The position numbers were made by a program, and so were the translations under genes. The notes below the pieces were generated by a model. That model did no database searches. It was given only the letters and a program-made list of their open reading frames with translations, and was not told where the DNA came from. 64,000 nt of DNA from Rikenella microfusus (GTDB lineage Bacteria; Bacteroidota; Bacteroidia; Bacteroidales; VadinHA17): contig DZBJ01000014.1 of the NCBI GenBank assembly GCA_022736275.1, positions 1 to 64,000 of the forward strand, written 5' to 3'. This document shows, one piece after another, positions 1 to 64,000 of the stretch. Each line of letters starts with the position of its first letter. The stretch's first letter is position 1.

Positions 1-183
1 ATCGAAAATCTGCAATCGAAAATTCTATCGCCTTCCCTGCAATCTGGCTCCTTCGCTAAAATGACCCACCGGGTCATTTCTTAACGCTCGGCCCTCTACT
101 GCCTATTGCCTTATATGACTTACTGCCGACTGCCGACTTATTTTGCCTGCCGACTGCCGACTGGTGACTGGTGACTGCCTGAA
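1..183. repeat. Intergenic mosaic repeat, copy 1
   Basis: The segment 34-114 is nearly identical to 48385-48465, with about six differences over some 80 bases. It contains a 9-bp stem with a 3-base loop at 59-79. It is followed by tandem short units of the TGCCGACTGCCGACT and GGTGACT type up to about 177. The last codons and stop of the VOC gene lie inside the short-unit part. Confidence 0.8.
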
Positions 184-1265
184 CCAGGCTTTACCCTTGA
201 AAACCGCAATGACTTTATCATCCACGACGGGAGCGGCTTGTTCGGATCACGTTTGCGCAGGTCAAGATACCATCCCAGTTTTTTGATGATGGGCACCTTA
301 TGTGTCTCAACAAACTCTATCAGGGTACCGTCAGGATCTTCGATATAGGCAAAGTGACCTGCTGCCTCGCCCATGTCGAAGCTGTTGCCGTGACGGCTGT
401 TCTGGCTGTCGACGGTGAACGGAAAGCCTGTCCCGGCGCAGTAACTGCGGAGGTTATCCATACCGCTAATGTCATAGCAGAGATGTATGAATCCCGGGTC
501 ACCCCACAACCTTCCTTCAAAGATTTTTGTGGGGGTCCGGTCGGTGGACTGGATGAGTTCCAGCACGCTCTGTCCGTAAATGGGATTGAACCCGCCGTGG
601 AAAGGCCTTGATGGAGCCAGCAGCATCCGCCTGAAGCGTCCGCTGCCGCCCGGCACTGATGAGAGATCTTCAAAGGTGCCGGTGACATCATATACAACAG
701 TGTCGTATCCGAGGATGCCGGAATAGAGCTGCTTCGACCTGTCAATGTCAGTAACGCCTATCAGCGCACCGTACGACCCTCCGGATATCTTCTTCAGGTT
801 CATGAACCAGTCAGTGGCTCCCACCATATGGAAGATATTCCCGAAAGGATCCCTGACAAAGAAGCTCTTTTTCCCTGCAGGATCTTCTGCCGGTCTGCCT
901 AATACCTCCACACCGTTATCAGTCCAGTACCTCCATGCACTTTTAACATCCTTCACCTTCATCTTGCAGGCGAATATGCCCAGGTCGCCGAGATTTGTCT
1001 CGCGGTCACGGTATTCAGGCTCCTTTCCCTTATGCTGCCATACCTCAAACCCTCCGCCGCTCTGCATATTCATAGCCAGCACGGCGTGCCTGCTGCGTGT
1101 CTCGCCTCCGGTATAAGGGAGCATCAGCCTTGCTTCAGCCTCATCCTCAAAAATGCGGCAGTCCATTCCGAATGCCCTTATGTACCAGTCCCATGCTTCA
1201 CTGAGGTCATGCACACCGACCCCCATCTGCTGTATGCCTCTGATTGTGTAACCCTTGAACTTCAT
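138..1265 (-). CDS. Two-domain VOC (glyoxalase/dioxygenase fold) protein
   Basis: This 375-residue protein has two vicinal-oxygen-chelate modules, roughly residues 8-155 and 165-322. Each opens with a GVGVHDL or GVTDIDR-type strand and closes with a D-P-F-G-N or D-P-D-G-T turn before the metal-ligand strand. The family includes metal-dependent dioxygenases, glyoxalases and resistance proteins; substrate cannot be told from sequence. It is the last gene of a probable plsC-SDR-VOC operon, 7 bases behind the SDR. The final 14 or so residues (from about G362, rich in G, S, Q and R) are encoded by the intergenic short-unit repeat, so the natural C-terminus has probably been overwritten by repeat insertion or expansion. 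Probably cytoplasmic. Confidence 0.8.
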   Translation of the reverse strand: MKFKGYTIRGIQQMGVGVHDLSEAWDWYIRAFGMDCRIFEDEAEARLMLPYTGGETRSRHAVLAMNMQSGGGFEVWQHKGKEPEYRDRETNLGDLGIFACKMKVKDVKSAWRYWTDNGVEVLGRPAEDPAGKKSFFVRDPFGNIFHMVGATDWFMNLKKISGGSYGALIGVTDIDRSKQLYSGILGYDTVVYDVTGTFEDLSSVPGGSGRFRRMLLAPSRPFHGGFNPIYGQSVLELIQSTDRTPTKIFEGRLWGDPGFIHLCYDISGMDNLRSYCAGTGFPFTVDSQNSRHGNSFDMGEAAGHFAYIEDPDGTLIEFVETHKVPIIKKLGWYLDLRKRDPNKPLPSWMIKSLRFSRVKPGSGSHQSPVGSRQAK

Positions 1266-1272
1266 CTCTCAC

Positions 1273-2073
1273 TCACGTTTGTTTGATCTTCCCTGCTATC
1301 GTGAAGAACAGGGCAGGCATGTATTTTCTGATTTTCAGCATCACCAGTTCACTGCCGCCGACCAGTATCTCCCGCCTGTTCCTTCTCAGCCCTCTTATGA
1401 TCTGCCGGGCTGCCTTTTCGGGTGTCACCCCGCCTGCCAGTCCCTCGTCCATCTTTCCATGCTCAGCGCCTGAGGCTGTAAGGGCATGCAGTGAGATCAT
1501 AGTACGAACCCTTCCGGGTATCAGAACTGACACCCTGATGTTATCCTTGCGGTGCTCCAGCAACAGAGTCTCGAAAAAACCGTGCAGTGCCTGTTTTGAT
1601 GCGGAGTATGCCGAGCGGAGAGGAAAGCCGAACCTTCCTGATATCGAGCTGGTGGCCGCAATGTGTCCGCCGCCGTTCCGGATCATGTGGGGCAGCAGTG
1701 CCTTGGTGATGGCGATGGTGCCGAAGTAGTTGATCTCCATTATTTTGCGGTCAATCCATAGCGGTGTCTCCCTGATCAGGGCCCGCTGGCTTATTCCACC
1801 AATATTGAGCAGCATGTCAACCCTTCCCTCCCGGTTAACCACTTTTGCAACCAGTTCATCAATGCCATTCATATCGCTGAGGTCGAAGATGACGTGTGTT
1901 ACACTGCCCTTCATCGTTGAGCATGATTCTGCCACCCTTGCCAGTCCGGGACCGTCCTTTGATGAAGCTATCACCCTGCTGCCTCCGCCGGCAAAGGCTC
2001 TCACCAGCGCTTCGCCGATGCCTGATGAGGCTCCGGTGATCCAGACAACCTTTCCTGTGAAGATATCCTTCAT
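1273..2073 (-). CDS. SDR family oxidoreductase
   Basis: This is a classical short-chain dehydrogenase/reductase of 266 residues. The N-terminal TGASSGIG dinucleotide-binding motif is at residues 14-21, the NIGG segment follows near 90, and the catalytic Ser and YSASK tetrad residues are near 145-160. The C-terminal tail is basic and hydrophobic, as in membrane-associated DHRS7-like reductases of lipid substrates. It starts 2 bases after the stop of the upstream acyltransferase, so the two are likely co-translated. Acting on a lipid or acyl intermediate is an inference from this neighbour. The substrate is unknown. Confidence 0.85.
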   Translation of the reverse strand: MKDIFTGKVVWITGASSGIGEALVRAFAGGGSRVIASSKDGPGLARVAESCSTMKGSVTHVIFDLSDMNGIDELVAKVVNREGRVDMLLNIGGISQRALIRETPLWIDRKIMEINYFGTIAITKALLPHMIRNGGGHIAATSSISGRFGFPLRSAYSASKQALHGFFETLLLEHRKDNIRVSVLIPGRVRTMISLHALTASGAEHGKMDEGLAGGVTPEKAARQIIRGLRRNRREILVGGSELVMLKIRKYMPALFFTIAGKIKQT

Positions 2074-2075
2074 GA

Positions 2076-3404
2076 TCAGAGTGCGGCAACCCGTTTGACA
2101 AGCCTGTTGTAAGTATCACGCAACCTGATGAAAACCGGGTCTTTGGTGCGGTTGAGGTTCCAGATCCTGAAGCCTCCGACAGTCCTGCGAAAGAGGAGAA
2201 ACCAGTTCCAGGCAAGGATACCTGCCACGGGTATCATCAGGAAGACAAGCAAAGCGATCCACCAGGGTTTGATAAAAATCAGGGCAAGTACCAGGTAGAG
2301 AGGGCCGAAGATAAAGCTGAACCCGAGAAAGAAACCATACCTGGCTGTGCTTATGAAGGCCGGATCTTTTGATTTAATTGCCTGCAGGTATGAGATGCGA
2401 AAGATGAGTATGTTCAGCGCAACTCCCAGCAGGAACAGGGGCAGGGTGAGCACCAGGAACACTGATGAGAGCATAAGCCAGCCTAGGGGATGCCTCTTCT
2501 TCCTCAGGTGCCTGTAGCTGATCCTCAGTTTTGTGGCCATACCCCTGACGGTAAGAGTGTCAGCGCAGATATCATTGTATGTTTCCGGATCCGAGGCCTG
2601 CAGCTCATTGATCCTGGCCACCAGCCTCTGGTCGCGGAAAAGCTTCGGATACCTGATGCTGTCACTGTATTTTTCATTGACGATGCTCCTCATCTCATTA
2701 ATGGCCTCATAATCCTGTTCATTGTCGATATGAACCATTACCTTCTTCATATCAGCCGAGAGCCTGTCACGCAACTCCACTATAGCCCTGTTGGGATTCT
2801 CCCTGTATGAGTCATAGTATTCGGAAACATTTATGGGATGGCCGTAGACTACTGTAAGCACCTGCCTGAATCTCCAGTAGTGCGAGTATTCCAGTCCCAC
2901 GGGCACTATGTTAATCTCTTTGGTAAAACCTGATGCCTCAGCTGTCTGGAAGGCTATGCGGCAGATTCCCTTTTTCAGTTGCCTCAGTTTCCTGAAGTTG
3001 GCGTGGTTTCCTTCAGGAAGTATCACAACTCCGTTGCGGTGCTCCATAACCCTCAGCGTATCAAGGAAAGTGCCATCATTCTGTTTCAGGTTCTCAAAGC
3101 CGTCCCTGATCCTGTAAACAGGCAGCATCTTGAGGAAGTAGAGGATCCGTGCAACGAATTTGTTTTTGAATATGTCTGCCCTTGCCAGGAATATCAGCTG
3201 TCTCTCGAGGGTGCCGATGACTGCCATGGCATCCATGAGTGCGTTCTGGTGGTTGGGCGCAAAGATGGTCGGTACCGAAAAGTTGATGTTGTCTCTCCCG
3301 TATGCAAGTACTTTCCGGTAGTAGATATAGTTGTGCCAGAAATCAACGTATTTTTTCAGAAGCTGATAGAAAATATCATACTTCTCGATGTTTTTCTTCC
3401 CCAT
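2076..3404 (-). CDS. PlsC-like phospholipid/glycerol acyltransferase
   Basis: The 442-residue protein has a PlsC-type acyltransferase domain in its first 230 or so residues. The catalytic N-H-x4-D motif reads NHQNALMD near residue 52, and the acyl-acceptor motif is of LPEGNH type near 129. The second half has three or four hydrophobic segments (about 305-400), giving a membrane-anchored enzyme longer than bacterial PlsC (about 240). It probably transfers an acyl group to a glycerophospholipid-type acceptor at the inner membrane. It is the first gene of an operon with the SDR and VOC genes. A 9-bp inverted repeat sits upstream at 3425-3469. Confidence 0.85.
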   Translation of the reverse strand: MGKKNIEKYDIFYQLLKKYVDFWHNYIYYRKVLAYGRDNINFSVPTIFAPNHQNALMDAMAVIGTLERQLIFLARADIFKNKFVARILYFLKMLPVYRIRDGFENLKQNDGTFLDTLRVMEHRNGVVILPEGNHANFRKLRQLKKGICRIAFQTAEASGFTKEINIVPVGLEYSHYWRFRQVLTVVYGHPINVSEYYDSYRENPNRAIVELRDRLSADMKKVMVHIDNEQDYEAINEMRSIVNEKYSDSIRYPKLFRDQRLVARINELQASDPETYNDICADTLTVRGMATKLRISYRHLRKKRHPLGWLMLSSVFLVLTLPLFLLGVALNILIFRISYLQAIKSKDPAFISTARYGFFLGFSFIFGPLYLVLALIFIKPWWIALLVFLMIPVAGILAWNWFLLFRRTVGGFRIWNLNRTKDPVFIRLRDTYNRLVKRVAAL

Positions 3405-3424
3405 TCCGCAACCAGTTTTAGCTT

Positions 3425-3469
3425 CTTAGTCATTAAAATGAAATCTACAGAACTATCCGCATGACTAAG
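3425..3469. promoter_or_regulatory. 9-bp inverted repeat upstream of the plsC-like gene
   Basis: CTTAGTCAT at 3425-3433 is exactly complementary to ATGACTAAG at 3461-3469, separated by 27 bases. It lies in the 167-base gap between hslR and the plsC-like gene. It could be a terminator stem without a clear T-tract or a two-site operator; the sequence alone does not decide. Confidence 0.4.
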
Positions 3470-3571
3470 TTAGGAAAAGTTCCACCCTCAAAATCAAAAA
3501 TGCTGTTTCTTAATGGCGGATGGCCGAATTTTAGGTATTTATACCACCATCCTGGTTGACATTACGGCGAA

Positions 3572-3952
3572 TTACCCGATGAAATCTTCCAGGTCTCTTC
3601 GTTCTCTCTTTGTCGGGCGACCGCTTCCCCGCGGTCTGTATCCGGATAGGGTCTTGCCTGCAATGCTTTTGCTTTTCTCCTCATCCGGGGTAAGGTCGCT
3701 GATGTACTCAGCCACCAGCTTTGCGCCTACCCTGCTGTTCGGGAGGCCTGTCACGAGGTAGGTGTATGTCACCGGTGGTTTCCTGACGAGGATTGTAGTT
3801 CCCGGGGTGACCATATGTGCTGGTTTGACCGGCTGTCCCGCCACTGTAACTCTTCCCCTGCGGCATTCCTCCGTGGCTGCGCTGCGCGATTTGAAGAGCC
3901 TGACGCACCAGAGGAACTTATCAATTCTTTCCTGCTTCTGAGTCGTCATCAC
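3572..3952 (-). CDS. hslR: S4-domain RNA-binding protein, Hsp15 family
   Basis: This 126-residue basic protein opens with an S4 RNA-binding domain (R-I-D-K-F-L-W near residue 9, then the K-S-R-S-A-A and G-x-V-x-V-x-G elements through about residue 60). The remaining tail is Lys/Arg-rich. Hsp15 binds stalled 50S subunits carrying nascent peptidyl-tRNA. The reading frame overlaps the end of pth by 32 bases, which suggests translational coupling. Pairing Hsp15 with peptidyl-tRNA hydrolase makes functional sense, because both act on peptidyl-tRNA after failed translation. Met2 is an equally possible start. Confidence 0.87.
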   Translation of the reverse strand: MMTTQKQERIDKFLWCVRLFKSRSAATEECRRGRVTVAGQPVKPAHMVTPGTTILVRKPPVTYTYLVTGLPNSRVGAKLVAEYISDLTPDEEKSKSIAGKTLSGYRPRGSGRPTKRERRDLEDFIG

Positions 3953-4526
3953 TGAGTTTTTTCCCCGCTTTATTGTATGCCGTCATCGTTAGCTCGCAGC
4001 CGGCAGTCACAAATGACATGATCATCTCAACTGCCAGCGGGATTCGTTTGCTGATCAGGCCCAGCTCATCGGCCGTCCACTCACCCAGTACATAATTAAC
4101 CTGTCCTCCGCGGGGATAGTTGTTGCCTATACCAATCCGAAGCCTGGCGTAATCATCTGTTCCGAGTACATCGCTGATACTCAGCAGGCCGTTGTGCCCG
4201 CCGGGGCCTCCCTTTGACCTGAGCCTGATGCTCGCGGTGGGGATGGCTATATCGTCGGTTATTACCAGCAGGTTCTCCGGGGGTATCTTCTCCTTCTGCA
4301 TCCAGTATCGTACGGCATTGCCGCTTCGGTTCATAAGGGTGGAGGGCTTGAGAAGGATCATCTGGGCGTTTTTGTGACGCATCCCGGCCACAAAGCCGTA
4401 GCGACGGTCCGAAAAAAAGATACCGGATGCTGCAGCAGCAGAATCCAGTACCATGAATCCGACATTATGCCGTGTGTTTTTATACTCCTCGCCTATGTTG
4501 CCCAGACCGGCGATAAGGTATTTCAT
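3921..4526 (-). CDS. pth: Peptidyl-tRNA hydrolase
   Basis: The 201-residue protein hydrolyses the ester bond of peptidyl-tRNAs released from stalled ribosomes. It shows the N-terminal LIAGLGNIG strand-turn, the catalytic His in TRHNVGF near residue 20, the Asn of the L-M-N-R-S-G segment near 68, and the GGPGGHNGL loop near 110. Length matches the family (about 190). It sits 24 bases behind rplY and overlaps hslR. The last 25 residues form a charged extension. Confidence 0.95.
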   Translation of the reverse strand: MKYLIAGLGNIGEEYKNTRHNVGFMVLDSAAAASGIFFSDRRYGFVAGMRHKNAQMILLKPSTLMNRSGNAVRYWMQKEKIPPENLLVITDDIAIPTASIRLRSKGGPGGHNGLLSISDVLGTDDYARLRIGIGNNYPRGGQVNYVLGEWTADELGLISKRIPLAVEMIMSFVTAGCELTMTAYNKAGKKLSDDDSEAGKN

Positions 4527-4550
4527 TTTTTCCGGCGGAGTGCTTATTCC

Positions 4551-5168
4551 TTACTCCTCAGCAGGAGCTTCAGCGGCAGAAGCCTCAGCAGCAGGTGCTG
4601 CAGCAGCCTCCTCATCCTTGATCGATACTCTCGATACATCAACCGATACAATCATTGCACGCTTGTTGTCAATGACCTCGAGCTTGTCGTAGGAGAGATC
4701 GCCAATCTTCACCGACTGGCCGATCTCGATGTTTGTGATGTCTATTGTAAGATCCTCGGGTAAATCCTTAACCAGGCCCTTGACCTTCAGGGTCCTGCGT
4801 TTTACCCTGAGTTTGCCCCCGGCTTTCACACCCGAAGATTCTCCCGTGATCTTCAGCGGGATATCAATTATTACAGGCTTGTCATCAGATACCTGCATAA
4901 AATCAATATGCTGGATATGATCAGTCACCGGATGGAACTGAATGTCCTTCATGACGGCATTATAACTCTTGTCGTCAACTATGAGGTTCACGATAAATAC
5001 TTCAGGGGTGTAAACCAGTCCGCGGAATGCGTTCTGATGCGCATAAAAATGCAGATTTCCCTTTTCCCTGTACATGACGCATGGTACATTCCCCTCTGCC
5101 CGCAGGGCGTTGGAACTCTTTTTCCCGAACTGATCGCGTGAGACGGCTTTGATCTCAATACTCTTCAT
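4551..5168 (-). CDS. rplY: 50S ribosomal protein L25 (long Ctc type)
   Basis: This is a 205-residue 5S-rRNA-binding L25 of the two-domain Ctc type. The first 95 residues form the L25 fold, starting with the I-E-I-K-A-V strand. They are followed by the TL5-type beta domain (GVKAGGKLRV near 115) and a low-complexity Ala/Glu tail of about 30 residues. It leads a conserved rplY-pth-hslR operon. A TAnnTTTG promoter box lies on the same strand about 86 bases upstream, at 5254-5261. Confidence 0.95.
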   Translation of the reverse strand: MKSIEIKAVSRDQFGKKSSNALRAEGNVPCVMYREKGNLHFYAHQNAFRGLVYTPEVFIVNLIVDDKSYNAVMKDIQFHPVTDHIQHIDFMQVSDDKPVIIDIPLKITGESSGVKAGGKLRVKRRTLKVKGLVKDLPEDLTIDITNIEIGQSVKIGDLSYDKLEVIDNKRAMIVSVDVSRVSIKDEEAAAAPAAEASAAEAPAEE

Positions 5169-5253
5169 TAGTCTTTAATTTGTTGTGTTACTCAAAGTTA
5201 CTTGCCCGGCAACCTCCCATCACACGTTTGACGTTTTCAAAAAAATCGGCCTG

Positions 5254-5261
5254 CAAATGTA
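5254..5261 (-). promoter_or_regulatory. Predicted -7 box (TACATTTG) for rplY-pth-hslR
   Basis: On the minus strand this reads TACATTTG, an exact match to the Bacteroidota TAnnTTTG element, preceded by a T-rich run. It lies in the 103-base gap between prs and rplY. Confidence 0.55.
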
Positions 5262-5271
5262 GCTAAAAAAG

Positions 5272-6210
5272 TTAAAAAACAAAACCTGAGCTGATAGAGC
5301 TGTTGGTATACACTGCTTTTATTGCTCCGGCGAAGATCTCGCTTACTGAAAGTATCTTGATTTTTGGTGAGTGACCTGTTAAGGGTATGCTGTCTGTGAC
5401 TACCAGTTCTTCAAGCGGCGACCTGTCAATCTTGTCTATGGCATCACCGGAGAGCACGGGGTGTGTTGCCACCGCCCTGACACTCAGGGCGCCGCGGTCT
5501 CTCATCACCGTGGCGGCAAAGGAAAGGGTGCCGGCAGTGTCCACCAGATCGTCAATGATGACCACATGGCGCCCTTCCACCTCACCTATCACCGAGATCT
5601 CCTCAACCACGTTCGGTTTCTTCCGGAGCTTGTAGCAGAGCACCATCTCGCTCTGCAGGTAGCGGGCATAGGCATTGGCCCTCTTCGAGCCGCCCATGTC
5701 GGGAGCCGATACCGTCAGGTTGGGCAGATTGAGATTCCTGATGTAGGGTGCAAACAGAGCCGAGCCGAAGAGGTGATCAACGGGTACATCGAAGAAACCC
5801 TGTATCTGGTCAGCATGAAGGTCTATAGTGATGATGCGGTCAACACCAGCTTTGGTGAGGAGGTCAGCTGTCAGCTTGGCCCCCAGCGATACCCGCGGTC
5901 TGTCCTTGCGGTCCTGACGCGCATATCCGTAGTACGGGATAACGGCATTGACCTTGTATGCCGAAGCCCTCTTGGCGGCATCAATCATCAGGAGGAGCTC
6001 CATAAGGTTCTCTGCAGGCGGATTGGTAGACTGTATGATGAAAACATGGCAGCCCCTGACTGACTCATCAAAACAGGGCTGCAACTCACCGTCACTGAAG
6101 CTGAGAAGGGAGCTCTTGCCAAGCTCAATACCGAGATGACCAGCTATCTTTTCCGCTATGGTTAGTGATGAAGTGCATGAGAAAATCTTAAAAGGAGCTC
6201 TGCCGATCAT
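5272..6210 (-). CDS. prs: Ribose-phosphate pyrophosphokinase
   Basis: The 312-residue enzyme makes PRPP from ribose 5-phosphate and ATP for nucleotide, NAD, His and Trp synthesis. It shows the regulatory flexible loop Y-A-R-Q-D-R-K near residue 100, the metal site DLHADQIQGFF near 130, and the PRPP-binding loop VIIDDLVDTAGTL near 220. Length is normal for class I enzymes (about 310). It follows engB by 62 bases on the same strand and may have its own promoter. Confidence 0.95.
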   Translation of the reverse strand: MIGRAPFKIFSCTSSLTIAEKIAGHLGIELGKSSLLSFSDGELQPCFDESVRGCHVFIIQSTNPPAENLMELLLMIDAAKRASAYKVNAVIPYYGYARQDRKDRPRVSLGAKLTADLLTKAGVDRIITIDLHADQIQGFFDVPVDHLFGSALFAPYIRNLNLPNLTVSAPDMGGSKRANAYARYLQSEMVLCYKLRKKPNVVEEISVIGEVEGRHVVIIDDLVDTAGTLSFAATVMRDRGALSVRAVATHPVLSGDAIDKIDRSPLEELVVTDSIPLTGHSPKIKILSVSEIFAGAIKAVYTNSSISSGFVF

Positions 6211-6272
6211 AAGTGGAGGTTTAAGGGAGTTTTCACTGAACGATTCCGTAAAAATAATATTAATAGGTTAAA

Positions 6273-6881
6273 TCATTTTTCTCTTTTGAAATATTTCATG
6301 TTCTCACGGATATAATCAAGCAGCTCATCCCTGCCGGTGCCTTTGGCTGCAGAGGTGACGAAGGAGGGAGGCAGGCTCTCCCACCTGTCGAGCATGGCCC
6401 TGTCATGAAGAGCCCTGTTCTTCCCGGCCTCAGCGGCGGAGACCTTGTCGGTTTTTGTGAAGACCCTTACAAACGGCACACCGTTCAGCGCCAGCCTCTC
6501 CATGAATTCCAGGTCAGCGGCCATCGGTTCATGCCGGGCATCAATCAGCACAAACAGTGATACAAGACTTTCGCGTTTGGTGACGTAGGTGGTGAACAAC
6601 CTGTCCCATTCACCCCTCATCTTCTGTGATACGCGTGCATAACCGTAGCCGGGAAGGTCTACAAGATACCAACTCTCGTTGATCAGAAAATGGTTTATTG
6701 TCTGGGTCTTCCCCGGACTGCCTGATATTTTGGCAAGGCCCTTTCTTCCTGCCAGCATGTTCAGCAGCGATGACTTGCCTACGTTTGACCTCCCAATGAA
6801 GGCATACTCGGGGAGATCAGGCGGAGGCAGCTGACTGATCTTCGCACTGCTTGTAATGAAAGATGCTGACCTGATTATCAT
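6273..6881 (-). CDS. engB: Ribosome biogenesis GTP-binding protein EngB/YsxC
   Basis: This 202-residue TrmE-Era-EngA-like GTPase acts in late 50S subunit assembly. Visible motifs are the P-loop GRSNVGKSS near residue 31, switch I threonine in KTQTINHF near 59, G3 DLPGYGYA near 75, and G4 TKTD near 141. Length matches the family. It lies 5 bases behind the lipoprotein gene, in an operon running from the Dabb protein through manA. Confidence 0.95.
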   Translation of the reverse strand: MIIRSASFITSSAKISQLPPPDLPEYAFIGRSNVGKSSLLNMLAGRKGLAKISGSPGKTQTINHFLINESWYLVDLPGYGYARVSQKMRGEWDRLFTTYVTKRESLVSLFVLIDARHEPMAADLEFMERLALNGVPFVRVFTKTDKVSAAEAGKNRALHDRAMLDRWESLPPSFVTSAAKGTGRDELLDYIRENMKYFKREK

Positions 6882-6886
6882 CTCCT

Positions 6887-7648
6887 CTAATTCAGATCTT
6901 TATAGCGCAGGGGTATTGCAAGGCGGTAGTATAGCCTGTTGCCGAACCCTGTCAGCCATGATGCCACCACCACAACCGAATCTGCCATGTGACCCCGGGT
7001 CTTCTGGAGGTCAAGGTAGCCTGTGGTGGCCGTCTGGAGCAGGGGCTTAAGGGAATCCATATCCACCAGTCCGTTTACCAGGTCTCCCCTGAAATACTTC
7101 ACATTCTCAGAGAGGTCAGTCATCTCAATGAAGAGCTTGAACATGCCTCTCTCATCATACCGGTCGTTGGTTCTGTAAGTTATACCCGGATAGTCTGTCA
7201 CCTTCTCTCCGCTCATCCTGTACTCCTCGAGCCCGGGCAGACGTTTCCCGTCGACAAAATCAATCTTTGCCTTCACCCGGCCGCTCTTGTAATACTGTAT
7301 CTGTGAACCGTGGATTGTGTCATTAAGATACGGAGTTACCCTGAAGAGCTTGCTGTCAGGGTAGTACCATCTTGCCTCGCCGTTCTTCTTTCCGTCAGCA
7401 TAAGGGATCTCCTGTTCAATTACCCCTCCCTTGTAGTAGGTGCGGGTCATTCCCCCCATGACACCGTTCCGGAATTCCACCTCCTTGACCTTGACATTAT
7501 CGTTAATGTAGTTTCTGACCCCTGTAAATCCTGTGTCGGGTACATTTCCGGCATTTTTGTTCCTGTCTCCGGCATCACCGGTTCCTCCTCCGCATGAGGC
7601 TGCAATTATCATTATCAGTATGGCTGTGATGGCTGTCAGTTGTTTCAT
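6887..7648 (-). CDS. MORN-like repeat lipoprotein (YwqK-type)
   Basis: A start at 7648, one base after the manA stop, gives 253 residues and a clean lipoprotein signal: a hydrophobic stretch ending IIAASC, with Cys as the lipidated residue. An upstream in-frame start would add 11 charged residues before the signal, so it is rejected. The mature protein has MORN-variant strands (YYKGGVIEQE, YADGKKNGEARWYYPDSK, YYKSGRVKAK), as in YwqK/antitoxin-like repeat proteins. It ends with a helical tail of about 70 residues. It is probably anchored in the periplasm or on the outer membrane. Function unknown; no toxin partner is seen. Confidence 0.75.
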   Translation of the reverse strand: MKQLTAITAILIMIIAASCGGGTGDAGDRNKNAGNVPDTGFTGVRNYINDNVKVKEVEFRNGVMGGMTRTYYKGGVIEQEIPYADGKKNGEARWYYPDSKLFRVTPYLNDTIHGSQIQYYKSGRVKAKIDFVDGKRLPGLEEYRMSGEKVTDYPGITYRTNDRYDERGMFKLFIEMTDLSENVKYFRGDLVNGLVDMDSLKPLLQTATTGYLDLQKTRGHMADSVVVVASWLTGFGNRLYYRLAIPLRYKDLN

Positions 7649-7649
7649 C

Positions 7650-8642
7650 TCATTTTCTTTTTTGTGGTACAAATGCTTCAAGGAGAGTTACCGTTCCCTG
7701 CGGGATCAGTGTCACGCTGTCGGCTGAGGCAGGAATGAGCAGAGTTTCGCCTGCCTTAAGCTCTTCTCTCTGCCCGAAACATTCAATTATAGCCATGCTC
7801 TCAGTGCATATGTAGATTATGAATGAGTCTGTCAGGCTGTAATCCTTAATCACCGGACTGTCAATACGGAGCAGGCTGGTACGAAACCAAGGACATTCGG
7901 CAAGCATCACCGGCTGGTTCAGCTGCGGGGTCTTCTTTATCAGGTTGGTTGTGTCAAGGCTGAAGTTTATGGCATCAAGCGCCAGTGCCGTATGCATCTC
8001 GCGCGGTTTGCCGGAGGCGTCCGAACGGTCCCAGTCATAGATGCGATAGGTGACATCAGAGTTCTGCTGTAACTCGGTAAGAAGTACTCCGGCGCCGATG
8101 GCATGTACCATTCCGGCCGGGATGAAGAAGACGTCGCCGCGGCTTACCTCCGTGACGTTGATGAGCTCTTCAAGCCTCTTTGAGCTTAGGTGCTCAAGGT
8201 ATTCCTCCTTTGTGGTCTTCTTCCGGAATCCCGTATAGATAACGGCTCCCGGTGCAGCATCGATGACATACCACATCTCGGTCTTGCCCCAGGCGTGATG
8301 CCTCTCCGCCGCCAGCCTGTCGTCAGGGTGCACCTGTATCGACAGCCTGTTGCGGGCATCAATGAACTTGACAAGCAGAGGGAACTCGTTACCGTACTTC
8401 TCAAAGACGGCCTCGCCCACAATGTCGCCCATATATACCTCCATTATCTCCTCCAGGGTGTTCCCCTTCAGAAAGCCGTTAGCCACCACTGAACTCGCTC
8501 CCGGCATGCCGCTGATCTCCCAGCTCTCCCCGATCAGTGTCCCGGCCCTGGCTCTCTTTCCGTAACGCTCTCTCAGGGCGCTTCCTCCCCACAGTGTCTC
8601 CTTGAGAACAGGTTTGAACCGGATGGGGTAAAGTGAACTCAT
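7650..8642 (-). CDS. manA: Mannose-6-phosphate isomerase, class I
   Basis: The 330-residue zinc enzyme interconverts mannose 6-phosphate and fructose 6-phosphate, feeding GDP-mannose and surface polysaccharide synthesis. It shows the substrate-side Q-V-H-P-D-D near residue 100, the zinc-ligand Glu in KTEMWYV near 119, and the FIPAGMVHAIG motif near 172. The short-form length (about 310-330) matches Bacteroidota and Bacillus ManA. It is 2 bases behind the Dabb-family gene, and its stop is followed after one base by the lipoprotein start. Confidence 0.93.
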   Translation of the reverse strand: MSSLYPIRFKPVLKETLWGGSALRERYGKRARAGTLIGESWEISGMPGASSVVANGFLKGNTLEEIMEVYMGDIVGEAVFEKYGNEFPLLVKFIDARNRLSIQVHPDDRLAAERHHAWGKTEMWYVIDAAPGAVIYTGFRKKTTKEEYLEHLSSKRLEELINVTEVSRGDVFFIPAGMVHAIGAGVLLTELQQNSDVTYRIYDWDRSDASGKPREMHTALALDAINFSLDTTNLIKKTPQLNQPVMLAECPWFRTSLLRIDSPVIKDYSLTDSFIIYICTESMAIIECFGQREELKAGETLLIPASADSVTLIPQGTVTLLEAFVPQKRK

Positions 8643-8644
8643 GA

Positions 8645-8947
8645 TCAGATTATATAATCAACAACGAGTTTGGCTTTCTTTACAGCCGATGCATCTGAGA
8701 CAGCATCACGGTGGGGCTCGCTGTTCTGATACCGCCTCAGGTCTTCAAGAGAGGCAAAGGTGGCATCGATTACAAAGTCGCCCGCATGATCGGCTTCAAG
8801 GATGTTTGTTCCTGTCCTGTACTCAATAATGTAATTCAGCCTGTTGCCGACCGGACCAAAGGCCTCCTTGAGCTTCCTGACAGATTTCTCCTTCTCTTCA
8901 GGTGTATATGGCTGGGTGAGCTTAAAGATCACAATGTGCTTTACCAT
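8645..8947 (-). CDS. Dabb-family (stress-responsive A/B barrel) protein
   Basis: This 100-residue ferredoxin-like alpha/beta barrel protein has the family opening M-V-K-H-I-V-I-F-K-L. It also has the F-A-S-L-E-D-L-R-R-Y helix and a D-A-S-A-V-K-K-A-K-L-V-V-D-Y end. Such dimers appear in stress-induced proteins and some cyclases; no substrate can be assigned. It is the first gene of the operon to engB and is transcribed divergently from udk. Its predicted -7 box (8972-8979) lies 4 bases from the udk box. Confidence 0.85.
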   Translation of the reverse strand: MVKHIVIFKLTQPYTPEEKEKSVRKLKEAFGPVGNRLNYIIEYRTGTNILEADHAGDFVIDATFASLEDLRRYQNSEPHRDAVSDASAVKKAKLVVDYII

Positions 8948-8960
8948 AAGGATATTTTCC

Positions 8961-8968
8961 TACATTTG
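8961..8968 (+). promoter_or_regulatory. Predicted -7 box (TACATTTG) for udk
   Basis: An exact TAnnTTTG match lies 20 bases before the udk ATG, so the leader is very short. Confidence 0.55.
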
Positions 8969-8971
8969 ATA

Positions 8972-8979
8972 CAAAAATA
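8972..8979 (-). promoter_or_regulatory. Predicted -7 box (TATTTTTG) for the Dabb-manA operon
   Basis: On the minus strand this reads TATTTTTG, an exact TAnnTTTG match, 25 bases before the Dabb start. It is nearly back to back with the udk box. Confidence 0.45.
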
Positions 8980-8987
8980 ATCATTTT

Positions 8988-9596
8988 ATGCTTACTGTCG
9001 GGATTGCCGGAGGAACAGGCTCAGGAAAGACCACTGTTGTACGAAAGCTTATCAAAATGCTACCTCCGGGAGAGGTTGTGATACTGCCTCAGGACAGCTA
9101 TTATAAGGATAACAGCCACATCTCCATTGAAGAGAGACAGAAGATAAACTTTGACCATCCTGATTCGGTTGAGTGGTCTTTGCTCATGGCCCATCTCGCT
9201 GAGCTGAGGGAAGGGAGGCCCATTGAGATGCCGATATACTCATACCTGACCTGCCTGAGGTCAAAGGAGACTATCGCCATCAAGCCTGCCGAGGTGGTGG
9301 TTGTTGAGGGCATCCTCGTGCTGGTTGACCCCGGGCTGAGAACGATGCTTGACATCAAGGTGTTTGTCGACGCCGATGCTGACGACAGGCTGGGCAGAGT
9401 AATCCAGCGCGACATTGTTGAGCGCGGGAGATCGGTTCTGGCGGTGCTGGAGCGCTACAACATGACAGTAAAACCGTCACACCTGCAGTTTATCGAACCT
9501 TCAAAGAGATATGCCGATATAATCATCCCCGGGGGAGGGGAGAACCTGGTAGGTATCGAGGTTCTTAAAACGATAGTGGAGAAGCACCTCAGGTAA
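8988..9596 (+). CDS. udk: Uridine kinase
   Basis: The 202-residue P-loop kinase phosphorylates uridine/cytidine in pyrimidine salvage. The Walker A motif GGTGSGKTT is at residues 8-16, the substrate-site D-S-Y-Y-K is near 36, the NFDHPDS segment is near 54, and the R-x2-R-D lid is near 140. Length matches Udk (about 205). The ATG at 8988 is preceded by a promoter box and needs no other start. Confidence 0.93.
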   Translation: MLTVGIAGGTGSGKTTVVRKLIKMLPPGEVVILPQDSYYKDNSHISIEERQKINFDHPDSVEWSLLMAHLAELREGRPIEMPIYSYLTCLRSKETIAIKPAEVVVVEGILVLVDPGLRTMLDIKVFVDADADDRLGRVIQRDIVERGRSVLAVLERYNMTVKPSHLQFIEPSKRYADIIIPGGGENLVGIEVLKTIVEKHLR

Positions 9597-9647
9597 AAGG
9601 CATCATCTGAGCCGTCGTCCGGACACGCAAGCCTTGTTCGTCACTCC

Positions 9648-10367
9648 TCAGCTGCGCCGCAACTCGCGGAGGTACATCTGGATTGTGTTTTCAAGACCGA
9701 AGTAAAGCGCATCGGAAATAAGGGCATGTCCTATTGACACCTCCAGCAGCCACGGGATCTGACTGTGCAGCCACGCCAGGTTGCTCAGGTCAAGATCATG
9801 ACCGGCATTGATTCCCAGTTGTGCTTCCCTCGCTGCCTCCGCTGCCCTGACGAAAGGAGCTGCCGCAGCCTCGCGGCCGGCGCTGAACATTGAAGCGTAC
9901 GGTTCGGTGTAGAGCTCGATGCGGTCGGTGCCTGTCAGTGCAGCATATTCGATCACCTCCGGATCGGTTCCGGTGAAAATGGAGGTGCGGATGCCCTTCT
10001 CATGAAAACCGGCGATGACATCAGTAAGGAATGAGAGGTTGGCCCGGGTGTCCCAGCCGGCATTGGAGGTGACCGCATCATGAGCATCAGGTACCAGCGT
10101 CACCTGATCAGGGATGACATCAAGTACCAGCTTTATGAACTCCTTCCCGGGATTGCCCTCTATGTTGAATTCGGTGGTGATAACATCCCTTATCTCATAG
10201 ACATCGCGGTACCTGATATGTCTCTCATCAGGCCTCGGATGAACGGTGATGCCCTCGGCTCCGAAACTCTGGCATTTTATGGCAGCCAGCCTGACATCAG
10301 GCACATTGCCTCCGCGGGCATTGCGAAGAGTGGCAATTTTATTGATGTTCACGCTCAGTCTTGTCAT
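9648..10367 (-). CDS. pdxJ: Pyridoxine 5'-phosphate synthase
   Basis: This enzyme closes the PNP ring from 1-deoxyxylulose 5-phosphate and 3-amino-2-oxopropyl phosphate in vitamin B6 synthesis. The TIM barrel begins [19 protein letters not shown]. It carries the [13 protein letters not shown] loop with catalytic His/Arg near residue 40, and the GHDLDLSNL and EVSIGHALI phosphate-binding segments near the end. I take the Met at 10367 (239 residues); an upstream Met adds three residues. It is divergent from the CBS gene. This pdxJ / CBS / nadK / porG order recurs in Bacteroidota. Confidence 0.93.
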
Positions 10368-10391
10368 GGCTCTCACTGCTGTTTATCTCTG

Positions 10392-10399
10392 CAAAGTTA
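10392..10399 (-). promoter_or_regulatory. Predicted -7 box (TAACTTTG) for pdxJ
   Basis: On the minus strand this reads TAACTTTG, an exact TAnnTTTG match 24 bases upstream of the chosen pdxJ start. Confidence 0.5.
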
Positions 10400-10419
10400 T
10401 AACGATCCGTAGTTTTTTG

Positions 10420-10427
10420 TACTTTTA
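10420..10427 (+). promoter_or_regulatory. Possible -7 box (TACTTTTA) for the CBS-nadK genes
   Basis: This matches TAnnTTTG except for the last base. It implies transcription starting near 10433, which favours the ATG at 10448 over the TTG at 10436. Confidence 0.35.
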
Positions 10428-10447
10428 ATCGCTAATTGAATGAGAGA

Positions 10448-11113
10448 ATGCTTGCAAAGGAGATGATATCCGATGTGGTCCCTGCCATGAAAACATCTGA
10501 TACAGGGCAGACTGCACTGAACTGGATGGAGATATTCAGGGTCTCGCAACTGCCTATTGTGAACGAGAACGATTACCTCGGTCTCATCTCTGACAGTGAC
10601 ATATATGATCTCAACCAGCCTGAGGAGCCGTTAGGCAACCACCCTCTCTCACTGCCGCGTCCGTCAGTGAAGGGAAGCCAGCATATTTTTGAGGTGCTGG
10701 CACTGGCTGCCAGGCATAGGCTGACAGTGGTGCCGGTGGTCGGTGAGGATAACCACTACAGGGGTGTAATTACCTATAATGAGATGATCAGCGGAATAGC
10801 CTCATTCTCTTCCGTTGACCAGCCCGGCGGAATAATTATCCTGAAGGTTATCTCGCGCGACTATTCCATGAGCCGCATCTCGCAGATCGTGGAGAGCAAT
10901 GACGCCCGGATACTCAGCATGCATATCACCTCAAACCCTGACTCGACGAGCCTGGAGATTACCCTCAAGGTCAACACCAATGACCTCACATCTATCGTCA
11001 AAACCTTTGAAAGATACTCTTATGAGGTGACTACCTGGGTCACTGACGATGATGAGCTGGACCGCTTCTATACAGACAGGTACAACCTCCTCATGAAATA
11101 CCTCAATATGTAA
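10448..11113 (+). CDS. CBS domain-containing protein
   Basis: This protein of about 221 residues has two CBS motifs in the first 125 residues (G-Q-T-A-L-N-W-M to L-G-L-I-S-D-S-D, then L-T-V-V-P-V-V to Y-R-G-V-I-T). An ACT-like alpha/beta region starts around GGIIILKVISRDYSMS. CBS pairs usually bind adenine nucleotides or SAM. Its conserved place between pdxJ and nadK suggests a link to cofactor or energy state, but no reaction can be assigned. A TTG at 10436 is possible; the ATG at 10448 fits the predicted promoter better. Confidence 0.8.
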   Translation: MLAKEMISDVVPAMKTSDTGQTALNWMEIFRVSQLPIVNENDYLGLISDSDIYDLNQPEEPLGNHPLSLPRPSVKGSQHIFEVLALAARHRLTVVPVVGEDNHYRGVITYNEMISGIASFSSVDQPGGIIILKVISRDYSMSRISQIVESNDARILSMHITSNPDSTSLEITLKVNTNDLTSIVKTFERYSYEVTTWVTDDDELDRFYTDRYNLLMKYLNM

Positions 11114-11125
11114 CCGCATATTCTG

Positions 11126-12004
11126 ATGGCCAGAAAAATAGCTTTGTACAGCAAGGGGCTTACCGGTAAAACCACGGCCGGACTGCTGCGTCTCATTGAT
11201 GTGCTTCACCGCCGCGGAGCAACCATTTATCTCAATATTATGGATCCGGACGGAAATCATTTCGGGAATGATCCGAGGGTAAATCTCTTCAGCGATCTCT
11301 CAGGCCTGCCTGATGACATCTACCTCATCATGAGCGTGGGGGGCGACGGCACTTTCCTCGAGACTGCCATGAGAGTCCGCTCTGCCGGTATCCCCGTAGC
11401 CGGCATAAACACCGGCCGCCTCGGCTTCCTGGCGAATATCCCTGATGATGATATGGAGAGCTCAATGGAACTGCTGTGTTCAGGCCGGTTTGAGGTCATC
11501 AGCCGCTCGATGCTGGAGGTTGTCTCTCCCGTTGACCTCTTCGGCGCAGGCAACGCCCTGGCACTCAACGAGGTGACAATTCAGAAGGCTGACCAGAGCA
11601 TGATCACCATCACAGTCAGGGTCAATGACATCTTCCTCAATACCTATCAGGCTGACGGACTGATAATATCATCTGCCACCGGGTCCACAGCCTACAACCT
11701 CAGCGTCGGCGGCCCTATACTGTCACCCACTGATGACAGCATAATCATCGCCCCGATGTCACCGCATAACCTGACTGTCAGGCCGATAATAGTCACGGGA
11801 GGCAGCACCATCACCCTTGAAACCGCAGGCAGAATCCCGGAGTGTCTCCTGACCTGCGATTCAAGGGCGGTCAGGATTCCTTCAGGTACCACCGCCGTGG
11901 TGCGCCAGGCAGCCTCGAGGCTGAAGACGGTGACCCCCGCGGGAAACGATTTTTTCTCAACCCTGAGGAACAAGCTTATGTGGGGCGCAGACCCCCGTAA
12001 CTGA
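11126..12004 (+). CDS. nadK: NAD kinase
   Basis: The 292-residue enzyme phosphorylates NAD to NADP. It shows the GGDGT motif (V-G-G-D-G-T-F-L near residue 74), the GINTGRLGFLA segment near 95, the N-E-V-T-I pair near 150, and the glycine-rich TGSTAYNLSVGGPI segment near 190. Length is normal. It starts 12 bases after the CBS gene and is likely co-transcribed. The envelope operon starts separately downstream at its own promoter box. Confidence 0.94.
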   Translation: MARKIALYSKGLTGKTTAGLLRLIDVLHRRGATIYLNIMDPDGNHFGNDPRVNLFSDLSGLPDDIYLIMSVGGDGTFLETAMRVRSAGIPVAGINTGRLGFLANIPDDDMESSMELLCSGRFEVISRSMLEVVSPVDLFGAGNALALNEVTIQKADQSMITITVRVNDIFLNTYQADGLIISSATGSTAYNLSVGGPILSPTDDSIIIAPMSPHNLTVRPIIVTGGSTITLETAGRIPECLLTCDSRAVRIPSGTTAVVRQAASRLKTVTPAGNDFFSTLRNKLMWGADPRN

Positions 12005-12047
12005 CAATAATTAAGGAATATTTAAGTTTCTAATATAGGACATTCCT

Positions 12048-12055
12048 TATATTTG
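12048..12055 (+). promoter_or_regulatory. Predicted -7 box (TATATTTG) for the porG-uppS-bamA-ompH-murI operon
   Basis: An exact TAnnTTTG match lies 23 bases before the GTG start of the first PorG-like gene. The next genes follow with gaps of 20 bases or less as far as uppS and bamA. Confidence 0.6.
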
Positions 12056-12078
12056 TAGCCTGAACTGCAAAGCAACTG

Positions 12079-12852
12079 GTGATTAAACGTCTGATAATAT
12101 TGTCTTTGGCGGTGCTAGCATGCGCACCTTTTGCTTCTGCACAGTTGTGGAAGATGAAGAGGTACGAGGCAACAGCTGGGTTGGGCACATCACAGTTCTA
12201 TGGTGATGTGGGAGGATACACCCTGGGAGAGAACGCACTGGGGATCAAGGATTTCACATTCAAGCAGACACGCTTCAACGTAAACGTGGCATTCAGGTAT
12301 TTCTTTACCGATGCCATTGCCGCCAGACTCTCATTTTCCTACCTGATGCTTCACGCCACGGATGAACGCGGCAGTAACCCTGACAGGGGGTACGAGGCTA
12401 CCACCTCGGTCTGGGAGCCTGCGCTCATCGGTGAGTATTACTTCGTGAGAAACCGCGAGCGAAACAGCTTTCTCTTCCAGACCTACAGGGGACGGTCGAG
12501 GAACAGGATAAAGGACTTCTTCAGGAGCATTGACGTATATGCCCTCACGGGGGTGGGAGGCGCCGGTTTCAAGGTGAAGGGCAATGACCTCCTGGAGGAA
12601 AAATGGATAAACACTCCGGAGCTCGAGACCAGCGGTTTCACAGCCGTGATACCCATTGGAGTGGGGGCAAAGCTGGCCTTCGACCCAAACATTCTCTTCG
12701 GCGTGGAACTCACCGGCCGGTACACGTTTACCGACTTCCTTGACGGATATACATCACAGTGGTCTGAGAGAAACGATATCTATCACACCTTCAGCGTGAC
12801 ATTCAATTACCGCATCAAAACAGCCAGGAACGGACTGCCTTCGTTCAGATGA
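12079..12852 (+). CDS. PorG-like (DUF6089-type) outer-membrane beta-barrel protein, paralogue 1
   Basis: The 257-residue protein starts at GTG and has a signal peptide ending A-S-A-Q near residue 22. Alternating amphipathic strands follow, with the G-x-S-Q-F-Y-G-D-V-G opening typical of the PorG/DUF6089 family. It ends in a barrel-like strand pattern (I-Y-H-T-F-S-V-T-F-N-Y). PorG in Porphyromonas gingivalis is an outer-membrane partner of the T9SS PorK/N ring and is encoded next to uppS and bamA, as here. This copy has a longer loop region (about residues 115-165) than the next gene. Which of the two is the functional PorG is not certain; the second fits better. Confidence 0.7.
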   Translation: MIKRLIILSLAVLACAPFASAQLWKMKRYEATAGLGTSQFYGDVGGYTLGENALGIKDFTFKQTRFNVNVAFRYFFTDAIAARLSFSYLMLHATDERGSNPDRGYEATTSVWEPALIGEYYFVRNRERNSFLFQTYRGRSRNRIKDFFRSIDVYALTGVGGAGFKVKGNDLLEEKWINTPELETSGFTAVIPIGVGAKLAFDPNILFGVELTGRYTFTDFLDGYTSQWSERNDIYHTFSVTFNYRIKTARNGLPSFR

Positions 12853-12872
12853 TGCTCAACTGACCGCCCGGA

Positions 12873-13553
12873 ATGAGAAAAGGAATAATACTCATACTAC
12901 TGATTGCAACAGCCCTGCCGGCAATGACGCAGCGCACCGCCGACTACGGCGCCTCGCTCGGGACAGTCAATTACCTCGGGGAGTATAACCCCTCAAACGT
13001 ACTGTTTAAGCACGGCCCTGCAGCCCAGCTATTCTACAGGTATAACTTCAATCCGAGACAGGCTGTAAGGGCCAATCTTATGGGAGGATACCTGTCGGCT
13101 CTCGGATCACCCATCGGAGAGCTTGGGGCAACTTATGAATTCAACTTCTTCCCCTACTCCACTTTCAGAAGCAGGCGGGTAGACTATACACCATACATAG
13201 CTGCCGGTGCAGCCTTCACTGCAGTTTATAAACAGGTAACCCTGGATGGCGTTACGACAAATTTCCACCCTTTCTTTTCTATACCATTCTCTGCCGGATT
13301 TAAGGTAAATGTGGCAAATCACATCGGCCTTGAGTTCGAATATGGTTTTCGTAAGACTTTTTATGATAAATTTGACGGCCAATATGAAGTCACGACTCCG
13401 GGTGGCTCTGAAGCCCCTGATGTTCAGTCGTGGACTCATAACAATGACTGGTACAGCTTCATGGGGATCTCGGTCACCTGGAAGATGTACAACAAGCTGG
13501 CTGGCTGTCCGGCTTTTGCAGAAATGGGTAAAGAGACAAAAAGAAAGAGATAA
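12873..13553 (+). CDS. porG: PorG-like type IX secretion outer-membrane protein, paralogue 2
   Basis: This 226-residue protein has a signal peptide (cleavage near A-M-T-Q, residue 20), the Y-L-G-E-Y-N turn, and repeated strands including EYNFFPY and YTPYIAAGAAF. Its C-terminal block H-N-N-D-W-Y-S-F-M-G-I-S-V-T is followed by a Lys-rich end with one conserved Cys (A-G-C-P-A-F). These features match PorG-like proteins better than paralogue 1 does. It lies 20 bases behind paralogue 1, and its stop is followed after 2 bases by the TTG start of uppS. Probable role: outer-membrane anchor of the PorK/N ring of T9SS (inferred from family and position). Confidence 0.72.
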   Translation: MRKGIILILLIATALPAMTQRTADYGASLGTVNYLGEYNPSNVLFKHGPAAQLFYRYNFNPRQAVRANLMGGYLSALGSPIGELGATYEFNFFPYSTFRSRRVDYTPYIAAGAAFTAVYKQVTLDGVTTNFHPFFSIPFSAGFKVNVANHIGLEFEYGFRKTFYDKFDGQYEVTTPGGSEAPDVQSWTHNNDWYSFMGISVTWKMYNKLAGCPAFAEMGKETKRKR

Positions 13554-13555
13554 CA

Positions 13556-14305
13556 TTGACCTTTAAGAATCAGATAGATACCAGCAGGCTGCCACAGCAT
13601 GTTGCTGTCATTATGGACGGAAACGGACGGTGGGCCGGCAGGAGAGGCAGGGAGAGGATCTTCGGTCATCACCAGGGCGTCAGGGCTGTCCGTGAGACCG
13701 TCGAGGCAGCAGCAGAACTGGGAGTCAGGTACCTGACACTCTATGCATTTTCCACGGAAAACTGGAACAGACCCGACGAGGAGGTGTCAGCACTGATGGA
13801 CCTGATGGTCGAGTCACTTAATGATGAGACCCAAACCCTTATTGATAAGAATATCTCGCTCAAGGTCATCGGCGACCTCAGCCGCCTCTCGGAGAATGTA
13901 CGGAACAGGCTCTTCGAAACAATGAGGATCACCTCAGCCGGTTCACGCATGAAACTTATTGTTGCACTGAGCTACTCCTCACGATGGGAGATATCCGAAG
14001 CATGCCGCCGGATAGCCGTCGAGGTTAAGGAGGGCAGGCTCAGCGCCGGAGATATAAACGAGGAGACCGTAAACGCTTACCTCGAGACATCGGATCTGCC
14101 TGACCCGGAACTGATGATACGTACCAGCGGAGAGAAGCGCATCAGTAACTTCCTCTTATGGCAGCTTGCATATGCAGAACTTTATTTTACGGAAAAACTT
14201 TGGCCCGATTTTGGCAAGGAGGACTTTTACAAAGCAGTGGCAGACTTCCAGAAAAGGGAAAGGAGATATGGAAGGACCAGTGAGCAGATCGCTGATAACA
14301 GATGA
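13556..14305 (+). CDS. uppS: Undecaprenyl diphosphate synthase
   Basis: This cis-prenyltransferase (249 residues) makes the C55 lipid carrier for peptidoglycan and polysaccharides. It shows HVAVIMDGNGRWA with the catalytic Asp near residue 21, YAFSTENWNRP near 63, and the C-terminal LMIRTSGEKRISNFLLWQ motif with the farnesyl-diphosphate-binding Arg residues. The start is taken as TTG at 13556 because no ATG lies between the porG stop and the essential MDGNGRW motif. A purine-rich run (AAAGAAAGAGA) precedes it. Confidence 0.93.
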   Translation: MTFKNQIDTSRLPQHVAVIMDGNGRWAGRRGRERIFGHHQGVRAVRETVEAAAELGVRYLTLYAFSTENWNRPDEEVSALMDLMVESLNDETQTLIDKNISLKVIGDLSRLSENVRNRLFETMRITSAGSRMKLIVALSYSSRWEISEACRRIAVEVKEGRLSAGDINEETVNAYLETSDLPDPELMIRTSGEKRISNFLLWQLAYAELYFTEKLWPDFGKEDFYKAVADFQKRERRYGRTSEQIADNR

Positions 14306-14306
14306 G

Positions 14307-16814
14307 ATGATGAGAGTTAGACCTATGCGGATATTTTTCTTTTTTGCCTTGTTGCTGACAGGATTGATTGCCACAGCCCAGACTGAGGATAAGTATGTCA
14401 ATTACGTGTACCCCGATGAATATACTGTGGCAGGCATTACCGTATCCGGGGTTAAATTCCTTGAACCCAATGCGCTCATTGGCATCTCAGGCCTCCGCAT
14501 AGGACAGAAGATAGACATACCGGGCGACCAGGTAACTGCCGCGGTAAGAAAACTCTGGGAACAGGGACTCTTCTCTGATGTCAGGATAACGGTAACGGGC
14601 AGGGAAGGAGAAAACATCTGGCTTGATATTTACCTCCAGGAGCGTCCCAGGCTCTCCATGCTCAGGTTCGAGGGGATAAAAAAATCGGAGGAGACCGAGC
14701 TGAAGGAGAAACTGAGCCTGCCAAACGGCTCCCAGGTTACCGCCCACCTGCTCAACAGGGCAGAGCGTACTATCAAGGACCATTATATTGAAAAAGGCTA
14801 CCTGAATACTGAGGTGAATATCATTCAGAAGGATGACCCGGATATGCCCAACAACGTGGTGCTGAATGTTCTGGTTGACAAAAAGGAAAAGGTCAAGATA
14901 GAACAGATTCAGTTCGAGGGCAACGAATACTTTGACGCCAAGAGACTGCGCCGCATTTTGAAAAACACCAAGCAGAAAGACCTCAACATCTTTAAGGGCT
15001 CGAAATATATAGAGTCCAAGTTCGAAGAGGACCGCAGCAGCCTCGTTGAGTTCTATAACGAGAACGGCTTCCGTGATTTCCGCATTGAGAAGGATTCTAC
15101 CTGCAGTCTTGAAGACGGGAGAATGGTACTGGTGATCAAGCTCCATGAGGGCAACCAGTATTACCTCAGGAATGTCGACTGGGTGGGCAACAGCATATAC
15201 ACCAGGGATCAGCTCACCAGGGTCTTCAACTTCCCCTCCGGCGAGGTCTACAACCAGACCATGATCAGCAAGAGGCTCATTGAGGATGAGGACGCCGTCA
15301 ACTCCCTGTATCTCAATTATGGCTACCTCTTTTCACGGGTTACTCCTGTTGAGAAAAATATCGAAGGTGATTCGATTGACCTCGAGGTGCGTATTTTCGA
15401 GGGAGACCCGGCCAACCTCAATAACGTAATCATCTCAGGCAACACCCGCACCAACGAACATGTGGCGCGTCGCGAGCTCTATACAAATCCCGGAGACCTC
15501 TTCAGCAAGGAGAACATAATCCGCTCGGTAAGACAGGTGGCTGTGCTGGGTCACTTTGATCCTGAGAAGATCAACCCACAGCCCATCCCTGACCAGGTGA
15601 ATGGCACCGTCGACCTCCTCTATGCCCTTGAGGAGAAGGCAAATGACCAGTTTGAGATATCAGGAGGATGGGGTGCAGGCATGCTCGTGGGAACCATAGG
15701 GGTGAGGTTCAACAACTTCGCTATGCGCAACTTCTTCAAATGGAGTGAATGGAGACCATACCCCTCAGGCGACGGCCAGTCAGTACAGATAAGGGCCCAG
15801 TCGAACGGACGGGTCTACCAGTCGTATAACATCTCATTCATTGAACCGTGGCTCGGCGGCAAAAAGCCTAACACACTCTCGCTCTCCCTCTTCCACACAG
15901 TGATGACCAACGGGTCAGCACCAACAGAGGACAGCAGACAGCACATGATCATCAACGGCGCCTCAGTGGGCTTTGGCAAAAGACTGGAGTGGCCTGATGA
16001 CTATTTCTCGATCTACTATGAGGGAAGCTACCAGAGGTACGGCATGCAAAACTATTCGCGATTCCAGTTCCTCTTTGACAACGGTAACTCAAACCTGGCC
16101 ACAATCAGCGCCAAGTTGTCGCGTTTCTCCGCCGGCCCCAACACAATCTTCCCCCGCAACGGATCAACATTCTCGCTTTACGGACAGGTGACACCTCCCT
16201 ATTCATACCTCAGCGGCAAGGATATGTCGAATCTCCCCGATGAACAGAAATACGCATGGATTGAGTTCTGGAAGGTGGTATTCAAAGCCGATTATTTTTA
16301 CCCGCTTTCGTCCAATGACAAGCTCATCCTTAATGCCAAGGCTGCATTCGGATACCTGGGTTACTACAATCCTGATATCGGCCCATCCCCTTTCGAGAAC
16401 TTCTATGTGGGAGGTGACGGTATGACAGGCTACAGCTTCTATGGCCGCGAGGTCATAGCCCTCAGGGGATATACCAACGGATCGCTGACTCCGACTGTTT
16501 ACAAGGATGGCAGGGTTGTCGAGGCGGGAAACATATATTCAAAGGTGACCCTCGAACTCCGTTATCCCATCTCCCTCAATCCGCAGGCTACAATCTATGC
16601 TTTAGCATTTGCTGAGGCAGGGAGAGCATGGTATGACATACGTGATTACAACCCATTTAAAATGAACCGCTCCGCAGGTTTTGGCCTCAGAGCCAACCTG
16701 CCTATGTTCGGACTCCTCGGCATAGACTGGGGCTACGGTTTTGACCCAGCCGTGACGGGAGGAGCAGACAACTCCGGCAGTCAGTTCCACTTTGTTATAG
16801 GACAGCAATTCTGA
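14307..16814 (+). CDS. bamA: Outer membrane protein assembly factor BamA
   Basis: BamA inserts beta-barrel proteins into the outer membrane. The ATG at 14307, two bases after the uppS stop, gives 835 residues with a signal peptide (hydrophobic F/L run, cleavage near A-T-A-Q). A much earlier in-frame start inside uppS would put 47 charged residues before the signal and is rejected. POTRA repeats fill about the first 400 residues (R-P-R-L-S-M-L-R-F-E-G-I-K and I-Q-F-E-G-N-E-Y-F-D mark domain starts). The C-terminal Omp85 barrel ends in an aromatic F-H-F-V-I-G-Q-Q-F signal, recognised by the Bam machinery itself. Confidence 0.93.
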   Translation: MMRVRPMRIFFFFALLLTGLIATAQTEDKYVNYVYPDEYTVAGITVSGVKFLEPNALIGISGLRIGQKIDIPGDQVTAAVRKLWEQGLFSDVRITVTGREGENIWLDIYLQERPRLSMLRFEGIKKSEETELKEKLSLPNGSQVTAHLLNRAERTIKDHYIEKGYLNTEVNIIQKDDPDMPNNVVLNVLVDKKEKVKIEQIQFEGNEYFDAKRLRRILKNTKQKDLNIFKGSKYIESKFEEDRSSLVEFYNENGFRDFRIEKDSTCSLEDGRMVLVIKLHEGNQYYLRNVDWVGNSIYTRDQLTRVFNFPSGEVYNQTMISKRLIEDEDAVNSLYLNYGYLFSRVTPVEKNIEGDSIDLEVRIFEGDPANLNNVIISGNTRTNEHVARRELYTNPGDLFSKENIIRSVRQVAVLGHFDPEKINPQPIPDQVNGTVDLLYALEEKANDQFEISGGWGAGMLVGTIGVRFNNFAMRNFFKWSEWRPYPSGDGQSVQIRAQSNGRVYQSYNISFIEPWLGGKKPNTLSLSLFHTVMTNGSAPTEDSRQHMIINGASVGFGKRLEWPDDYFSIYYEGSYQRYGMQNYSRFQFLFDNGNSNLATISAKLSRFSAGPNTIFPRNGSTFSLYGQVTPPYSYLSGKDMSNLPDEQKYAWIEFWKVVFKADYFYPLSSNDKLILNAKAAFGYLGYYNPDIGPSPFENFYVGGDGMTGYSFYGREVIALRGYTNGSLTPTVYKDGRVVEAGNIYSKVTLELRYPISLNPQATIYALAFAEAGRAWYDIRDYNPFKMNRSAGFGLRANLPMFGLLGIDWGYGFDPAVTGGADNSGSQFHFVIGQQF

Positions 16815-16841
16815 CAGATATAACAATCAAACATTAAAGCA

Positions 16842-17357
16842 ATGAAGAAAATCATTATCATGACAGTCCTGGTGCTCACCGCATCATTCAGCGGTATGGC
16901 ACAGAAGTTCGCTTTCGTAGACAGCGAATATATAAGGAACAATATACCTGCATACACCGCAGCACAGCAGCAACTTGACAACCTATCAACTGGATGGGAG
17001 AAAGAGGTTGCTGACGCATATGCTGCCGTTGAGCAGATGTATAAGGATTACCAGGCAGAGGTGGTGCTTCTGTCACAGGATCAGAAGAAGAAGAGGGAAG
17101 AGGCTATTATCGCAAAGGAGAAAGAGGCAAAAGACCTTCAGAATACCTATTTCGGCATGGAGGGTGAGCTCTACAAGAAACGCGAGGAGATGGTAAAACC
17201 CATCCAGGATCAGATACTGAAAGCCATAAAGGATATCTCCGTCGAGGGCAGCTATGCGGTCATTTTTGACACATCCGCCGGATCAAATATCCTCTTTGCA
17301 AACCCGAGATATGACCTCTCCGACCAGGTCCTTCAGAAATTAGGTTATAAGAATTAA
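16842..17357 (+). CDS. OmpH/Skp family periplasmic chaperone, copy 1
   Basis: The 171-residue protein has a signal peptide ending G-M-A-Q and begins its mature part with KFAFVDSEYI, the OmpH/Skp signature. A long charged coiled-coil follows (about residues 50-120), then a compact end with SYAVIFDTSAGSNILF. Skp-like trimers hold unfolded outer-membrane proteins in the periplasm. It lies 27 bases after bamA and directly before a second copy. Confidence 0.9.
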   Translation: MKKIIIMTVLVLTASFSGMAQKFAFVDSEYIRNNIPAYTAAQQQLDNLSTGWEKEVADAYAAVEQMYKDYQAEVVLLSQDQKKKREEAIIAKEKEAKDLQNTYFGMEGELYKKREEMVKPIQDQILKAIKDISVEGSYAVIFDTSAGSNILFANPRYDLSDQVLQKLGYKN

Positions 17358-17394
17358 ATAATTACATTTGCACGTTAAAATTGAAAAGAAGAAG

Positions 17395-17907
17395 ATGAAG
17401 AAAGTATTTGGTATACTCCTGTTTGCAGTACTGGTTTTTACCGCGCAGGATGGATTTTCACAGTCTATGAAGACAGGCCATATCAACAGGGATGAGATTA
17501 TCATGTCGATGCCTGATTATGACACGGCGATGAAGGCATACAATGCTTATGGACAGGAACTCACCAATGCCCTGGAACTTATGCAGGTTGAGTATAACAA
17601 CAAGCTTGATCAGTATGTCAAGGACAGCAAGAACCTGACTGACCTGGTGAAGGCCAACAAGGAGCAGGAACTGGCAGACATGCAGAACCGCATAAACAAT
17701 TTCCAGCAGCAGGCCCAGGTGCAGCTTCAGGACAGGCAGGCAGAGCTCCTGAATCCAATCATTGAAAAGGCAACCGCAGCCATTAACGCAGTGGCAAAGG
17801 ATGGAGGATTCATTTATATATATGATGTCCGCACCCTTGTCTACGTTGATACGGTGAAGAGTACTGACATCAGTCCTCTGGTGAAGACCAAACTGGGGGT
17901 CAGGTAA
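17395..17907 (+). CDS. OmpH/Skp family periplasmic chaperone, copy 2
   Basis: The ATG at 17395 gives 170 residues with a normal signal peptide (K-K-V-F-G-I-L-L-F, cleavage after F-S-Q). The TTG nine codons earlier would add a charged stretch and is rejected. The mature protein opens M-K-T-G-H-I-N-R-D-E-I, then a coiled-coil rich in Gln (about 60-120), then GGFIYIYDVRTLVYVD. Tandem ompH genes after bamA are typical of Bacteroidota and may serve different client sets. Confidence 0.9.
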   Translation: MKKVFGILLFAVLVFTAQDGFSQSMKTGHINRDEIIMSMPDYDTAMKAYNAYGQELTNALELMQVEYNNKLDQYVKDSKNLTDLVKANKEQELADMQNRINNFQQQAQVQLQDRQAELLNPIIEKATAAINAVAKDGGFIYIYDVRTLVYVDTVKSTDISPLVKTKLGVR

Positions 17908-17968
17908 CCACTGTTTAACAGTATAATATGGCTGCTCTTCAGACGGGCAGCCTTTATTTTAGATCAAT

Positions 17969-18775
17969 ATGGAAGCATGGAACCGGCCGGTCGGCATTTT
18001 TGATTCAGGCGTAGGAGGCCTTACGGTAGCGCATGCCATAAGGCAGACTCTCCCTGGTGAACGCATCATTTACTTTGGTGACACCGCCCATCTTCCCTAC
18101 GGTGACAAGTCCGAGGAGGCTATCAGGAACTACTCAAGGCGCATCACCGATTTTCTCATCGGGTATGATGCCAAGCTGGTGATGATCGCATGCAACTCAG
18201 CCTCAGCCTCGGCCTACGAGAGCCTCCTGGAAGAGTATGGCGACAGGGTGCTCATCCTCGATGTGATCAATCCCGTGGTTGAGTACGTGTCATCACACAA
18301 CTATGACAGGCTGGGTGTGATCGGCACCAAGAGAACCATCAGTTCGGGTACCTATGAGAAGAAGATAAGCGAGGCTTCTCCTTCGACAGATGTGGTGTCA
18401 CTGGCCACACCTCTTCTCGTGCCGATGATCGAGGAGGGTTTCATCTTTGATGACATCAGCAACGCCATCATCCGCACCTATCTGTCAGACGGCAGGTTGC
18501 AGAAGATCAATGCCCTGATCCTCGGATGCACACATTACCCCATCATACGCAACCAGATAAGCAAGTTTTTCAATTTTGACGTTGAGGTGATTGATTCGGC
18601 ACGCATTGTGGCGGCGAGACTGAAGGAGACGCTTGAGAAGCATGACCTGGTCAGCAGGGGTGGCACCGGGGAGGATATGTTCTTCGTCTCCGATTATACA
18701 GATTATTTTGAGAAGATCGCACGGATGTTCTTCGAAAGCGCCATAAACCTCAGGAAGGCTGACATCTGGTCGTGA
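17969..18775 (+). CDS. murI: Glutamate racemase
   Basis: The 268-residue cofactor-independent enzyme makes D-glutamate for peptidoglycan. It shows the GIFDSGVGGLTV opening with the catalytic-site Asp, YFGDTAHLPYG near 34, and the two catalytic Cys in I-A-C-N-S-A-S-A near 72 and L-G-C-T-H-Y-P near 187. It closes the porG-uppS-bamA-ompH operon, 61 bases after the second ompH, and is followed by a stem-loop at 18777-18812. Confidence 0.94.
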   Translation: MEAWNRPVGIFDSGVGGLTVAHAIRQTLPGERIIYFGDTAHLPYGDKSEEAIRNYSRRITDFLIGYDAKLVMIACNSASASAYESLLEEYGDRVLILDVINPVVEYVSSHNYDRLGVIGTKRTISSGTYEKKISEASPSTDVVSLATPLLVPMIEEGFIFDDISNAIIRTYLSDGRLQKINALILGCTHYPIIRNQISKFFNFDVEVIDSARIVAARLKETLEKHDLVSRGGTGEDMFFVSDYTDYFEKIARMFFESAINLRKADIWS

Positions 18776-18776
18776 A

Positions 18777-18812
18777 GCTTCCGCGGCATCTGTTGCATGC
18801 CGCCTCCGAAGC
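18777..18812 (+). terminator. Stem-loop after murI
   Basis: GCGGCAT at 18783-18789 pairs with ATGCCGC at 18797-18803 around a 7-base loop. Outer GCTT/AAGC segments add further pairing. There is no strong T-tract, so it may be a processing or partial terminator structure. Confidence 0.45.
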
Positions 18813-18962
18813 CCGGATATCTTCCTGCTGATAAATGATTTAACACATCTTGCCAAACATGACCAAAATCATACAGATATATCAGTCTATTGCTGAACTT
18901 CGCTTCATTAAACTGGTTATTATTATTGAACTACTCAAATAAACAAACACGTTACTGTTATC

Positions 18963-20807
18963 ATGGGAAAAAGATCAAAGGTCATTGAGCGGGATGCTGT
19001 GGTGATCAGGTTCTCAGGCGACTCCGGTGACGGGATGCAGCTCACCGGCACCCTCTTCTCCAACACGTCGGCCCTGTTCGGACATGACATATCCACCTTT
19101 CCCGATTACCCGGCCGAGATAAGGGCACCGCAGGGAACTGTCGGAGGCGTCTCGGGCTTCCAGGTTCACATAGGGCATAAGCTTATCAACACCCCCGGCG
19201 ACTTTACCGATGTTCTAGTGGCTATGAACCCGGCAGCCGTAAAAGCCAACGCAATGTGGCTGAAGGCCGGCTCAACCATTATCTATGACTCAGATAACTT
19301 CACTGAAAAACAGATACAGCGCGCAGGCTACAAGGCGGACCCCTTTACAGAGGACAAGCTTGACTCGATGAACCTGATAGGCGCTCCTATCACATCAATG
19401 GTTAAGGAGGCACTTAAGGACATGGAGATCGATCCGAAGACCGTTCTGAGGACAAAGAACATGTTTGCCCTGGGGATGGTCTACTGGCTTTTTGACAGCA
19501 AGCTCAAGTACACTGAAGATTTTATCGGGGAAAAGTTTGGGAAGAAGCCTCTCGTTGCCGAGGCCAACAGCAAGGTTCTCAGGGCCGGCTACTATTATGC
19601 CGAAACCATCGAAGCTCTTACCCCCTCATACCATATCAGCCCGGCACCGATTGTCAAAGGTACCTACCGTAACATCAACGGCAACCAGGCGACGGCCTGG
19701 GGATTCCTTGCAGCTGCAGAAAAAGCAGATCTGAAACTCTTTATCGGATCCTATCCCATTACCCCCGCAACAGGCATACTCGAGGAGCTGGCCCTGAGAA
19801 AGGACCTTGGTGTCAGGAGTCTCCAGGCCGAGGATGAGATAGCAGGCATATGCACGGCCATCGGAGCCAGCTTCACCGGCCGCCTTGCCGTTACATCCAC
19901 CTCCGGACCGGGTCTCGCCCTCAAGTCAGAAGCACTCAACCTGGCTGTGATGACCGAACTGCCGCTGGTGGTTGTTGACGTGCAGAGAGGAGGCCCCTCA
20001 ACAGGCCTGCCCACAAAGACCGAACAGTCAGACCTGTGGCAGGCTCTCTACGGACGCAACGGAGAGAGCCCCGTGCCTGTGATCGCTGCCGGAACCCCGT
20101 CAGACTGCTTCACGTATGCATTCCAGGCTGCTAAGATTGCCGTCGAATATATGACACCGGTGATTCTTCTCACTGACAGCTACCTTGCTAACGGCTCGGA
20201 ACCGTGGAAGATACCATCAATGAAGGATATGCCTGCAATAAAGGTCCCGTATGCCGTCAAGACAGATAAGGAGTACCAGGCTTACGAAAGAGATCCGGAG
20301 AAGCTTGCACGCTCATGGGCCATACCCGGTACACCGGGCCTCGAACACCGCATCGGCGGACTAGAAAAGACTATAAAGGGAAGCGTCTCTTATACACCCG
20401 AGAACCATGAATACATGGTCAGAATGCGCGATGAGAAGGTAGAACGTATTGTAAATGAAGTTCCTGACCTTGAGGTCACAGGCAATAAGAAGGGTGATAT
20501 GCTTGTCATTGGCTGGGGCAGCACCTACGGACATATCTATACCGCGGTCACCGAACTGCGGGAAGAGGGATATAAAATCTCAGCGGCACACTTTAACTAC
20601 ATCAGACCCCTGCCGAAAAATACCGCAAAGGTCTTCTCCGGCTTCGGGAAACTGGTTGTCTGTGAACTCAACACCGGACAGTTTGCCAACTATCTGCGCA
20701 TGAAACATCAGAGATTTACTTATCATCAGTACAACAGGTTGCAGGGCCTCCCCTTCACCGTGGGAGAGATCAAGGATTATTGCAAAAAATTACTGGAGGG
20801 CAAATAA
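18963..20807 (+). CDS. korA: 2-oxoacid:ferredoxin oxidoreductase, alpha (gamma-alpha fused) subunit
   Basis: This 614-residue subunit fuses the gamma domain (residues about 12-200, opening V-I-R-F-S-G-D-S-G-D-G-M-Q) to the pyrimidine-binding alpha domain. The alpha domain spans about 240-600, with SYPITPATGILEELA near 265 and the T-S-T-S-G-P-G-L segment near 318. With KorB it converts a 2-oxoacid and CoA to acyl-CoA and CO2, reducing ferredoxin. The KorA/KorB two-subunit arrangement without a fused ferredoxin domain favours 2-oxoglutarate over pyruvate, but the substrate is not proven. KorB follows after 1 base. Confidence 0.9.
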   Translation: MGKRSKVIERDAVVIRFSGDSGDGMQLTGTLFSNTSALFGHDISTFPDYPAEIRAPQGTVGGVSGFQVHIGHKLINTPGDFTDVLVAMNPAAVKANAMWLKAGSTIIYDSDNFTEKQIQRAGYKADPFTEDKLDSMNLIGAPITSMVKEALKDMEIDPKTVLRTKNMFALGMVYWLFDSKLKYTEDFIGEKFGKKPLVAEANSKVLRAGYYYAETIEALTPSYHISPAPIVKGTYRNINGNQATAWGFLAAAEKADLKLFIGSYPITPATGILEELALRKDLGVRSLQAEDEIAGICTAIGASFTGRLAVTSTSGPGLALKSEALNLAVMTELPLVVVDVQRGGPSTGLPTKTEQSDLWQALYGRNGESPVPVIAAGTPSDCFTYAFQAAKIAVEYMTPVILLTDSYLANGSEPWKIPSMKDMPAIKVPYAVKTDKEYQAYERDPEKLARSWAIPGTPGLEHRIGGLEKTIKGSVSYTPENHEYMVRMRDEKVERIVNEVPDLEVTGNKKGDMLVIGWGSTYGHIYTAVTELREEGYKISAAHFNYIRPLPKNTAKVFSGFGKLVVCELNTGQFANYLRMKHQRFTYHQYNRLQGLPFTVGEIKDYCKKLLEGK

Positions 20808-20808
20808 C

Positions 20809-21831
20809 ATGGCTGAAACAAATAATAATCACTACGTTGCAAAGGATTTCAAGAGCGACCAGGAAGTAAGATGGTGCCCCGGGTGCGGTGATCACGGTAT
20901 CCTGGCCTCACTGCAGAAGACACTGGCAGAACTTGACATCCCAAAAGAGAAGTATGTGTTTGTGTCAGGCATCGGGTGCTCATCGCGTCTGCCTTATTAT
21001 ATGAACACCTATGGCTTTCACGGTATCCACGGCAGGGCTGCTGCCATCGCCACCGGAATAAAGATTGCCAACCCTGACCTCCTGGTCTGGGAGATGACGG
21101 GTGACGGAGATGCACTGGCCATTGGCGGAAACCATTTTATCCATGCCATACGCCGAAACATAGACATCAAGATCATCCTCTTCAACAATGAGATCTACGG
21201 TCTCACAAAAGGGCAGTATTCACCTACATCAAAGAAAGGCCTGGTTACAAAGACCTCTCCCTACGGAACCATTGAGGAAGCCTTCAAGATCGGAGAACTG
21301 ACCATTGGCGCACACGGACGCTTTTTTGCCCGCACCGTCGACTATAACCTTCAGCTCTCAAACGAGGTTTACAAGGAGGCTGCCAGGTTCCACGGCACCG
21401 CCGTGGTTGAGGTCCTCCAGAACTGCGTCATATTCAATGACGGGGCCTTCGATGCCTTCACCAACAAGGAGACAAGAGACGATAACACCATTGTGCTGCA
21501 TCACGGCCAGCCCATGATATTCGGGAAGAACCGCGACAAGGGCATCATCCTGGTAAACCTCAAACTGAAGGTCGTCAGGCTTGGAGAGGGAGGCATAACC
21601 GAGAAAGACCTGCTTGTCCATGACGCTCACGAACCCAATCCCGGAATCCATTACAGACTCGCCGGAATGACCTACCCGGAATACCCGGTTGCTTTGGGTG
21701 TCATCAGGGCCATCAGCGATCAGACCTATGACGCGGCCATGCTTGAACAGCACACTAAGGTTCAGGGAAAATCCAAAATAAAATCTGTGGATGATCTCCT
21801 CATGAGCGGTTCAACCTGGAAGGTGAAGTAA
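20809..21831 (+). CDS. korB: 2-oxoacid:ferredoxin oxidoreductase, beta subunit
   Basis: The 340-residue thiamine-diphosphate subunit has the W-C-P-G-C-G-D-H-G iron-sulfur ligand motif near residue 22 and G-C-S-S-R near 57. The TPP/Mg motif GDGDALAIGGNHF is near 98, with the N-N-E-I-Y-G-L-T end. It is translated directly after korA and forms the catalytic partner. In an anaerobe this supplies reduced ferredoxin and links the partial TCA cycle to amino acid synthesis. Confidence 0.92.
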   Translation: MAETNNNHYVAKDFKSDQEVRWCPGCGDHGILASLQKTLAELDIPKEKYVFVSGIGCSSRLPYYMNTYGFHGIHGRAAAIATGIKIANPDLLVWEMTGDGDALAIGGNHFIHAIRRNIDIKIILFNNEIYGLTKGQYSPTSKKGLVTKTSPYGTIEEAFKIGELTIGAHGRFFARTVDYNLQLSNEVYKEAARFHGTAVVEVLQNCVIFNDGAFDAFTNKETRDDNTIVLHHGQPMIFGKNRDKGIILVNLKLKVVRLGEGGITEKDLLVHDAHEPNPGIHYRLAGMTYPEYPVALGVIRAISDQTYDAAMLEQHTKVQGKSKIKSVDDLLMSGSTWKVK

Positions 21832-21877
21832 TACTTATGCTTCACGGAAAGGTGCCGGCTATCTTAATCTATTTTAC

Positions 21878-21885
21878 TAATTTTG
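21878..21885 (+). promoter_or_regulatory. Predicted -7 box (TAATTTTG) before the sensor/PEP-synthase fusion gene
   Basis: An exact TAnnTTTG match overlaps the upstream TTG start candidate (21883). Transcription would then begin near 21890, so the ATG at 21910 is the better start. Confidence 0.55.
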
Positions 21886-21909
21886 GCATCTGAATTCACT
21901 GATGCCCGA

Positions 21910-24900
21910 ATGACTGAACCTGGCGATACCGGCAAAGGTTTTGACCGTGACATACATGCCCAGCAGGAACGCCTGAAGGAGCTGGCATGCATCAACCGCA
22001 CAACACAGATACTCAAGGAGAGGAAGCCTCTTGAAGAGACTCTCATGCACCTCGTGCTTGAACTGCCGAATGCATGGCAGTATCCTGATTATGCCGTCGC
22101 GCGGATAAGGTACCACCAGAGATCATTCGAGTCGCCCGGCTTCGTGGAAACAAGCTGGAAACTGGCACAGGATTTTACAACCATTGATGGCAGGGGCACC
22201 ATTGAGATTTATTATACACGTGAATTTCTTACCGAGTATGAAGGCCCCTTCCTCAAGGAGGAGCGCGATCTGATAAGGAACTTTGCACGACTGATAACAG
22301 GGTATATCAACAGCCTCGCAGCCGGCAGAACCGGCTCCGGGCCCGACGGCACCTCTGAAGATAATGAGGATATCACCGCTCTCTCAAGCCGCAAGCTCCT
22401 GCAGAAATTCCTTGACCGTCATAATGCGGAGAGAGATGTGTTTCATGATCTTATGCCATTCATGGTTAGGGAGATACTTCTCGTCGCAAGCCTCTATGAT
22501 GCATACTCGATAGAGGGTGAGGGCCGTTTCTCTGATCATATGCTCGGCGAGTATTACCAGATGAGCCTTACAACCCTCCCCCGGATAACGGGTGTATCAG
22601 GTGAGGATGAGGCATTCTCGCGTCTCGGGGCGCGGCACTATGACATGATCATCATAATGGTGGGTGTTGACAAGACCAACCCCATGAGCCTATGCCGCAA
22701 GATCAAGGAGAAATACCCCTACATCCCAACATTCCTCCTTCTCAATAACCCGGGTGATATACCTTTCGTTGAGGAGCAGAAAACCATAGGTGTACCCTTT
22801 GACAACTACTTCGTATGGACAGGCGAATCAAAGGTCTTTTTTGCCATGGCCAAACTGCTCGAAGACCGGGTCAATGTGGAAAATGATACCAAAAAGGGAC
22901 TTACCGGTGTAATACTTATTATAGAGGATTCTGCTGACTACTACTCTACTTATGTGCCGATGCTCTACACCCTGGTCCTTGAACAGACCAGGATCCTGAT
23001 AGAGGACGTCTCGTCCGATGAGCTCTACAAGGTGCTCAAGCTCAGGGCCAGACCCAAGATCCTGCTGGCCACCACCTGGGAAGAGGCAATGTCAGTCTAT
23101 GACAATTACAAGGACAGGCTCCTCGGAGTCATCTCTGACATGCGCTTCCCGCGCAACGGCGTACTCAATGACATGGCAGGCTTTGACCTTATCAGGCATA
23201 TACGCGAGGAGCAGACAAACCTCCCGACCCTGCTGCAGTCATCAGACCCCGGCAATGCCAGGTATGCCGCTGAACTCAAGGCAAGCTTCATCAATAAAAA
23301 TTCCGAGACACTCCTGCAGGACCTGAAAGGGTTCATTACATACTACCTCGGCTTCGGGCATTTCGTTTACCGTGACACCAAGGGAAGACAGATAGCAGTG
23401 GCCAAGTCAATGAGGGAGTTCGAAGCCTTCCTTAAAACCGTTCCCGAAGACTCACTGGTCTATCACGCCATGAAGAACCACTTCTCGCTCTGGCTCATGG
23501 CAAGGGGAGAGGTAAAGATTGCCAAAATCATTAATCCCGTCAAGATATCCGATTTCCGGAGCCTTAAGGAGATGCGTGAGTTCCTAATTGAGGTGATCCG
23601 GCGCAGAAGGAGGGAGATGAACAAGGGGAAGGTGGTCAATTTTGACGAATCACTGATGATCGATGAGTCAAACGTGGTAAGCCTTGCCGGCGGCTCAATG
23701 GGAGGAAAGGGACGCGGCCTGGCATTCATCAGCACACTGATACACAGCTTCGAGCTCGGCCGCCTGCTGCCCGGCATAAACATCAGGACTCCCCTTACGG
23801 CCATCATCGGGACCGATGAGTTTAACTACTTCATGGAGACCAACCGGATGTGGGATGTGGTCAACAGGGAGAAGGACTTCGAAGCGTTGCAGAAGATATT
23901 CCTCTCGGGAACGCTCAGCAGTGCCCTGGAAAGCAAGCTCAGGGTCTTCATCAAGCTTTACAGCCAGCCCCTGGCTGTGCGCTCATCAAGCCTCTTTGAA
24001 GACTCTCTCAGCCAGCCATTCTCTGGTGTCTTCGGAACATACCTTCTTCCGAACAACCACCCTGACCCGGAGGTGAGGTTCAGGCAGCTCATGAGCGCCA
24101 TCAAGCTCGTCTTCGCCTCAATCTATTCTGATAACTCGCGTATCTATTTCGAAGCCATCAACTATAAGATCGAGCAGGAGAAAATGGCTATCGTGATCCA
24201 GGCGGTGGTGGGCAGGAGGTATGATGACATCTTCTACCCGCACATCAGCGGAACGGCACAGTCATTCAACTTCTACCCGGTGGCCAACATGACCCCCCAT
24301 GACGGTTTTGCCGTTGCCGCTGTCGGACTCGGCCAGTACGTTCTTGACGGCGAGAGAGCCTTCAGGTTCTCTCCCTCATTTCCGGCTCTTGATATTGTCT
24401 CCATTGAAGACCTGGTGCGTTTTTCACAGGTCGAATTCTATGCTGTCAACCTGGCGCGCAATGAGGTTGACCTGCTGGAGGGAGAGAATGCCGGCCTGGT
24501 AAAGCTTGACATCAGCAGGGCCGAAGCTGACGGCACCCTTAAGCATTGTGCATCGGTGTTCAGCATGGACAATGACACCCTCTCCCCGGGGCTCGATGTG
24601 CCGGGTCCGCGTGTCATCAACTTCGCAAACATCCTCAAGTATGATTATATTCCCCTTGCCCCCACGCTGAAGAAGGTATTGGAGGTGGTCAGGGAGGCGT
24701 TCGGAGCTCCCGTGGAGATTGAGTTTGCAGTCGACCTCAACAGAGATGAAAACGATAAGGCATCATTCTACCTGCTGCAGATCAAACCCCTGGTCGGCAG
24801 TGGCGCCGGTTATGCCATTGACCCTGAAACAGTATATACTGATGACATGCTGCTGGTCTCAAGAAAAAGCATGGGCAACGGCCTGATAGATGACATCACT

Positions 24901-25350
24901 GACATCATCTTTGTCGAACCTGAAAAGTTCGATAATCTTAAGACCAACGAGATGGCTGAGGAGATTGACGCCATTAACAGGAAAATGATGTCTGAAGGCA
25001 GGAAATATGTTCTGATAGGCCCCGGCAGGTGGGGTACCAAGGACAGGTTCCTGGGCATACCGGTTGCATGGCCCCAGATATCAAACGCCAGGGTCATCGT
25101 TGAGGTCAGCCTGCCTGACTACCACGTTGATGCCTCACAGGGCTCTCATTTCTTCCATAATGTGACATCGATGAATATCGGCTATCTCTCTGTCAACCAG
25201 TATACAGGCGATGGCACCATCCTGTGGGAGAGGCTGCAGAAGCAGAAGACCATAAGCAATGGCAACTGGTTCAGGCATATCAGGTTTGATGAGCCCCTGG
25301 TGATAAGGATGGACGGCAGGAAGGGTATGGCCGTGATATCTGTCAGCTGA
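21910..25350 (+). CDS. Sensor/receiver protein with PEP-synthase-like ATP-grasp domain
   Basis: This large protein (1146 residues) joins unlike parts. An N-terminal region of about 140 residues looks like a GAF-type sensor. A degenerate receiver-like fold lies at about 190-320, and a second receiver-like domain at about 335-480 (I-L-I-I-E-D-S, then V-I-S-D-M-R-F-P with the likely phospho-acceptor Asp, L-L-Q-S-S, and a conserved Lys). After about 590 comes a PEP/pyruvate dikinase N-terminal ATP-grasp module (GGSMGGKGRGLAF and V-R-S-S-S-L-F-E-D-S). The swivelling phospho-His domain and the PEP-binding barrel of true PEP synthase or PPDK are not seen. It may be a phosphotransfer regulator rather than a metabolic enzyme; function unknown. 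Confidence 0.75.
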   Translation: MTEPGDTGKGFDRDIHAQQERLKELACINRTTQILKERKPLEETLMHLVLELPNAWQYPDYAVARIRYHQRSFESPGFVETSWKLAQDFTTIDGRGTIEIYYTREFLTEYEGPFLKEERDLIRNFARLITGYINSLAAGRTGSGPDGTSEDNEDITALSSRKLLQKFLDRHNAERDVFHDLMPFMVREILLVASLYDAYSIEGEGRFSDHMLGEYYQMSLTTLPRITGVSGEDEAFSRLGARHYDMIIIMVGVDKTNPMSLCRKIKEKYPYIPTFLLLNNPGDIPFVEEQKTIGVPFDNYFVWTGESKVFFAMAKLLEDRVNVENDTKKGLTGVILIIEDSADYYSTYVPMLYTLVLEQTRILIEDVSSDELYKVLKLRARPKILLATTWEEAMSVYDNYKDRLLGVISDMRFPRNGVLNDMAGFDLIRHIREEQTNLPTLLQSSDPGNARYAAELKASFINKNSETLLQDLKGFITYYLGFGHFVYRDTKGRQIAVAKSMREFEAFLKTVPEDSLVYHAMKNHFSLWLMARGEVKIAKIINPVKISDFRSLKEMREFLIEVIRRRRREMNKGKVVNFDESLMIDESNVVSLAGGSMGGKGRGLAFISTLIHSFELGRLLPGINIRTPLTAIIGTDEFNYFMETNRMWDVVNREKDFEALQKIFLSGTLSSALESKLRVFIKLYSQPLAVRSSSLFEDSLSQPFSGVFGTYLLPNNHPDPEVRFRQLMSAIKLVFASIYSDNSRIYFEAINYKIEQEKMAIVIQAVVGRRYDDIFYPHISGTAQSFNFYPVANMTPHDGFAVAAVGLGQYVLDGERAFRFSPSFPALDIVSIEDLVRFSQVEFYAVNLARNEVDLLEGENAGLVKLDISRAEADGTLKHCASVFSMDNDTLSPGLDVPGPRVINFANILKYDYIPLAPTLKKVLEVVREAFGAPVEIEFAVDLNRDENDKASFYLLQIKPLVGSGAGYAIDPETVYTDDMLLVSRKSMGNGLIDDITDIIFVEPEKFDNLKTNEMAEEIDAINRKMMSEGRKYVLIGPGRWGTKDRFLGIPVAWPQISNARVIVEVSLPDYHVDASQGSHFFHNVTSMNIGYLSVNQYTGDGTILWERLQKQKTISNGNWFRHIRFDEPLVIRMDGRKGMAVISVS

Positions 25351-26227
25351 CCGTCAGTGCCGATGCGGCGACCTCCTGGTTTATCTTTTTGATCAGTCCC
25401 TGCAGCACACTTCCCGGCCCGGCCTCGACAAACGAGGTGGCGCCGTCAGCTATCATCCTTTCTATTGTCTGTGTCCATCGTACCGGTGATGTGAGCTGTG
25501 CCACCAGGTTATTCATTATCTCTCCCGGGTCTGTCACCGGCATGGCTGAGACATTCTGGTAGACCGGGCACACCGGACGGCTGAAGCGGGCTGTTCTGAT
25601 GGCCTCCTCAAGCTCCTGCCTCGCGGGCTCCATGCACGGTGAATGAAATCCGCCGCTGACAGAGAGGGGCACAATCCTTTTTGCACCTCTCGCCTTAAGC
25701 TGCTCCGTCGCCTCCCTTATACCTTCCACGGTGCCGGAGATGACGATCTGGCCCGGACTGTTATAGTTGGCCGGGACCACGGTTGCTGACACTGACGAGC
25801 ACACCTCTACCACAACGGCATCAGGCATCCCCAGTACGGCGGCCATGGTGGAGGGATTGATGCCGCAGGCCCTCTGCATGGCTGATGCCCTGCCGGCGAC
25901 AAGCCTCAGCCCGTCGTCAAACGACAGGGCGCCGGCAGCAACCAGCGCCGAGAACTCGCCAAGTGAATGGCCGGCCACCATGGCCGGGTCAAAAGCAGAT
26001 CCTGCCACGGAGGTGAGCACCACCGAATGAAGGAAGATGGCTGGCTGTGTCACCCTGGTCTGCCTGAGCTCCTCATCGGTGCCGGAAAACATTATGTCCG
26101 TGATGCGGAAGCCGAGAATATCGTTTGCCTTTTCAAATATCTCCCGCGCTGCCTGGAAACTGTCATAGAGATCTTTTCCCATACCGGGGTACTGCGCTCC
26201 CTGTCCGGGGAATACGAATGCTTTCAT
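25343..26227 (-). CDS. fabD: Malonyl-CoA:ACP transacylase
   Basis: The 294-residue enzyme loads malonyl groups onto ACP for fatty acid synthesis. It has the VFPGQGAQYPGMG opening, the active-site Ser in GHSLGEFSAL near residue 88, an Arg in A-G-R-A-S-A-M-Q near 115, and the catalytic His in G-G-F-H-S-P near 195. It is the last gene of the PTPS-folE-fabD operon, 31 bases after folE. Its 3' end overlaps the convergent fusion gene by 8 bases. Confidence 0.94.
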   Translation of the reverse strand: MKAFVFPGQGAQYPGMGKDLYDSFQAAREIFEKANDILGFRITDIMFSGTDEELRQTRVTQPAIFLHSVVLTSVAGSAFDPAMVAGHSLGEFSALVAAGALSFDDGLRLVAGRASAMQRACGINPSTMAAVLGMPDAVVVEVCSSVSATVVPANYNSPGQIVISGTVEGIREATEQLKARGAKRIVPLSVSGGFHSPCMEPARQELEEAIRTARFSRPVCPVYQNVSAMPVTDPGEIMNNLVAQLTSPVRWTQTIERMIADGATSFVEAGPGSVLQGLIKKINQEVAASALTVS

Positions 26228-26258
26228 GAGCTTAATTAAAAGTATTAGTATCTGACTG

Positions 26259-26894
26259 CTAATGCAGCTTGTATGCTATGAGATGCATGAACTCCTCACG
26301 CGTGTTGAGATTCGAAAGAAAGCAGCCGGTAAAGGATGATGTGGTTGTGACTGAGTTCTGCTTCTGTACCCCGCGTATCTGCATGCACATGTGCTGAGCC
26401 TCGATGACTACCGCCACCCCGAGCGGCTTGAGATTATCCTGGATGCAGTTGCGTATCTGCGTCGTCAGCCGCTCCTGTACCTGCAGCCTGGAGGCATAGC
26501 TCTCGACAACACGGGCTATCTTGCTCAGACCGGTAATCCTTCCGTCAGGAATGTAGGCCACGTGAGCCTTGCCGAAGAATGGCAGCATGTGATGCTCGCA
26601 CATAGAGTAAATGTCGATGTCCTTCACCAACACCATCTGCCGGTACTCCTCATTGAACATGGCACTGTGAAGGATCTCCTGAGGGTCAGACTGGTAACCC
26701 CTGGTGAGGAAACTCAGCGCCTTCGCAACCCTCTCAGGGGTCTTTAAAAGACCCTCCCTTTCGGGATCCTCACCCAGGAGCTTGAGTATTTTATAGTAAT
26801 ACCCCGAGATCTCCTCGATGACCTGGGGATTCCATTTCTCGATCTTGTTGTAGCCGTTTGACATCCTGCCGCTTCCGTCGTTTAGTTTTTCCAT
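26259..26894 (-). CDS. folE: GTP cyclohydrolase I
   Basis: This enzyme makes dihydroneopterin triphosphate, entry point to folate and other pterins. The ATG at 26894, one base after the PTPS stop, gives 211 residues. Longer in-frame starts overlap PTPS and are less likely. It has the zinc/catalytic motif [18 protein letters not shown] near 100, S-K-I-A-R-V-V near 127, and E-A-Q-H-M-C-M near 168 with the second zinc Cys. Head-to-tail linkage with PTPS suggests a shared pterin pathway. Confidence 0.93.
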
Positions 26895-26895
26895 C

Positions 26896-27306
26896 TTATC
26901 CGTAGTATTCAACATAATTATTTTCGGTCTCTTCGACCCTGACACAGTGCAGGGTGGCACCCTCAGCCGAGAGCGGGGCTTTAAGCTCATTCCATATCGC
27001 TATCGCCAGGTTCTCGGTGGTGGCAACCCTGCCGGCCATGAAATCAGTCTCCAAATTCATGTTCCGGTGATCAAGCTTCTCCACCACCTTTTCCTTCATG
27101 ATCTCTTTCAGCCTGGTTGCATTCATGAAATAGCCCGTTGCATGATCCATCTCACCCTTCACGGTGACCTTCAGTACGTAGTTGTGCCCGTGCCAGTTGG
27201 GATTGGAGCACTTGCCGTAGATCTTCATGTTCTCGTCATCACTCAGACCGGGCCGGAACATTCTGTGCGCAGAGCTGAAGCGCTCTCTTCTTGTCAGGTA
27301 GATCAT
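26896..27306 (-). CDS. 6-pyruvoyl/6-carboxy-tetrahydropterin synthase, PTPS-II-like
   Basis: From the ATG at 27306 the protein has 136 residues. A longer in-frame start adds a hydrophobic stretch not found in the family. The order is F-S-S-A-H-R with a zinc His, then [11 protein letters not shown] with the catalytic Cys and two zinc His, D-H-R-N-M-N-L, T-T-E-N, and E-T-E-N-N. The C-x5-H-G-H spacing is that of the biopterin-type (eukaryote-like) PTPS, not the C-x3-H-G-H of typical QueD. It forms an operon with folE, so it could make a tetrahydrobiopterin-like pterin or still serve queuosine synthesis. Substrate not decided. Confidence 0.85.
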
Positions 27307-27350
27307 GACTGCTAAATTAATTGGTCCACAGTTATGAGGACTAATTTGTT

Positions 27351-27358
27351 CAAAAATA
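27351..27358 (-). promoter_or_regulatory. Predicted -7 box (TATTTTTG) for the PTPS-folE-fabD operon
   Basis: On the minus strand this is an exact TAnnTTTG match 44 bases before the PTPS start, in the divergent gap with mqnB. Confidence 0.45.
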
Positions 27359-27391
27359 ATATATTTAAGGTTCCAAACACTGATGCACAGC

Positions 27392-28060
27392 ATGGATAAA
27401 ACTCCCGGAGAGATACTTATTGCAGTGGCTCACCCCTCGGAGGAGGAGGCCGTGCGGAAGGCCGTTTCATCTGTCCGCTGCAGCTGTGAGCTAATTGTCA
27501 CGGGTGTGGGAGGGGCTGCCATGTCATGGGCGTTGCAGAAACGTTTTTCGGCAGGAGCGCTGCCACGGATGGTTATCGGGGCAGGCATCGCCGGCAGCTA
27601 CATACCCTCTGTCGCTCCGGGTGATGCGGTAATAACACGGTCAGACTGCTTCGCCGATATGGGTGTGGATGACAATGGCAACTTCCGCACACTTTTCGCG
27701 TCAAACCTTGCCGACCCTGACAGGCCACCGTTCAGCGGTGGCAGGATTCACTGCAGCGGGGAGCTTTTTGAAAAGCTCTCGGTAAGATTCCGTGCTGTCA
27801 AAGGGGCTACGGTAAACATGTCATCAGGCTCACAGGCAGTTATTGACCGGATACGAAAGGCATGGGACCCCGACATAGAGACCATGGAAGGAGCCTGGCT
27901 TGCCTATGCCTGCGCTCTCTCACATGTCCCATGGGTTTCACTGAGAGCGGTATCAAACATGGTTGAACCGCGCGACCTGAGTCGGTGGGATATACCTCTT
28001 GCCCTCCGCAGTCTGAAGGAGGCGATGATACAGGTTACCGACATAGTCAGGGCCGTATGA
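27392..28060 (+). CDS. mqnB: Futalosine hydrolase
   Basis: This nucleosidase of 222 residues (Met at 27392; the Met at 27383 is also possible) cleaves futalosine to hypoxanthine and dehypoxanthine futalosine in the mqn menaquinone pathway. It shows the phosphorylase/hydrolase fold with the VTGVGGAAMSWAL motif near residue 40, G-A-G-I-A-G-S-Y near 60, and the M-E-G-A-W-L-A-Y-A catalytic-site segment near 165. The stop overlaps the mqnD start by four bases (ATGA), so the two are translationally coupled. It is divergent from the pterin operon. Confidence 0.9.
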   Translation: MDKTPGEILIAVAHPSEEEAVRKAVSSVRCSCELIVTGVGGAAMSWALQKRFSAGALPRMVIGAGIAGSYIPSVAPGDAVITRSDCFADMGVDDNGNFRTLFASNLADPDRPPFSGGRIHCSGELFEKLSVRFRAVKGATVNMSSGSQAVIDRIRKAWDPDIETMEGAWLAYACALSHVPWVSLRAVSNMVEPRDLSRWDIPLALRSLKEAMIQVTDIVRAV

Positions 28061-28887
28061 AACTCACGCTTGGCTTCTCGCCCTGCCCCAATGACACTTT
28101 TATCTTTGAGGCTATGGTCCACGGCCGGGTTGACACGGAGGGACTGGAGTTCGACTGGTTCCTCGCCGATGTTGAGGAGCTGAACCGCAGGGCCATAGAG
28201 GGTAAGGTCGATATCACAAAGATGAGCTATCATGCCTATGCCCGTGCGGCCGCCGGCTACCTGATCCTCGATGCGGGCAGCGCCCTCGGCCGCAACAACG
28301 GCCCACTGGTGGTAAGCAAAAAGCCGCTCAGTCCTGATGACCTTGATGATGCGCTGATCGCCATCCCCGGCAGATATACCACAGCCAACCTCCTGTTCAG
28401 CATCTTCTGGCCGGGAGCATCGCGCAAGCGCGAATATCTCTTCTCCGACATACCCGGGGCCGTGCTCTCAGGTGAGGTTGACGCCGGCCTGATAATACAC
28501 GAGACCAGATTCACCTACCAGGCTATGGGATTGAAAAAGGTGGCAGACACTGGTGAAAAATGGGAGGAGCTGACAGGACTGCCCATACCGCTGGGCGGTA
28601 TTGTGGTTAACAGGGGACTCGATGGGGTTACTGCAGGAAGAGTCAGCAGGGCCCTGAGGCGCAGCATTGAATATGCCATGGCAAACCCTGCCGGGTCAGC
28701 CGAGTTCATAAGGAAACATGCCATGGAGACAGAGGCGGAGGTGACCAGGGAACATATAAAGCTATTTGTAAACAGCTACAGCCTGTCACTTGGACAGGAG
28801 GGAAGGGCGGCTATCGAACGCCTCTATTCCGTGGCCCGGGAAAAAGGTGTCATTGAACCGCTGCCTGACAGGATTTTTTACCTCTGA
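28057..28887 (+). CDS. mqnD: 1,4-dihydroxy-6-naphthoate synthase
   Basis: This periplasmic-binding-fold enzyme (276 residues) converts cyclic dehypoxanthine futalosine to 1,4-dihydroxy-6-naphthoate. It begins with the family signature GFSPCPNDTFIF. It then shows D-I-T-K-M-S-Y-H-A, LGRNNGPLVVS near 85, and P-L-G-G-I-V-V-N near 185. The start is the ATG inside the mqnB stop (ATGA overlap). The presence of mqnB/mqnD means menaquinone is made by the futalosine route; mqnA, mqnC and the rest lie outside the window. Confidence 0.93.
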   Translation: MKLTLGFSPCPNDTFIFEAMVHGRVDTEGLEFDWFLADVEELNRRAIEGKVDITKMSYHAYARAAAGYLILDAGSALGRNNGPLVVSKKPLSPDDLDDALIAIPGRYTTANLLFSIFWPGASRKREYLFSDIPGAVLSGEVDAGLIIHETRFTYQAMGLKKVADTGEKWEELTGLPIPLGGIVVNRGLDGVTAGRVSRALRRSIEYAMANPAGSAEFIRKHAMETEAEVTREHIKLFVNSYSLSLGQEGRAAIERLYSVAREKGVIEPLPDRIFYL

Positions 28888-28949
28888 TTGTTTCAGAGGT
28901 GATCTCATTTTAGTATCTTTACTTTTAATCTAAATAATCTGACCAGGTC

Positions 28950-29543
28950 ATGAAATTCGAACTACCCCCCCTTAAGTACGCTGCTGGTGATCTCTCGCCC
29001 GTTATCAGCGCCGAGACCATCGAATATCACCATGGCAAGCATCATCTTGCCTATGTGAATAACCTGAACAACCTTCTGCCGGGGTCACCTTTTGAGGAGG
29101 CTACTCTTGAGACGATGATCAGGAAAGCTGAGGGCGGAATATTCAATAATGCTGCACAGGTCTGGAACCATACCTTTTATTTTGCCTCCTTCTCACCCTC
29201 AGGCAAAAGAGTGCCATCGGGCACCGTGGCCAAAGCCATTGATGCCGAATATGGCTCCTTCGAAGCCTTTAAGGAGGCCTTTACCAAGGCAGCCTCCACA
29301 CTCTTCGGGTCAGGCTGGGCATGGCTCTGCATGAAGCCTGACGGCAGGCTCACCATCACACAGGAACAGAACGCCGGAAACCCCATACGCTCGGGACTGG
29401 TGCCCCTTATGACGTGCGACGTGTGGGAACATGCCTACTACATTGATTACAGGAACAGGCGCCCTGACTATATCAAAGCCTTCTGGGATATGCTCGACTG
29501 GAAAGTCATAGGCGAGCGTTACGATGAGGCTCTGAAGAAATAA
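28950..29543 (+). CDS. sodB: Superoxide dismutase, Fe/Mn family (probably Fe)
   Basis: The 197-residue enzyme dismutates superoxide. Metal ligands are visible as His in Y-H-H-G-K-H-H near residue 27, His in W-N-H-T-F-Y-F near 75, and Asp/His in D-V-W-E-H-A-Y-Y near 155-160. The F-Y-F after the second ligand and G-S-G-W-A-W-L favour iron or cambialistic use. No signal peptide, so cytoplasmic. A TATCTTTA box close to the -7 consensus lies about 35 bases upstream, and a strong terminator follows at 29621-29660. Confidence 0.94.
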   Translation: MKFELPPLKYAAGDLSPVISAETIEYHHGKHHLAYVNNLNNLLPGSPFEEATLETMIRKAEGGIFNNAAQVWNHTFYFASFSPSGKRVPSGTVAKAIDAEYGSFEAFKEAFTKAASTLFGSGWAWLCMKPDGRLTITQEQNAGNPIRSGLVPLMTCDVWEHAYYIDYRNRRPDYIKAFWDMLDWKVIGERYDEALKK

Positions 29544-29620
29544 ATTACCGGCAGAATAATCCCCATCCGTAACGGGGAGAGCCATTTGGCACTGCCATAA
29601 CCCTGAAGTTAATTTCGGGG

Positions 29621-29660
29621 AACGGGGTTTAAGACTCAATTCTTAAACCCCGTTATTTTT
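29621..29660 (+). terminator. Rho-independent terminator after sodB
   Basis: A perfect 13-bp stem (29621-29633 with 29642-29654, loop of 8 bases) is followed by ATTTTT. This is the clearest terminator in the window. Confidence 0.85.
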
Positions 29661-29663
29661 ATC

Positions 29664-29671
29664 TATCTTTG
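29664..29671 (+). promoter_or_regulatory. Predicted -7 box (TATCTTTG) for the nitroreductase gene
   Basis: An exact TAnnTTTG match directly after the sodB terminator. It overlaps a TTG start candidate (29669) and so points to the downstream ATG. Confidence 0.6.
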
Positions 29672-29683
29672 CCACCAAAATTT

Positions 29684-30262
29684 ATGAAAATGAACTTCCG
29701 ACAGCTAGTAGAGAAAACAAGGACATACCGCAGGTTTGACGAGAGGCACGAGATTACAATGGAGACCCTCGTCTCACTTGTCGAGCTCGCAAGGCTGTCA
29801 GCCTCAGGCGCCAACCGGCAGCCGCTTAAATTTATCCTGGTAACTGACCCGGCAAAACGCGCAGATGTCTACTCCTGTCTCGCATGGGCAGGGTACCTTA
29901 CAACATGGGAAGGACCAGACCCCGGCGAGAGACCAACCGGATATATTGTCATCCTGGGCGACAAGGAGATATCAGACTCGTTCGGCGTTGATCACGGCAT
30001 AGCCGCCCAGAGCATAATGCTCGGAGCCACCGAAGCCGGCCTGGGAGGCTGCATAATTGCATCGGTGAAAAAAGAGAAGCTCAGGGCATTGCTCAATATT
30101 CCCGCAGAGATGGAAGTACTTCTTGTCCTTGCCCTCGGAAAACCTGTTGAAAAGGTAGTCATTGAAACACTTGCCAATAATAATGTAAAATACTGGAGAG
30201 ATGAAGAGCGTATTCATCACGTTCCCAAAAGGGCGCTTGACGAGATCATCCTTCAAAGGTAA
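29684..30262 (+). CDS. Nitroreductase family FMN-binding protein
   Basis: This protein of about 192 residues has the nitroreductase start (K-T-R-T-Y-R-R-F-D) and the FMN-phosphate segment S-A-S-G-A-N-R-Q-P-L-K near residue 45. It ends with G-L-G-G-C-I-I-A-S and a C-terminal L-A-L-G-K-P. Family members reduce nitro compounds, quinones or flavins with NAD(P)H; the physiological substrate is unknown. ATGs at 29684 and 29690 are both possible. Its end overlaps the next gene by 62 bases. Confidence 0.88.
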   Translation: MKMNFRQLVEKTRTYRRFDERHEITMETLVSLVELARLSASGANRQPLKFILVTDPAKRADVYSCLAWAGYLTTWEGPDPGERPTGYIVILGDKEISDSFGVDHGIAAQSIMLGATEAGLGGCIIASVKKEKLRALLNIPAEMEVLLVLALGKPVEKVVIETLANNNVKYWRDEERIHHVPKRALDEIILQR

Positions 30263-30980
30263 ATCAGGCATCGGCATCCGCTCAATACTTCTTGTTTTAT
30301 TCCTTCTTCCGCAGAGTATTCAGGCCCAGCAGACCGGACCGGTTCTGTTTCACGGGGTCATACTCGATGCTGAAACCCGTCAGCCGCTTACGGGAGCACA
30401 TTACCTGGTCAGCGGCAGAACGGGAGGCGCCGCCGACAGCAGGGGCATGTTCTCACTCTATGCCCGGCACCATGACACAATAACTTTCACCTGTATGGGG
30501 TACAAGGAGTACCACATGACCGTTCACGATACCCTTGTCGCCAGAGAATATATTACAGGCATTTACATGAGCAGCGATACCCTTATGATACCTGCGGTGG
30601 TGGTGATACCACGCATCGGAAATTTCAGGGCGGAGATCATGGCCGAAGGGCCGTCAACCAACCAGGAACTTGTCAATGCATCGAATAATCTCAGGATTTC
30701 TGCCTACCAGGGTCTGACTAATGCCGGCGAGCTTGGCGACCCTGACTCCAACTATGAGCTGCTGAGACAGAAACAACGGTATGAAGCTTATGAAAAGGGG
30801 CAGATTCCCTCAGGACAGATTCTGTTGGTAAGTCCGTTGATACTGATACCTCTTATATATGTGCTTGCTGTCGGCCTGCCTGAAGAGCCCGAGCCGCCCG
30901 TACCCTATATCTCTGTCCGTGAGATGGAACGGCTCCGTGCCGTCCACGACTCCCTTCTCTACCGAACGCCACGGTATTGA
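30201..30980 (+). CDS. Carboxypeptidase-regulatory-like domain protein, exported
   Basis: The 259-residue protein has a long basic n-region, a hydrophobic core and a signal cleavage site near I-Q-A-Q (residue 43). A CarboxypepD-regulatory-like beta-sandwich follows (G-V-I-L-D-A-E-T-R-Q-P-L to T-F-T-C-M-G-Y-K, about 53-105), the module used at the N-terminus of SusC/TonB receptors. No receptor follows: the rest is a charged stretch and one hydrophobic helix near 205-222. It is the only plausible start even though it overlaps the nitroreductase by 62 bases. Function unknown, probably envelope. Confidence 0.7.
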   Translation: MKSVFITFPKGRLTRSSFKGKSGIGIRSILLVLFLLPQSIQAQQTGPVLFHGVILDAETRQPLTGAHYLVSGRTGGAADSRGMFSLYARHHDTITFTCMGYKEYHMTVHDTLVAREYITGIYMSSDTLMIPAVVVIPRIGNFRAEIMAEGPSTNQELVNASNNLRISAYQGLTNAGELGDPDSNYELLRQKQRYEAYEKGQIPSGQILLVSPLILIPLIYVLAVGLPEEPEPPVPYISVREMERLRAVHDSLLYRTPRY

Positions 30981-30982
30981 AT

Positions 30983-31110
30983 TAGTCCTCAGTCCTCAGT
31001 CCTCAGTCTTCAGTAAATCAATGAGTTATCCCATTGTCTATTGTCTATTGCCTACTGCCTGCTGCCTGCTGATTTTGACTGCCGACTGCCGACTGCTGAC
31101 CACCAACTGG
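30983..31110. repeat. Intergenic short-unit repeats, copy 2
   Basis: Tandem CAGTCCT units at 30986-31013 are followed by TTGTCTATTGTCTATTGCCTACTGCC and TGCCGACTGCCGACTGCTGAC runs up to 31100. It fills the gap between two convergent genes and shares its units with the other intergenic repeat loci. Confidence 0.8.
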
Positions 31111-31115
31111 TATTG

Positions 31116-32027
31116 CTATCCCTTGTAGAAAATAGCCTTAATAATGTGCTCCGCCATCTTCGGGTTCTCCTTCAGCCTGCGGGTTGAATAACCGAACCAC
31201 TTCTCCCCGAAAGGAACATACACCCTCAGTCCGTGCCCGGCATCAACGATGCTCTGCCTCAGCTTCGGGGTGACACCGTAGAGCATCTGGAATTCATACA
31301 TGTTCTTCGGAACATTGTACTGTTTGATTAACCTGTAGGCACCCTCTATGAGAGGCCTGTCATGGGTGGCGATACCAACAAATATTTTGTTCCTGAACAT
31401 AAACTCAAGGTCTTCAAGAAAATGCTGGTTGATCTCCTCGTACTTCTTGTATGCGATCTCCGCCGGCTCCACATAGATACCCTTGCAAAGTCTGTAGTTG
31501 GTGGGTATCTCAGGAGTGTTCATGTCATGCATCTTCTCCAGGTCGCTGTAGGTCCTCTTCAGGTAAGCCTGTACCACCAGCCCCATGTTCTTCGGAAACT
31601 CACTGTGCAGACGCCTGTACAGTTCGATCTCCATATCGGTACAGGGAGAGTCTTCCATGTCTATCCTGCAGAAATTGTTGTATGAGGCAGCCTTCATTAC
31701 TATTTCCCTCATGAGCCTGTAACAGACCTCCTTGTCAATGAGAAGGCCAAAACTCGTGGGCTTGAGCGAATAGTTGCCGTTGATGCCCTGCTTCTGTGTC
31801 TCCTCAATCAGGTCAAGATACTCCTGTTTGTTCTCCTCAGCCTCATCCAGCGACTTTATGAACTCGCCCAGGACATCAAGGGTAACCCTCATGCCTTTGG
31901 TATTGAGATCCTTTGATACACGAATGGCATCTGCCATCGTAACACCTGAGATATATGCACGTGAGAAAATCCAGATGAATTTCTTCGGAAAATAGGGAAG
32001 AATTGCTGCGATAAACTTATTGAACAT
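31116..32027 (-). CDS. Proline dehydrogenase (monofunctional)
   Basis: The 303-residue FAD enzyme oxidises proline to pyrroline-5-carboxylate, feeding electrons to the quinone pool. It has barrel motifs R-V-T-L-D-V-L-G-E, the R-I-D-M-E-D-S strand near 122, L-C-K-G-I-Y-V-E near 190, and the C-terminal Y-V-P-F-G-x-K-W-F-G-Y-S-x-R-R-L substrate-site helix. Length matches stand-alone ProDH. The partner P5C dehydrogenase is not in the window. The stop lies at the edge of the intergenic repeat. Confidence 0.92.
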   Translation of the reverse strand: MFNKFIAAILPYFPKKFIWIFSRAYISGVTMADAIRVSKDLNTKGMRVTLDVLGEFIKSLDEAEENKQEYLDLIEETQKQGINGNYSLKPTSFGLLIDKEVCYRLMREIVMKAASYNNFCRIDMEDSPCTDMEIELYRRLHSEFPKNMGLVVQAYLKRTYSDLEKMHDMNTPEIPTNYRLCKGIYVEPAEIAYKKYEEINQHFLEDLEFMFRNKIFVGIATHDRPLIEGAYRLIKQYNVPKNMYEFQMLYGVTPKLRQSIVDAGHGLRVYVPFGEKWFGYSTRRLKENPKMAEHIIKAIFYKG

Positions 32028-32202
32028 CGTCTTGTTTTCAGGTTTTTTATGATCTCCAAAATTAACTGTGAATTACCCCGATACTAATGATGTTTATCAT
32101 CACTCCTGCTTAGTTTGCCACATTTTTCCGTTATTTTGAAAAAAAATCACAGACAGTGCAACCATTTGGAACCAATACGGGTCAAACCAGTGTGCTCGGC
32201 TG

Positions 32203-32757
32203 ATGATGAGTGACCAACATATCATTGCAGGCTGTCTCAGGCACAACAGGAAGGCACAGCAGATGCTCTGGAAACAATACTCAGGTTATCTGTTGGGCGT
32301 CTGCATGAGATATGCGACTGACAGACCTGAGGCGGAAGATATGTTGCAGGAGGCATTTCTGAGGATATATTTCAACCTCGGGGAATATTCGGGCACGGGT
32401 TCTTTCAGGGGCTGGCTGAGGAGGGTGACGGTGAATACAGCCATCACATATTATCACAGGAATCTGCGCCACAAGCATCACGCTGACATAGATGAATATG
32501 TGAGCACAGAGACGGGGACGGCAGGTTTTGAAGAGGATTTCTGCACTGCAGAGGATTTGTACAGGGTGCTTGGCGAACTTTCACCGGGTTACAGAATGGT
32601 CTTTAACCTTTATACAATAGAAGGCTATAAGCACCACGAGATAGCAGAGATGCTGGGCATTGACGTGAATACTTCAAAATCGCAATACAGCAGAGCCAGG
32701 GCCATACTACGGAAAAAACTTGAGGAGCTGGCACGGCTGAAAGGAAAATATACCTGA
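32203..32757 (+). CDS. ECF-family RNA polymerase sigma factor
   Basis: The 184-residue protein has region 2 (R-P-E-A-E-D-M-L-Q-E-A-F-L-R-I-Y near residues 40-56, then G-S-F-R-G-W-L-R-R-V-T-V-N). Region 4 follows (L-S-P-G-Y-R-M-V-F-N-L-Y near 125, then an H-E-I-A-E-M-L-G helix-turn-helix near 148). There is no extra domain. It lies 7 bases upstream of a membrane protein with a cytoplasmic anti-sigma-like segment, so the pair is probably a sigma/anti-sigma unit. The PorP/SprF gene two places on suggests it controls surface or secretion genes (inference). Confidence 0.9.
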   Translation: MMSDQHIIAGCLRHNRKAQQMLWKQYSGYLLGVCMRYATDRPEAEDMLQEAFLRIYFNLGEYSGTGSFRGWLRRVTVNTAITYYHRNLRHKHHADIDEYVSTETGTAGFEEDFCTAEDLYRVLGELSPGYRMVFNLYTIEGYKHHEIAEMLGIDVNTSKSQYSRARAILRKKLEELARLKGKYT

Positions 32758-32764
32758 AAAGGGA

Positions 32765-34060
32765 ATGACAGAAGAGGAGAGAGATAACGGTCTTGAGAGT
32801 CTCTTCCGCAGTGAGCTGGAAGATAATGAGCTGGTAGCAGGAAGCGACCTTACCGGGCGCATTATGCGACGTCTTGAACGAAGGGAGTTCTTCAGGTTCA
32901 ATCTGACCCGTTTTAATATTTGGTACGTAACGGCAGCCGCTGCCGGACTGATAGCAGGCGGGATGCTGCTTCTCAGCTCTCCCGGGAGCGGGGCTGGTAG
33001 CTTCGCACCCCGGCAGGATCTGCCGGAGAAAGTGGCGGTGCTGACTGATGCCAACGCGGAGAACAAAGTGACTCAGACTGTTGAGACAGATTCTGCTGCT
33101 GTAACTGACAACCGCGCTCTAATCGCCGCAGAAGAAGCTGTGACTGCACCCGTTGAGACCCCTCTGCACCGTGAGGCAATCATTGCTCCCCGCAGCACGG
33201 CAGTGGAAGGCATTGCGGTTGCCAGGACCGGAGAAGAGATGATGTCAGTTGCCGGCCCCATGGTAATGGCAGCCATAGAGCCGTCAGTCACATCGGGATG
33301 CGTGCCTCTCAATGTGCGCTTCAGAAGCAATGCCGGGGAGGGACTGACCGCCTCATGGAACTTTGGCGACGGCGGAACATCTGCAGTTGTAAACCCGGAC
33401 TATATCTATGACATCCCCGGCACCTACAGGGTCACACTTGAGATCACTGACGGCAGGCGACGCACCAGCACCGCCGCGGTAACCATTGTAGTCCGCGATA
33501 ATCCCAGGGCAGCCTTCGAAATCCAACAGAATGAGTCGTACGGTGAAGGCGACATGGTGCTATTCATGAACCTTTCGGAGGGAGCCGTCCATTATCTCTG
33601 GGACTTCGGTGATGGAACCTTCTCAACACTTGACAACCCTTCATACAGGTATAAACGCGAAGGCAGGTATGACGTCAAACTGCTATCATATTCCGCAGAC
33701 GGATGTGCCGACTCTGTCACCGTCAATGACATTTTCACTGACAGGGGATTGTATCTCAGGTTTCCTAACGCTTTTGTTCCCAGCAGGGCCGGACCGACAG
33801 GAGGATATTACAATCAGCGCACAGACGAGGAGAGCCAGGTTTTTCATCCGGTTGCATCAGGCGTGATTTCATACAATCTAAAGATATACAGCAAGGCCGG
33901 AATGCTGGTCTTCGAATGTGACGATATCGCAATGGGCTGGGATGGCTACTACAAGGGCGAGCTCTGCAGTTCCGGCGTCTACGTGTGGAAGGTGAGAGCC
34001 ACCTATCGCAATGGTCAATCAATAATAATGGCAGGTGACGTAACGCTTATAAACTACTGA
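32765..34060 (+). CDS. Anti-sigma-like membrane protein with two PKD domains and a T9SS type B C-terminal domain
   Basis: The 431-residue protein starts with 50 charged residues that lack a signal peptide. One transmembrane helix follows (about 53-72). A low-complexity Ala/Glu/Thr linker runs to about 165. Two PKD domains come next (W-N-F-G-D-G-G near 198 and W-D-F-G-D-G-T near 279). The last 100 residues match the gliding-motility-associated type B sorting domain (P-N-A-F-V-P-S near 334, I-Y-S-K-A-G-M-L-V-F-E near 374, G-W-D-G-Y-Y-K-G near 391, G-D-V-T-L-I at the end). The N-terminus is probably cytoplasmic and the rest periplasmic. Position directly after an ECF sigma factor suggests an anti-sigma role. 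The layout is unusual because type B proteins normally carry a cleavable signal peptide. Confidence 0.75.
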   Translation: MTEEERDNGLESLFRSELEDNELVAGSDLTGRIMRRLERREFFRFNLTRFNIWYVTAAAAGLIAGGMLLLSSPGSGAGSFAPRQDLPEKVAVLTDANAENKVTQTVETDSAAVTDNRALIAAEEAVTAPVETPLHREAIIAPRSTAVEGIAVARTGEEMMSVAGPMVMAAIEPSVTSGCVPLNVRFRSNAGEGLTASWNFGDGGTSAVVNPDYIYDIPGTYRVTLEITDGRRRTSTAAVTIVVRDNPRAAFEIQQNESYGEGDMVLFMNLSEGAVHYLWDFGDGTFSTLDNPSYRYKREGRYDVKLLSYSADGCADSVTVNDIFTDRGLYLRFPNAFVPSRAGPTGGYYNQRTDEESQVFHPVASGVISYNLKIYSKAGMLVFECDDIAMGWDGYYKGELCSSGVYVWKVRATYRNGQSIIMAGDVTLINY

Positions 34061-34085
34061 TATATAGTATTTTAATTGGGTTTGT

Positions 34086-34124
34086 TAATATCTTCCCCGC
34101 ATGCGGGGATCACTGTTGATATTA
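34086..34124 (+). other. Nested palindromes between the PKD-CTD gene and porP
   Basis: A 14-base perfect palindrome CCCCGCATGCGGGG (34095-34108) sits between TAATATC (34086-34092) and GATATTA (34118-34124), which are also complementary. No T-tract follows. It could attenuate or process the transcript between the two genes, or be an operator. Confidence 0.5.
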
Positions 34125-34191
34125 TCAGATGCAACCTTCCTTGAGTTCAGCCGTATAATTAGCTACTTTGATATAACTAAATTGATTCGGA

Positions 34192-35193
34192 TTGCCCTCA
34201 AGAACTAAATATCTGATCACCCTGCTGTTCTCAGTCTCGGTTTTTACCAGAGGGCAGGATCCGCAGTTCTCGCAGTTTTATGCAAATCAGCTTTACCTTG
34301 CGCCTTCATTCGCAGGTGCCACAGAAGACTACCGGGTTGCACTGAACTGGCGTAATCAGTGGCCATCGATACCGGGCGTATTTCACACTTACAGTGTCTC
34401 CTTTGACAAGGCCGTGCCGAACTTCAACTCCGGCATCGGCATACTCGCTACCTATGATGTGGCGGGCTCAGGCGATCTCAGCACCACGAACCTGGGACTG
34501 CTCTACTCATATGACATCCAGATTAACGAAGAGTGGCACCTGAGACCAGGCGTGAATTTCAAGTTTACCTACCTCGGGCTCGACCTGATGAAACTGACAT
34601 GGAACAGCCAGATAACAACAGGAGGGACCCTGCCTCCGATCACTCCGCCACCCTTCGACAACGTGGCTGACATCGACTTCGCGGCATCGGCTCTTGTCTT
34701 CAATGAGAAGATATGGGGGGGATTTACCGTTGACCACCTGCTCAGACCCCGCGTCTCGTTCTGGGGAAATAGCAGTTCCATCCCCATCAAGGTTGACCTC
34801 TTCGGAGGATTTCAGATCATCAGCCGCGGAAGACTAAAAAAGAAACTCACGGAGGTGATGTCGGTGGCCGCAAACGTGATGTTCCAGGGCGATTTCTACC
34901 AGTCAGACATTGGACTCTATTACTTCAAGCATCCGCTCGTATTCGGTGTGTGGTACAGGGGCATTCCGTTTGCTACCTCAGACGATGTCTCAGCACAGGC
35001 CGGTGATGCAGTCATAGGTATGCTCGGCATTAAAACCGATCAGCTCAATATAGGCCTCAGTTACGACTTCACCATATCGAACCTCATAACTTCATCGGGC
35101 GGAGCGTACGAGATATCACTCATCTATACGTTCACATCGGAACAGGTGAAACGAGGACAGAAGATACACGCTATTCCCTGTCCCGAGTTCTGA
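34192..35193 (+). CDS. PorP/SprF family type IX secretion outer-membrane protein
   Basis: The 333-residue protein begins at TTG because no other start keeps the signal peptide (hydrophobic L/F/V run, cleavage near T-R-G-Q). The mature N-terminus QDPQFSQFYANQLYLAPSFAG is the family hallmark, followed by N-W-R-N-Q-W-P and about 14 amphipathic strands. PorP/SprF barrels bind type B C-terminal domains at the cell surface and usually sit beside their cargo. Here the neighbour is the PKD protein with such a domain, which supports a functional pair. Confidence 0.9.
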   Translation: MPSRTKYLITLLFSVSVFTRGQDPQFSQFYANQLYLAPSFAGATEDYRVALNWRNQWPSIPGVFHTYSVSFDKAVPNFNSGIGILATYDVAGSGDLSTTNLGLLYSYDIQINEEWHLRPGVNFKFTYLGLDLMKLTWNSQITTGGTLPPITPPPFDNVADIDFAASALVFNEKIWGGFTVDHLLRPRVSFWGNSSSIPIKVDLFGGFQIISRGRLKKKLTEVMSVAANVMFQGDFYQSDIGLYYFKHPLVFGVWYRGIPFATSDDVSAQAGDAVIGMLGIKTDQLNIGLSYDFTISNLITSSGGAYEISLIYTFTSEQVKRGQKIHAIPCPEF

Positions 35194-35255
35194 CGATCGG
35201 CACCGCTTTCTTCGCCGGCACCTCCCATTCTGCTTTTTCATATTTAAAATTTGTG

Positions 35256-35263
35256 TATGTTTG
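35256..35263 (+). promoter_or_regulatory. Predicted -7 box (TATGTTTG) for the lipoprotein OmpH gene
   Basis: An exact TAnnTTTG match 37 bases before the ATG at 35301. Confidence 0.5.
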
Positions 35264-35300
35264 TGCAACTATTTGTTGAACCATAACCTTAATTTCTGAA

Positions 35301-35903
35301 ATGAACAGATCATCTTTATTAAAGAACACCCTGACAATATCAGCACTGGTTTTTGCCGGAATCCTTGTCACCGGTGGCTGCAACAAAACAGGTACTGCGA
35401 ATGCTGAAGGCAAATCTTCAACGGTGACGGCAGGCATCGTTTTCGTTGAACTTGATTCCATCATTGCCAATTTTGACATGGCAACAGACAAGTCCTCAGA
35501 GCTTGAGGCCAAAACGAAAAACTCCGAGGCTGAGCTCACAGCCAAGTCGCAGGCCTTTGACCGTGACGTAAGGGATTACCAGAACAAAGCCCAGAAGGGA
35601 CTTATCACAAGGGCTACTGCCGCTGAGATGGAGCAGACACTTGCACAGCAGCAGCAGAGCCTTATCGCCCTGCGTGACCAGATGGCCTATAACCTGAATG
35701 AAGAGGGTGTTGTGGCACAGAGACAGGTGCTTGAGTATATTAACCAGTACCTGGCTGAATACAATGCTGAGCATGGTTATCAGTACATCCTTGCCAGGCA
35801 GTTCCCCGGCCCCGTTCTTTTCGCCGACTCCACTCTTGATGTCACCGCTGATGTTATCGCCGGCCTGAATGCCAAGTACAACGCGGAGAAAAACACGAAA
35901 TAA
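35301..35903 (+). CDS. OmpH/Skp-family lipoprotein
   Basis: The 200-residue protein has a lipoprotein signal (L-V-T-G-G-C, Cys near residue 28). It then has an OmpH core: A-G-I-V-F-V-E-L-D-S-I at the mature start, a coiled-coil of about 80 residues rich in Ala/Gln/Glu, and a Y-Q-Y-I-L-A-R-Q-F-P-G strand. A lipid-anchored Skp relative differs from the two soluble copies behind bamA. It may work tethered to a membrane, perhaps for the nearby PorP or other barrel clients (inference from position). Confidence 0.85.
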   Translation: MNRSSLLKNTLTISALVFAGILVTGGCNKTGTANAEGKSSTVTAGIVFVELDSIIANFDMATDKSSELEAKTKNSEAELTAKSQAFDRDVRDYQNKAQKGLITRATAAEMEQTLAQQQQSLIALRDQMAYNLNEEGVVAQRQVLEYINQYLAEYNAEHGYQYILARQFPGPVLFADSTLDVTADVIAGLNAKYNAEKNTK

Positions 35904-35905
35904 CT

Positions 35906-36322
35906 TCAGTCATCTGAAGGCTTCGTAGCCCGCTTAACGGCGGGCTTCGATGTTTTTGACACCTTGCGGTCACGCCTTATCTTGCGCTCCTGCTCCGGGG
36001 TGACAATGATGAAGAGATCCTCGTCGGGCCTCTTCATGCGGTATTGCTCGCGGGCATACTTCTCAAGGTTCTCGTTGCTTGTCCTGAGCTCATTCAGCTT
36101 GCGGCGGTCCTCCTCGATGCGCCCCATGTAATACTCCTTCTCGCGCTCAAGCCTGTTGCGCGTCTTTATCTCACGCACACGCGAGATGAGATTGTTCGGA
36201 TCAAGAAAAATGATCCAGAGAAGGAAGATCAGTACCGTAAGTACGTACCTGTTCTTCATCCATGCGGGCATCCTGTCGCGCAGGCCTGTAAGAGAAAACC
36301 GGTGCCAGAAATCCGAGTTCAA
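35906..36322 (-). CDS. DivIC/FtsB-like septum formation protein
   Basis: This 138-residue bitopic protein (117 if the second Met at 36259 is used) has one transmembrane helix (Y-V-L-T-V-L-I-F-L-L-W-I-I-F-L). Next come the L-D-P-N-N-L-I-S-R segment, a coiled-coil, and the conserved Y-A-R-E-Q-Y-R-M-K-R-P-D-E-D-L-F box of DivIC/FtsB. A basic tail of about 30 residues follows. It should join FtsL and FtsQ in the division complex. It lies 30 bases behind thiS. Confidence 0.88.
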   Translation of the reverse strand: MNSDFWHRFSLTGLRDRMPAWMKNRYVLTVLIFLLWIIFLDPNNLISRVREIKTRNRLEREKEYYMGRIEEDRRKLNELRTSNENLEKYAREQYRMKRPDEDLFIIVTPEQERKIRRDRKVSKTSKPAVKRATKPSDD

Positions 36323-36352
36323 GGCTTTATGGACTAAATGGTTCTGCTTTTT

Positions 36353-36556
36353 TCATCCGCCGCTCATCAGATAGATCACCTGCACCGTGTCACCGTCATA
36401 TATCACCTCCCTGCCGTAACTGTCACGGCCAATGAGACGTCCGTTGATCTTCACTATCCTGAGCCTGAAGGTGTATCTCTTCAGCTCAAGCAGCTTCTCC
36501 ACGGTGATACTCTCAGCGTCAATGGTCAAGGGCTCATTGTTAAGGGTGATATTCAT
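36353..36556 (-). CDS. thiS: ThiS-like sulfur carrier protein
   Basis: The Met at 36556 gives 67 residues: M-N-I-T-L-N-N-E-P at the start, a ubiquitin-like fold, and the diagnostic diglycine end (Y-L-M-S-G-G). The longer reading frame upstream is repeat sequence and not part of the gene. ThiS is adenylated and thiocarboxylated at the C-terminal Gly to donate sulfur to thiazole. No other thi gene is in the window, which is unusual. A MoaD-like role cannot be excluded, but the sequence looks more like ThiS. Confidence 0.8.
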   Translation of the reverse strand: MNITLNNEPLTIDAESITVEKLLELKRYTFRLRIVKINGRLIGRDSYGREVIYDGDTVQVIYLMSGG

Positions 36557-36888
36557 CTCTTCAGTGATCTCCGTCTGGTTCGCGACAGGCAAAGATAGTC
36601 GAAAGTCTGTAAAGTCTGAAGGTCTATTGTCAAAAGGTCTTGTCGTAGCGAAGCGGAGATCCTGACCGAAGCGTCGGGGCGATCCTGCGGTATCGAGGTC
36701 TAATAAATTGATAATCAATTCTTAACTCTTATTTCTTAATTCTTAATTCTTCACTGCCGACTGGTACTGCCGACTGCTGACTGAATCCGACTGGCAATCG
36801 TCTGCATATTGACTATTATCATTAGAATGCGGATATTTATACTCGTAATTTGTATCTGGCACATAAAAAGTCATTTAAACATAATAAT
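36557..36888. repeat. Intergenic region with mosaic repeat, copy 3
   Basis: This 332-base gap holds no gene. It has GTCTGTAAAGTCTGAAGGTCT-type runs at 36603-36625 and a CCGAAGCGTCGG hairpin near 36667. TTCTTAACTCTTATTTCTTAATTCTTAATTCTT follows at 36718-36752 and TGCCGACTGGTACTGCCGACTGCTGACTG at 36754-36783. The ATTCTTAATTCTT part is shared with copy 7. The last 60 bases hold the likely promoter of the oxidoreductase. Confidence 0.75.
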
Positions 36889-39042
36889 ATGGATATAAGC
36901 GAAATCAAGTCAAAGCACACGCTTCTGAACAGATGGAACTACAGCTGGACCCCACTCCTTAAAGGCTATACCGACAAGACTCTCTATATCAACGTCGGCA
37001 CCCGGGAGATTAAGGAGAAAGATGTCCCCCTTGCCATGAAGGAGAAATTCATCGGAGGAAAAGGCTACGGACTGAGGTACCTGTGGGATGCCACAAAACC
37101 TGACACAAAATGGGATGACCCCGAGAATGAGATTGTCATTTCATCGGGACCGATAGGAGGCATTACGCAGTACTCCGGCAGCGGCAAGTCGTTGGTGGTA
37201 ACCATCTCCCCGCAGACTGACTCTGTCATGGACAGCAACGTGGGAGGTTTCTTCGGACCCTTCCTGAAGTTTTCGGGCTTCGATGCGATAGAACTGCAGG
37301 GCAAGGCTGCTGCTGACGTTATCGTATTCATCAACGGTGTCGATCATTACGTCGAGATCTTCGAAGCTCCCGCCGAGGCGCTTGACAGCCATGTTCTGGC
37401 TGAGCAGCTCTATGACATGTTTGCTGATGATGAAGGAGACCGCAGGAATCTTGGAATTGTCTCCACCGGATCGGCCGCTGACCATTCGCTTATAGGCATG
37501 CTCAACTTCACCTTCTATGATCCAAAGCGCAGAAAGATAAGGATGAAGCAGGCAGGGCGCGGCGGCATCGGCACTGTCTTCCGCAACAAGAAGATCAAGG
37601 CCATGGTCTGCAAAATACCCGGCGTAAAGGGCAACCTGAACAACGTCGTTGACCTCGAGGCCATCCAGGAACGCGGCCGCCGTTTCAACCGCGAGATGCG
37701 CGAGCTGGATGACAAACAGTGCAAGATGCGCCAGATAGGGACTGCTCACCTGATGGAGATCATGGATGACCATGACCTGTTGCCAACCCATAATTATAAG
37801 TTCGGGTCACATAAAGACTCTCCCAGGATTGACTCAGGCGTGTGGAAATCATTTTTCACACAGAACATACCGGACGGGTGCTGGATAGGATGTAACATGG
37901 CATGTTCCAAGGCGGTAGATGACTACGAGATCAGTACCGGACCCTACAGGGGACAAAAGGTTATAGTTGACGGACCGGAGTATGAGACAGCGGCAGGACT
38001 CGGTTCCAACGGTGGTTTCTTTGACCCGCGGTATATCATTGAAACGAACTTTTACTGCGATACCTACGGCATCTGCACCATCACATGGGGCACCAGCCTG
38101 GCATTCATGCAGGAGTGTTATGAGAAGGGCATCCTCAACAAGGATCGCACCGGGGGCCTTGAACTGACCTTTGGTAACATCCCCCCGGCACTTGAGCTGC
38201 TTCACATGGTCGCCCGCGGTGAAGGCTTCGGCCTCATCGCCGGACAGGGTGTACGCCGCATGAAGAAGATCTTTGCGGAGAAGGGGTGGGGCGACCCGCA
38301 GTTCATGCAGGACATCGGCATGGAGAACAAGGGCCTCGAGTACTCACAATACATGTCGAAGGAGTCACTTGCCCAGCAGGGCGGATACGCCCTTACCAAC
38401 AAGGGACCGCAGCACGACGAAGCCTGGCTGATTTTTATGGATATGGTTAACAACCAGATACCTACATTCGAGAACAAGGCCGAAGCACTCCACTACTTCC
38501 CGATGTTCCGCACATGGTTCGGCCTGGTCGGCCTCTGCAAGCTGCCATGGAACGACGTCGAGCCGGAGACCAACGCACAGACTGACGAGCCCGCCAAGGT
38601 TCCTGAGCATGTCGATAACTACGTCACCATCTATAAGGCAGTGACAGGCAGGGAGTTCGACAAGCACAGGCTGGTGGAAGACTCCGAGAGGGTCTATAAC
38701 TTCCAGAGGGTGTTCAACATCCGCCGGGGCTTCGGACGCCGCAAGGACGATGACCAGCCTTACAGGGCATGCGGGCCGGTGACCGTTGAGGAGTATCTCT
38801 CAAGGGAGGAACGTTATGACAAGCAGCTGAAAGAAAAGGTCGGCTTTGATCCGGAAGGAAAAAGCACGGAGGAGAAGGTCAGGGTCATGAGGCAGTACCG
38901 TGAGAAACAGTACGACCTGCTTCGCGATGCAGTGTACAAGCGCCGCGGCTGGAACAATAACGGCATACCCACCATAGAACACCTGAAGAAGATCGGAATG
39001 GATCTGCCGGAGGTGATCGAGGTGGTCACCCCGCTGCAGTAG
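36889..39042 (+). CDS. Aldehyde:ferredoxin oxidoreductase family tungsten/molybdenum enzyme
   Basis: This 717-residue protein (ATG at 36889) has the AOR N-terminal domain (L-Y-I-N-V-G-T-R-E near 33, then F-I-G-G-K-G-Y-G near 60). It has the pterin contact S-S-G-P-I-G-G, a G-C-W-I-G-C-N-M-A-C iron-sulfur motif near 330, and a late Cys in G-L-C-K-L-P-W near 555. These four Cys fit the [4Fe-4S] ligands next to a bis-pterin tungsten site. It is about 100 residues longer than archaeal AOR (about 605), mainly at the C-terminus. It oxidises an aldehyde with ferredoxin, or may run in reverse to reduce acids. It is not in an operon; korAB elsewhere in the window also uses ferredoxin. Confidence 0.88.
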   Translation: MDISEIKSKHTLLNRWNYSWTPLLKGYTDKTLYINVGTREIKEKDVPLAMKEKFIGGKGYGLRYLWDATKPDTKWDDPENEIVISSGPIGGITQYSGSGKSLVVTISPQTDSVMDSNVGGFFGPFLKFSGFDAIELQGKAAADVIVFINGVDHYVEIFEAPAEALDSHVLAEQLYDMFADDEGDRRNLGIVSTGSAADHSLIGMLNFTFYDPKRRKIRMKQAGRGGIGTVFRNKKIKAMVCKIPGVKGNLNNVVDLEAIQERGRRFNREMRELDDKQCKMRQIGTAHLMEIMDDHDLLPTHNYKFGSHKDSPRIDSGVWKSFFTQNIPDGCWIGCNMACSKAVDDYEISTGPYRGQKVIVDGPEYETAAGLGSNGGFFDPRYIIETNFYCDTYGICTITWGTSLAFMQECYEKGILNKDRTGGLELTFGNIPPALELLHMVARGEGFGLIAGQGVRRMKKIFAEKGWGDPQFMQDIGMENKGLEYSQYMSKESLAQQGGYALTNKGPQHDEAWLIFMDMVNNQIPTFENKAEALHYFPMFRTWFGLVGLCKLPWNDVEPETNAQTDEPAKVPEHVDNYVTIYKAVTGREFDKHRLVEDSERVYNFQRVFNIRRGFGRRKDDDQPYRACGPVTVEEYLSREERYDKQLKEKVGFDPEGKSTEEKVRVMRQYREKQYDLLRDAVYKRRGWNNNGIPTIEHLKKIGMDLPEVIEVVTPLQ

Positions 39043-39044
39043 CT

Positions 39045-39100
39045 ATTTGCGAATCGCCCATGTCGCCAATCGCCAATCGCCATCGCCAATTCCGAGGCTG
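39045..39100. repeat. CGCCAAT short tandem repeat, copy 4
   Basis: Five imperfect copies of the unit TCGCCAATCGCC lie between two convergent genes. It differs in sequence from the other repeat loci but has the same position after a gene end. Confidence 0.65.
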
Positions 39101-39124
39101 GTCCCGGAGCGGTCTCTTTTGCTG

Positions 39125-40651
39125 TTATTTCGCGAATTTTGACCGGGAAAAGGCAGCCTCGATCTGATCATGCGCATCAACCGGGTTGGTAAGTGGCATA
39201 TCATTGCTGAACAGATCATATCCCAGAAGGCTTGCTTTCCTGCTTTTCTCGAAAGTCGGCAGCTTTGTACGGTTGGTAGTCTCAAGGTGATTGCCCTTCC
39301 CGTCCACAATGATGATCCTTGGCAGAAAAACCCCTTTCCTCCCTATAAAGGTATCCATGACCTTCACCGCACTGTCAAATTCCTTCCTTGTGGCGCGACC
39401 CAGTGCTTCATAATGCACGATCTTCTTGTTATCCCAGGTTAAGACATTGGCGAAGCTCTCCGAGATCTTGCCGTCGATGTTCACCTCCTCATTCAGGGTG
39501 TCGTGGCCTGACGGCATAAGCAGCACCTTGCCGCCACCTCCCTCGATGTTGGCTGCATACCGGGGCATGGTGATACCACTTATCCATCCCTGCAGGTGCT
39601 TCATGTATATCTTTCCTACCTGGATCGGGGTGATGAAATGCACTATACCTCTCTCTTTGTGACATTGCAGCAGGTAGTAGGGATGCACACCTGTCCAGAA
39701 CATTCTCCTGAAGGTCTCGGCCAGGATATGGTATGTGTCATTGACGTGGTTGAGCAGCACCGTCTGGTTTCTGATGGTGAATCCGTGAGAGGTGATCTTC
39801 TTCACTGCCGCTGCAAGTTCAGCCGTAATCTCCTGGAAATGGTTGATATGGGTCATGAAATAGACATACTTCCCCGGCCCCTTGTTGTGCCTGTTGGCTG
39901 ACACCTTAACCAGTTCCAGCAACTGGTCGGTTATGAGCATCGGCAGCACCACAGGCACCCGGGTGGCTATCCTGATAACCCGGAGATGGGGTATGCGGCT
40001 CAGCTCCTCAAGGATATACTTCAGCCTTTTATCGCTTATCATCAGCGCATCTCCGCCGGTGACCAGCACCTCGTTGATATTCCTGTTGTAGCCGATGTAG
40101 AACAGCCCTTTGTCCACCTCCCGTCTGCTGACATCGGCAGAGGTATCAAGCGACTTGGCCCGCTGGCAGTGCACGCAATAAGAGGCACAGCTGGTGTTCT
40201 CAGCCACAAAAAGCGCTACCCTGTTCGGATAGCGCTGGTAGGCTGCACCGTAGCTGCGTGACCTTTCACTCATGGCTCCCTCCACGCCGGCGTCTGGGAA
40301 CATCAGGTTGGCAGGAGTGGGAACACTCTGCCAGAAGATGGGATCGAGACGCTTCTCCGAGGCCTCACCGAAGAAGACCGGATTGAACGGATCTTCCTGC
40401 ATTAGCGAGGCATAATAGGGTGTTATCCTGAGCGGCTCCTTGCCCTCCTGCCTCAGAGTACCTATGGTTCTTCTTATCTCTGCCTCCTGGTGGTCATTGA
40501 GTTTTATGATCCTCTTCAGCTGGTCGACTGACCTTATTGAGTTTTTTCTCTGCCATGCCGGGTCATTCCACTGATCATCAGTGACATCTTTCCATAATTC
40601 AATCTTGCTGTGGCTCCTGGGCTTGTACAAAAAGTCTTCATTGAAGTTCAT
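39125..40651 (-). CDS. KamA-family lysine/glutamate 2,3-aminomutase (radical SAM, PLP)
   Basis: The 508-residue protein has the radical SAM cluster motif as C-x3-C-x2-C (N-T-S-C-A-S-Y-C-V-H-C near 155). It also has the V-L-V-T-G-G-D-A-L strand, the H-P-Y-Y-L-L-Q-C-H segment, and the PLP-lysine-bearing G-G-G-K-V-L-L-M-P near 395. KamA shuttles the amino group between C2 and C3 of lysine; related enzymes use glutamate. It is about 90 residues longer than clostridial KamA (416) at both ends. There are no lysine-fermentation partners nearby, so a beta-amino-acid osmolyte role is as likely as catabolism. A -7 box and a perfect dyad lie just upstream. Confidence 0.85.
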   Translation of the reverse strand: MNFNEDFLYKPRSHSKIELWKDVTDDQWNDPAWQRKNSIRSVDQLKRIIKLNDHQEAEIRRTIGTLRQEGKEPLRITPYYASLMQEDPFNPVFFGEASEKRLDPIFWQSVPTPANLMFPDAGVEGAMSERSRSYGAAYQRYPNRVALFVAENTSCASYCVHCQRAKSLDTSADVSRREVDKGLFYIGYNRNINEVLVTGGDALMISDKRLKYILEELSRIPHLRVIRIATRVPVVLPMLITDQLLELVKVSANRHNKGPGKYVYFMTHINHFQEITAELAAAVKKITSHGFTIRNQTVLLNHVNDTYHILAETFRRMFWTGVHPYYLLQCHKERGIVHFITPIQVGKIYMKHLQGWISGITMPRYAANIEGGGGKVLLMPSGHDTLNEEVNIDGKISESFANVLTWDNKKIVHYEALGRATRKEFDSAVKVMDTFIGRKGVFLPRIIIVDGKGNHLETTNRTKLPTFEKSRKASLLGYDLFSNDMPLTNPVDAHDQIEAAFSRSKFAK

Positions 40652-40680
40652 CAGCTCCTCCGTTTTAGAAATATATTTAA

Positions 40681-40701
40681 TTATTCCACACCCTGGAATA
40701 A
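40681..40701. promoter_or_regulatory. Perfect dyad at the kamA-like promoter (candidate operator)
   Basis: TTATTCCA (40681-40688) and TGGAATAA (40694-40701) are exact inverted copies with a 5-base spacer. The dyad directly abuts the predicted -7 box at 40702-40709 and covers the expected transcription start, a position suited to repression. Confidence 0.55.
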
Positions 40702-40709
40702 CAAATATA
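40702..40709 (-). promoter_or_regulatory. Predicted -7 box (TATATTTG) for the kamA-like gene
   Basis: On the minus strand this reads TATATTTG, an exact TAnnTTTG match 50 bases before the start codon. Confidence 0.55.
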
Positions 40710-40730
40710 GCATTTTTTACGGATTTTCTG

Positions 40731-40858
40731 TCGACTCTGCGGACTTTGCAGATTGAGTATCCGCCTTTGGCGGAGACGAACCGAACCGCCGGCTGGCAGT
40801 GAGCTCGGCAAAGCCAAATCCCGATAACGAAGTGTATCGGGACTTTCGACTTCCTCAG
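40731..40858. repeat. Intergenic mosaic repeat, copy 5
   Basis: Bases 40779-40850 match the reverse complement of 47532-47604 with about five differences over some 72 bases. It contains a hairpin, CCCGATA/TATCGGG with an 8-base loop. It lies between the kamA-like promoter and the 3' end of the phosphoesterase fusion gene, whose stop is at 40855. Confidence 0.8.
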
Positions 40859-42714
40859 TACTCCAGCCGCACTACCACGCCGTCCATGGCGTTGCAGAGT
40901 ACCCTTCTGCCGTCCAGCGGCACGATGCTGTTAATCAGGCACGACGATATCCTGTGGCTCCAGAGCAGACTGCCGTCGCTCCTTGAAGCAGCGTGAACTA
41001 TCCCCTTGTCGGATGGGATGAAAATCACACCTCCCTTTTCAGATATCACCCCCGGAGCAATGTCATATCCTATGTTGAAACCCGATTTCCAGACTATTCT
41101 GGCTTCGGTGCCTTTTGTGTCAACCCCGATGACTGCACCGTTCATGGTTTTTGCCAGGATTAGGGTGCTGTCGGCTGAGATGCCCATTGATTCCCTTACA
41201 GTTTCCCCGCCGAGGTCGGAATGCCATATCAGCTCTCCGGTGAAGGCATCGAGACATGCCATCTTCCTGTCCGGAGCCACCACAAAGACCCTGCCTCCTG
41301 TCACCACCGGAACGCATGCGGCCGGTGAGAGCATTCTGTTGGTGTAACCGTTGTTCCACACCCATTTTGTCAGACCTGTCGCAGTATCGATGGCATACAG
41401 GCGGTTGTTCCATGTGCCGAAGATCAGCAATCCCTTATACACAACCGGAATGGTCTCCACGAACCCGTCTATAAGGCTGTTGCTCCAGAGGAGCCTTCCG
41501 TCAGTGATATCAAGTGCATAGCATTTTCCTGAAGAGCCTGTAATGAATACTCTGCCTCCGGCCGTCACCGGTGATGCCACCATGGGCTGTCCCGAGTCGA
41601 AGCGCCACATTGATTTCCCGCTCTTCAGATCCAGGGAATGCACCATTCCATCGGCTGATGCGACAATAACCCTTTTGCCGTCTCTTGCCGGGGTGCTGTA
41701 AATCTTGGCCCTGGTGTAGAATGTCCAGCGCACCTTCCCCTTTTTCAGGTCAAGAGCCTTGATCTCGCCGTCAGTGTTGGTGGTGATGGCCCGTTTCCCT
41801 GCCGGTATCGTTCCGGCGCCTATGTCACTCTTTTCTTGCAGGTGCCAGGCTTGTTTTGCCACCGGATATTTATCGTTCATCGAATAGTCCGGTCTTGGCC
41901 ACAACGTTGTGTCAGACAAGAAGTTGTGTTTTTCCAGTTTTACTGCAGCCCACGGTGACATGGTCACTGCTCCGGGATGACGTACAGCCGCCGTCAGGAG
42001 GGTATCTCCCATTATGGTCATGATGTTGTATCCCCCATACTCCTTGTCCGCTCGCAGGTTTGAACGTCCCATCAGTGCGGGTATGCCCTCGAAGTTCATC
42101 ACCCTGTTCGAGTGACCGTGGCCGCAGAGTGCCAGGCGCGTATCGAGCTTTTTAAGCCTGTCAGTCAGCTCGTACCAGTTGTTCAGACCGTTGTCAAGAG
42201 GGTAGTGATTAACTGATACCACCTTCAGATTCATGTTGGCCGGCACACTCAGCACCGAGTCAAGCCATACAAGATTCTCGCGCGGTATCTGCCCTGGACC
42301 CATCCTCATGTTGGGGCCGGAGTTGGTCCCGAGGAAGAGCCAGCCGTCATGCCTGAAGGCAAAGGCTTCGGCTCCGAAGATCTTGCGGAAGCTGTTGGCG
42401 CCGCTCTCCGACCACTTCGTGTCGTGGTTGCCCGGGATGATGTACCATGGTTTGCGTAGATCGTCAAGGATCTCCCTCGCAAGCAGAAGCTCACTGTCAG
42501 AGCCGAACTCCGTCACATCACCTGAGATGATCACGAAGGCCAGCGAGTCACCCTCATTGATGTCTGCCACGGTGCGCCGGAGATCCTCATCAGCACCCGC
42601 GCCTCCTATATGAGTGTCAGTTATCTGGGCAAAGTGGAAAGTGCCGTTCTGGCCCAGGGCCGTTGCAGATACCAGGCATATGATCAACGTAAGTAGGAGA
42701 ATCTGCTTTTTCAT
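40855..42714 (-). CDS. Exported metallophosphoesterase fused to a PQQ-like beta-propeller
   Basis: From the ATG at 42714 (619 residues) the protein has a signal peptide (L-L-L-T-L-I-I-C-L-V, cleavage near A-L-G-Q). A calcineurin-like phosphoesterase domain follows (I-T-D-T-H-I-G near 30, S-G-D-V-T-E near 65, P-G-N-H-D near 92, C-G-H-G-H-S near 190). After about residue 270 come seven or so PQQ-type propeller repeats (W-x-F-x-T, V-x-S-L-D-L-K-S-G-K, L-Y-A-I-D-T-A-T-G, M-A-C-L-D-A-F-T-G-E). It probably acts in the periplasm on phosphoesters, with the propeller as a binding scaffold. The fusion is uncommon and its substrate unknown. Confidence 0.85.
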   Translation of the reverse strand: MKKQILLLTLIICLVSATALGQNGTFHFAQITDTHIGGAGADEDLRRTVADINEGDSLAFVIISGDVTEFGSDSELLLAREILDDLRKPWYIIPGNHDTKWSESGANSFRKIFGAEAFAFRHDGWLFLGTNSGPNMRMGPGQIPRENLVWLDSVLSVPANMNLKVVSVNHYPLDNGLNNWYELTDRLKKLDTRLALCGHGHSNRVMNFEGIPALMGRSNLRADKEYGGYNIMTIMGDTLLTAAVRHPGAVTMSPWAAVKLEKHNFLSDTTLWPRPDYSMNDKYPVAKQAWHLQEKSDIGAGTIPAGKRAITTNTDGEIKALDLKKGKVRWTFYTRAKIYSTPARDGKRVIVASADGMVHSLDLKSGKSMWRFDSGQPMVASPVTAGGRVFITGSSGKCYALDITDGRLLWSNSLIDGFVETIPVVYKGLLIFGTWNNRLYAIDTATGLTKWVWNNGYTNRMLSPAACVPVVTGGRVFVVAPDRKMACLDAFTGELIWHSDLGGETVRESMGISADSTLILAKTMNGAVIGVDTKGTEARIVWKSGFNIGYDIAPGVISEKGGVIFIPSDKGIVHAASRSDGSLLWSHRISSCLINSIVPLDGRRVLCNAMDGVVVRLEY

Positions 42715-42797
42715 GATATTTTGCTTTTGAAAAGGCAAGATACCATGAAATCACAAAAAACAGTAATTTGGTATGAGAATCAATAAGGAGTCCCGAT

Positions 42798-43439
42798 ATG
42801 TGTTTTTCAGCAGGTGCAAGTTTTGCCGGAGGTGTTATGATAACAGCCATCGGTGTGATGACAGTCAGAAGGAACAGTGATCCGTCGCGCCGCATGTTCT
42901 CCGCCATACCGCTTATCTTCGGCGTACAGCAGATATCTGAAGGCTTCGTCTGGGTTGCCCTGCAGTCGTCAGGAAATGATCTGATGCTCACTATTGCCTC
43001 TTATCTCTTCCTCTTTGCGGCAGTTATCCTGTGGCCTGTCTACCTGCCGCTTTCCGTGATGCTCATGGAAAAAACAAAACTGAGAAGACAGATCATCTGG
43101 TTTCTGTTTATAACGGGCCTTGTGGCGGCCCTCTATTATGCCATAGGGATCCTGCTTTTCGATGTCACTCCTCAGATAAGCAGCCATCATATTAAATATG
43201 CCAATGAGTTTCCCAGGCCGCCGGCAAATTCGATATTTATCCTTTACCTTATTGCAACCCTGACCCCGTTGTTTGTCTCAAGTGTCAGAAAGATGTGGCT
43301 CCTGGGTCTCCTCATGACCATCTCCTGTCTCATCACAGGCATCTTTTTCAGGGAGTTTCTCACATCAGTGTGGTGTTTCTTCGCTGCGCTGATCAGTATG
43401 GTTATTTACTTGATCATTGCTGCCAGACAAACACACTGA
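42798..43439 (+). CDS. DUF6629-like integral membrane protein
   Basis: The 213-residue protein opens M-C-F-S-A-G-A-S-F-A-G-G, a signature start of this uncharacterised family. It has about seven hydrophobic segments (near 5-22, 35-52, 62-82, 92-112, 140-158, 163-180, 185-207). A conserved Q-Q-I-S-E-G segment follows the second. No enzyme motif is seen. It is divergent from the phosphoesterase fusion. Function unknown. Confidence 0.75.
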   Translation: MCFSAGASFAGGVMITAIGVMTVRRNSDPSRRMFSAIPLIFGVQQISEGFVWVALQSSGNDLMLTIASYLFLFAAVILWPVYLPLSVMLMEKTKLRRQIIWFLFITGLVAALYYAIGILLFDVTPQISSHHIKYANEFPRPPANSIFILYLIATLTPLFVSSVRKMWLLGLLMTISCLITGIFFREFLTSVWCFFAALISMVIYLIIAARQTH

Positions 43440-43499
43440 GCCATGAATGCTTATATCGCAAAATGGATATGAATTAGCTGATTTATAAAAACATACCTA

Positions 43500-43612
43500 A
43501 AACAGTTGTCAGATACCTGTTGTCCCGACGCACTTCGTGGCCGGGATTAAGCCTTCTCCTGCGTCGGAGTCCCAAACTGCTGACTGCCGACTCCACTATT
43601 GCCTATTGCCTA
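43500..43612. repeat. Intergenic mosaic repeat, copy 6
   Basis: CCCGACGCACTTCGTGGCCGGG resembles the hairpin of copies 5 and 7 with altered stem bases. GCCTTCTCCTGCGTCGGAGTCCCAAACTGC is shared with copy 8, and TGCCGACT and ATTGCCTATTGCC units follow. It lies upstream of the penicillin acylase remnant. Confidence 0.75.
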
Positions 43613-43670
43613 AAAATATTTCCATGTAACAGATTTTTCCTAACTTTTAGCAAATAATCTGAAAGAGGAC

Positions 43671-45468
43671 ATGAAAACTCCTGAACGATCATTAGTCTCA
43701 GGACTTCTTCTTCTGACGTCAGTTCTCTTATCCGGCTCTGTGACGGTCCCTGATAAAAGGAACAAACCATCACCTCAATATGATGCCACAGTCATACTGC
43801 CGGGTCTGACTGACAGCGTAACGGTCTTTCGCGATGAAAAGGGCATGCCGCACATATATGCCTCCTGTGAGCATGACCTCTACATGACAACGGGCTATGT
43901 CACAGCCCAGGAACGCCTCTGGCAGATGGACCTGGTACGCCGGAGTGCTGCAGGCATATGCCGACGGATGGGGTCTGACCAACTTAAGGGTCGATGCCAT
44001 TGACCTTTACTCTGAGACATTAAACCCGGAGAACAGTAATCAGTACCTCCTCAACGGCCAATGGAGGGAGGTTACGAATGTGACTGAAATAATCAGCGTC
44101 AAGGGTGGTAAAAATGATACTGTGAATATCAGGTTCACTCACAGGGGACCGGTCATATCCGGCTTTATTGACCTCGACAGGATCTCATCCAAAATCAAAT
44201 GGCTGGGCTTTAATTATCTCAGGGGATTGAGAGATCTTGAAGAGATGGCACTGAGCATGAAGTGGGCGGGGTTTGATAAAGGTGATGAGATCAGGTCAGT
44301 CTACCTTCTCAACAGGGCAGCGGGATGGGATGACTTCAGGGAGGGACTGAAGACCTTCAGGTCATTATGCCAGAATTTTGCATATGCCGATACAGAGGGA
44401 AACATCGGGATGTATGCCGGGGGCGGTATTCCCCTGAGGGAGGGCAGCGGCATCATGATACGTGACGGCAGGACAGATCAGTTTGACTGGAAAGGGTATG
44501 TGTCTTTTGCACAGATGCCCTTCTCCCTTAACCCGGAAAACGGAACAGTTGCCTCAGCAAATAACCGGACGGCGGGAGATGATTATCCGTACTTCATCAG
44601 CCACAGTTACGATCTGCCTTACAGGATAAACCGTATAAGGGAGATGCTTGATGAAAAAAAGATACTTGGAATAGAGAACTTTAAAACCATGCTGGCTGAC
44701 CAGCACTCTGATTATGCCCGGTTGGTGGTCCCATACATACTCAGGATTGACGACAGGCAGGGCAAGCTGACATCTCTTGAATTGCAGGCCCTTGATGCTT
44801 TTAGAAAGTGGGACTATGAAATGGATCCGTCACTTACAGCACCCACTGTCTTTGAGATTTTCAGGCGATATTTCATGCAGAATCTCCTGGCAGACGAGTT
44901 GGGCGGGCTCTATGATCAGCTCTGGGACATAGGGGGTGAATTCTATATCTACAGGATCCTGACCGGCCAGCCCGACAGATGGGTCAATAATGTAAATACC
45001 ACGGAGCAGGAAACACTCGATGATATTGTCCTTCTGAGCTTCAGCGAGGCTGTCAGGTCACTGGCAAGAGAATATGGCAGTGATCCCTCCGGCTGGAGCT
45101 GGGGCAAAATCCATACCCTCACCCTGATGCACCCCATGGGTTCAGTCAGGATACTGCAGTCACTGTTCAAACTCAATTCCCCGGAATATCCGGTAGGAGG
45201 AAGTGATCATACAGTATGTCCTTATTTTACATATAAGGCTGATTTTAAGGCAGTAAACGGGGCTTCGATGAGATACATCTACAATACTGCCAACTGGGAT
45301 GAGTCGATTTGTGTCATCCCGGGCGGAAACTCAGGTGTGCCCTGGAGCGAGTTCTACCTTTCACAGGCTGATGCATATGTTGAGGGCAGGTTCTACAAGG
45401 ACCATTTTTCAAAGGAGGCCGTGTCAGCCGCGACGAAATATACACTGATCCTCATGCCCGGTCAGTAG
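43671..45468 (+). pseudogene. Penicillin acylase family gene with internal deletion and frameshift
   Basis: Reading from 43671 gives a signal peptide and the family's alpha-chain start: V-F-R-D-E-K-G-M-P-H-I-Y-A, then T-A-Q-E-R-L-W-Q-M-D-L-V-R-R. Near 43950 similarity switches to another frame with G-W-G-L-T-N-L-R-V-D-A-I-D-L-Y-S-E. In intact enzymes that segment lies more than 200 residues further on, beyond the autocatalytic beta-chain Ser. The rest continues open to 45468 (H-R-G-P-V-I-S near 44140, A-N-N-R-T near 44560, G-G-S-D-H-T near 45200). The linker peptide and catalytic Ser-Asn-x-Trp site are missing, so no active acylase can form. The open 3' frame suggests the damage is recent. 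Confidence 0.85.
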
Positions 45469-45469
45469 A

Positions 45470-45521
45470 CGGGCCGGGTGCAGATGATGACCCCTTCCCT
45501 GTTTTGTCTCAGGCCGGCCCG
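45470..45521. other. Long-loop stem after the penicillin acylase remnant
   Basis: CGGGCCGG (45470-45477) is complementary to CCGGCCCG (45514-45521). It lies directly after the stop at 45466-45468 and could act as a terminator stem, but no T-tract follows closely. Confidence 0.4.
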
Positions 45522-45558
45522 GTTGATAATTATCTAAACTATCTTCTAATATTTGGGT

Positions 45559-45566
45559 TAAATTTG
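45559..45566 (+). promoter_or_regulatory. Predicted -7 box (TAAATTTG) for the histone-H1-like DUF2934 gene
   Basis: An exact TAnnTTTG match 39 bases before the ATG at 45606. Confidence 0.5.
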
Positions 45567-45605
45567 TAATAGAGCTACAAACTACAATCGACTAAAAACA
45601 GGATA

Positions 45606-45938
45606 ATGAAAACTTCAAAACCAAAGCGGAGTGTCGGCCGCCCCAAGAAAGCTGCCACTCCTGAAAAGACTGAGAAGGCCGCAAAAAGCACCCCGGCAAA
45701 AAAGTCCGCCTCATCAAAGAGAGTTACATCAGGGAAAGTTACAGCAGCAGCAAAGGCGCCGGCAAAAACATCCCGCACCAGGAAAGCCCCTGTGGTGAAG
45801 CACGAACCGACTGAAGAGGAGATCAGGGCCAGGGCCAGGGAGATATACAACGAGCGAGTCGGCAGGGGAGAATTCGGCTCCCCGGAAGACGACTGGTTCA
45901 GGGCTGTGGAGTCGCTGAAAGGAAAGAAGCAAGGCTAG
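45606..45938 (+). CDS. Lys/Ala-rich DNA-binding-like N-terminus fused to a DUF2934 domain
   Basis: This 110-residue protein starts with an AT-hook-like G-R-P-K-K (residues 11-15). About 50 residues follow of Lys, Ala, Pro, Ser and Thr, as in histone H1-like bacterial proteins. The last 45 residues are a DUF2934 module: E-E-E-I-R-A-R-A-R-E-I-Y-N, then G-S-P-E-D-D-W-F-R-A. A second DUF2934 protein is at 60638-60865. DUF2934 has no settled function; the AT-hook suggests nucleoid binding (inference). It lies 22 bases upstream of the TspO-like gene. Confidence 0.75.
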   Translation: MKTSKPKRSVGRPKKAATPEKTEKAAKSTPAKKSASSKRVTSGKVTAAAKAPAKTSRTRKAPVVKHEPTEEEIRARAREIYNERVGRGEFGSPEDDWFRAVESLKGKKQG

Positions 45939-45960
45939 TCTACAGGTCAAACCGCAAATC

Positions 45961-46683
45961 ATGAAATATCTTAACATCCTTTTCTTCGCCGCCATGATAG
46001 TCATGAACTACCTGGCAAATGCGCTACCTCTAAATGGAAAAACCACGGGTGAGCTCTCTGATGCTTACCCGAACCTCTTTGTCCCGGCCGGTGTCACATT
46101 CTCGATATGGGGTATCATTTACATAATGCTGATCATTTTCTGCGTGGTGCAGTTCACCACAGCAAATCAGGCTGTCATATCGCGCTTCGGATGGCTCTTC
46201 GGTATTACATGCCTGTTCAATGCCCTATGGATTGTTGCGTGGCACTATGAAAGGCTTCCGCTCTCTCTCATACTGATGCTCGGACTCCTGGTGTCACTCA
46301 TCTGGATCAACATTTTCATTAAGGATATGCCATACGGATTCATTAAGGCGGCCTTCGGTATCTATCTCGGCTGGATATGTATTGCCACCATTGCCAATGT
46401 CACGGCCCTGCTGGTCAATTACGGCTGGGGCGGCTTCGGCATCTCTGAAGAGACCTGGACCATAATCATGATCATCATCGGTACACTCGTGGTGGCTCTT
46501 GCCATATGGCGGTTTGATAATCCTTTTATCGGACTCTCGGTGGTATGGGCATTCATTGGCATTATGATAAAACGTTCGTCCGACGTCAGATCGATATTCC
46601 TCAGTGCAGCCGTGGCCATGATACTGGTGTCAGCAGTGCTTACCCTCACCTTCTTCCGAAAGCGACTAGGTCTGGTTGCATAG
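45961..46683 (+). CDS. TspO/MBR-related tryptophan-rich membrane protein
   Basis: The 240-residue protein has seven hydrophobic segments and the related-family opening (I-V-M-N-Y-L-A-N-A-L, then P-A-G-V-T-F-S-I-W-G-I-I-Y near 37). A W-I-V-A-W-H-Y segment near 91 is followed by W-I-C-I-A-T-I-A-N-V-T near 139. TspO-type proteins bind porphyrins or other hydrophobic ligands; this longer form (classical TspO is about 160) is common in Bacteroidota with unknown role. Confidence 0.78.
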   Translation: MKYLNILFFAAMIVMNYLANALPLNGKTTGELSDAYPNLFVPAGVTFSIWGIIYIMLIIFCVVQFTTANQAVISRFGWLFGITCLFNALWIVAWHYERLPLSLILMLGLLVSLIWINIFIKDMPYGFIKAAFGIYLGWICIATIANVTALLVNYGWGGFGISEETWTIIMIIIGTLVVALAIWRFDNPFIGLSVVWAFIGIMIKRSSDVRSIFLSAAVAMILVSAVLTLTFFRKRLGLVA

Positions 46684-46786
46684 GAAGGATATTATCATAA
46701 TTCTGACAATATTACCTTTGCGGAACATTCAGGCCATGCTAAGTGTTATGGAGTAAACTTTGACAGCCAGTTAATACGGGACTATC

Positions 46787-47137
46787 ATGAAAATCAATGT
46801 AAATTCGGAAATACCTGCAGCCGGGGTGCAGGTGGAGGGTGCCAGCAATGTCAGGATGAAGATCCTCGTCGGCCCGGAGGATGGCTCAGGAAACATAATC
46901 ATGCGTCATTTCTTTGTAGCCCCGGGAGGCAACACCCCCTTTCACCACCATAACTATGAACATGTCATCAAGGTCGAACGCGGCCGCGGCATCGCCGTGG
47001 ATGAACATGGCAATGAACATGCAGTAGAGGAGGGGCAGAGCCTTTTCGTCAGGGCAGGCGACCTCCACCAGTTCAGGAACCCTTACCAGAGCGACTTCGA
47101 ATTCATCTGCATAATTCCCAATCCGGCTAATCTTTAA
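46787..47137 (+). CDS. Single-domain cupin protein
   Basis: The 116-residue protein has one cupin barrel. Motif 1 is F-H-H-H-N-Y-E-H-V near residue 51, with the metal-binding His and Glu. Motif 2 is A-G-D-L-H-Q-F-R-N near 93. Single cupins of this size bind a metal and small molecules or act as sensors; function not assignable. It ends four bases before the AIM24-like remnant and may once have shared its transcript. Confidence 0.82.
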
Positions 47138-47141
47138 TCAT

Positions 47142-47501
47142 ATGATATCGCACGAAATTGACTACCGCATCTATGGCGACGACATACAGTTCGTTGAGAT
47201 AGAGCTTGATCAGAATGAAACTATTGTTGCTGAGGCAGGCACCATGGTGTACATGGAGCAGGGAATAACCTTCTAGACCAGGATGGGAGACGGTGCCTCG
47301 CCCGACCGCGGCATGATGGACAAGATCTTCCAGGCCGGCTCGAGGATACTCACCGGAGAGTCGCTCTTCCTGGCCACCATGAAGGGAACGGGAAAGGTAT
47401 GGCTGCAGTCGATGCCCATCCGCAAGCTGATCCGTGCCCTGGCACCCATGGGAGTCAACAGGGGCAAGGAGGCCAGCGGGCTGCTCGGCAATCTGTTTTA
47501 G
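47142..47501 (+). pseudogene. AIM24/TIGR00266-like gene with in-frame TAG and internal deletion
   Basis: The frame begins [18 protein letters not shown], a typical AIM24-family start, and is stopped by TAG at 47274-47276. The same frame continues with M-G-D-G-A-S, I-L-T-G-E-S-L-F-L-A and then M-K-G-T-G-K-V-W-L-Q-S-M-P. In intact members the L-T-G-E-S-L-F part belongs to the first third and G-K-V-W-L-Q-S to the end, about 130 residues apart. The middle is missing and its edges meet in frame. The total (119 codons) is half the usual length. Confidence 0.85.
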
Positions 47502-47502
47502 T

Positions 47503-47672
47503 AAGTTGAAAGTCCTTAAAGTCCATAAAGTCCTTAAAGTCCCGATACACTTCGTTATCGGGATTTGGCTTCGCCGAGCTCACCGCCTACCGGCGATTCG
47601 GTTCGTCGTTGCACCCTCAACCTGCGACCTAAGTACCTGACATTCAATTCTTAATTCTTAATTCTTCTCATA
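47503..47672. repeat. Intergenic mosaic repeat, copy 7
   Basis: AAAGTCCTTAAAGTCCATAAAGTCCTTAAAGTCC units are followed by the segment that matches copy 5 in inverted orientation (47532-47604), with the CCCGATA/TATCGGG hairpin. Then comes CAATTCTTAATTCTTAATTCTT, shared with copy 3. Confidence 0.8.
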
Positions 47673-47754
47673 GTTGTTTCTCAGGCAAGAAAAACTTGAC
47701 ATGGCCTTTCTGATGTCATAACTTTATCATAGCTAAATCCTTAAATAGCAAGTT

Positions 47755-48255
47755 ATGAAAAAAGCACCTCTTCTTGTCTCTGTTCTGGTGATGCTGCTGA
47801 CATCGTGCCAGCAGAAACCAGCGCCTGTCGCTGTTGATCCTGAAGCTGTAAAAGCTGAGCTGGCAATTTTTATGGATGAATATAATGCGGCATATAAAGT
47901 ATTAGATATCAATAAAATGACTGCATTATTCAACGACGATGCACTGTTTCTTGGAACTGATCCGGCGGAGATATGGGACAAGAATCAGATTATAGACTAT
48001 TTCTTGTCGTCCGGGTTTGACAGCACAACGATACTTGAATTTGAGATTGACAGACGGGAAATACGGGTTGCAGCGGATGGCAATTCCGCCATTATTGTGG
48101 AGCAATTTTATGTACCGTTAATGAGTCCGAAAATTGCTGTCAGGTGCATAGATAAAGTGGTGAAGACTGGTGATGGATGGAAGTTCGACTTCATCAGCTG
48201 GAATATGATTCCAAGAAATGAGGATCTCCCGAAACTCAACGCGGTGCTTGAGTAG
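47755..48255 (+). CDS. SnoaL/NTF2-like lipoprotein
   Basis: The 166-residue protein has a lipoprotein signal (V-M-L-L-T-S-C, Cys near 18) and an NTF2-like fold. It shows Y-N-A-A-Y-K-V-L-D-I-N-K-M-T-A-L-F-N-D-D-A-L-F near 45, and G-D-G-W-K-F-D-F-I-S-W-N near the end. Such domains bind small ligands or act as ketosteroid-isomerase-like enzymes. No catalytic residues can be assigned. It is visibly more AT-rich than its neighbours. Confidence 0.78.
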   Translation: MKKAPLLVSVLVMLLTSCQQKPAPVAVDPEAVKAELAIFMDEYNAAYKVLDINKMTALFNDDALFLGTDPAEIWDKNQIIDYFLSSGFDSTTILEFEIDRREIRVAADGNSAIIVEQFYVPLMSPKIAVRCIDKVVKTGDGWKFDFISWNMIPRNEDLPKLNAVLE

Positions 48256-48284
48256 GGAAGCGATCTTCATTATAAGTTGTATAG

Positions 48285-48475
48285 ATTGAAGACTACCCTC
48301 CCGATCCTCCAGCCGGCGGATGAGGGAATGAGCCTTCTCCTGCGTCGCAGACTCAAACTGCCGACTGAGGACTACACTATTGCCCTCCCTGCAAACTGGC
48401 TGCTTCGCTAAAATGATCCACCGGATCATTTCTTAACGCTCGCCCCTCTACTGCCTATTGCCTGACCTGCACGAC
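48285..48475. repeat. Intergenic mosaic repeat, copy 8
   Basis: It combines a part shared with copy 6 (GCCTTCTCCTGCGTCGCAGACTCAAACTGCC, 48332-48362) with a part shared with copy 1 (48385-48465). The copy 1 part includes a 9-bp stem at 48411-48431. The stop codon and last residues of the downstream-facing thioredoxin-domain gene lie inside it. Confidence 0.8.
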
Positions 48476-50255
48476 TGAAAGGAGTGCAGGTTTTATTATG
48501 ACAGACGGACTCCGGTTCACCTCTCTTCTGAAGCGAGTTGACCGGGATGGCACTCCACGGAAGCGGCTCCCGGGTGGTGTAAAGGTGGAAGAGATCTTCG
48601 GCAAGCAGCACGTTGATATTATAGAAATCTGACTGGTAGGTCCTGCGCCATACCGCAGGAGCAACATCTCCTCCGGTGAGCAGTGCCACCCGTGTCAGCG
48701 CAATCTCCGCCAGGCTCACCGATGATGGAACCGGATGATCAAACCATGAGGCATAGATCTTCATGAAGTCGTCAGCCTCCGACTCAATCCACCTGCCGTC
48801 CTCGCGGAAAGATCTGACATGCTCAGCCAGGCTGGCCATTGTCTCTCCCCACGACTCATCGGTCTCATAGAGCATGGTGACAGCCAGCAGAAGTGCCGCT
48901 GCATCTGAGAGGAAGCCCTGGCGCTGTAGCACCCCGTCACAGTATGAGTGGGCAAGAGCAGAACCCTCCCTGAAGGTTTCCATCAGTCGCCACACCAGTG
49001 TAACCGCATCGGCCTCCAGGTCAGGACGATCGAGATGTCTTCCTGCCTGGATCAGCGCCACAGCCGTCAGGGCGTTGAGGCCGCAAAGTATCTTGTCGTC
49101 GCGCGAGGGCTGGCTTCGCTTAAGCCTGGCTGCCAGCAGCTTCTCCTCAATGGCATCTATGCTGTCATTGTTCTTCCTGATGAGGTGGTTGAGGCCCTCG
49201 AAGTTGCCCCCGCTGCTTATTTTGTAGACCTCGCGGAACACGGCCAGCTCCTCAGGTGTCAGCAGGGAGGCAAGCTCATCTTCACTCCAGAGGTAAGTGG
49301 CACCCTCCCTGTGGTCGGTATCAGCATTGAAGGCCGAGACATACATCCCGTCATGAAGGAATGTCTCGCAGAGGCTCTTCACAATCTTTTCCGCCATCGT
49401 TTTGTATTGCTCTTTGCCCGTTACCCTGTGCGCCAGCGAGTAGCTCCACAAAGCCATCGCCTGGTCATAGAGCATCTTCTCGAAATGAGGTATTGTCCAT
49501 TCAGGATCGACACAGTAGCGGTAAATCCCTCCCTGCAGATGGTCATTCAGTCCGCGCATCATCATGGCGTCAAGGGTGGTGGTGACCATCTCCTTAAATG
49601 TTCCATCCTCGCTATTAACCGCCATGTAGTACAGCATGAAGAGGAGGGTGGAGTGGGGAGGGAATTTCTGTCCTGATCCGAAACCGCCGTTCTCAGAATC
49701 GAAATATTCTCCCAGGCTCTCAGTCAGCCTCTCAGGGTGGGCCGGGGGCGACTCCTGTTCTGAGGGGCTGAAGGGCCTTATGCTGTCGCCCCTCGACTGC
49801 ATGAACTCCTTCACTGCCTGTGCGATGTAAAGGAATGAATAGCGGTTACCGGAGGTGCGCAACGGGGCATAGGTCAGCGCATGTACCGGCTTCAGGTCAG
49901 GGGTGAGGAAAACATTCAGCGGCCATCCGCCGCTACCGGTCTGAGCCTGGATGAAATGCATCATGTACTGATCAATGTCAGGCCGCTGTTCACGGTCGAT
50001 CTTGATGCTGACGAAGTTGGCGTTGAGGTAGTCAGCAGTTTCCGGGTCAGAGAAAGCTTCGGCTGCCATGACGTGGCACCAGTGGCAGGTGGCATACCCT
50101 ACCGAGACAAGCAGCGGCTTATTCTCCGAAACGGCGTGATCAAGAGTCTCCCTGTTCCATTCCTGCCACCAGATCGGATTGCCGGCATGCTGCTTCAGGT
50201 AAGGCGATGAAGAAATGTTCAGGTTATTCTTTTCCCAGATACTGTTATTACCCAT
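48426..50255 (-). CDS. Thioredoxin-domain (DUF255/YyaL, SSP411-like) protein
   Basis: The 609-residue protein has an N-terminal thioredoxin-like domain with S-P-Y-L-K-Q-H-A near 17, C-H-W-C-H-V-M near 57, and S-G-G-W-P-L-N-V-F-L-T-P near 112. An (alpha/alpha)6 glycosidase-like region follows (H-F-E-K-M-L-Y-D-Q near 260). The family is widespread but has no proven reaction. It ends C-H-N-K-T-C near residue 590. The last 14 residues (A-G-Q-A-I-G-S-R-G-A-S-V-K-K) and the stop are encoded by intergenic repeat copy 8. At 609 residues it is shorter than typical members (about 680). Confidence 0.87.
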   Translation of the reverse strand: MGNNSIWEKNNLNISSSPYLKQHAGNPIWWQEWNRETLDHAVSENKPLLVSVGYATCHWCHVMAAEAFSDPETADYLNANFVSIKIDREQRPDIDQYMMHFIQAQTGSGGWPLNVFLTPDLKPVHALTYAPLRTSGNRYSFLYIAQAVKEFMQSRGDSIRPFSPSEQESPPAHPERLTESLGEYFDSENGGFGSGQKFPPHSTLLFMLYYMAVNSEDGTFKEMVTTTLDAMMMRGLNDHLQGGIYRYCVDPEWTIPHFEKMLYDQAMALWSYSLAHRVTGKEQYKTMAEKIVKSLCETFLHDGMYVSAFNADTDHREGATYLWSEDELASLLTPEELAVFREVYKISSGGNFEGLNHLIRKNNDSIDAIEEKLLAARLKRSQPSRDDKILCGLNALTAVALIQAGRHLDRPDLEADAVTLVWRLMETFREGSALAHSYCDGVLQRQGFLSDAAALLLAVTMLYETDESWGETMASLAEHVRSFREDGRWIESEADDFMKIYASWFDHPVPSSVSLAEIALTRVALLTGGDVAPAVWRRTYQSDFYNINVLLAEDLFHLYTTREPLPWSAIPVNSLQKRGEPESVCHNKTCTPFSRAGQAIGSRGASVKK

Positions 50256-50287
50256 AATGTTAATTACTTATCATGTTCAAAGCCTTC

Positions 50288-50321
50288 AGTTCCCGGTTCT
50301 TTCAGGCAATAGGCGGGAACT
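50288..50321 (-). terminator. Stem-loop after the DUF2141 gene
   Basis: AGTTCCCG (50288-50295) and CGGGAACT (50314-50321) form an 8-bp stem. Its loop contains a CAGGCAATAGG unit like those in the repeat family. It lies next to the stop of the DUF2141 gene; no T-tract. Confidence 0.4.
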
Positions 50322-50322
50322 T

Positions 50323-50778
50323 TCAGAGGATATACCGGACTTTGATCTTAAAGTTTTTTGATTGGCCCCGGGCCAGAACGAAACTGAATTTGTCGAATGA
50401 CGGCTTTGAAAGTCCGGTATGGTAATAACCGGAGAATCCGAATCCCTCCTTCGGCATCCCGAGGAAATTGTATTCCATCAGATAATTGTTGTTTTCGTCA
50501 TCAAGCAGGGCTATGCCGTAGATTCCCGGCTCAAGGCTGAACGAGACAGTCATGCTGCCGTTTATAATCTCTTTCTTGGGGAACTGGATTTCAAGAAAAG
50601 CTTCATCTTTCTGATAGCTCTCCTGGTCTTTAAAGATGCCCAGGGCGATCTGCCCTTTATCTGACCTGATGCCTGTGATGCTGACCTCCACATTCTGCGC
50701 ATCCAGACCCGCAGCAGGAATCAGCATCAGCAAAACCAGTATCTCCAGGACAGTAGTACTTTTAATCACTTCAATCAC
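50323..50778 (-). CDS. DUF2141 family exported protein
   Basis: The 151-residue protein has a signal peptide (L-E-I-L-V-L-L-M-L-I-P-A-A-G, cleavage near L-D-A-Q). An all-beta DUF2141 domain follows, with D-K-G-Q-I-A-L-G-I-F near 38, G-I-Y-G-I-A-L-L-D-D-E-N-N-N near 85, and P-K-E-G-F-G-F-S near 107. It is probably periplasmic or surface-exposed. Family function unknown. Confidence 0.85.
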   Translation of the reverse strand: MIEVIKSTTVLEILVLLMLIPAAGLDAQNVEVSITGIRSDKGQIALGIFKDQESYQKDEAFLEIQFPKKEIINGSMTVSFSLEPGIYGIALLDDENNNYLMEYNFLGMPKEGFGFSGYYHTGLSKPSFDKFSFVLARGQSKNFKIKVRYIL

Positions 50779-50839
50779 AGATCTTATTCACCATCCTCAT
50801 GCCAAAATCGAGACTTCTTTTGAAACCATGAACTTCAGG

Positions 50840-50950
50840 GCTTTGGGGTTCAACCGACAGTCCGCAGTCGGAAATATAAGCAGTCATTTGGTCCTGCCGA
50901 CTGCTGACTGCTGACAGAAAATCAAGACCTTCAGACTTCAGACCTTTATC
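50840..50950. repeat. Intergenic short-unit repeats, copy 9
   Basis: CCGACAGTCCGCAGTCGG hairpin-like sequence is followed by TGCCGACTGCTGACTGCTGAC and CTTCAGACTTCAGACC units between two minus-strand genes. Confidence 0.7.
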
Positions 50951-50952
50951 CC

Positions 50953-51495
50953 TCAACCCTCCATGTACGTGGCGTACTCTTCGATCTTCTTCTCCAGCCT
51001 CTGCCCGAGGTATTCGCTGCCTTCCCTCAGCGCCTCCAGTACCTGCTTCGAGTCATAGTAAAATTCAGTGATATGGGTCTTGCTCCATCTTTTTGGCGGT
51101 TTCTGCAGGTTGGTGATCCTGTCGGCCAGCTTCACCGCCCACACCTCTTTCCTGCACTGCCTTATCTTGGCCAGGCTGTCGGTCAGCCTGTAATCCTTCA
51201 ACAGCTTGGGATCCTTTGTCAGCGCCCATACCGCTTCAGCAACCTCGTCGCCAAAAACCTTCTCCAGCTCAGCTTTGGTGGTGGGTGTATCCTCAAGGGT
51301 GTCATGCAACAAGGCTGTCTGGATGGCAAACTTCAGGTCAAACCCGGGGGTGTGAGACGCTGCGGCGAACAGCTCCATCGCGACGTTGCTGAGGTGTACC
51401 ACATATGAATTTTTTGAGCCTTTGACCTTCTGAGTCCCGTGTTTTTCAGCCGCAAACCTGATGGCTTCCTGGTAGAGTGTCTGAATATCAGTCAT
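50953..51495 (-). CDS. HD-domain phosphohydrolase, small alarmone hydrolase-like
   Basis: The 180-residue protein is a stand-alone HD domain of RelA/SpoT hydrolase type. It shows Y-V-V-H-L-S-N-V-A near 31 with the first His, L-L-H-D-T-L-E-D-T near 62 with the HD pair and E-D, and K-L-A-D-R-I-T-N-L near 121. Stand-alone forms (MESH1/SAH) hydrolyse (p)ppGpp. No synthetase domain is present, so it would lower alarmone levels. The assignment is by motif order; substrate not proven. Confidence 0.85.
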   Translation of the reverse strand: MTDIQTLYQEAIRFAAEKHGTQKVKGSKNSYVVHLSNVAMELFAAASHTPGFDLKFAIQTALLHDTLEDTPTTKAELEKVFGDEVAEAVWALTKDPKLLKDYRLTDSLAKIRQCRKEVWAVKLADRITNLQKPPKRWSKTHITEFYYDSKQVLEALREGSEYLGQRLEKKIEEYATYMEG

Positions 51496-51574
51496 ATAAC
51501 TTGAGTCCTTTTCAGCGGATTAAGATAGTGAAAAATTCCTTGAGATAAATCACGCATAAATATATATGCCAGTT

Positions 51575-51651
51575 AGTATTATACTGAAGTCAGTTCCGGT
51601 TAGCCTGACCGCACCTGTCCGGTCAATCAGCAACCAGAATTTACTAACCGG
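51575..51651. promoter_or_regulatory. Nested inverted repeats in a 275-base gap
   Basis: CCGGTTAG (51596-51603) pairs with CTAACCGG (51644-51651). Inside it TGACCG (51606-51611) pairs with CGGTCA (51620-51625). Just before is the small palindrome AGTATTATACT. The gap lies between the divergently oriented HD-domain and DCC genes. It could be an operator array or a structured leader. Confidence 0.4.
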
Positions 51652-51770
51652 TAGTATACAAATAAGAAATACACATAAAAGTATAGCGGTTTCAGGTGCC
51701 GGCAACAGAGTGGATTGCTCTTCCGATTATGCATTTAGTCAATGGAACAAAATTCGCCTGAAGGTGTTAT

Positions 51771-52130
51771 TTGAATAGGAGTGGTACAATAGTGTATGAC
51801 AGCCAATGCAATCTCTGCAACAGCCAGGTGCGGTTCATAAAAAAGCGTGACAGGGGCAACCGGTTTCGTTATGTAGCATTGCAGTCAGGGGAAGGCAGAG
51901 AGATGCTGCGAGAGGCCGGACTGCCGGATAATGAGCTCGATACAGTCGTCTATGCAAAATCCGGCCGTCATTTCCTTCGCTCTACGGCTGTCCTTGGCAT
52001 ACTCAGGGACCTTGGCGGCGGATGGAGACTCCTCTGGTCGCTGGAGTTGGTACCGGCAGTCATCCGCGATTTCTTCTACCGCCTCGTTGCCCGTAACCGA
52101 CACCGGCTGATTCCACATACTAAAAGGTGA
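51771..52130 (+). CDS. DCC-family (DUF393) thiol-disulfide oxidoreductase-like protein
   Basis: The 119-residue protein has the family's Y-D-x-x-C-x-x-C motif (Y-D-S-Q-C-N-L-C-N near 9), the R-F-I-K-K-R-D helix, and F-R-Y-V-A-L-Q-S near 33. R-S-T-A-V-L follows near 69, and the end contains Y-R-L-V-A-R-N-R. The family is predicted to be redox-active but its targets are unknown. The start is uncertain: TTG at 51771 or GTG at 51789, since no ATG is available before the motif. Confidence 0.8.
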   Translation: MNRSGTIVYDSQCNLCNSQVRFIKKRDRGNRFRYVALQSGEGREMLREAGLPDNELDTVVYAKSGRHFLRSTAVLGILRDLGGGWRLLWSLELVPAVIRDFFYRLVARNRHRLIPHTKR

Positions 52131-52137
52131 CCGGTAT

Positions 52138-52150
52138 CCCGCTGCGGGAC
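52138..52150 (+). terminator. Small stem after the DCC gene
   Basis: TCCCGC and GCGGGA form a 6-bp stem with a one-base gap, just after the stop. Weak evidence for termination. Confidence 0.25.
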
Positions 52151-52301
52151 AATGACGGACCGGGCATGCACCGCCGGCACGGGCCGGTGAGTCTGGCGGG
52201 CATACTGAATCAACAATCTCTGCATTAACATCGTTTATTCCTCTCATGAACTTTCTGCAAAAACCGGGATTCTCAGTATCTTGCATTAAAATCACTTAAC
52301 T

Positions 52302-52589
52302 ATGGTACTAAGCACCTGCGGACTCAAATGCGATGAATGCGAATTCTACAATAAGACCTGTGCCGGCTGCCGCAACGTCACAGGAGCCACTTTCTGGGCC
52401 GTTGAGATGATGCCCTCAAAGGTATGCCCTCTGTATGACTGCGCGGTGAACCAGCGGGGTTACAACGACTGCGGCGACTGCACCGAGCTGCCCTGCGCCA
52501 CCTTCCTTCAGATGAAGGATCCTGCAACATCCGACGAGCAGCATCAGGCAATGATCGGTCAGAGAGTCGCCCTTCTGCGGATGAAATAA
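52302..52589 (+). CDS. DUF3795 cysteine-rich protein
   Basis: The 95-residue protein has ten Cys arranged as in DUF3795 (C-G-L-K-C-D-E-C near 6, then T-C-A-G-C-R near 19). It also has V-C-P-L-Y-D-C-A near 41, C-G-D-C near 57 and L-P-C near 64. The pattern suggests zinc or iron-sulfur binding. Function unknown. It is monocistronic, convergent with the DUF1846 gene. Confidence 0.85.
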   Translation: MVLSTCGLKCDECEFYNKTCAGCRNVTGATFWAVEMMPSKVCPLYDCAVNQRGYNDCGDCTELPCATFLQMKDPATSDEQHQAMIGQRVALLRMK

Positions 52590-52605
52590 ATAACCGGGGA
52601 CCTGA

Positions 52606-54129
52606 TCAGGAGATAAACAGGCTCTTGCTTGAATACTCCGGGTCACAGGTCAGGTTGACATTCAGCTTCCGCAGCCCGGCCTCATCACCCGGAGTGGGTA
52701 TGTGAGTCAGATGCACTTCACAGTCGCGCAGCAGCTTCAGCTGCTCCAGCGCCGCCTGGGCCGCAGGATTGAACAAGGCGCTTATCCCCAGCAGTATCAG
52801 TGTCTCCTCAACGTCGAGGCTGACAATCTTGCCGTTAAGGATGTCCTTCTTCAGGTATGTGACAGAGTCAATTAGCGTCTTTGGCAGCAGCAGCAGGCTG
52901 TCAGGCAGCCCCGCCAGATGCTTCGTCGAGTTCAGTACCAGGCTTGCCGCAGCATGCATCAGCGGCGAGTTCTTCCCGGTGATGATCGTCCCGTCATGCA
53001 GCTCTATCGCCGCCCCGCAGAAGAACCCGGCGTTGCCCTTGCCGCCCTTCTCGGCTTCCTTTGACGCTTTCCTGGCAGGCAGCACCACCACCCGGTCCTC
53101 ACCCTTCGCCTTTATCTTAGCCATCACCATGACAACCTGATCAAGGGTCTCCTTGTCTGCCAGTCCGAGAGCATACTCAACGGCACACCTGAAGTAGCGG
53201 CGGATGATCTCCTGATGCGCCGCCTCCTGTATGACAACATCATTCACTATGCCCGAGCTGGCGCGGTTAACCCCCATGTCGGTGGGTGACTGGTACATCG
53301 ACTCCCCTCCGGTGATCTTTTCAAGTATCCTCTTCAGGAGATGAAACGCCTCTATATCACGGTTGTAATTGACAATCTTAACGCCATATGCCTTCAGATG
53401 GTCCTCGTCAATCAGCACCTCATCCCTGAGATCAACAGTGGCGGCCTCATAGGCGATATTCACCTTGTGATCAATCGGCAAATCCCATATCGGGAAGGTC
53501 TCGAACTTGGCATATCCGGCCTTGACACCCCTCCTGTACTCATGGTAGAGGTTGCAGAGACATGTCGCCAGCTTGCCGCTTCCCGGCCCCGGACCCGTTA
53601 CTATCACTATGGGATTGGTGGTCTTGATGTATTCGTTCGCCCCGTATCCCTCATCGCTGACTATCTGGTCAACATCGGTGGGATAACCTTTGGTGGGATA
53701 ATGAAGGTAGACCTTGACGCCCCTGTGCTCCAGCTTGTTCTTAAATGCCTTCGCGGGCGACTGGTTCATGTAGCGGGTGATGACCACCGCCGTCACTTCT
53801 ATTCCCCATTCGCGGAAGTCATCAATGGTCTTAAGTGCATCAACGTCATAGGTTATGCCGAAGTCGGCCCTCACCTTTTTCCTCTCAATATCACCGGCAT
53901 GGATGCAGAGGATCACGTCGATCTTGTCTTTGAGCATCTGGAGGAGGCGCATCTTGACGTTGGGGTCGAACCCCGGCAGCACCCGCGCTGCGTGAAAATC
54001 ATACAGCAGCTTGCCCCCGAACTCGAGATAAAGCTTGTTGTTGAAACGATTTACCCTCTCAAGGATGGCAGATGTCTGCTCCCTGAGGTATCTCTCATTG
54101 TCAAATCCGACACGATTTGTCTCTGTCAT
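52606..54129 (-). CDS. DUF1846 family protein
   Basis: The 507-residue protein matches this conserved cytoplasmic family along its length (about 495-505). It shows G-F-D-N-E-R-Y-L near 8, a Y-L-E-F-G-G-K-L segment near 34, the nucleotide-binding-like V-T-G-P-G-P-G-S-G-K-L-A-T near 183, and S-P-T-D-M-G-V-N near 288. The P-loop-like G-P-G-P-G-S-G-K suggests phosphate or nucleotide binding. Its reaction is unknown. Confidence 0.9.
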   Translation of the reverse strand: MTETNRVGFDNERYLREQTSAILERVNRFNNKLYLEFGGKLLYDFHAARVLPGFDPNVKMRLLQMLKDKIDVILCIHAGDIERKKVRADFGITYDVDALKTIDDFREWGIEVTAVVITRYMNQSPAKAFKNKLEHRGVKVYLHYPTKGYPTDVDQIVSDEGYGANEYIKTTNPIVIVTGPGPGSGKLATCLCNLYHEYRRGVKAGYAKFETFPIWDLPIDHKVNIAYEAATVDLRDEVLIDEDHLKAYGVKIVNYNRDIEAFHLLKRILEKITGGESMYQSPTDMGVNRASSGIVNDVVIQEAAHQEIIRRYFRCAVEYALGLADKETLDQVVMVMAKIKAKGEDRVVVLPARKASKEAEKGGKGNAGFFCGAAIELHDGTIITGKNSPLMHAAASLVLNSTKHLAGLPDSLLLLPKTLIDSVTYLKKDILNGKIVSLDVEETLILLGISALFNPAAQAALEQLKLLRDCEVHLTHIPTPGDEAGLRKLNVNLTCDPEYSSKSLFIS

Positions 54130-54246
54130 TTAAGTCCCATGAATTATAACGATGCGCATTCCGATCAGCTTCCAATATTAAATAAATTTTCAGTTCATGA
54201 AATTTATCGGGTGATAAAATAATTTTTTGCGCAGCAAATTATGGTT

Positions 54247-54254
54247 TAGCTTTG
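54247..54254 (+). promoter_or_regulatory. Predicted -7 box (TAGCTTTG) for the small membrane protein gene
   Basis: An exact TAnnTTTG match. Transcription would start near 54260, after the TTG at 54252, which supports a downstream ATG as the start. Confidence 0.5.
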
Positions 54255-54311
54255 ATCATGGAAATGCACCGGGTTGCCGGCGCCGGATTTAATCAACTGA
54301 AAAATGAATTA

Positions 54312-54740
54312 ATGAAAAAGAGTAGAACTTTGATTCTGTTCCATATCGCAGTATGGATCGTGGCAATTCTTGTTGCCTGGTTCTTCAGCTCGGACAGTTT
54401 CCCGGGAATGCGACCATCGTACGTATTATTCTCAACCCTGGTACTGTCATTCTGGATGCTGGGGAGCTTTTACCTGTTTTACTTGTACCTGATGCCCGGG
54501 ATCCTGGCCGGAGGGAACAATTTGCCCTTCTGGCTGTATGCAATCATTTTCATTCTGATAATAATGCCCGTTGCTGGTATTGCCCTTCTTTTGATGACAC
54601 AGACCAGTGCACTGAACCTTTCAGAGCTCCTGCCTTTGGAGGGAGTGCTGCCTTACCTGGGAAGCGTGAGCGTCACCCTCGCCTGCAGTGGTCTGGGCGC
54701 ACTCAGCCGCCTGTTGCTTAGACGGTACCACACCTCATGA
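54312..54740 (+). CDS. Four-helix membrane protein resembling the N-terminus of a LytS-type sensor kinase
   Basis: From the ATG at 54312 (142 residues) the protein has four hydrophobic segments (about 6-25, 37-60, 70-92, 110-130). The order, with F-Y-L-F-Y-L-Y-L-M-P-G-I after the second, recalls the membrane part of Bacteroidota LytS/YehU-type histidine kinases. No kinase domain follows; the frame stops after L-L-L-R-R-Y. It may be a free-standing membrane protein or a truncated kinase. ATGs at 54258 and 54264 are also possible. Confidence 0.5.
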   Translation: MKKSRTLILFHIAVWIVAILVAWFFSSDSFPGMRPSYVLFSTLVLSFWMLGSFYLFYLYLMPGILAGGNNLPFWLYAIIFILIIMPVAGIALLLMTQTSALNLSELLPLEGVLPYLGSVSVTLACSGLGALSRLLLRRYHTS

Positions 54741-54874
54741 ACTGACCTGTAATCTTTCTGGCGGAGAGAAATTTGACCAACATTATTGAGGCAGGATATT
54801 AAAGTCTGCCCCGCCGGCGCACGGGTGTCCGATGGTTACACAGGCTGACTTGTCTGCAGACCGGTGTTCCGGCG

Positions 54875-55843
54875 TTAACCCGGCTGGTTAGCCTCCCTTT
54901 GTCTCTGCCTTATGGCCTCGCATCTGAGTGCAAGATGCTCAATCTCCTTCCTTCGGGCAAGTACATCAAGCCATTCTGCAGGGATTGTCTCATAACCGTA
55001 CAACAGCCCTGCCAGGCCGCCTGCTACGGCAGCCGTTGTGTCGGTGTCGCGGCCGAGATTGACTGCCTTAAGCACTGCAGCGCTGTAGCTCTTTGTCTTC
55101 ATGATGCACCAGATGGCAGCCTCAAGCGTATCAACCACATATCCTGAGCTTCTTATCTTCTCTTCGGGAAGATCATGGATGTTCGCCTTCAGGATCCTAC
55201 TGAAGTGACCAATCTCCACCTCGCTTATTCTGAACGATGCCAGCTGTGCAGTAGTCTGGGTCCGGAGCGACCTGTAAGCCTCGGTCTTATCCATGCCCAT
55301 TGAAATGTACCTGGCAAACTCGAGATAAATGAAGCAGGAGATTACAGACCGTATATGCCTGTGGGTCAATGAAGAGACCTGTGCTGTCAGGTGGTAACGC
55401 TCCTTCTCAGGAATACCGGAGATATGGAACAGCAGAGGCAGTATCCTCATCAGCGAGCCGTTGCCGTTCGACCAGTCGCCGTCGTCGCCGGCTGTCGCCG
55501 GATCTACCCCGGAATGTATGCGTGAGAGCGCCCTCCATGTGATTCCCCCTATGTCAAAGATTTTCCCGTGGGCACTCCAGTAGCCCTTGCGGTGCCACCT
55601 GACAAAGTTCTGCCCGATGGTGTTGAGGTCAAATCCCTCCGTCAGCGCCTCCGCCAGGCAGAATGAGAGAGAGCTGTCATCTGACCATGTCCCTGGAGGC
55701 TGGTTGTGTGTCCCGTGACCTCTCATATCCACTACCGGGTCTATGCGGAGCTCCTCCCTTGACCGGAACTCCACGGGAACACCAAGAGCATCGCCAACGG
55801 CAACACCTAAAAGCACATCCTTGTAAATATTTCTATCGCTCAT
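54875..55843 (-). CDS. ADP-ribosylglycohydrolase family protein
   Basis: The 322-residue protein has the DraG-type all-helical fold with its Mg ligands. Visible motifs are G-D-A-L-G-V-P-V-E-F near 17, W-S-D-D-S-S-L near 53, N-G-S-L-M-R near 128, and L-G-R-D-T-D-T-T-A-A-V-A-G-G near 270. Members remove ADP-ribose from proteins, DNA ends or small molecules. No ADP-ribosyltransferase is nearby, so its target is unknown. Confidence 0.9.
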   Translation of the reverse strand: MSDRNIYKDVLLGVAVGDALGVPVEFRSREELRIDPVVDMRGHGTHNQPPGTWSDDSSLSFCLAEALTEGFDLNTIGQNFVRWHRKGYWSAHGKIFDIGGITWRALSRIHSGVDPATAGDDGDWSNGNGSLMRILPLLFHISGIPEKERYHLTAQVSSLTHRHIRSVISCFIYLEFARYISMGMDKTEAYRSLRTQTTAQLASFRISEVEIGHFSRILKANIHDLPEEKIRSSGYVVDTLEAAIWCIMKTKSYSAAVLKAVNLGRDTDTTAAVAGGLAGLLYGYETIPAEWLDVLARRKEIEHLALRCEAIRQRQREANQPG

Positions 55844-56016
55844 CGTTGCGGGATTCAGGCTCTTCTCCGGGATGTATTGTCCTCTAAAGATATAAAAATT
55901 CCCGCAAACAAATTGCCTTTTGCTAATAGCCGCGAGGCTTTCACAAATGCATTATTATTCGCCGGGGCTTCCACACAGTGATACACCTGGCGGGGGCTTC
56001 CGCAAAGGCATGACCC

Positions 56017-56831
56017 TTACTTCTTCAGTACTCTGTCAGCTGCAATTTTGCCGGTAAGGACAGACATCGGAACGCCTCCGGGACTGTAAACTCACTGTCC
56101 GGCCTGATACACTGAGGGTATCGGTGTCAGCACTGCACGGTCAGCCTGCCTACACCACCCCTGGGATAGAAATACTCGAGATACAATGAAAAGTAGCCTA
56201 AGGCAAAGAATGAGGGAGTGTTCTTGAAAAAATGCTGGGTGATCATGTCCCTCAGTGAGTTATCTTTAATGATGCTCTTCAGATAATCCTTAACCGGGGC
56301 ATTCATGCCGTTTATTTTCCTGATGGTCATAATGAACCTGGGAAGCCAGGGCAGCAGCTTTTTGAAGATGAAGCCTCTGTCTTGTTTCAGGTCCTTGAAA
56401 AAAGAATTCTCAATGCCATAGAGCACATCGATGTGCCTGATCACTTTCCGGATGATCCCTATTACCTCATCAATCTCACCGTCACTTTCAGGGTAGAATT
56501 TTTTCAGGAGGTCGCTGTATTCCGACAGGCTTTCGGGGTTCTCAAAATGCATTATCTCATTGCCAATACCCGGGGAAACCTGGCTTTTCACAACCTCGAG
56601 GTGAATGCCCAGATCCTTGAGCATTGGAAAAATAATGCCTGCGTCGAGCAGTGCCCTCACTCCGGCATCAAAATGAAATCCGTTCCGGGTGAACGTATTG
56701 ACCAGGCCTCCGCACTCCCTGTTTTTTTCAATCAGCAGCACTTTCCGGCCTGAGCGGGCCAGGTAGGTGGTGGCAGTCAGGCCGGCAATACCTGCGCCAA
56801 CAATGATTGTATCGTAATGATTGTCAGTCAT
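56017..56831 (-). pseudogene. Phytoene-desaturase-like FAD oxidoreductase with internal deletion
   Basis: From the ATG at 56831 the frame gives a Rossmann start (T-I-I-V-G-A-G-I-A-G-L-T-A) and E-K-N-R-E-C-G-G, and runs to Y-F-Y-P-R-G-G-V-G-R-L, then stops at 56127. A different frame from about 56142 down to 56017 encodes the normal C-terminus of the same family (Y-Q-A-G-Q, a stop where W is expected at 56092-56094, then Y-S-P-G-G-V-P-M-S-V-L-T-G-K-I-A-A). About half the gene is missing, the frames differ, and there is an added TGA, so it cannot make the enzyme. It is the last gene of the operon starting at 60865. Confidence 0.85.
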
Positions 56832-56838
56832 GACCTCC

Positions 56839-57387
56839 TCAGTGAGTGATTTCGTCAACCGGGTTCCGGACGGGTTTCTCGCCGGACAGATCATTCAGAC
56901 CTGTCATCTCAACCGTTTTTTCCCAGAGCTCGCAGGCAGCCTCTCTGTCGAGTGCCGGCGGTGCCGGCTCCTCTTCGGTTGTCAGGTTAAAGAATTTTCC
57001 GCTTACATTTTCAACCTCCTTTGATGCTCCGAGATAGTATAATGCTTCGGCTGATATCTCAGGTGATTTCAATGTTTTGTCAAAGAAATTTCTTTTAAAC
57101 CACCGGCAGACAGGACCGTTTCCCTGACCTGTATCGGTTCTTACAGCCCCCGGATGCATTGTATTTATTGATACACCCGTGTTCCTGAAATACTCATCAA
57201 ATAAAATCATAGAGAGAAGCTGTGCTGTTTTGGCGGAACCGTAACTCTTCAATCCCGTATATCTTCGTTTTTCCCAGTTCAGGTCATCGAGCCTTAATCC
57301 CCAGGCTGCAAAACGGTGTCCTTCCGAGCCAACCATGATAATCCTGACAATGATAAGGAGCAGTTGAAGTTTTAAGCTGATAATCAA
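56839..57387 (-). pseudogene. SDR gene lacking its N-terminal half
   Basis: The 182-residue frame has only the second half of a retinol-dehydrogenase-like SDR. It shows I-I-M-V-G-S-E-G-H-R-F with the catalytic Ser strand, then K-S-Y-G-S-A-K with the catalytic Tyr/Lys, and N-T-M-H-P-G-A-V-R-T-D. The nucleotide-binding TGxxxGIG half (about 110 residues) is absent. In its place are about 15 hydrophobic residues of unrelated sequence right after the phosphoesterase stop. It cannot bind cofactor normally. A composition change, AT-rich upstream and GC-rich downstream, coincides with the junction near 57350. Confidence 0.75.
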
Positions 57388-58139
57388 TTTAATGTGCTGT
57401 TAATCAGGGTATCCCTTGCGAAGGCTTCCATAACGGATGCCTTACTTTCCTTAATCATTTCATATTGAAGCCTTTCAGTATCGAGAAGAATAGCCTGAAA
57501 ACGCCCCATTGAACATGAACCGCAATTGAGGTATCGCTTCTTTTTGTTCAAATAATATGTATGATGTGACTCAAGCTTATGAGTATGTCCCAGTATTACT
57601 ACATCGTGTTCTTTAAGAAGTCTCAGGGCATAACTCAGATATTTGATCCTGTTGTATTTCTTTGGAATAGTATTGATATCATCCTTATAAGAGACTATTC
57701 TGAGATAAATATCCATTAATGTCTTACTCCCGGACAGTGTTTTGAGTAATGAAAATCCAATCTTGCTGATAGTCTGTCCAAATTTCGAACCGTTGAACCA
57801 GTCAGCCTGGTGACCATGTTCAATATGAATGGTCTGTCCGTGAGAATTTGTGATCTGGTAATGGTTGAACCCATACCTGTTCAGGACATCATGATTCCCT
57901 TTTATGTATATAAAATCCTTCTGTGCAAGATACTTTATCAGCCCTGAATTAGCTTTTTCTATAGCTTCATAACGGTATTTCAGTAATTCAAAAATATCTC
58001 CATTCAGTATTATTTTATCGACTGAGAAACTTCTCCTGATCTTTTCGATCTGACAGATAAGGTCTTTCTCATTCCATTGAAAAGTCCCGAAAGTGTCTCC
58101 GGTATCAATGTGCAGATCAGAAAATATAAGAATAGTCAT
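57384..58139 (-). CDS. Cytoplasmic metallophosphoesterase, LpxH-like
   Basis: The 251-residue calcineurin-like enzyme has the full metal-site series: I-F-S-D-L-H-I-D near 5, N-G-D-I-F-E near 45, K-G-N-H-D near 79, E-H-G-H-Q-A-D near 107, and L-G-H-T-H-K near 183. The D-L-H-I-D and G-H-Q-A-D pattern recalls LpxH-type pyrophosphatases, but the substrate is not known. Its start overlaps the acyltransferase stop by four bases (ATGA), so it is translationally coupled to it. It is clearly AT-richer than the first 55 kb. Confidence 0.85.
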   Translation of the reverse strand: MTILIFSDLHIDTGDTFGTFQWNEKDLICQIEKIRRSFSVDKIILNGDIFELLKYRYEAIEKANSGLIKYLAQKDFIYIKGNHDVLNRYGFNHYQITNSHGQTIHIEHGHQADWFNGSKFGQTISKIGFSLLKTLSGSKTLMDIYLRIVSYKDDINTIPKKYNRIKYLSYALRLLKEHDVVILGHTHKLESHHTYYLNKKKRYLNCGSCSMGRFQAILLDTERLQYEMIKESKASVMEAFARDTLINSTLN

Positions 58140-60025
58140 TTAAGATTGAATTCACCAATGTGTTCTGATACGGGTTCTACACCATTTAGCATCGATGCTT
58201 TCCTTATATTGTGATTATTATAATAAGCCTGATCAGTTAACAGCCGGTTTAAGACAGAAGGTATTTTTCCTGTATCTTTCGACAGTTGAATCCGCATTTC
58301 GAATGGAATATCTTTCATGTCGGCTATCATAAGCGCATCAAGGCAGTTGTTAAAATTGACATCAATATTAAAGCCGATTATCTTTCCATTCAAACCCATA
58401 TATTTTTTTAGTAATACCGGCATTTCAAAACCGGGTTGAAGAGTGGTAAGTATTTTTTCCAGGGACCTGATATCATTTCCGGTATTCTCAAGTATCATTT
58501 CATTTTCTCTCTGCATTTGCCTGGGTATAATGAATTGCTTTCTGGGTTTTATATATAATGCCAGCTCCGGATCATAATGGTGCTTGCTGATATAATCAAC
58601 AATCAGGCTTTTACTTCTTTGCGAACAATTCTCACTGATGCTCACCGGTCCGATAATGTATCTGAGATCAGGATTTGATTTCAGATACAGAAAAACACCT
58701 TTCCATAAAAGGAGGAGTGTAAAGTGTTGCTTCTGGTATTCCTTAATGATAAATGATCTGCCTAATTCGGCTGATTTACACAGTATATCTTCAAAGCCGT
58801 CTTTTATCCGGAACAGTGAACTTATATAGAAGCCTGTATGCCCAAATTCTGACATGATCTCCTTACCGTGTCCGATACGATAGGCCCCGCATATCTTGCG
58901 GGCGCTCTGATCCCAGATGAAAAGATGATAATAATGAATATCAAATCTGTCAGTATCCAGATTCTTGTTTGATCCTTCACCAACAGCCCGGAAGGTAATT
59001 TCTCGTAATCGTCCTATTTCCCTCAGGATGTTGGGTATTCGTGCCGAATTGCTGCAATATACAATGAGATTGTTTTTCCGCAGAAGAAGACATCCTTCGG
59101 GCAGACTGTCAATTTCCGCCTGTAAAAACTTTGGATTTACAGGATCTGCAACATTGCTCCTACGGAGGAAAATATTACCCGGTAAGCAGAAAGTGCTGTA
59201 ACTCTTTCCGGAAGGCTGGTTTAATGAGTCGGTTGCAGCCCTGAGGAATTTGGATAGATCATTTATCATACTGAAACTGTTTATTTTATCAGGTTTAACT
59301 GCTGCTCCAAAAAACAATCTGATCTTTCTGTTCCTGCATTTCATGATCTCTGAGGGTAGCAGGGCGGTTCTGAATAAAGGATTTATAATGCCGGCAATGT
59401 AGAATCTCATGCTGTTCCTTGCATCGAAAAACACGGGTATTATCTGCACCCCGGCTGACCGGATCATCCTGATCGACGACAGTTGCCATTCACGGTCAGA
59501 TATTCCCATTGTCTGACTATGAAATGAAGATACTTCACCGGCAGGAAATATCCCTACCGGTTTACCGGCGGCTAAATGCTCATAGGCGCCTTTTAAGCCA
59601 CTGTACGAAGAACTTAGTGATTTCAATCCCTCAAATGGGTTCACCGGCAGGATGTAATCCCTGAGGGGTTCAATATTTGTCAGAATGAAATTGCCCTGAA
59701 TTTTAAAATCAGGCCGTATTCTGCAGATGATATCGAGTAAAATAAGACCGTCAATTCCACCAAGAGGATGATTGGAAATTATGATGAATGGCCCTTGCCT
59801 GGGTACGGTATTATTGTAATCACCATATACATCATACTTTATATTAAGCCTCTCAATTGCTTTATCAATGAAGGCCATTCCTCTGTTTTCGCTTATCTCA
59901 TCATAGAGAAGATTCAGTTTGTTTATTGATAAAAGTCTCATGATCAGGTCCACTTTTCCGTCAGCGGATTCGGAATCCTGCTTAAGAATCTGACAAATAT
60001 CTTTTTCTGAAATAAAGCGCATCAT
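58136..60025 (-). CDS. OlsF-like bifunctional acyltransferase (PlsC domain + OlsB-type GNAT)
   Basis: The 629-residue protein has an N-terminal PlsC-type O-acyltransferase domain. Its motif is S-N-H-P-L-G-G-I-D-G, an H-x5-D spacing, near 84, with F-P-A-G-E-V-S near 160. A C-terminal N-acyltransferase of the OlsB/hemolysin GNAT type starts near 300 (I-Y-Y-C-S-N-like strand, F-R-A-V-G-E-G near 345, D-T-D-R-F-D, then H-L-F-I-W-D and G-A-Y-R-I-G-H-G). OlsF of Flavobacterium and Serratia builds ornithine lipid with both activities. Here the acceptor could be ornithine, glycine or another amino acid. It lies in an operon with a VTT protein and a phosphoesterase. Confidence 0.82.
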   Translation of the reverse strand: MMRFISEKDICQILKQDSESADGKVDLIMRLLSINKLNLLYDEISENRGMAFIDKAIERLNIKYDVYGDYNNTVPRQGPFIIISNHPLGGIDGLILLDIICRIRPDFKIQGNFILTNIEPLRDYILPVNPFEGLKSLSSSYSGLKGAYEHLAAGKPVGIFPAGEVSSFHSQTMGISDREWQLSSIRMIRSAGVQIIPVFFDARNSMRFYIAGIINPLFRTALLPSEIMKCRNRKIRLFFGAAVKPDKINSFSMINDLSKFLRAATDSLNQPSGKSYSTFCLPGNIFLRRSNVADPVNPKFLQAEIDSLPEGCLLLRKNNLIVYCSNSARIPNILREIGRLREITFRAVGEGSNKNLDTDRFDIHYYHLFIWDQSARKICGAYRIGHGKEIMSEFGHTGFYISSLFRIKDGFEDILCKSAELGRSFIIKEYQKQHFTLLLLWKGVFLYLKSNPDLRYIIGPVSISENCSQRSKSLIVDYISKHHYDPELALYIKPRKQFIIPRQMQRENEMILENTGNDIRSLEKILTTLQPGFEMPVLLKKYMGLNGKIIGFNIDVNFNNCLDALMIADMKDIPFEMRIQLSKDTGKIPSVLNRLLTDQAYYNNHNIRKASMLNGVEPVSEHIGEFNLK

Positions 60026-60033
60026 GTCAAATA

Positions 60034-60609
60034 TTACCTGACTGATGTGATTGATCTCATGCGAAGCTTGCTGATCAGGATCAGCTGCTTCATGGGTTTG
60101 CTGATAAACAGAGAAAGTAGCATGAATTTTAGAAACTGGCTAATGATTACTATGAGGACAAAGGAGAACACATTTGTATGCAAGGCCCCTGAAGCAAGGG
60201 CAAACAAAAAATATGGAAAAGGTGTAAATGATGCAAAGAATAGGACCCAGTGGTTCCATTCCGAATACAGCCTGACCGCTTCAGTAAAACCTTCCCGTGT
60301 CAGCCCGGGGATAATTCCTGTCACGAGAGCCGGTAGCTCTTGCGAATTGGCTGCAGTGATATCAAGCAATAGGTTTCCTATGAAATACGAAACAATTGAT
60401 CCTGAAACTATGCCTGTTACGCTACATATAATCAGCACAGTTTTTTTTTCGGGAAACCAGGCAGCAAACAGTACAAAGAGCGTGGCAACAGGAGCAGGAT
60501 AGAGTGTGGCGTCAATCAGCCCCAATACAAAGAGAATGAGGACCGCATATCTGGTCCTGTTATTCCTGATTATCCATTCGTGTATCTTCTTTACATAAGA
60601 GTTCGGCAT
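60034..60609 (-). CDS. VTT/DedA-like membrane protein (YqaA type)
   Basis: The ATG at 60609 gives 191 residues. A start at 60657 would overlap the upstream gene by 20 bases and add a basic tail. Hydrophobic segments lie near 15-35, 40-60, 65-85, 120-140 and 145-170. The conserved region contains S-F-T-P-F-P-Y-F-L-F-A-L-A-S-G-A. Some VTT relatives flip phospholipids or carrier lipids, which would suit the lipid enzymes beside it (inference). The gap to the acyltransferase gene is 8 bases. Confidence 0.75.
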   Translation of the reverse strand: MPNSYVKKIHEWIIRNNRTRYAVLILFVLGLIDATLYPAPVATLFVLFAAWFPEKKTVLIICSVTGIVSGSIVSYFIGNLLLDITAANSQELPALVTGIIPGLTREGFTEAVRLYSEWNHWVLFFASFTPFPYFLFALASGALHTNVFSFVLIVIISQFLKFMLLSLFISKPMKQLILISKLRMRSITSVR

Positions 60610-60637
60610 ATTTTTTCTCTCTTTGGGAGAGGTTCTC

Positions 60638-60865
60638 TTATTGTATAGCTGGCTCACTGTAATCTCTTAAAAGCTCCTCAGCATGAAGCCAGTCATCTTC
60701 AGGTGTCCCTTCGATCTCAAACTCCCTGCGCAGATTGTATATCTCATTGGCTTTTAATCTGATTTCTTCTTCAGCGGGAAAACGCGTAGGCATAGCTTTC
60801 AGCTTTCCTTTCTCAGTAGTTTCAACAGGGATTTTCTTTTCCTTTCTTTGTTTTGTCTCTTTCAT
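60638..60865 (-). CDS. Small DUF2934 protein
   Basis: This 75-residue basic protein has a Lys-rich N-terminal third followed by a DUF2934 module (E-E-E-I-R-L-K-A-N-E-I-Y-N, then G-T-P-E-D-D-W-L-H-A-E). The other DUF2934 protein in the window (45606-45938) has the same order with an AT-hook. It is the first gene of the lipid operon and lies just downstream of a nested dyad. Function unknown. Confidence 0.75.
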   Translation of the reverse strand: MKETKQRKEKKIPVETTEKGKLKAMPTRFPAEEEIRLKANEIYNLRREFEIEGTPEDDWLHAEELLRDYSEPAIQ

Positions 60866-60897
60866 AATATTATTTTTCTTAAAGGGTTTATAACGCT

Positions 60898-60962
60898 GTA
60901 AAAGTGAAATAACTATGTAACACAGACATTACATCTCTGCTTCATTTTTGTTACACTTTTAC
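60898..60962. promoter_or_regulatory. Nested dyads upstream of the lipid operon
   Basis: GTAAAAGTG (60898-60906) is complementary to CACTTTTAC (60954-60962). Between them ATGTAA (60915-60920) is complementary to TTACAT (60929-60934). TGTAACAC also recurs as GTTACAC near 60950. This may be a regulator-binding region for the DUF2934-VTT-acyltransferase operon. Confidence 0.45.
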
Positions 60963-61056
60963 TTACTCTTTTCAGACATTTTAATGAAAGTTCCAAATGA
61001 GTAATAAGTGGTAAAGCGGGTTTGTTTTTAGTCGGCCTTTTGATCCTGAGAATAAT

Positions 61057-61146
61057 CTAACTTAGTTGAGTTACCCGCCTTCCTGTTTGTGCCGGTAGTG
61101 GCAATCCGGCAACTCCACCCCCGATTATCAGCACTTTTTTCTTCAT
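61057..61146 (-). pseudogene. 29-codon remnant of an FAD/NAD-binding oxidoreductase
   Basis: The frame from the ATG at 61146 reads M-K-K-K-V-L-I-I-G-G-G-V-A-G-L, the exact start of a dinucleotide-binding flavoprotein. It then changes to unrelated residues and a stop at 61057. The rest of such a gene is absent. Confidence 0.65.
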
Positions 61147-61192
61147 TGTTTATTGATGAGTATTACAGAAAATACTGACCCTATGTATGTTA

Positions 61193-62188
61193 TTACCTTT
61201 TATGCTGGTAAATTATTTTACCGGTTTTGTCAACAAGTGTTGTAATCAACACTGAATCATTTAAGCTGCACAATGCAAAGCCTGTGGCTGAACTCGTGAA
61301 AACTGTTCCTTCGGACGGAACTACTTCGCGGGATTGTGATGCTGAACTAATCACGAAATAATCGATTGATGACCCTTCAGTGTCAATGTGCTGGAAGTTA
61401 TGGATATGTCCGTTATAATATACATCTACCTTGTGCTTCTCCAGAATGGGTAATAGCCGCGTCTGAAGATCAGTTCTTTCCGACTCATCCTTTGTTGTTC
61501 CTGCATAGATGGGATGATGACCCATCACAATTTTCCACTTCTCCGTAGAATTTTTCAAAGTATTATCTATCCACCTCAACTGATTTTCCACAGACTGTTT
61601 GCGGGCATCAGGGTGTTCTTCGCTAACCCTGTACTTATCAATCAGAGGCGCAGTATCTATGAAAACCAGCAATACCTCCGTACTGTCAGTTACATCAAAT
61701 ACTTTTGCATAGTATCGTCCGGGCATTTGCCACCGGCGACTCACCTCAGAATATGCTATAACAGCATCGGTATTTCCCTCATATTCATGATTTCCCAGGA
61801 TGGGGAACCATGGAATCATCAATTCAGGGTGTTTATAGATCAATTCGTAGTTGGTAAGCCAAAGCGGGTCATTTACAGACTGAACACCCATATAATGGTG
61901 AACATCGCCTAATGCAGCCACAAACTCCGCACCCGTAATGCTTGCTGCTTCACCCATAATTTCTGCAATTATCTGCTGGTCGTAATATCCGTTGCGCCCC
62001 AGGTCACATCCAATCATGAAAGTATAATAATCGTCCAGCAACGGTAGCTGTTGATCTGATGTCAGTGTATCAAGATCTGCAGAAATGGAATCAATATTGC
62101 TGATCTCAGCATTTCTTACAGTACTGTTCTGACATCCACTCCATAGCAAAACAAGGAGTATAATAACTATTCTAAAAAATTGAGTCAT
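61193..62188 (-). CDS. Acid-phosphatase-like metallophosphoesterase lipoprotein
   Basis: The 331-residue protein has a lipoprotein signal (L-V-L-L-W-S-G-C, Cys near 19). A calcineurin-like domain of the purple/tartrate-resistant acid phosphatase group follows. It shows I-G-C-D-L-G-R-N-G near 59, A-L-G-D-V-H near 92, L-G-N-H-E-Y near 133, M-G-H-H-P-I-Y near 219, and Y-N-G-H-I-H-N-F near 256. The first Asp-x-His is replaced by D-L-G, an odd point for metal binding. It sits behind a TonB-dependent receptor, which could import what the enzyme releases. Confidence 0.85.
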   Translation of the reverse strand: MTQFFRIVIILLVLLWSGCQNSTVRNAEISNIDSISADLDTLTSDQQLPLLDDYYTFMIGCDLGRNGYYDQQIIAEIMGEAASITGAEFVAALGDVHHYMGVQSVNDPLWLTNYELIYKHPELMIPWFPILGNHEYEGNTDAVIAYSEVSRRWQMPGRYYAKVFDVTDSTEVLLVFIDTAPLIDKYRVSEEHPDARKQSVENQLRWIDNTLKNSTEKWKIVMGHHPIYAGTTKDESERTDLQTRLLPILEKHKVDVYYNGHIHNFQHIDTEGSSIDYFVISSASQSREVVPSEGTVFTSSATGFALCSLNDSVLITTLVDKTGKIIYQHKR

Positions 62189-62244
62189 GGCTTTTCGTTT
62201 GATTCGTTTTATTGTTTATAGATACACTGTTGGCTTCGTGAAAT

Positions 62245-62285
62245 AATGCCTGTTTTTTCATCGTTTTGAAATGGCTGCAGGCATT
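62245..62285. other. Inverted repeat between the phosphoesterase and the TonB receptor
   Basis: AATGCCTG (62245-62252) pairs with CAGGCATT (62278-62285). It could be a weak terminator of the receptor transcript or an operator of the phosphoesterase gene. The 240-base gap holds no other gene. Confidence 0.4.
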
Positions 62286-62429
62286 AAGGAATTGAACATC
62301 TATCCGGTAAAAAATGTTTTGATCTGTTAAATACTCATAAGATGAATGCTGAACTGGAAACATCGGTCAGCAGGCATGACAGAATAAACAGATACCCGAT
62401 TTTTCTCAAGATCATTTGTACTGGATGTA

Positions 62430-64000
62430 TTACAAATCAATTTTTACTCCAAACTGGAAGCGCACATTGTAGTATTCAGCCTGCATCAGCCGGTCGCTAA
62501 TGCCCTGATAGTATCTCAATGGCTGGTTCAACAGGTTGTTTGCTTCGGCATACACCCTGAATTTTGGGGTAATGGAAAAGTTGGCGTTCGCATCCAGGTG
62601 GATTGCCTGATCATAGTACCTGTCATAAAATGCCTCTTCACCAAATTCATCAACATAAGCCGATGAATAGCTGACAGAGGTTCTGAAAGAAAAGCGTTTG
62701 CTGTCATATGATAAGGACCCATTAATGGTATGGTTTGCCGTTCCGGGGAGCGAAATATCATCGTCTTCGCGGCCTTCGATACGGAAATCGGTTACAGAGC
62801 TTGTTGTATAAGTGTAATTGGCATACAATCCAAAACCTTTCCAGAAACCGGGCAGGAAATCGAGCTGTCGCTGGGCTGCCAATTCAATGCCGAATATTTC
62901 AGCGTTTCCGCCGTTGATAGGCTGACTGTATGTATCCCAGGTTGTACCTTCGAACAGGTAGTCTTCCCGGGTTTCAGTAACAATAAAGTCTTTTATATCC
63001 TTATAGAAAGCGCCGGCAGACACAATACCAATGGTTTTAAAGTATTTCTCAAACGAGAGGTCGAAATTCATTGAAGTGGTAGGGGTTAATCCGGGGTTCC
63101 CTATGGCTATTTCGTTGTCTTCCCTGGTTATTTCCCTGTAAGGCACCAGTGAATAATAGTTTGGCCTCGCAAGGGTATTTGTCCATGCAGCCCTTAATAT
63201 CGTAGTTGCGTTAAAATCATACTTAAGGTGCAGGCCTGGCAGAATATTTATGTATGAATCGGAAACAATGTCGGTAAGTGTGTTTTCATCCTCATCAGCA
63301 TCGTACTGGTTCCCCTGGTATTCCTGTGAGGTGTTTTCGATACGTACACCGGCAATTATAAATAACTTAGGACCAAGGTTTTGGTTTAGCATAACATATC
63401 CGCCCATAATATTCTCTGTGGCATTAAAATCTCCTGCTTCTGCTTCAGCACTTCTTTCTTCGTCAAACAGAGATGAATTGGTCAAATCAAGCCCCCCCAG
63501 ATATTCTGATGACACCTGCATGCCGGTTTCATAGTCGCCCACCAGGAAGTTATCCTTTGTAAAGTCTTCCAGGTTATTCATGGTAGCTGCATTGAAAGCA
63601 TCTTCATCAACAGGACTGTATTCGAACAGCCTGTCATCACGCATTTTATCCTTACCCTTGTAACGCACTCCCAGTTTAATGCTGTTTTTGTATTTATTCT
63701 CAAGCAGCGGGATTGTAAAATTCACCTTAAAGTTTTTATCGATATCTTCTGTCAACTGGAACTCTTCGGTAATTTCACCAAATCCATAGTCAGAACTGAA
63801 ATCGGCTGATGACGCGGGAGTAACACCGGTAATCTTTGGAGCGCTTTTATCTGAGAAATCAGTTGTAAAAGTCAAATCTTCCACCTCATATACAATATAT
63901 CTTTCGTTGGGTCTTTCTTCCGAGGCTTTACTGTATGATGCCGTCCAATCGGCTTTAACTTTGCCGAACTGGTGTTCTCCACCCAGCGTGAAATTCATCA
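62430..64000 (-). CDS. TonB-dependent outer-membrane receptor (5' part beyond the window)
   Basis: This is the C-terminal part (over 520 residues) of a TonB-dependent receptor barrel. It shows long alternating strands, R-A-A-W-T-N-T-L-A-R-P-N-Y near 270, a G-N-P-G-L-T-P-T motif near 300, N-F-D-L-S-F-E-K-Y-F near 310, and a terminal V-R-F-Q-F-G-V-K-I-D-L strand with the aromatic/hydrophobic end needed for Bam insertion. The plug domain and signal lie past position 64000. No SusD partner is seen downstream. The substrate is unknown; the phosphatase-like gene behind it suggests a phosphate-bearing compound (inference). Confidence 0.88.
   Translation of the reverse strand, partial: MNFTLGGEHQFGKVKADWTASYSKASEERPNERYIVYEVEDLTFTTDFSDKSAPKITGVTPASSADFSSDYGFGEITEEFQLTEDIDKNFKVNFTIPLLENKYKNSIKLGVRYKGKDKMRDDRLFEYSPVDEDAFNAATMNNLEDFTKDNFLVGDYETGMQVSSEYLGGLDLTNSSLFDEERSAEAEAGDFNATENIMGGYVMLNQNLGPKLFIIAGVRIENTSQEYQGNQYDADEDENTLTDIVSDSYINILPGLHLKYDFNATTILRAAWTNTLARPNYYSLVPYREITREDNEIAIGNPGLTPTTSMNFDLSFEKYFKTIGIVSAGAFYKDIKDFIVTETREDYLFEGTTWDTYSQPINGGNAEIFGIELAAQRQLDFLPGFWKGFGLYANYTYTTSSVTDFRIEGREDDDISLPGTANHTINGSLSYDSKRFSFRTSVSYSSAYVDEFGEEAFYDRYYDQAIHLDANANFSITPKFRVYAEANNLLNQPLRYYQGISDRLMQAEYYNVRFQFGVKIDL

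Follow-up and report, generated by a model that had tools for sequence, protein, structure and literature searches.

In this work, two repeats in the window (the whole stretch of 64,000 nt that was analysed) were found to be members of a family of DNA hairpins of about 65 nt. The base-paired shape of these hairpins is kept while their sequence varies, and their cores are present or absent as units of ~65 nt at orthologous sites. We read the hairpin family as a new one, REP-like in its behaviour and not a proven member of a tagged REP family. The element is, with moderate confidence, a non-autonomous REP-like miniature DNA hairpin that is moved by putative trans-acting machinery of a non-RAYT kind.

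The two window copies lie in direct repeats of 87 nt at 25-111 and at 48377-48463 (92% identity), and within the window a 40-nt pattern across the hairpin matches these two places only, the number predicted from shuffles being 0. Five differences were counted between positions 34 and 111, and four of them make up two compensatory pairs. The first is the double change that the sequence-only reading had reported within the 9-bp stem, C65-G73 vs. T48417-A48425, which is indeed present. The second had been overlooked: C50-G91 in copy 1 corresponds to G48402-C48443 in copy 2, an outer pair that surrounds P1. The siting of both copies at the 3' ends of minus-strand genes, claimed in the same reading, was confirmed as well, as copy 1 lies past the stop of ORF 138-1265(-) and the stop of ORF 48426-50255(-) falls within copy 2. 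The assembly breaks close to copy 1, only 25 nt of contig C18 being left beyond it, and this truncates the left flank of the copy. The features are collected in Table 1, in which the limits of the copy 1 core were set by comparison of empty and filled sites and by alignment.

Table 1. Hairpin copies, adjoining genes and heptamer arrays in the window (CM, covariance model).
Feature	Position	Strand	Description	Basis
Copy 1 core	30..94	+	16-nt conserved 5' tail GCCYNCCCTGCANNCT and extended imperfect hairpin 46-94	CM match 30-103, 101 bits
P1 of copy 1	59-67/71-79	+	stem; loop 68-70 (ACC)	sequence; covariation
P2 of copy 1	46-94, 47-93, 50-91, 51-90, 55-87, 56-86, 57-84	+	pairs surrounding internal loop	covariation
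Copy 2 core	48382..48446	+		CM match 48382-48455, 102 bits
P1 of copy 2	48411-48419/48423-48431	+	stem with T48417-A48425	sequence, covariation
Glyoxalase-family gene	138..1265	-	3' end toward copy 1	ORF; Pfam PF00903
DUF255/thioredoxin-like gene	48426..50255	-	stop codon inside copy 2; C-terminus ...SRGASVKK	ORF, Pfam
Heptamer array at copy 1 right end	95..110	+	TC-TACTGCC-TATTGCC	pattern scan, sequence
Heptamer array at copy 2 right end	48447..48462	+		pattern scan
Paralogous empty site	43543..43611	+	CACTATTGCC-TATTGCC without core	repeat family D3, sequence

An alignment of 28 copies from the source genome was turned into a covariance model, with which 214 distinct copies were gathered. 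The P1 stem cells in these copies (n = 1913) comprise 1821 Watson-Crick pairs (95%), 32 G-T, 30 A-C and 30 other combinations, these being counts of sequences from related copies and not of independent events. The stem is perfect over nine pairs in 142 of the 214 copies, 87 distinct stem sequences occur among them, and double changes are seen at all nine P1 pairs. The covariation of P2 is strongest at the outer pairs 50-91 (C-G 116, G-C 72, A-T 3) and 55-87 (G-C 161, C-G 17, A-T 6), both in copy 1 numbering; isolated outer pairs beyond the conserved internal loop show double changes too. For the P1+P2 structure, 95.0% of cells are paired vs. 80.6% after shuffling, and the covariation is 0.373 vs. 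0.130 for shuffled alignments and at most 0.111 when the partners are slid by one column. The earlier claim that the hairpin is under selection thus holds in the sense that compensatory maintenance is seen across copies, although the two window copies by themselves are insufficient for it. Random, non-compensating stem changes had been named beforehand as the observation that would speak against the claim; this test was applied to the 214 copies, and the claim withstood it.

The source genome, a draft of 3.15 Mb in 187 contigs, contains 30 copies by the covariance model; the copies were first detected with blastn. With two exceptions, every same-genus genome that was searched carries copies, and so do several further genera of the same family. 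In an order-wide sample, a copy at E<=1e-4 was present in four of 119 genomes, the source genome among them. Where public records with the exact hairpin carry a name, they are Bacteroidales/Bacteroidetes MAGs. Viral contigs gave no match to the exact hairpin pattern, nor did plasmids and phages when searched by similarity. Genome G022, from another genus of the family, has its own diverged set of 26 matches, some in close pairs (loci L169, L176, L183, L188, L193 and L196).

The copies are scattered mostly directly behind genes, and several of them provide the stop codon of the gene, as in ORF 48426-50255. Relatives of this DUF255/thioredoxin-like gene that have no element possess different C-terminal ends. 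An empty site for copy 2 was sought in relatives and none was obtained, the relatives being too diverged and non-syntenic. Within the window, the left context of the paralogous empty site is like that of copy 2 (85% over 61 nt). Cores are frequently embedded in heptamer arrays directly behind genes, with their orientation fixed. In the genome, 12 of the 31 (TAYTGCC)n array sites touch a core, vs. 0.04 expected. Other repeats were also observed. A second interspersed repeat (..CCCGACGCACTTCGTGGCCGGGATTAAGCCTTCTCCTGCGTCGGAGTCCCAAACTGC..) at 43523-43582 and 48304-48363 precedes both array sites, and stretches similar to it occur at L034, L123 and L144. A third repeat consists of inverted 72-nt copies (40775-40846 and 47536-47607, 93%) with the hairpin TCCCGATACACTTCGTTATCGGGA, whose stem is similar to TCCCGACAT, the element's alternative stem. 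Intergenic heptamer arrays of AGTCCTC, GACTGCC and AATTCTT lie at 30984-31014, 36717-36755, 47646-47666 and other places, and a 9-mer array at 47509-47542.

The main rival explanation is an RNA element of mRNA 3' ends, in which the minus strand starts at the stop codon and the hairpin shields the transcript or terminates it. Among the 94 copies with long flanks, a stop codon is found no more than 20 nt from the right end in 37 copies and from the left end in one, as such an element would give; on the other hand, the right-hand gene is directed toward the element in 60 and away from it in 32, that is, away in a third of copies, with genes in both counts called as long ORFs without a gene finder. 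The minus strand is also the better RNA folder (mean -23.9 vs. -19.4 kcal/mol). Selection of the hairpin as RNA predicts that the transcribed strand tolerates G-U far more readily than A-C. However, the 32 G-T and 30 A-C on the plus strand become 32 A-C and 30 G-U on the minus strand, where there is no excess of G-U. Therefore, there is no sign of strand-specific RNA wobble, which fits a DNA hairpin. In a published survey of REP sequences, abundant GT pairs were taken to hint at a function as RNA (PMC3733652). The equal counts of G-T and A-C found here provide a simple test of DNA vs. RNA selection for repeats of this kind. Inspection for an intrinsic terminator showed a stem base that is A/T-rich and exchangeable to TCCC, and neither strand has a conserved T-run following the stem; stems such as TCCCGACAT abolish any U-run. 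Moreover, tRNA-linked copies sit past the gene's own terminator, and Rfam 15 gave no match in the window and only tRNA at six element loci, down to E 0.5. Taken with these points, an RNA element seems unlikely.

The DNA hairpin could be followed as a unit at orthologous sites. At the intergenic site A, the element is found in G020, G013, G018 and G001, and an AATTCTT heptamer array takes its place in G006. Here the stem is swapped en bloc, being TCCCGACA in G020, G013 and G018 and AAATGACCCGCC/GGCTGATCATTT in G001. At site B, the element is present in G020 and G006 and absent from G018, G001 and G010. At site C, which follows a gene that we take to be aldolase-like, the core is present in G020, and in G006 the same two flanks meet directly, with exactly the core missing. 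The core-less site in G006 may represent a loss, rather than the state before a gain. In this sole cleanly aligned pair of empty and filled sites, target duplication amounts to at most ~2 nt. Inverted flanks, tested as terminal repeats, showed no general excess (5.7 vs. 5.4), an excess being seen only at tRNA loci. The excess of direct-repeat flanks (8.0 vs. 6.2) has its source in heptamer arrays and tRNA duplications, and hence is no evidence for a fixed target duplication. Certain copies are old and have orthologues in other species, and current mobility is therefore putative.

Template switching at imperfect inverted repeats is an established mutational mechanism. Template-switch correction of quasi-palindromes could keep a stem perfect with neither selection nor mobility being required, and the whole-stem swap at site A is what it might produce. 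Correction patches would nevertheless erase mismatches, whereas the internal loop has retained its mismatches and the outer pairs covary across it. This route is less likely because isolated outer pairs covary past the kept mismatch loop; it also fails to account for a dispersed set of about 30 copies in which the unpaired 5' tail is conserved. We therefore regard it as improbable.

Some copies adjoin a gene for tRNA-Lys, -Leu, -Gln or -Arg and are surrounded by repeated fragments of that tRNA. Direct duplicates of the tRNA 3' end and terminator accompany tRNA-Lys and tRNA-Gln copies, and inverted tRNA pieces accompany tRNA-Lys and tRNA-Leu copies. These long 3'-end duplications contrast with the duplication-free site C. 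At L030 (265-1600), tRNA-Lys is followed by two elements and one 258-aa gene and then by a copy of the tRNA 3' end, giving the look of a small island. At L024 (1223-1600, tRNA-Gln) and L118 (1366-1700, tRNA-Lys), the element, tRNA 3' end and terminator occur twice in tandem. Such arrangements could be due to tandem duplication or integration. An RNA intermediate, considered from the duplicated tRNA 3' ends that end at the terminator, was dropped as too thinly supported. An att-like recombination site of small integrative units is suggested by copies bounded by duplicated tRNA 3' ends, where full tRNA, element, duplicated 3' end and terminator follow one another, a series that two genomes have in tandem, and where one unit carries a gene between two copies, but it is very improbable, since very few copies are of this kind, the majority of the others are situated in arrays or beside genes, no common neighbour gene such as an integrase stands beside the copies, and attC core boxes were unseen by inspection.

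REP elements are tied to RAYT enzymes in the literature. The absence of a RAYT, previously noted for the window, holds in the whole draft genome, and in the relatives checked no RAYT is flanked by copies. A search with PF01797 in the source genome and 60 relatives gave no RAYT with a link to the copies. The single Y1_Tnp match in the source genome is a 50-aa fragment at a contig end, VWHCQYHIVWVPKFRYRVL, presumably IS200-like. In several copy-rich genomes of the same genus that are at least 90% complete (e.g., G010, G019, G020 and G021), no Y1_Tnp was found, and the same-genus Y1 loci that were fetched have no element copy in their flanks. RAYT presence in relatives does not follow copy number, and RAYT is missing from most genomes carrying the hairpin family. 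Draft gaps might conceal a single RAYT gene in an individual genome; that they do so in every genome is hardly plausible. A protein family common to the copy neighbourhoods and a mobilising protein in the genome and its relatives were both sought, and none was found.

We hypothesize that the mobile unit is the ~65-nt core, which comprises the conserved 16-nt tail and, after it, an imperfect DNA hairpin (the 9-bp P1, and P2 around the conserved internal loop). A trans-acting protein that processes single-stranded DNA would recognise the tail and hairpin in single-stranded DNA (during replication). The same protein may move or copy the core without target duplication, and it would be other than a Y1/RAYT encoded in the same genome. 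The siting behind stop codons would result from tolerated insertion in 3' flanks and from the orientation of the arrays. A further reading, that this is a mobile element of hairpin DNA whose stem module can be exchanged, served by an ssDNA-processing system that is neither RAYT nor a described transposase and is coupled to heptamer-array growth at gene ends, is put forward only tentatively. In several near-complete relatives, hairpins turn over between species with no RAYT in the genome. The missing factor can therefore be traced by presence and absence across the genus.

The classification of the element as REP type was not supported as it stood: it is a dispersed imperfect palindrome with REP-like behaviour (intergenic position, 30 copies, stem subfamilies, turnover as a unit), but it has no conserved GTAG/CGTC tag and no RAYT association. 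A GT[AG]G tag 0-2 nt 5' of the stem is not conserved, the only candidate being CTAC, the reverse complement of GTAG, in 48 of the 214 copies and outside the core. CGTC (TGTC, CCTC) is absent from the stem end, where most copies have GCTA/GCTG as one foot and CTTA/ATTA as the opposite one. The element also failed as a DDE-transposase MITE, because its ends (GCC... and ...SCC) are not inverted and the duplication is <=2 nt in the one clean pair of empty and filled sites, with array sites ambiguous. The attC boxes RYYYAAC/GTTRRRY were unseen in the alignment by inspection.

Like REP/RAYT (TnpA_REP) and the E. coli BIME/REPIN, the family comprises short dispersed intergenic imperfect palindromes with alternative complementary stem subfamilies (PMC3733652, PMC6006769). 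Unlike them, it has no conserved GT[AG]G tag and no copy-flanked RAYT, and several copy-rich genomes are RAYT-free; it possesses a conserved 16-nt tail and is nested in heptamer arrays. The TnpA_REP subclass 2.6 of Bacteroidetes likewise has hairpins without a GT[AG]G tag, yet these flank the transposase gene (PMC6006769), whereas the fetched same-genus Y1 genes have copy-free flanks. The CGTC-tagged palindromic repeats, also of Bacteroidetes, share 8-9 bp stems starting with A/T pairs, and no dedicated transposase is known for them (PMC3733652). The hairpin family differs from these in having no CGTC/TGTC/CCTC at the foot, in its outer P2 helix and 16-nt tail, and in that dimers are not typical. 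Families that bear a tag but have no known enzyme, such as CGTC, pose an open question, for which the hairpin family offers a compact case. Finally, the TAACTGA heptamer direct repeats are similar as intergenic heptamer arrays, some of them in Bacteroidetes (PMC4679880), whereas the arrays described here consist of TAYTGCC and other heptamers, lie at the 3' sides of genes and have hairpin cores inside.
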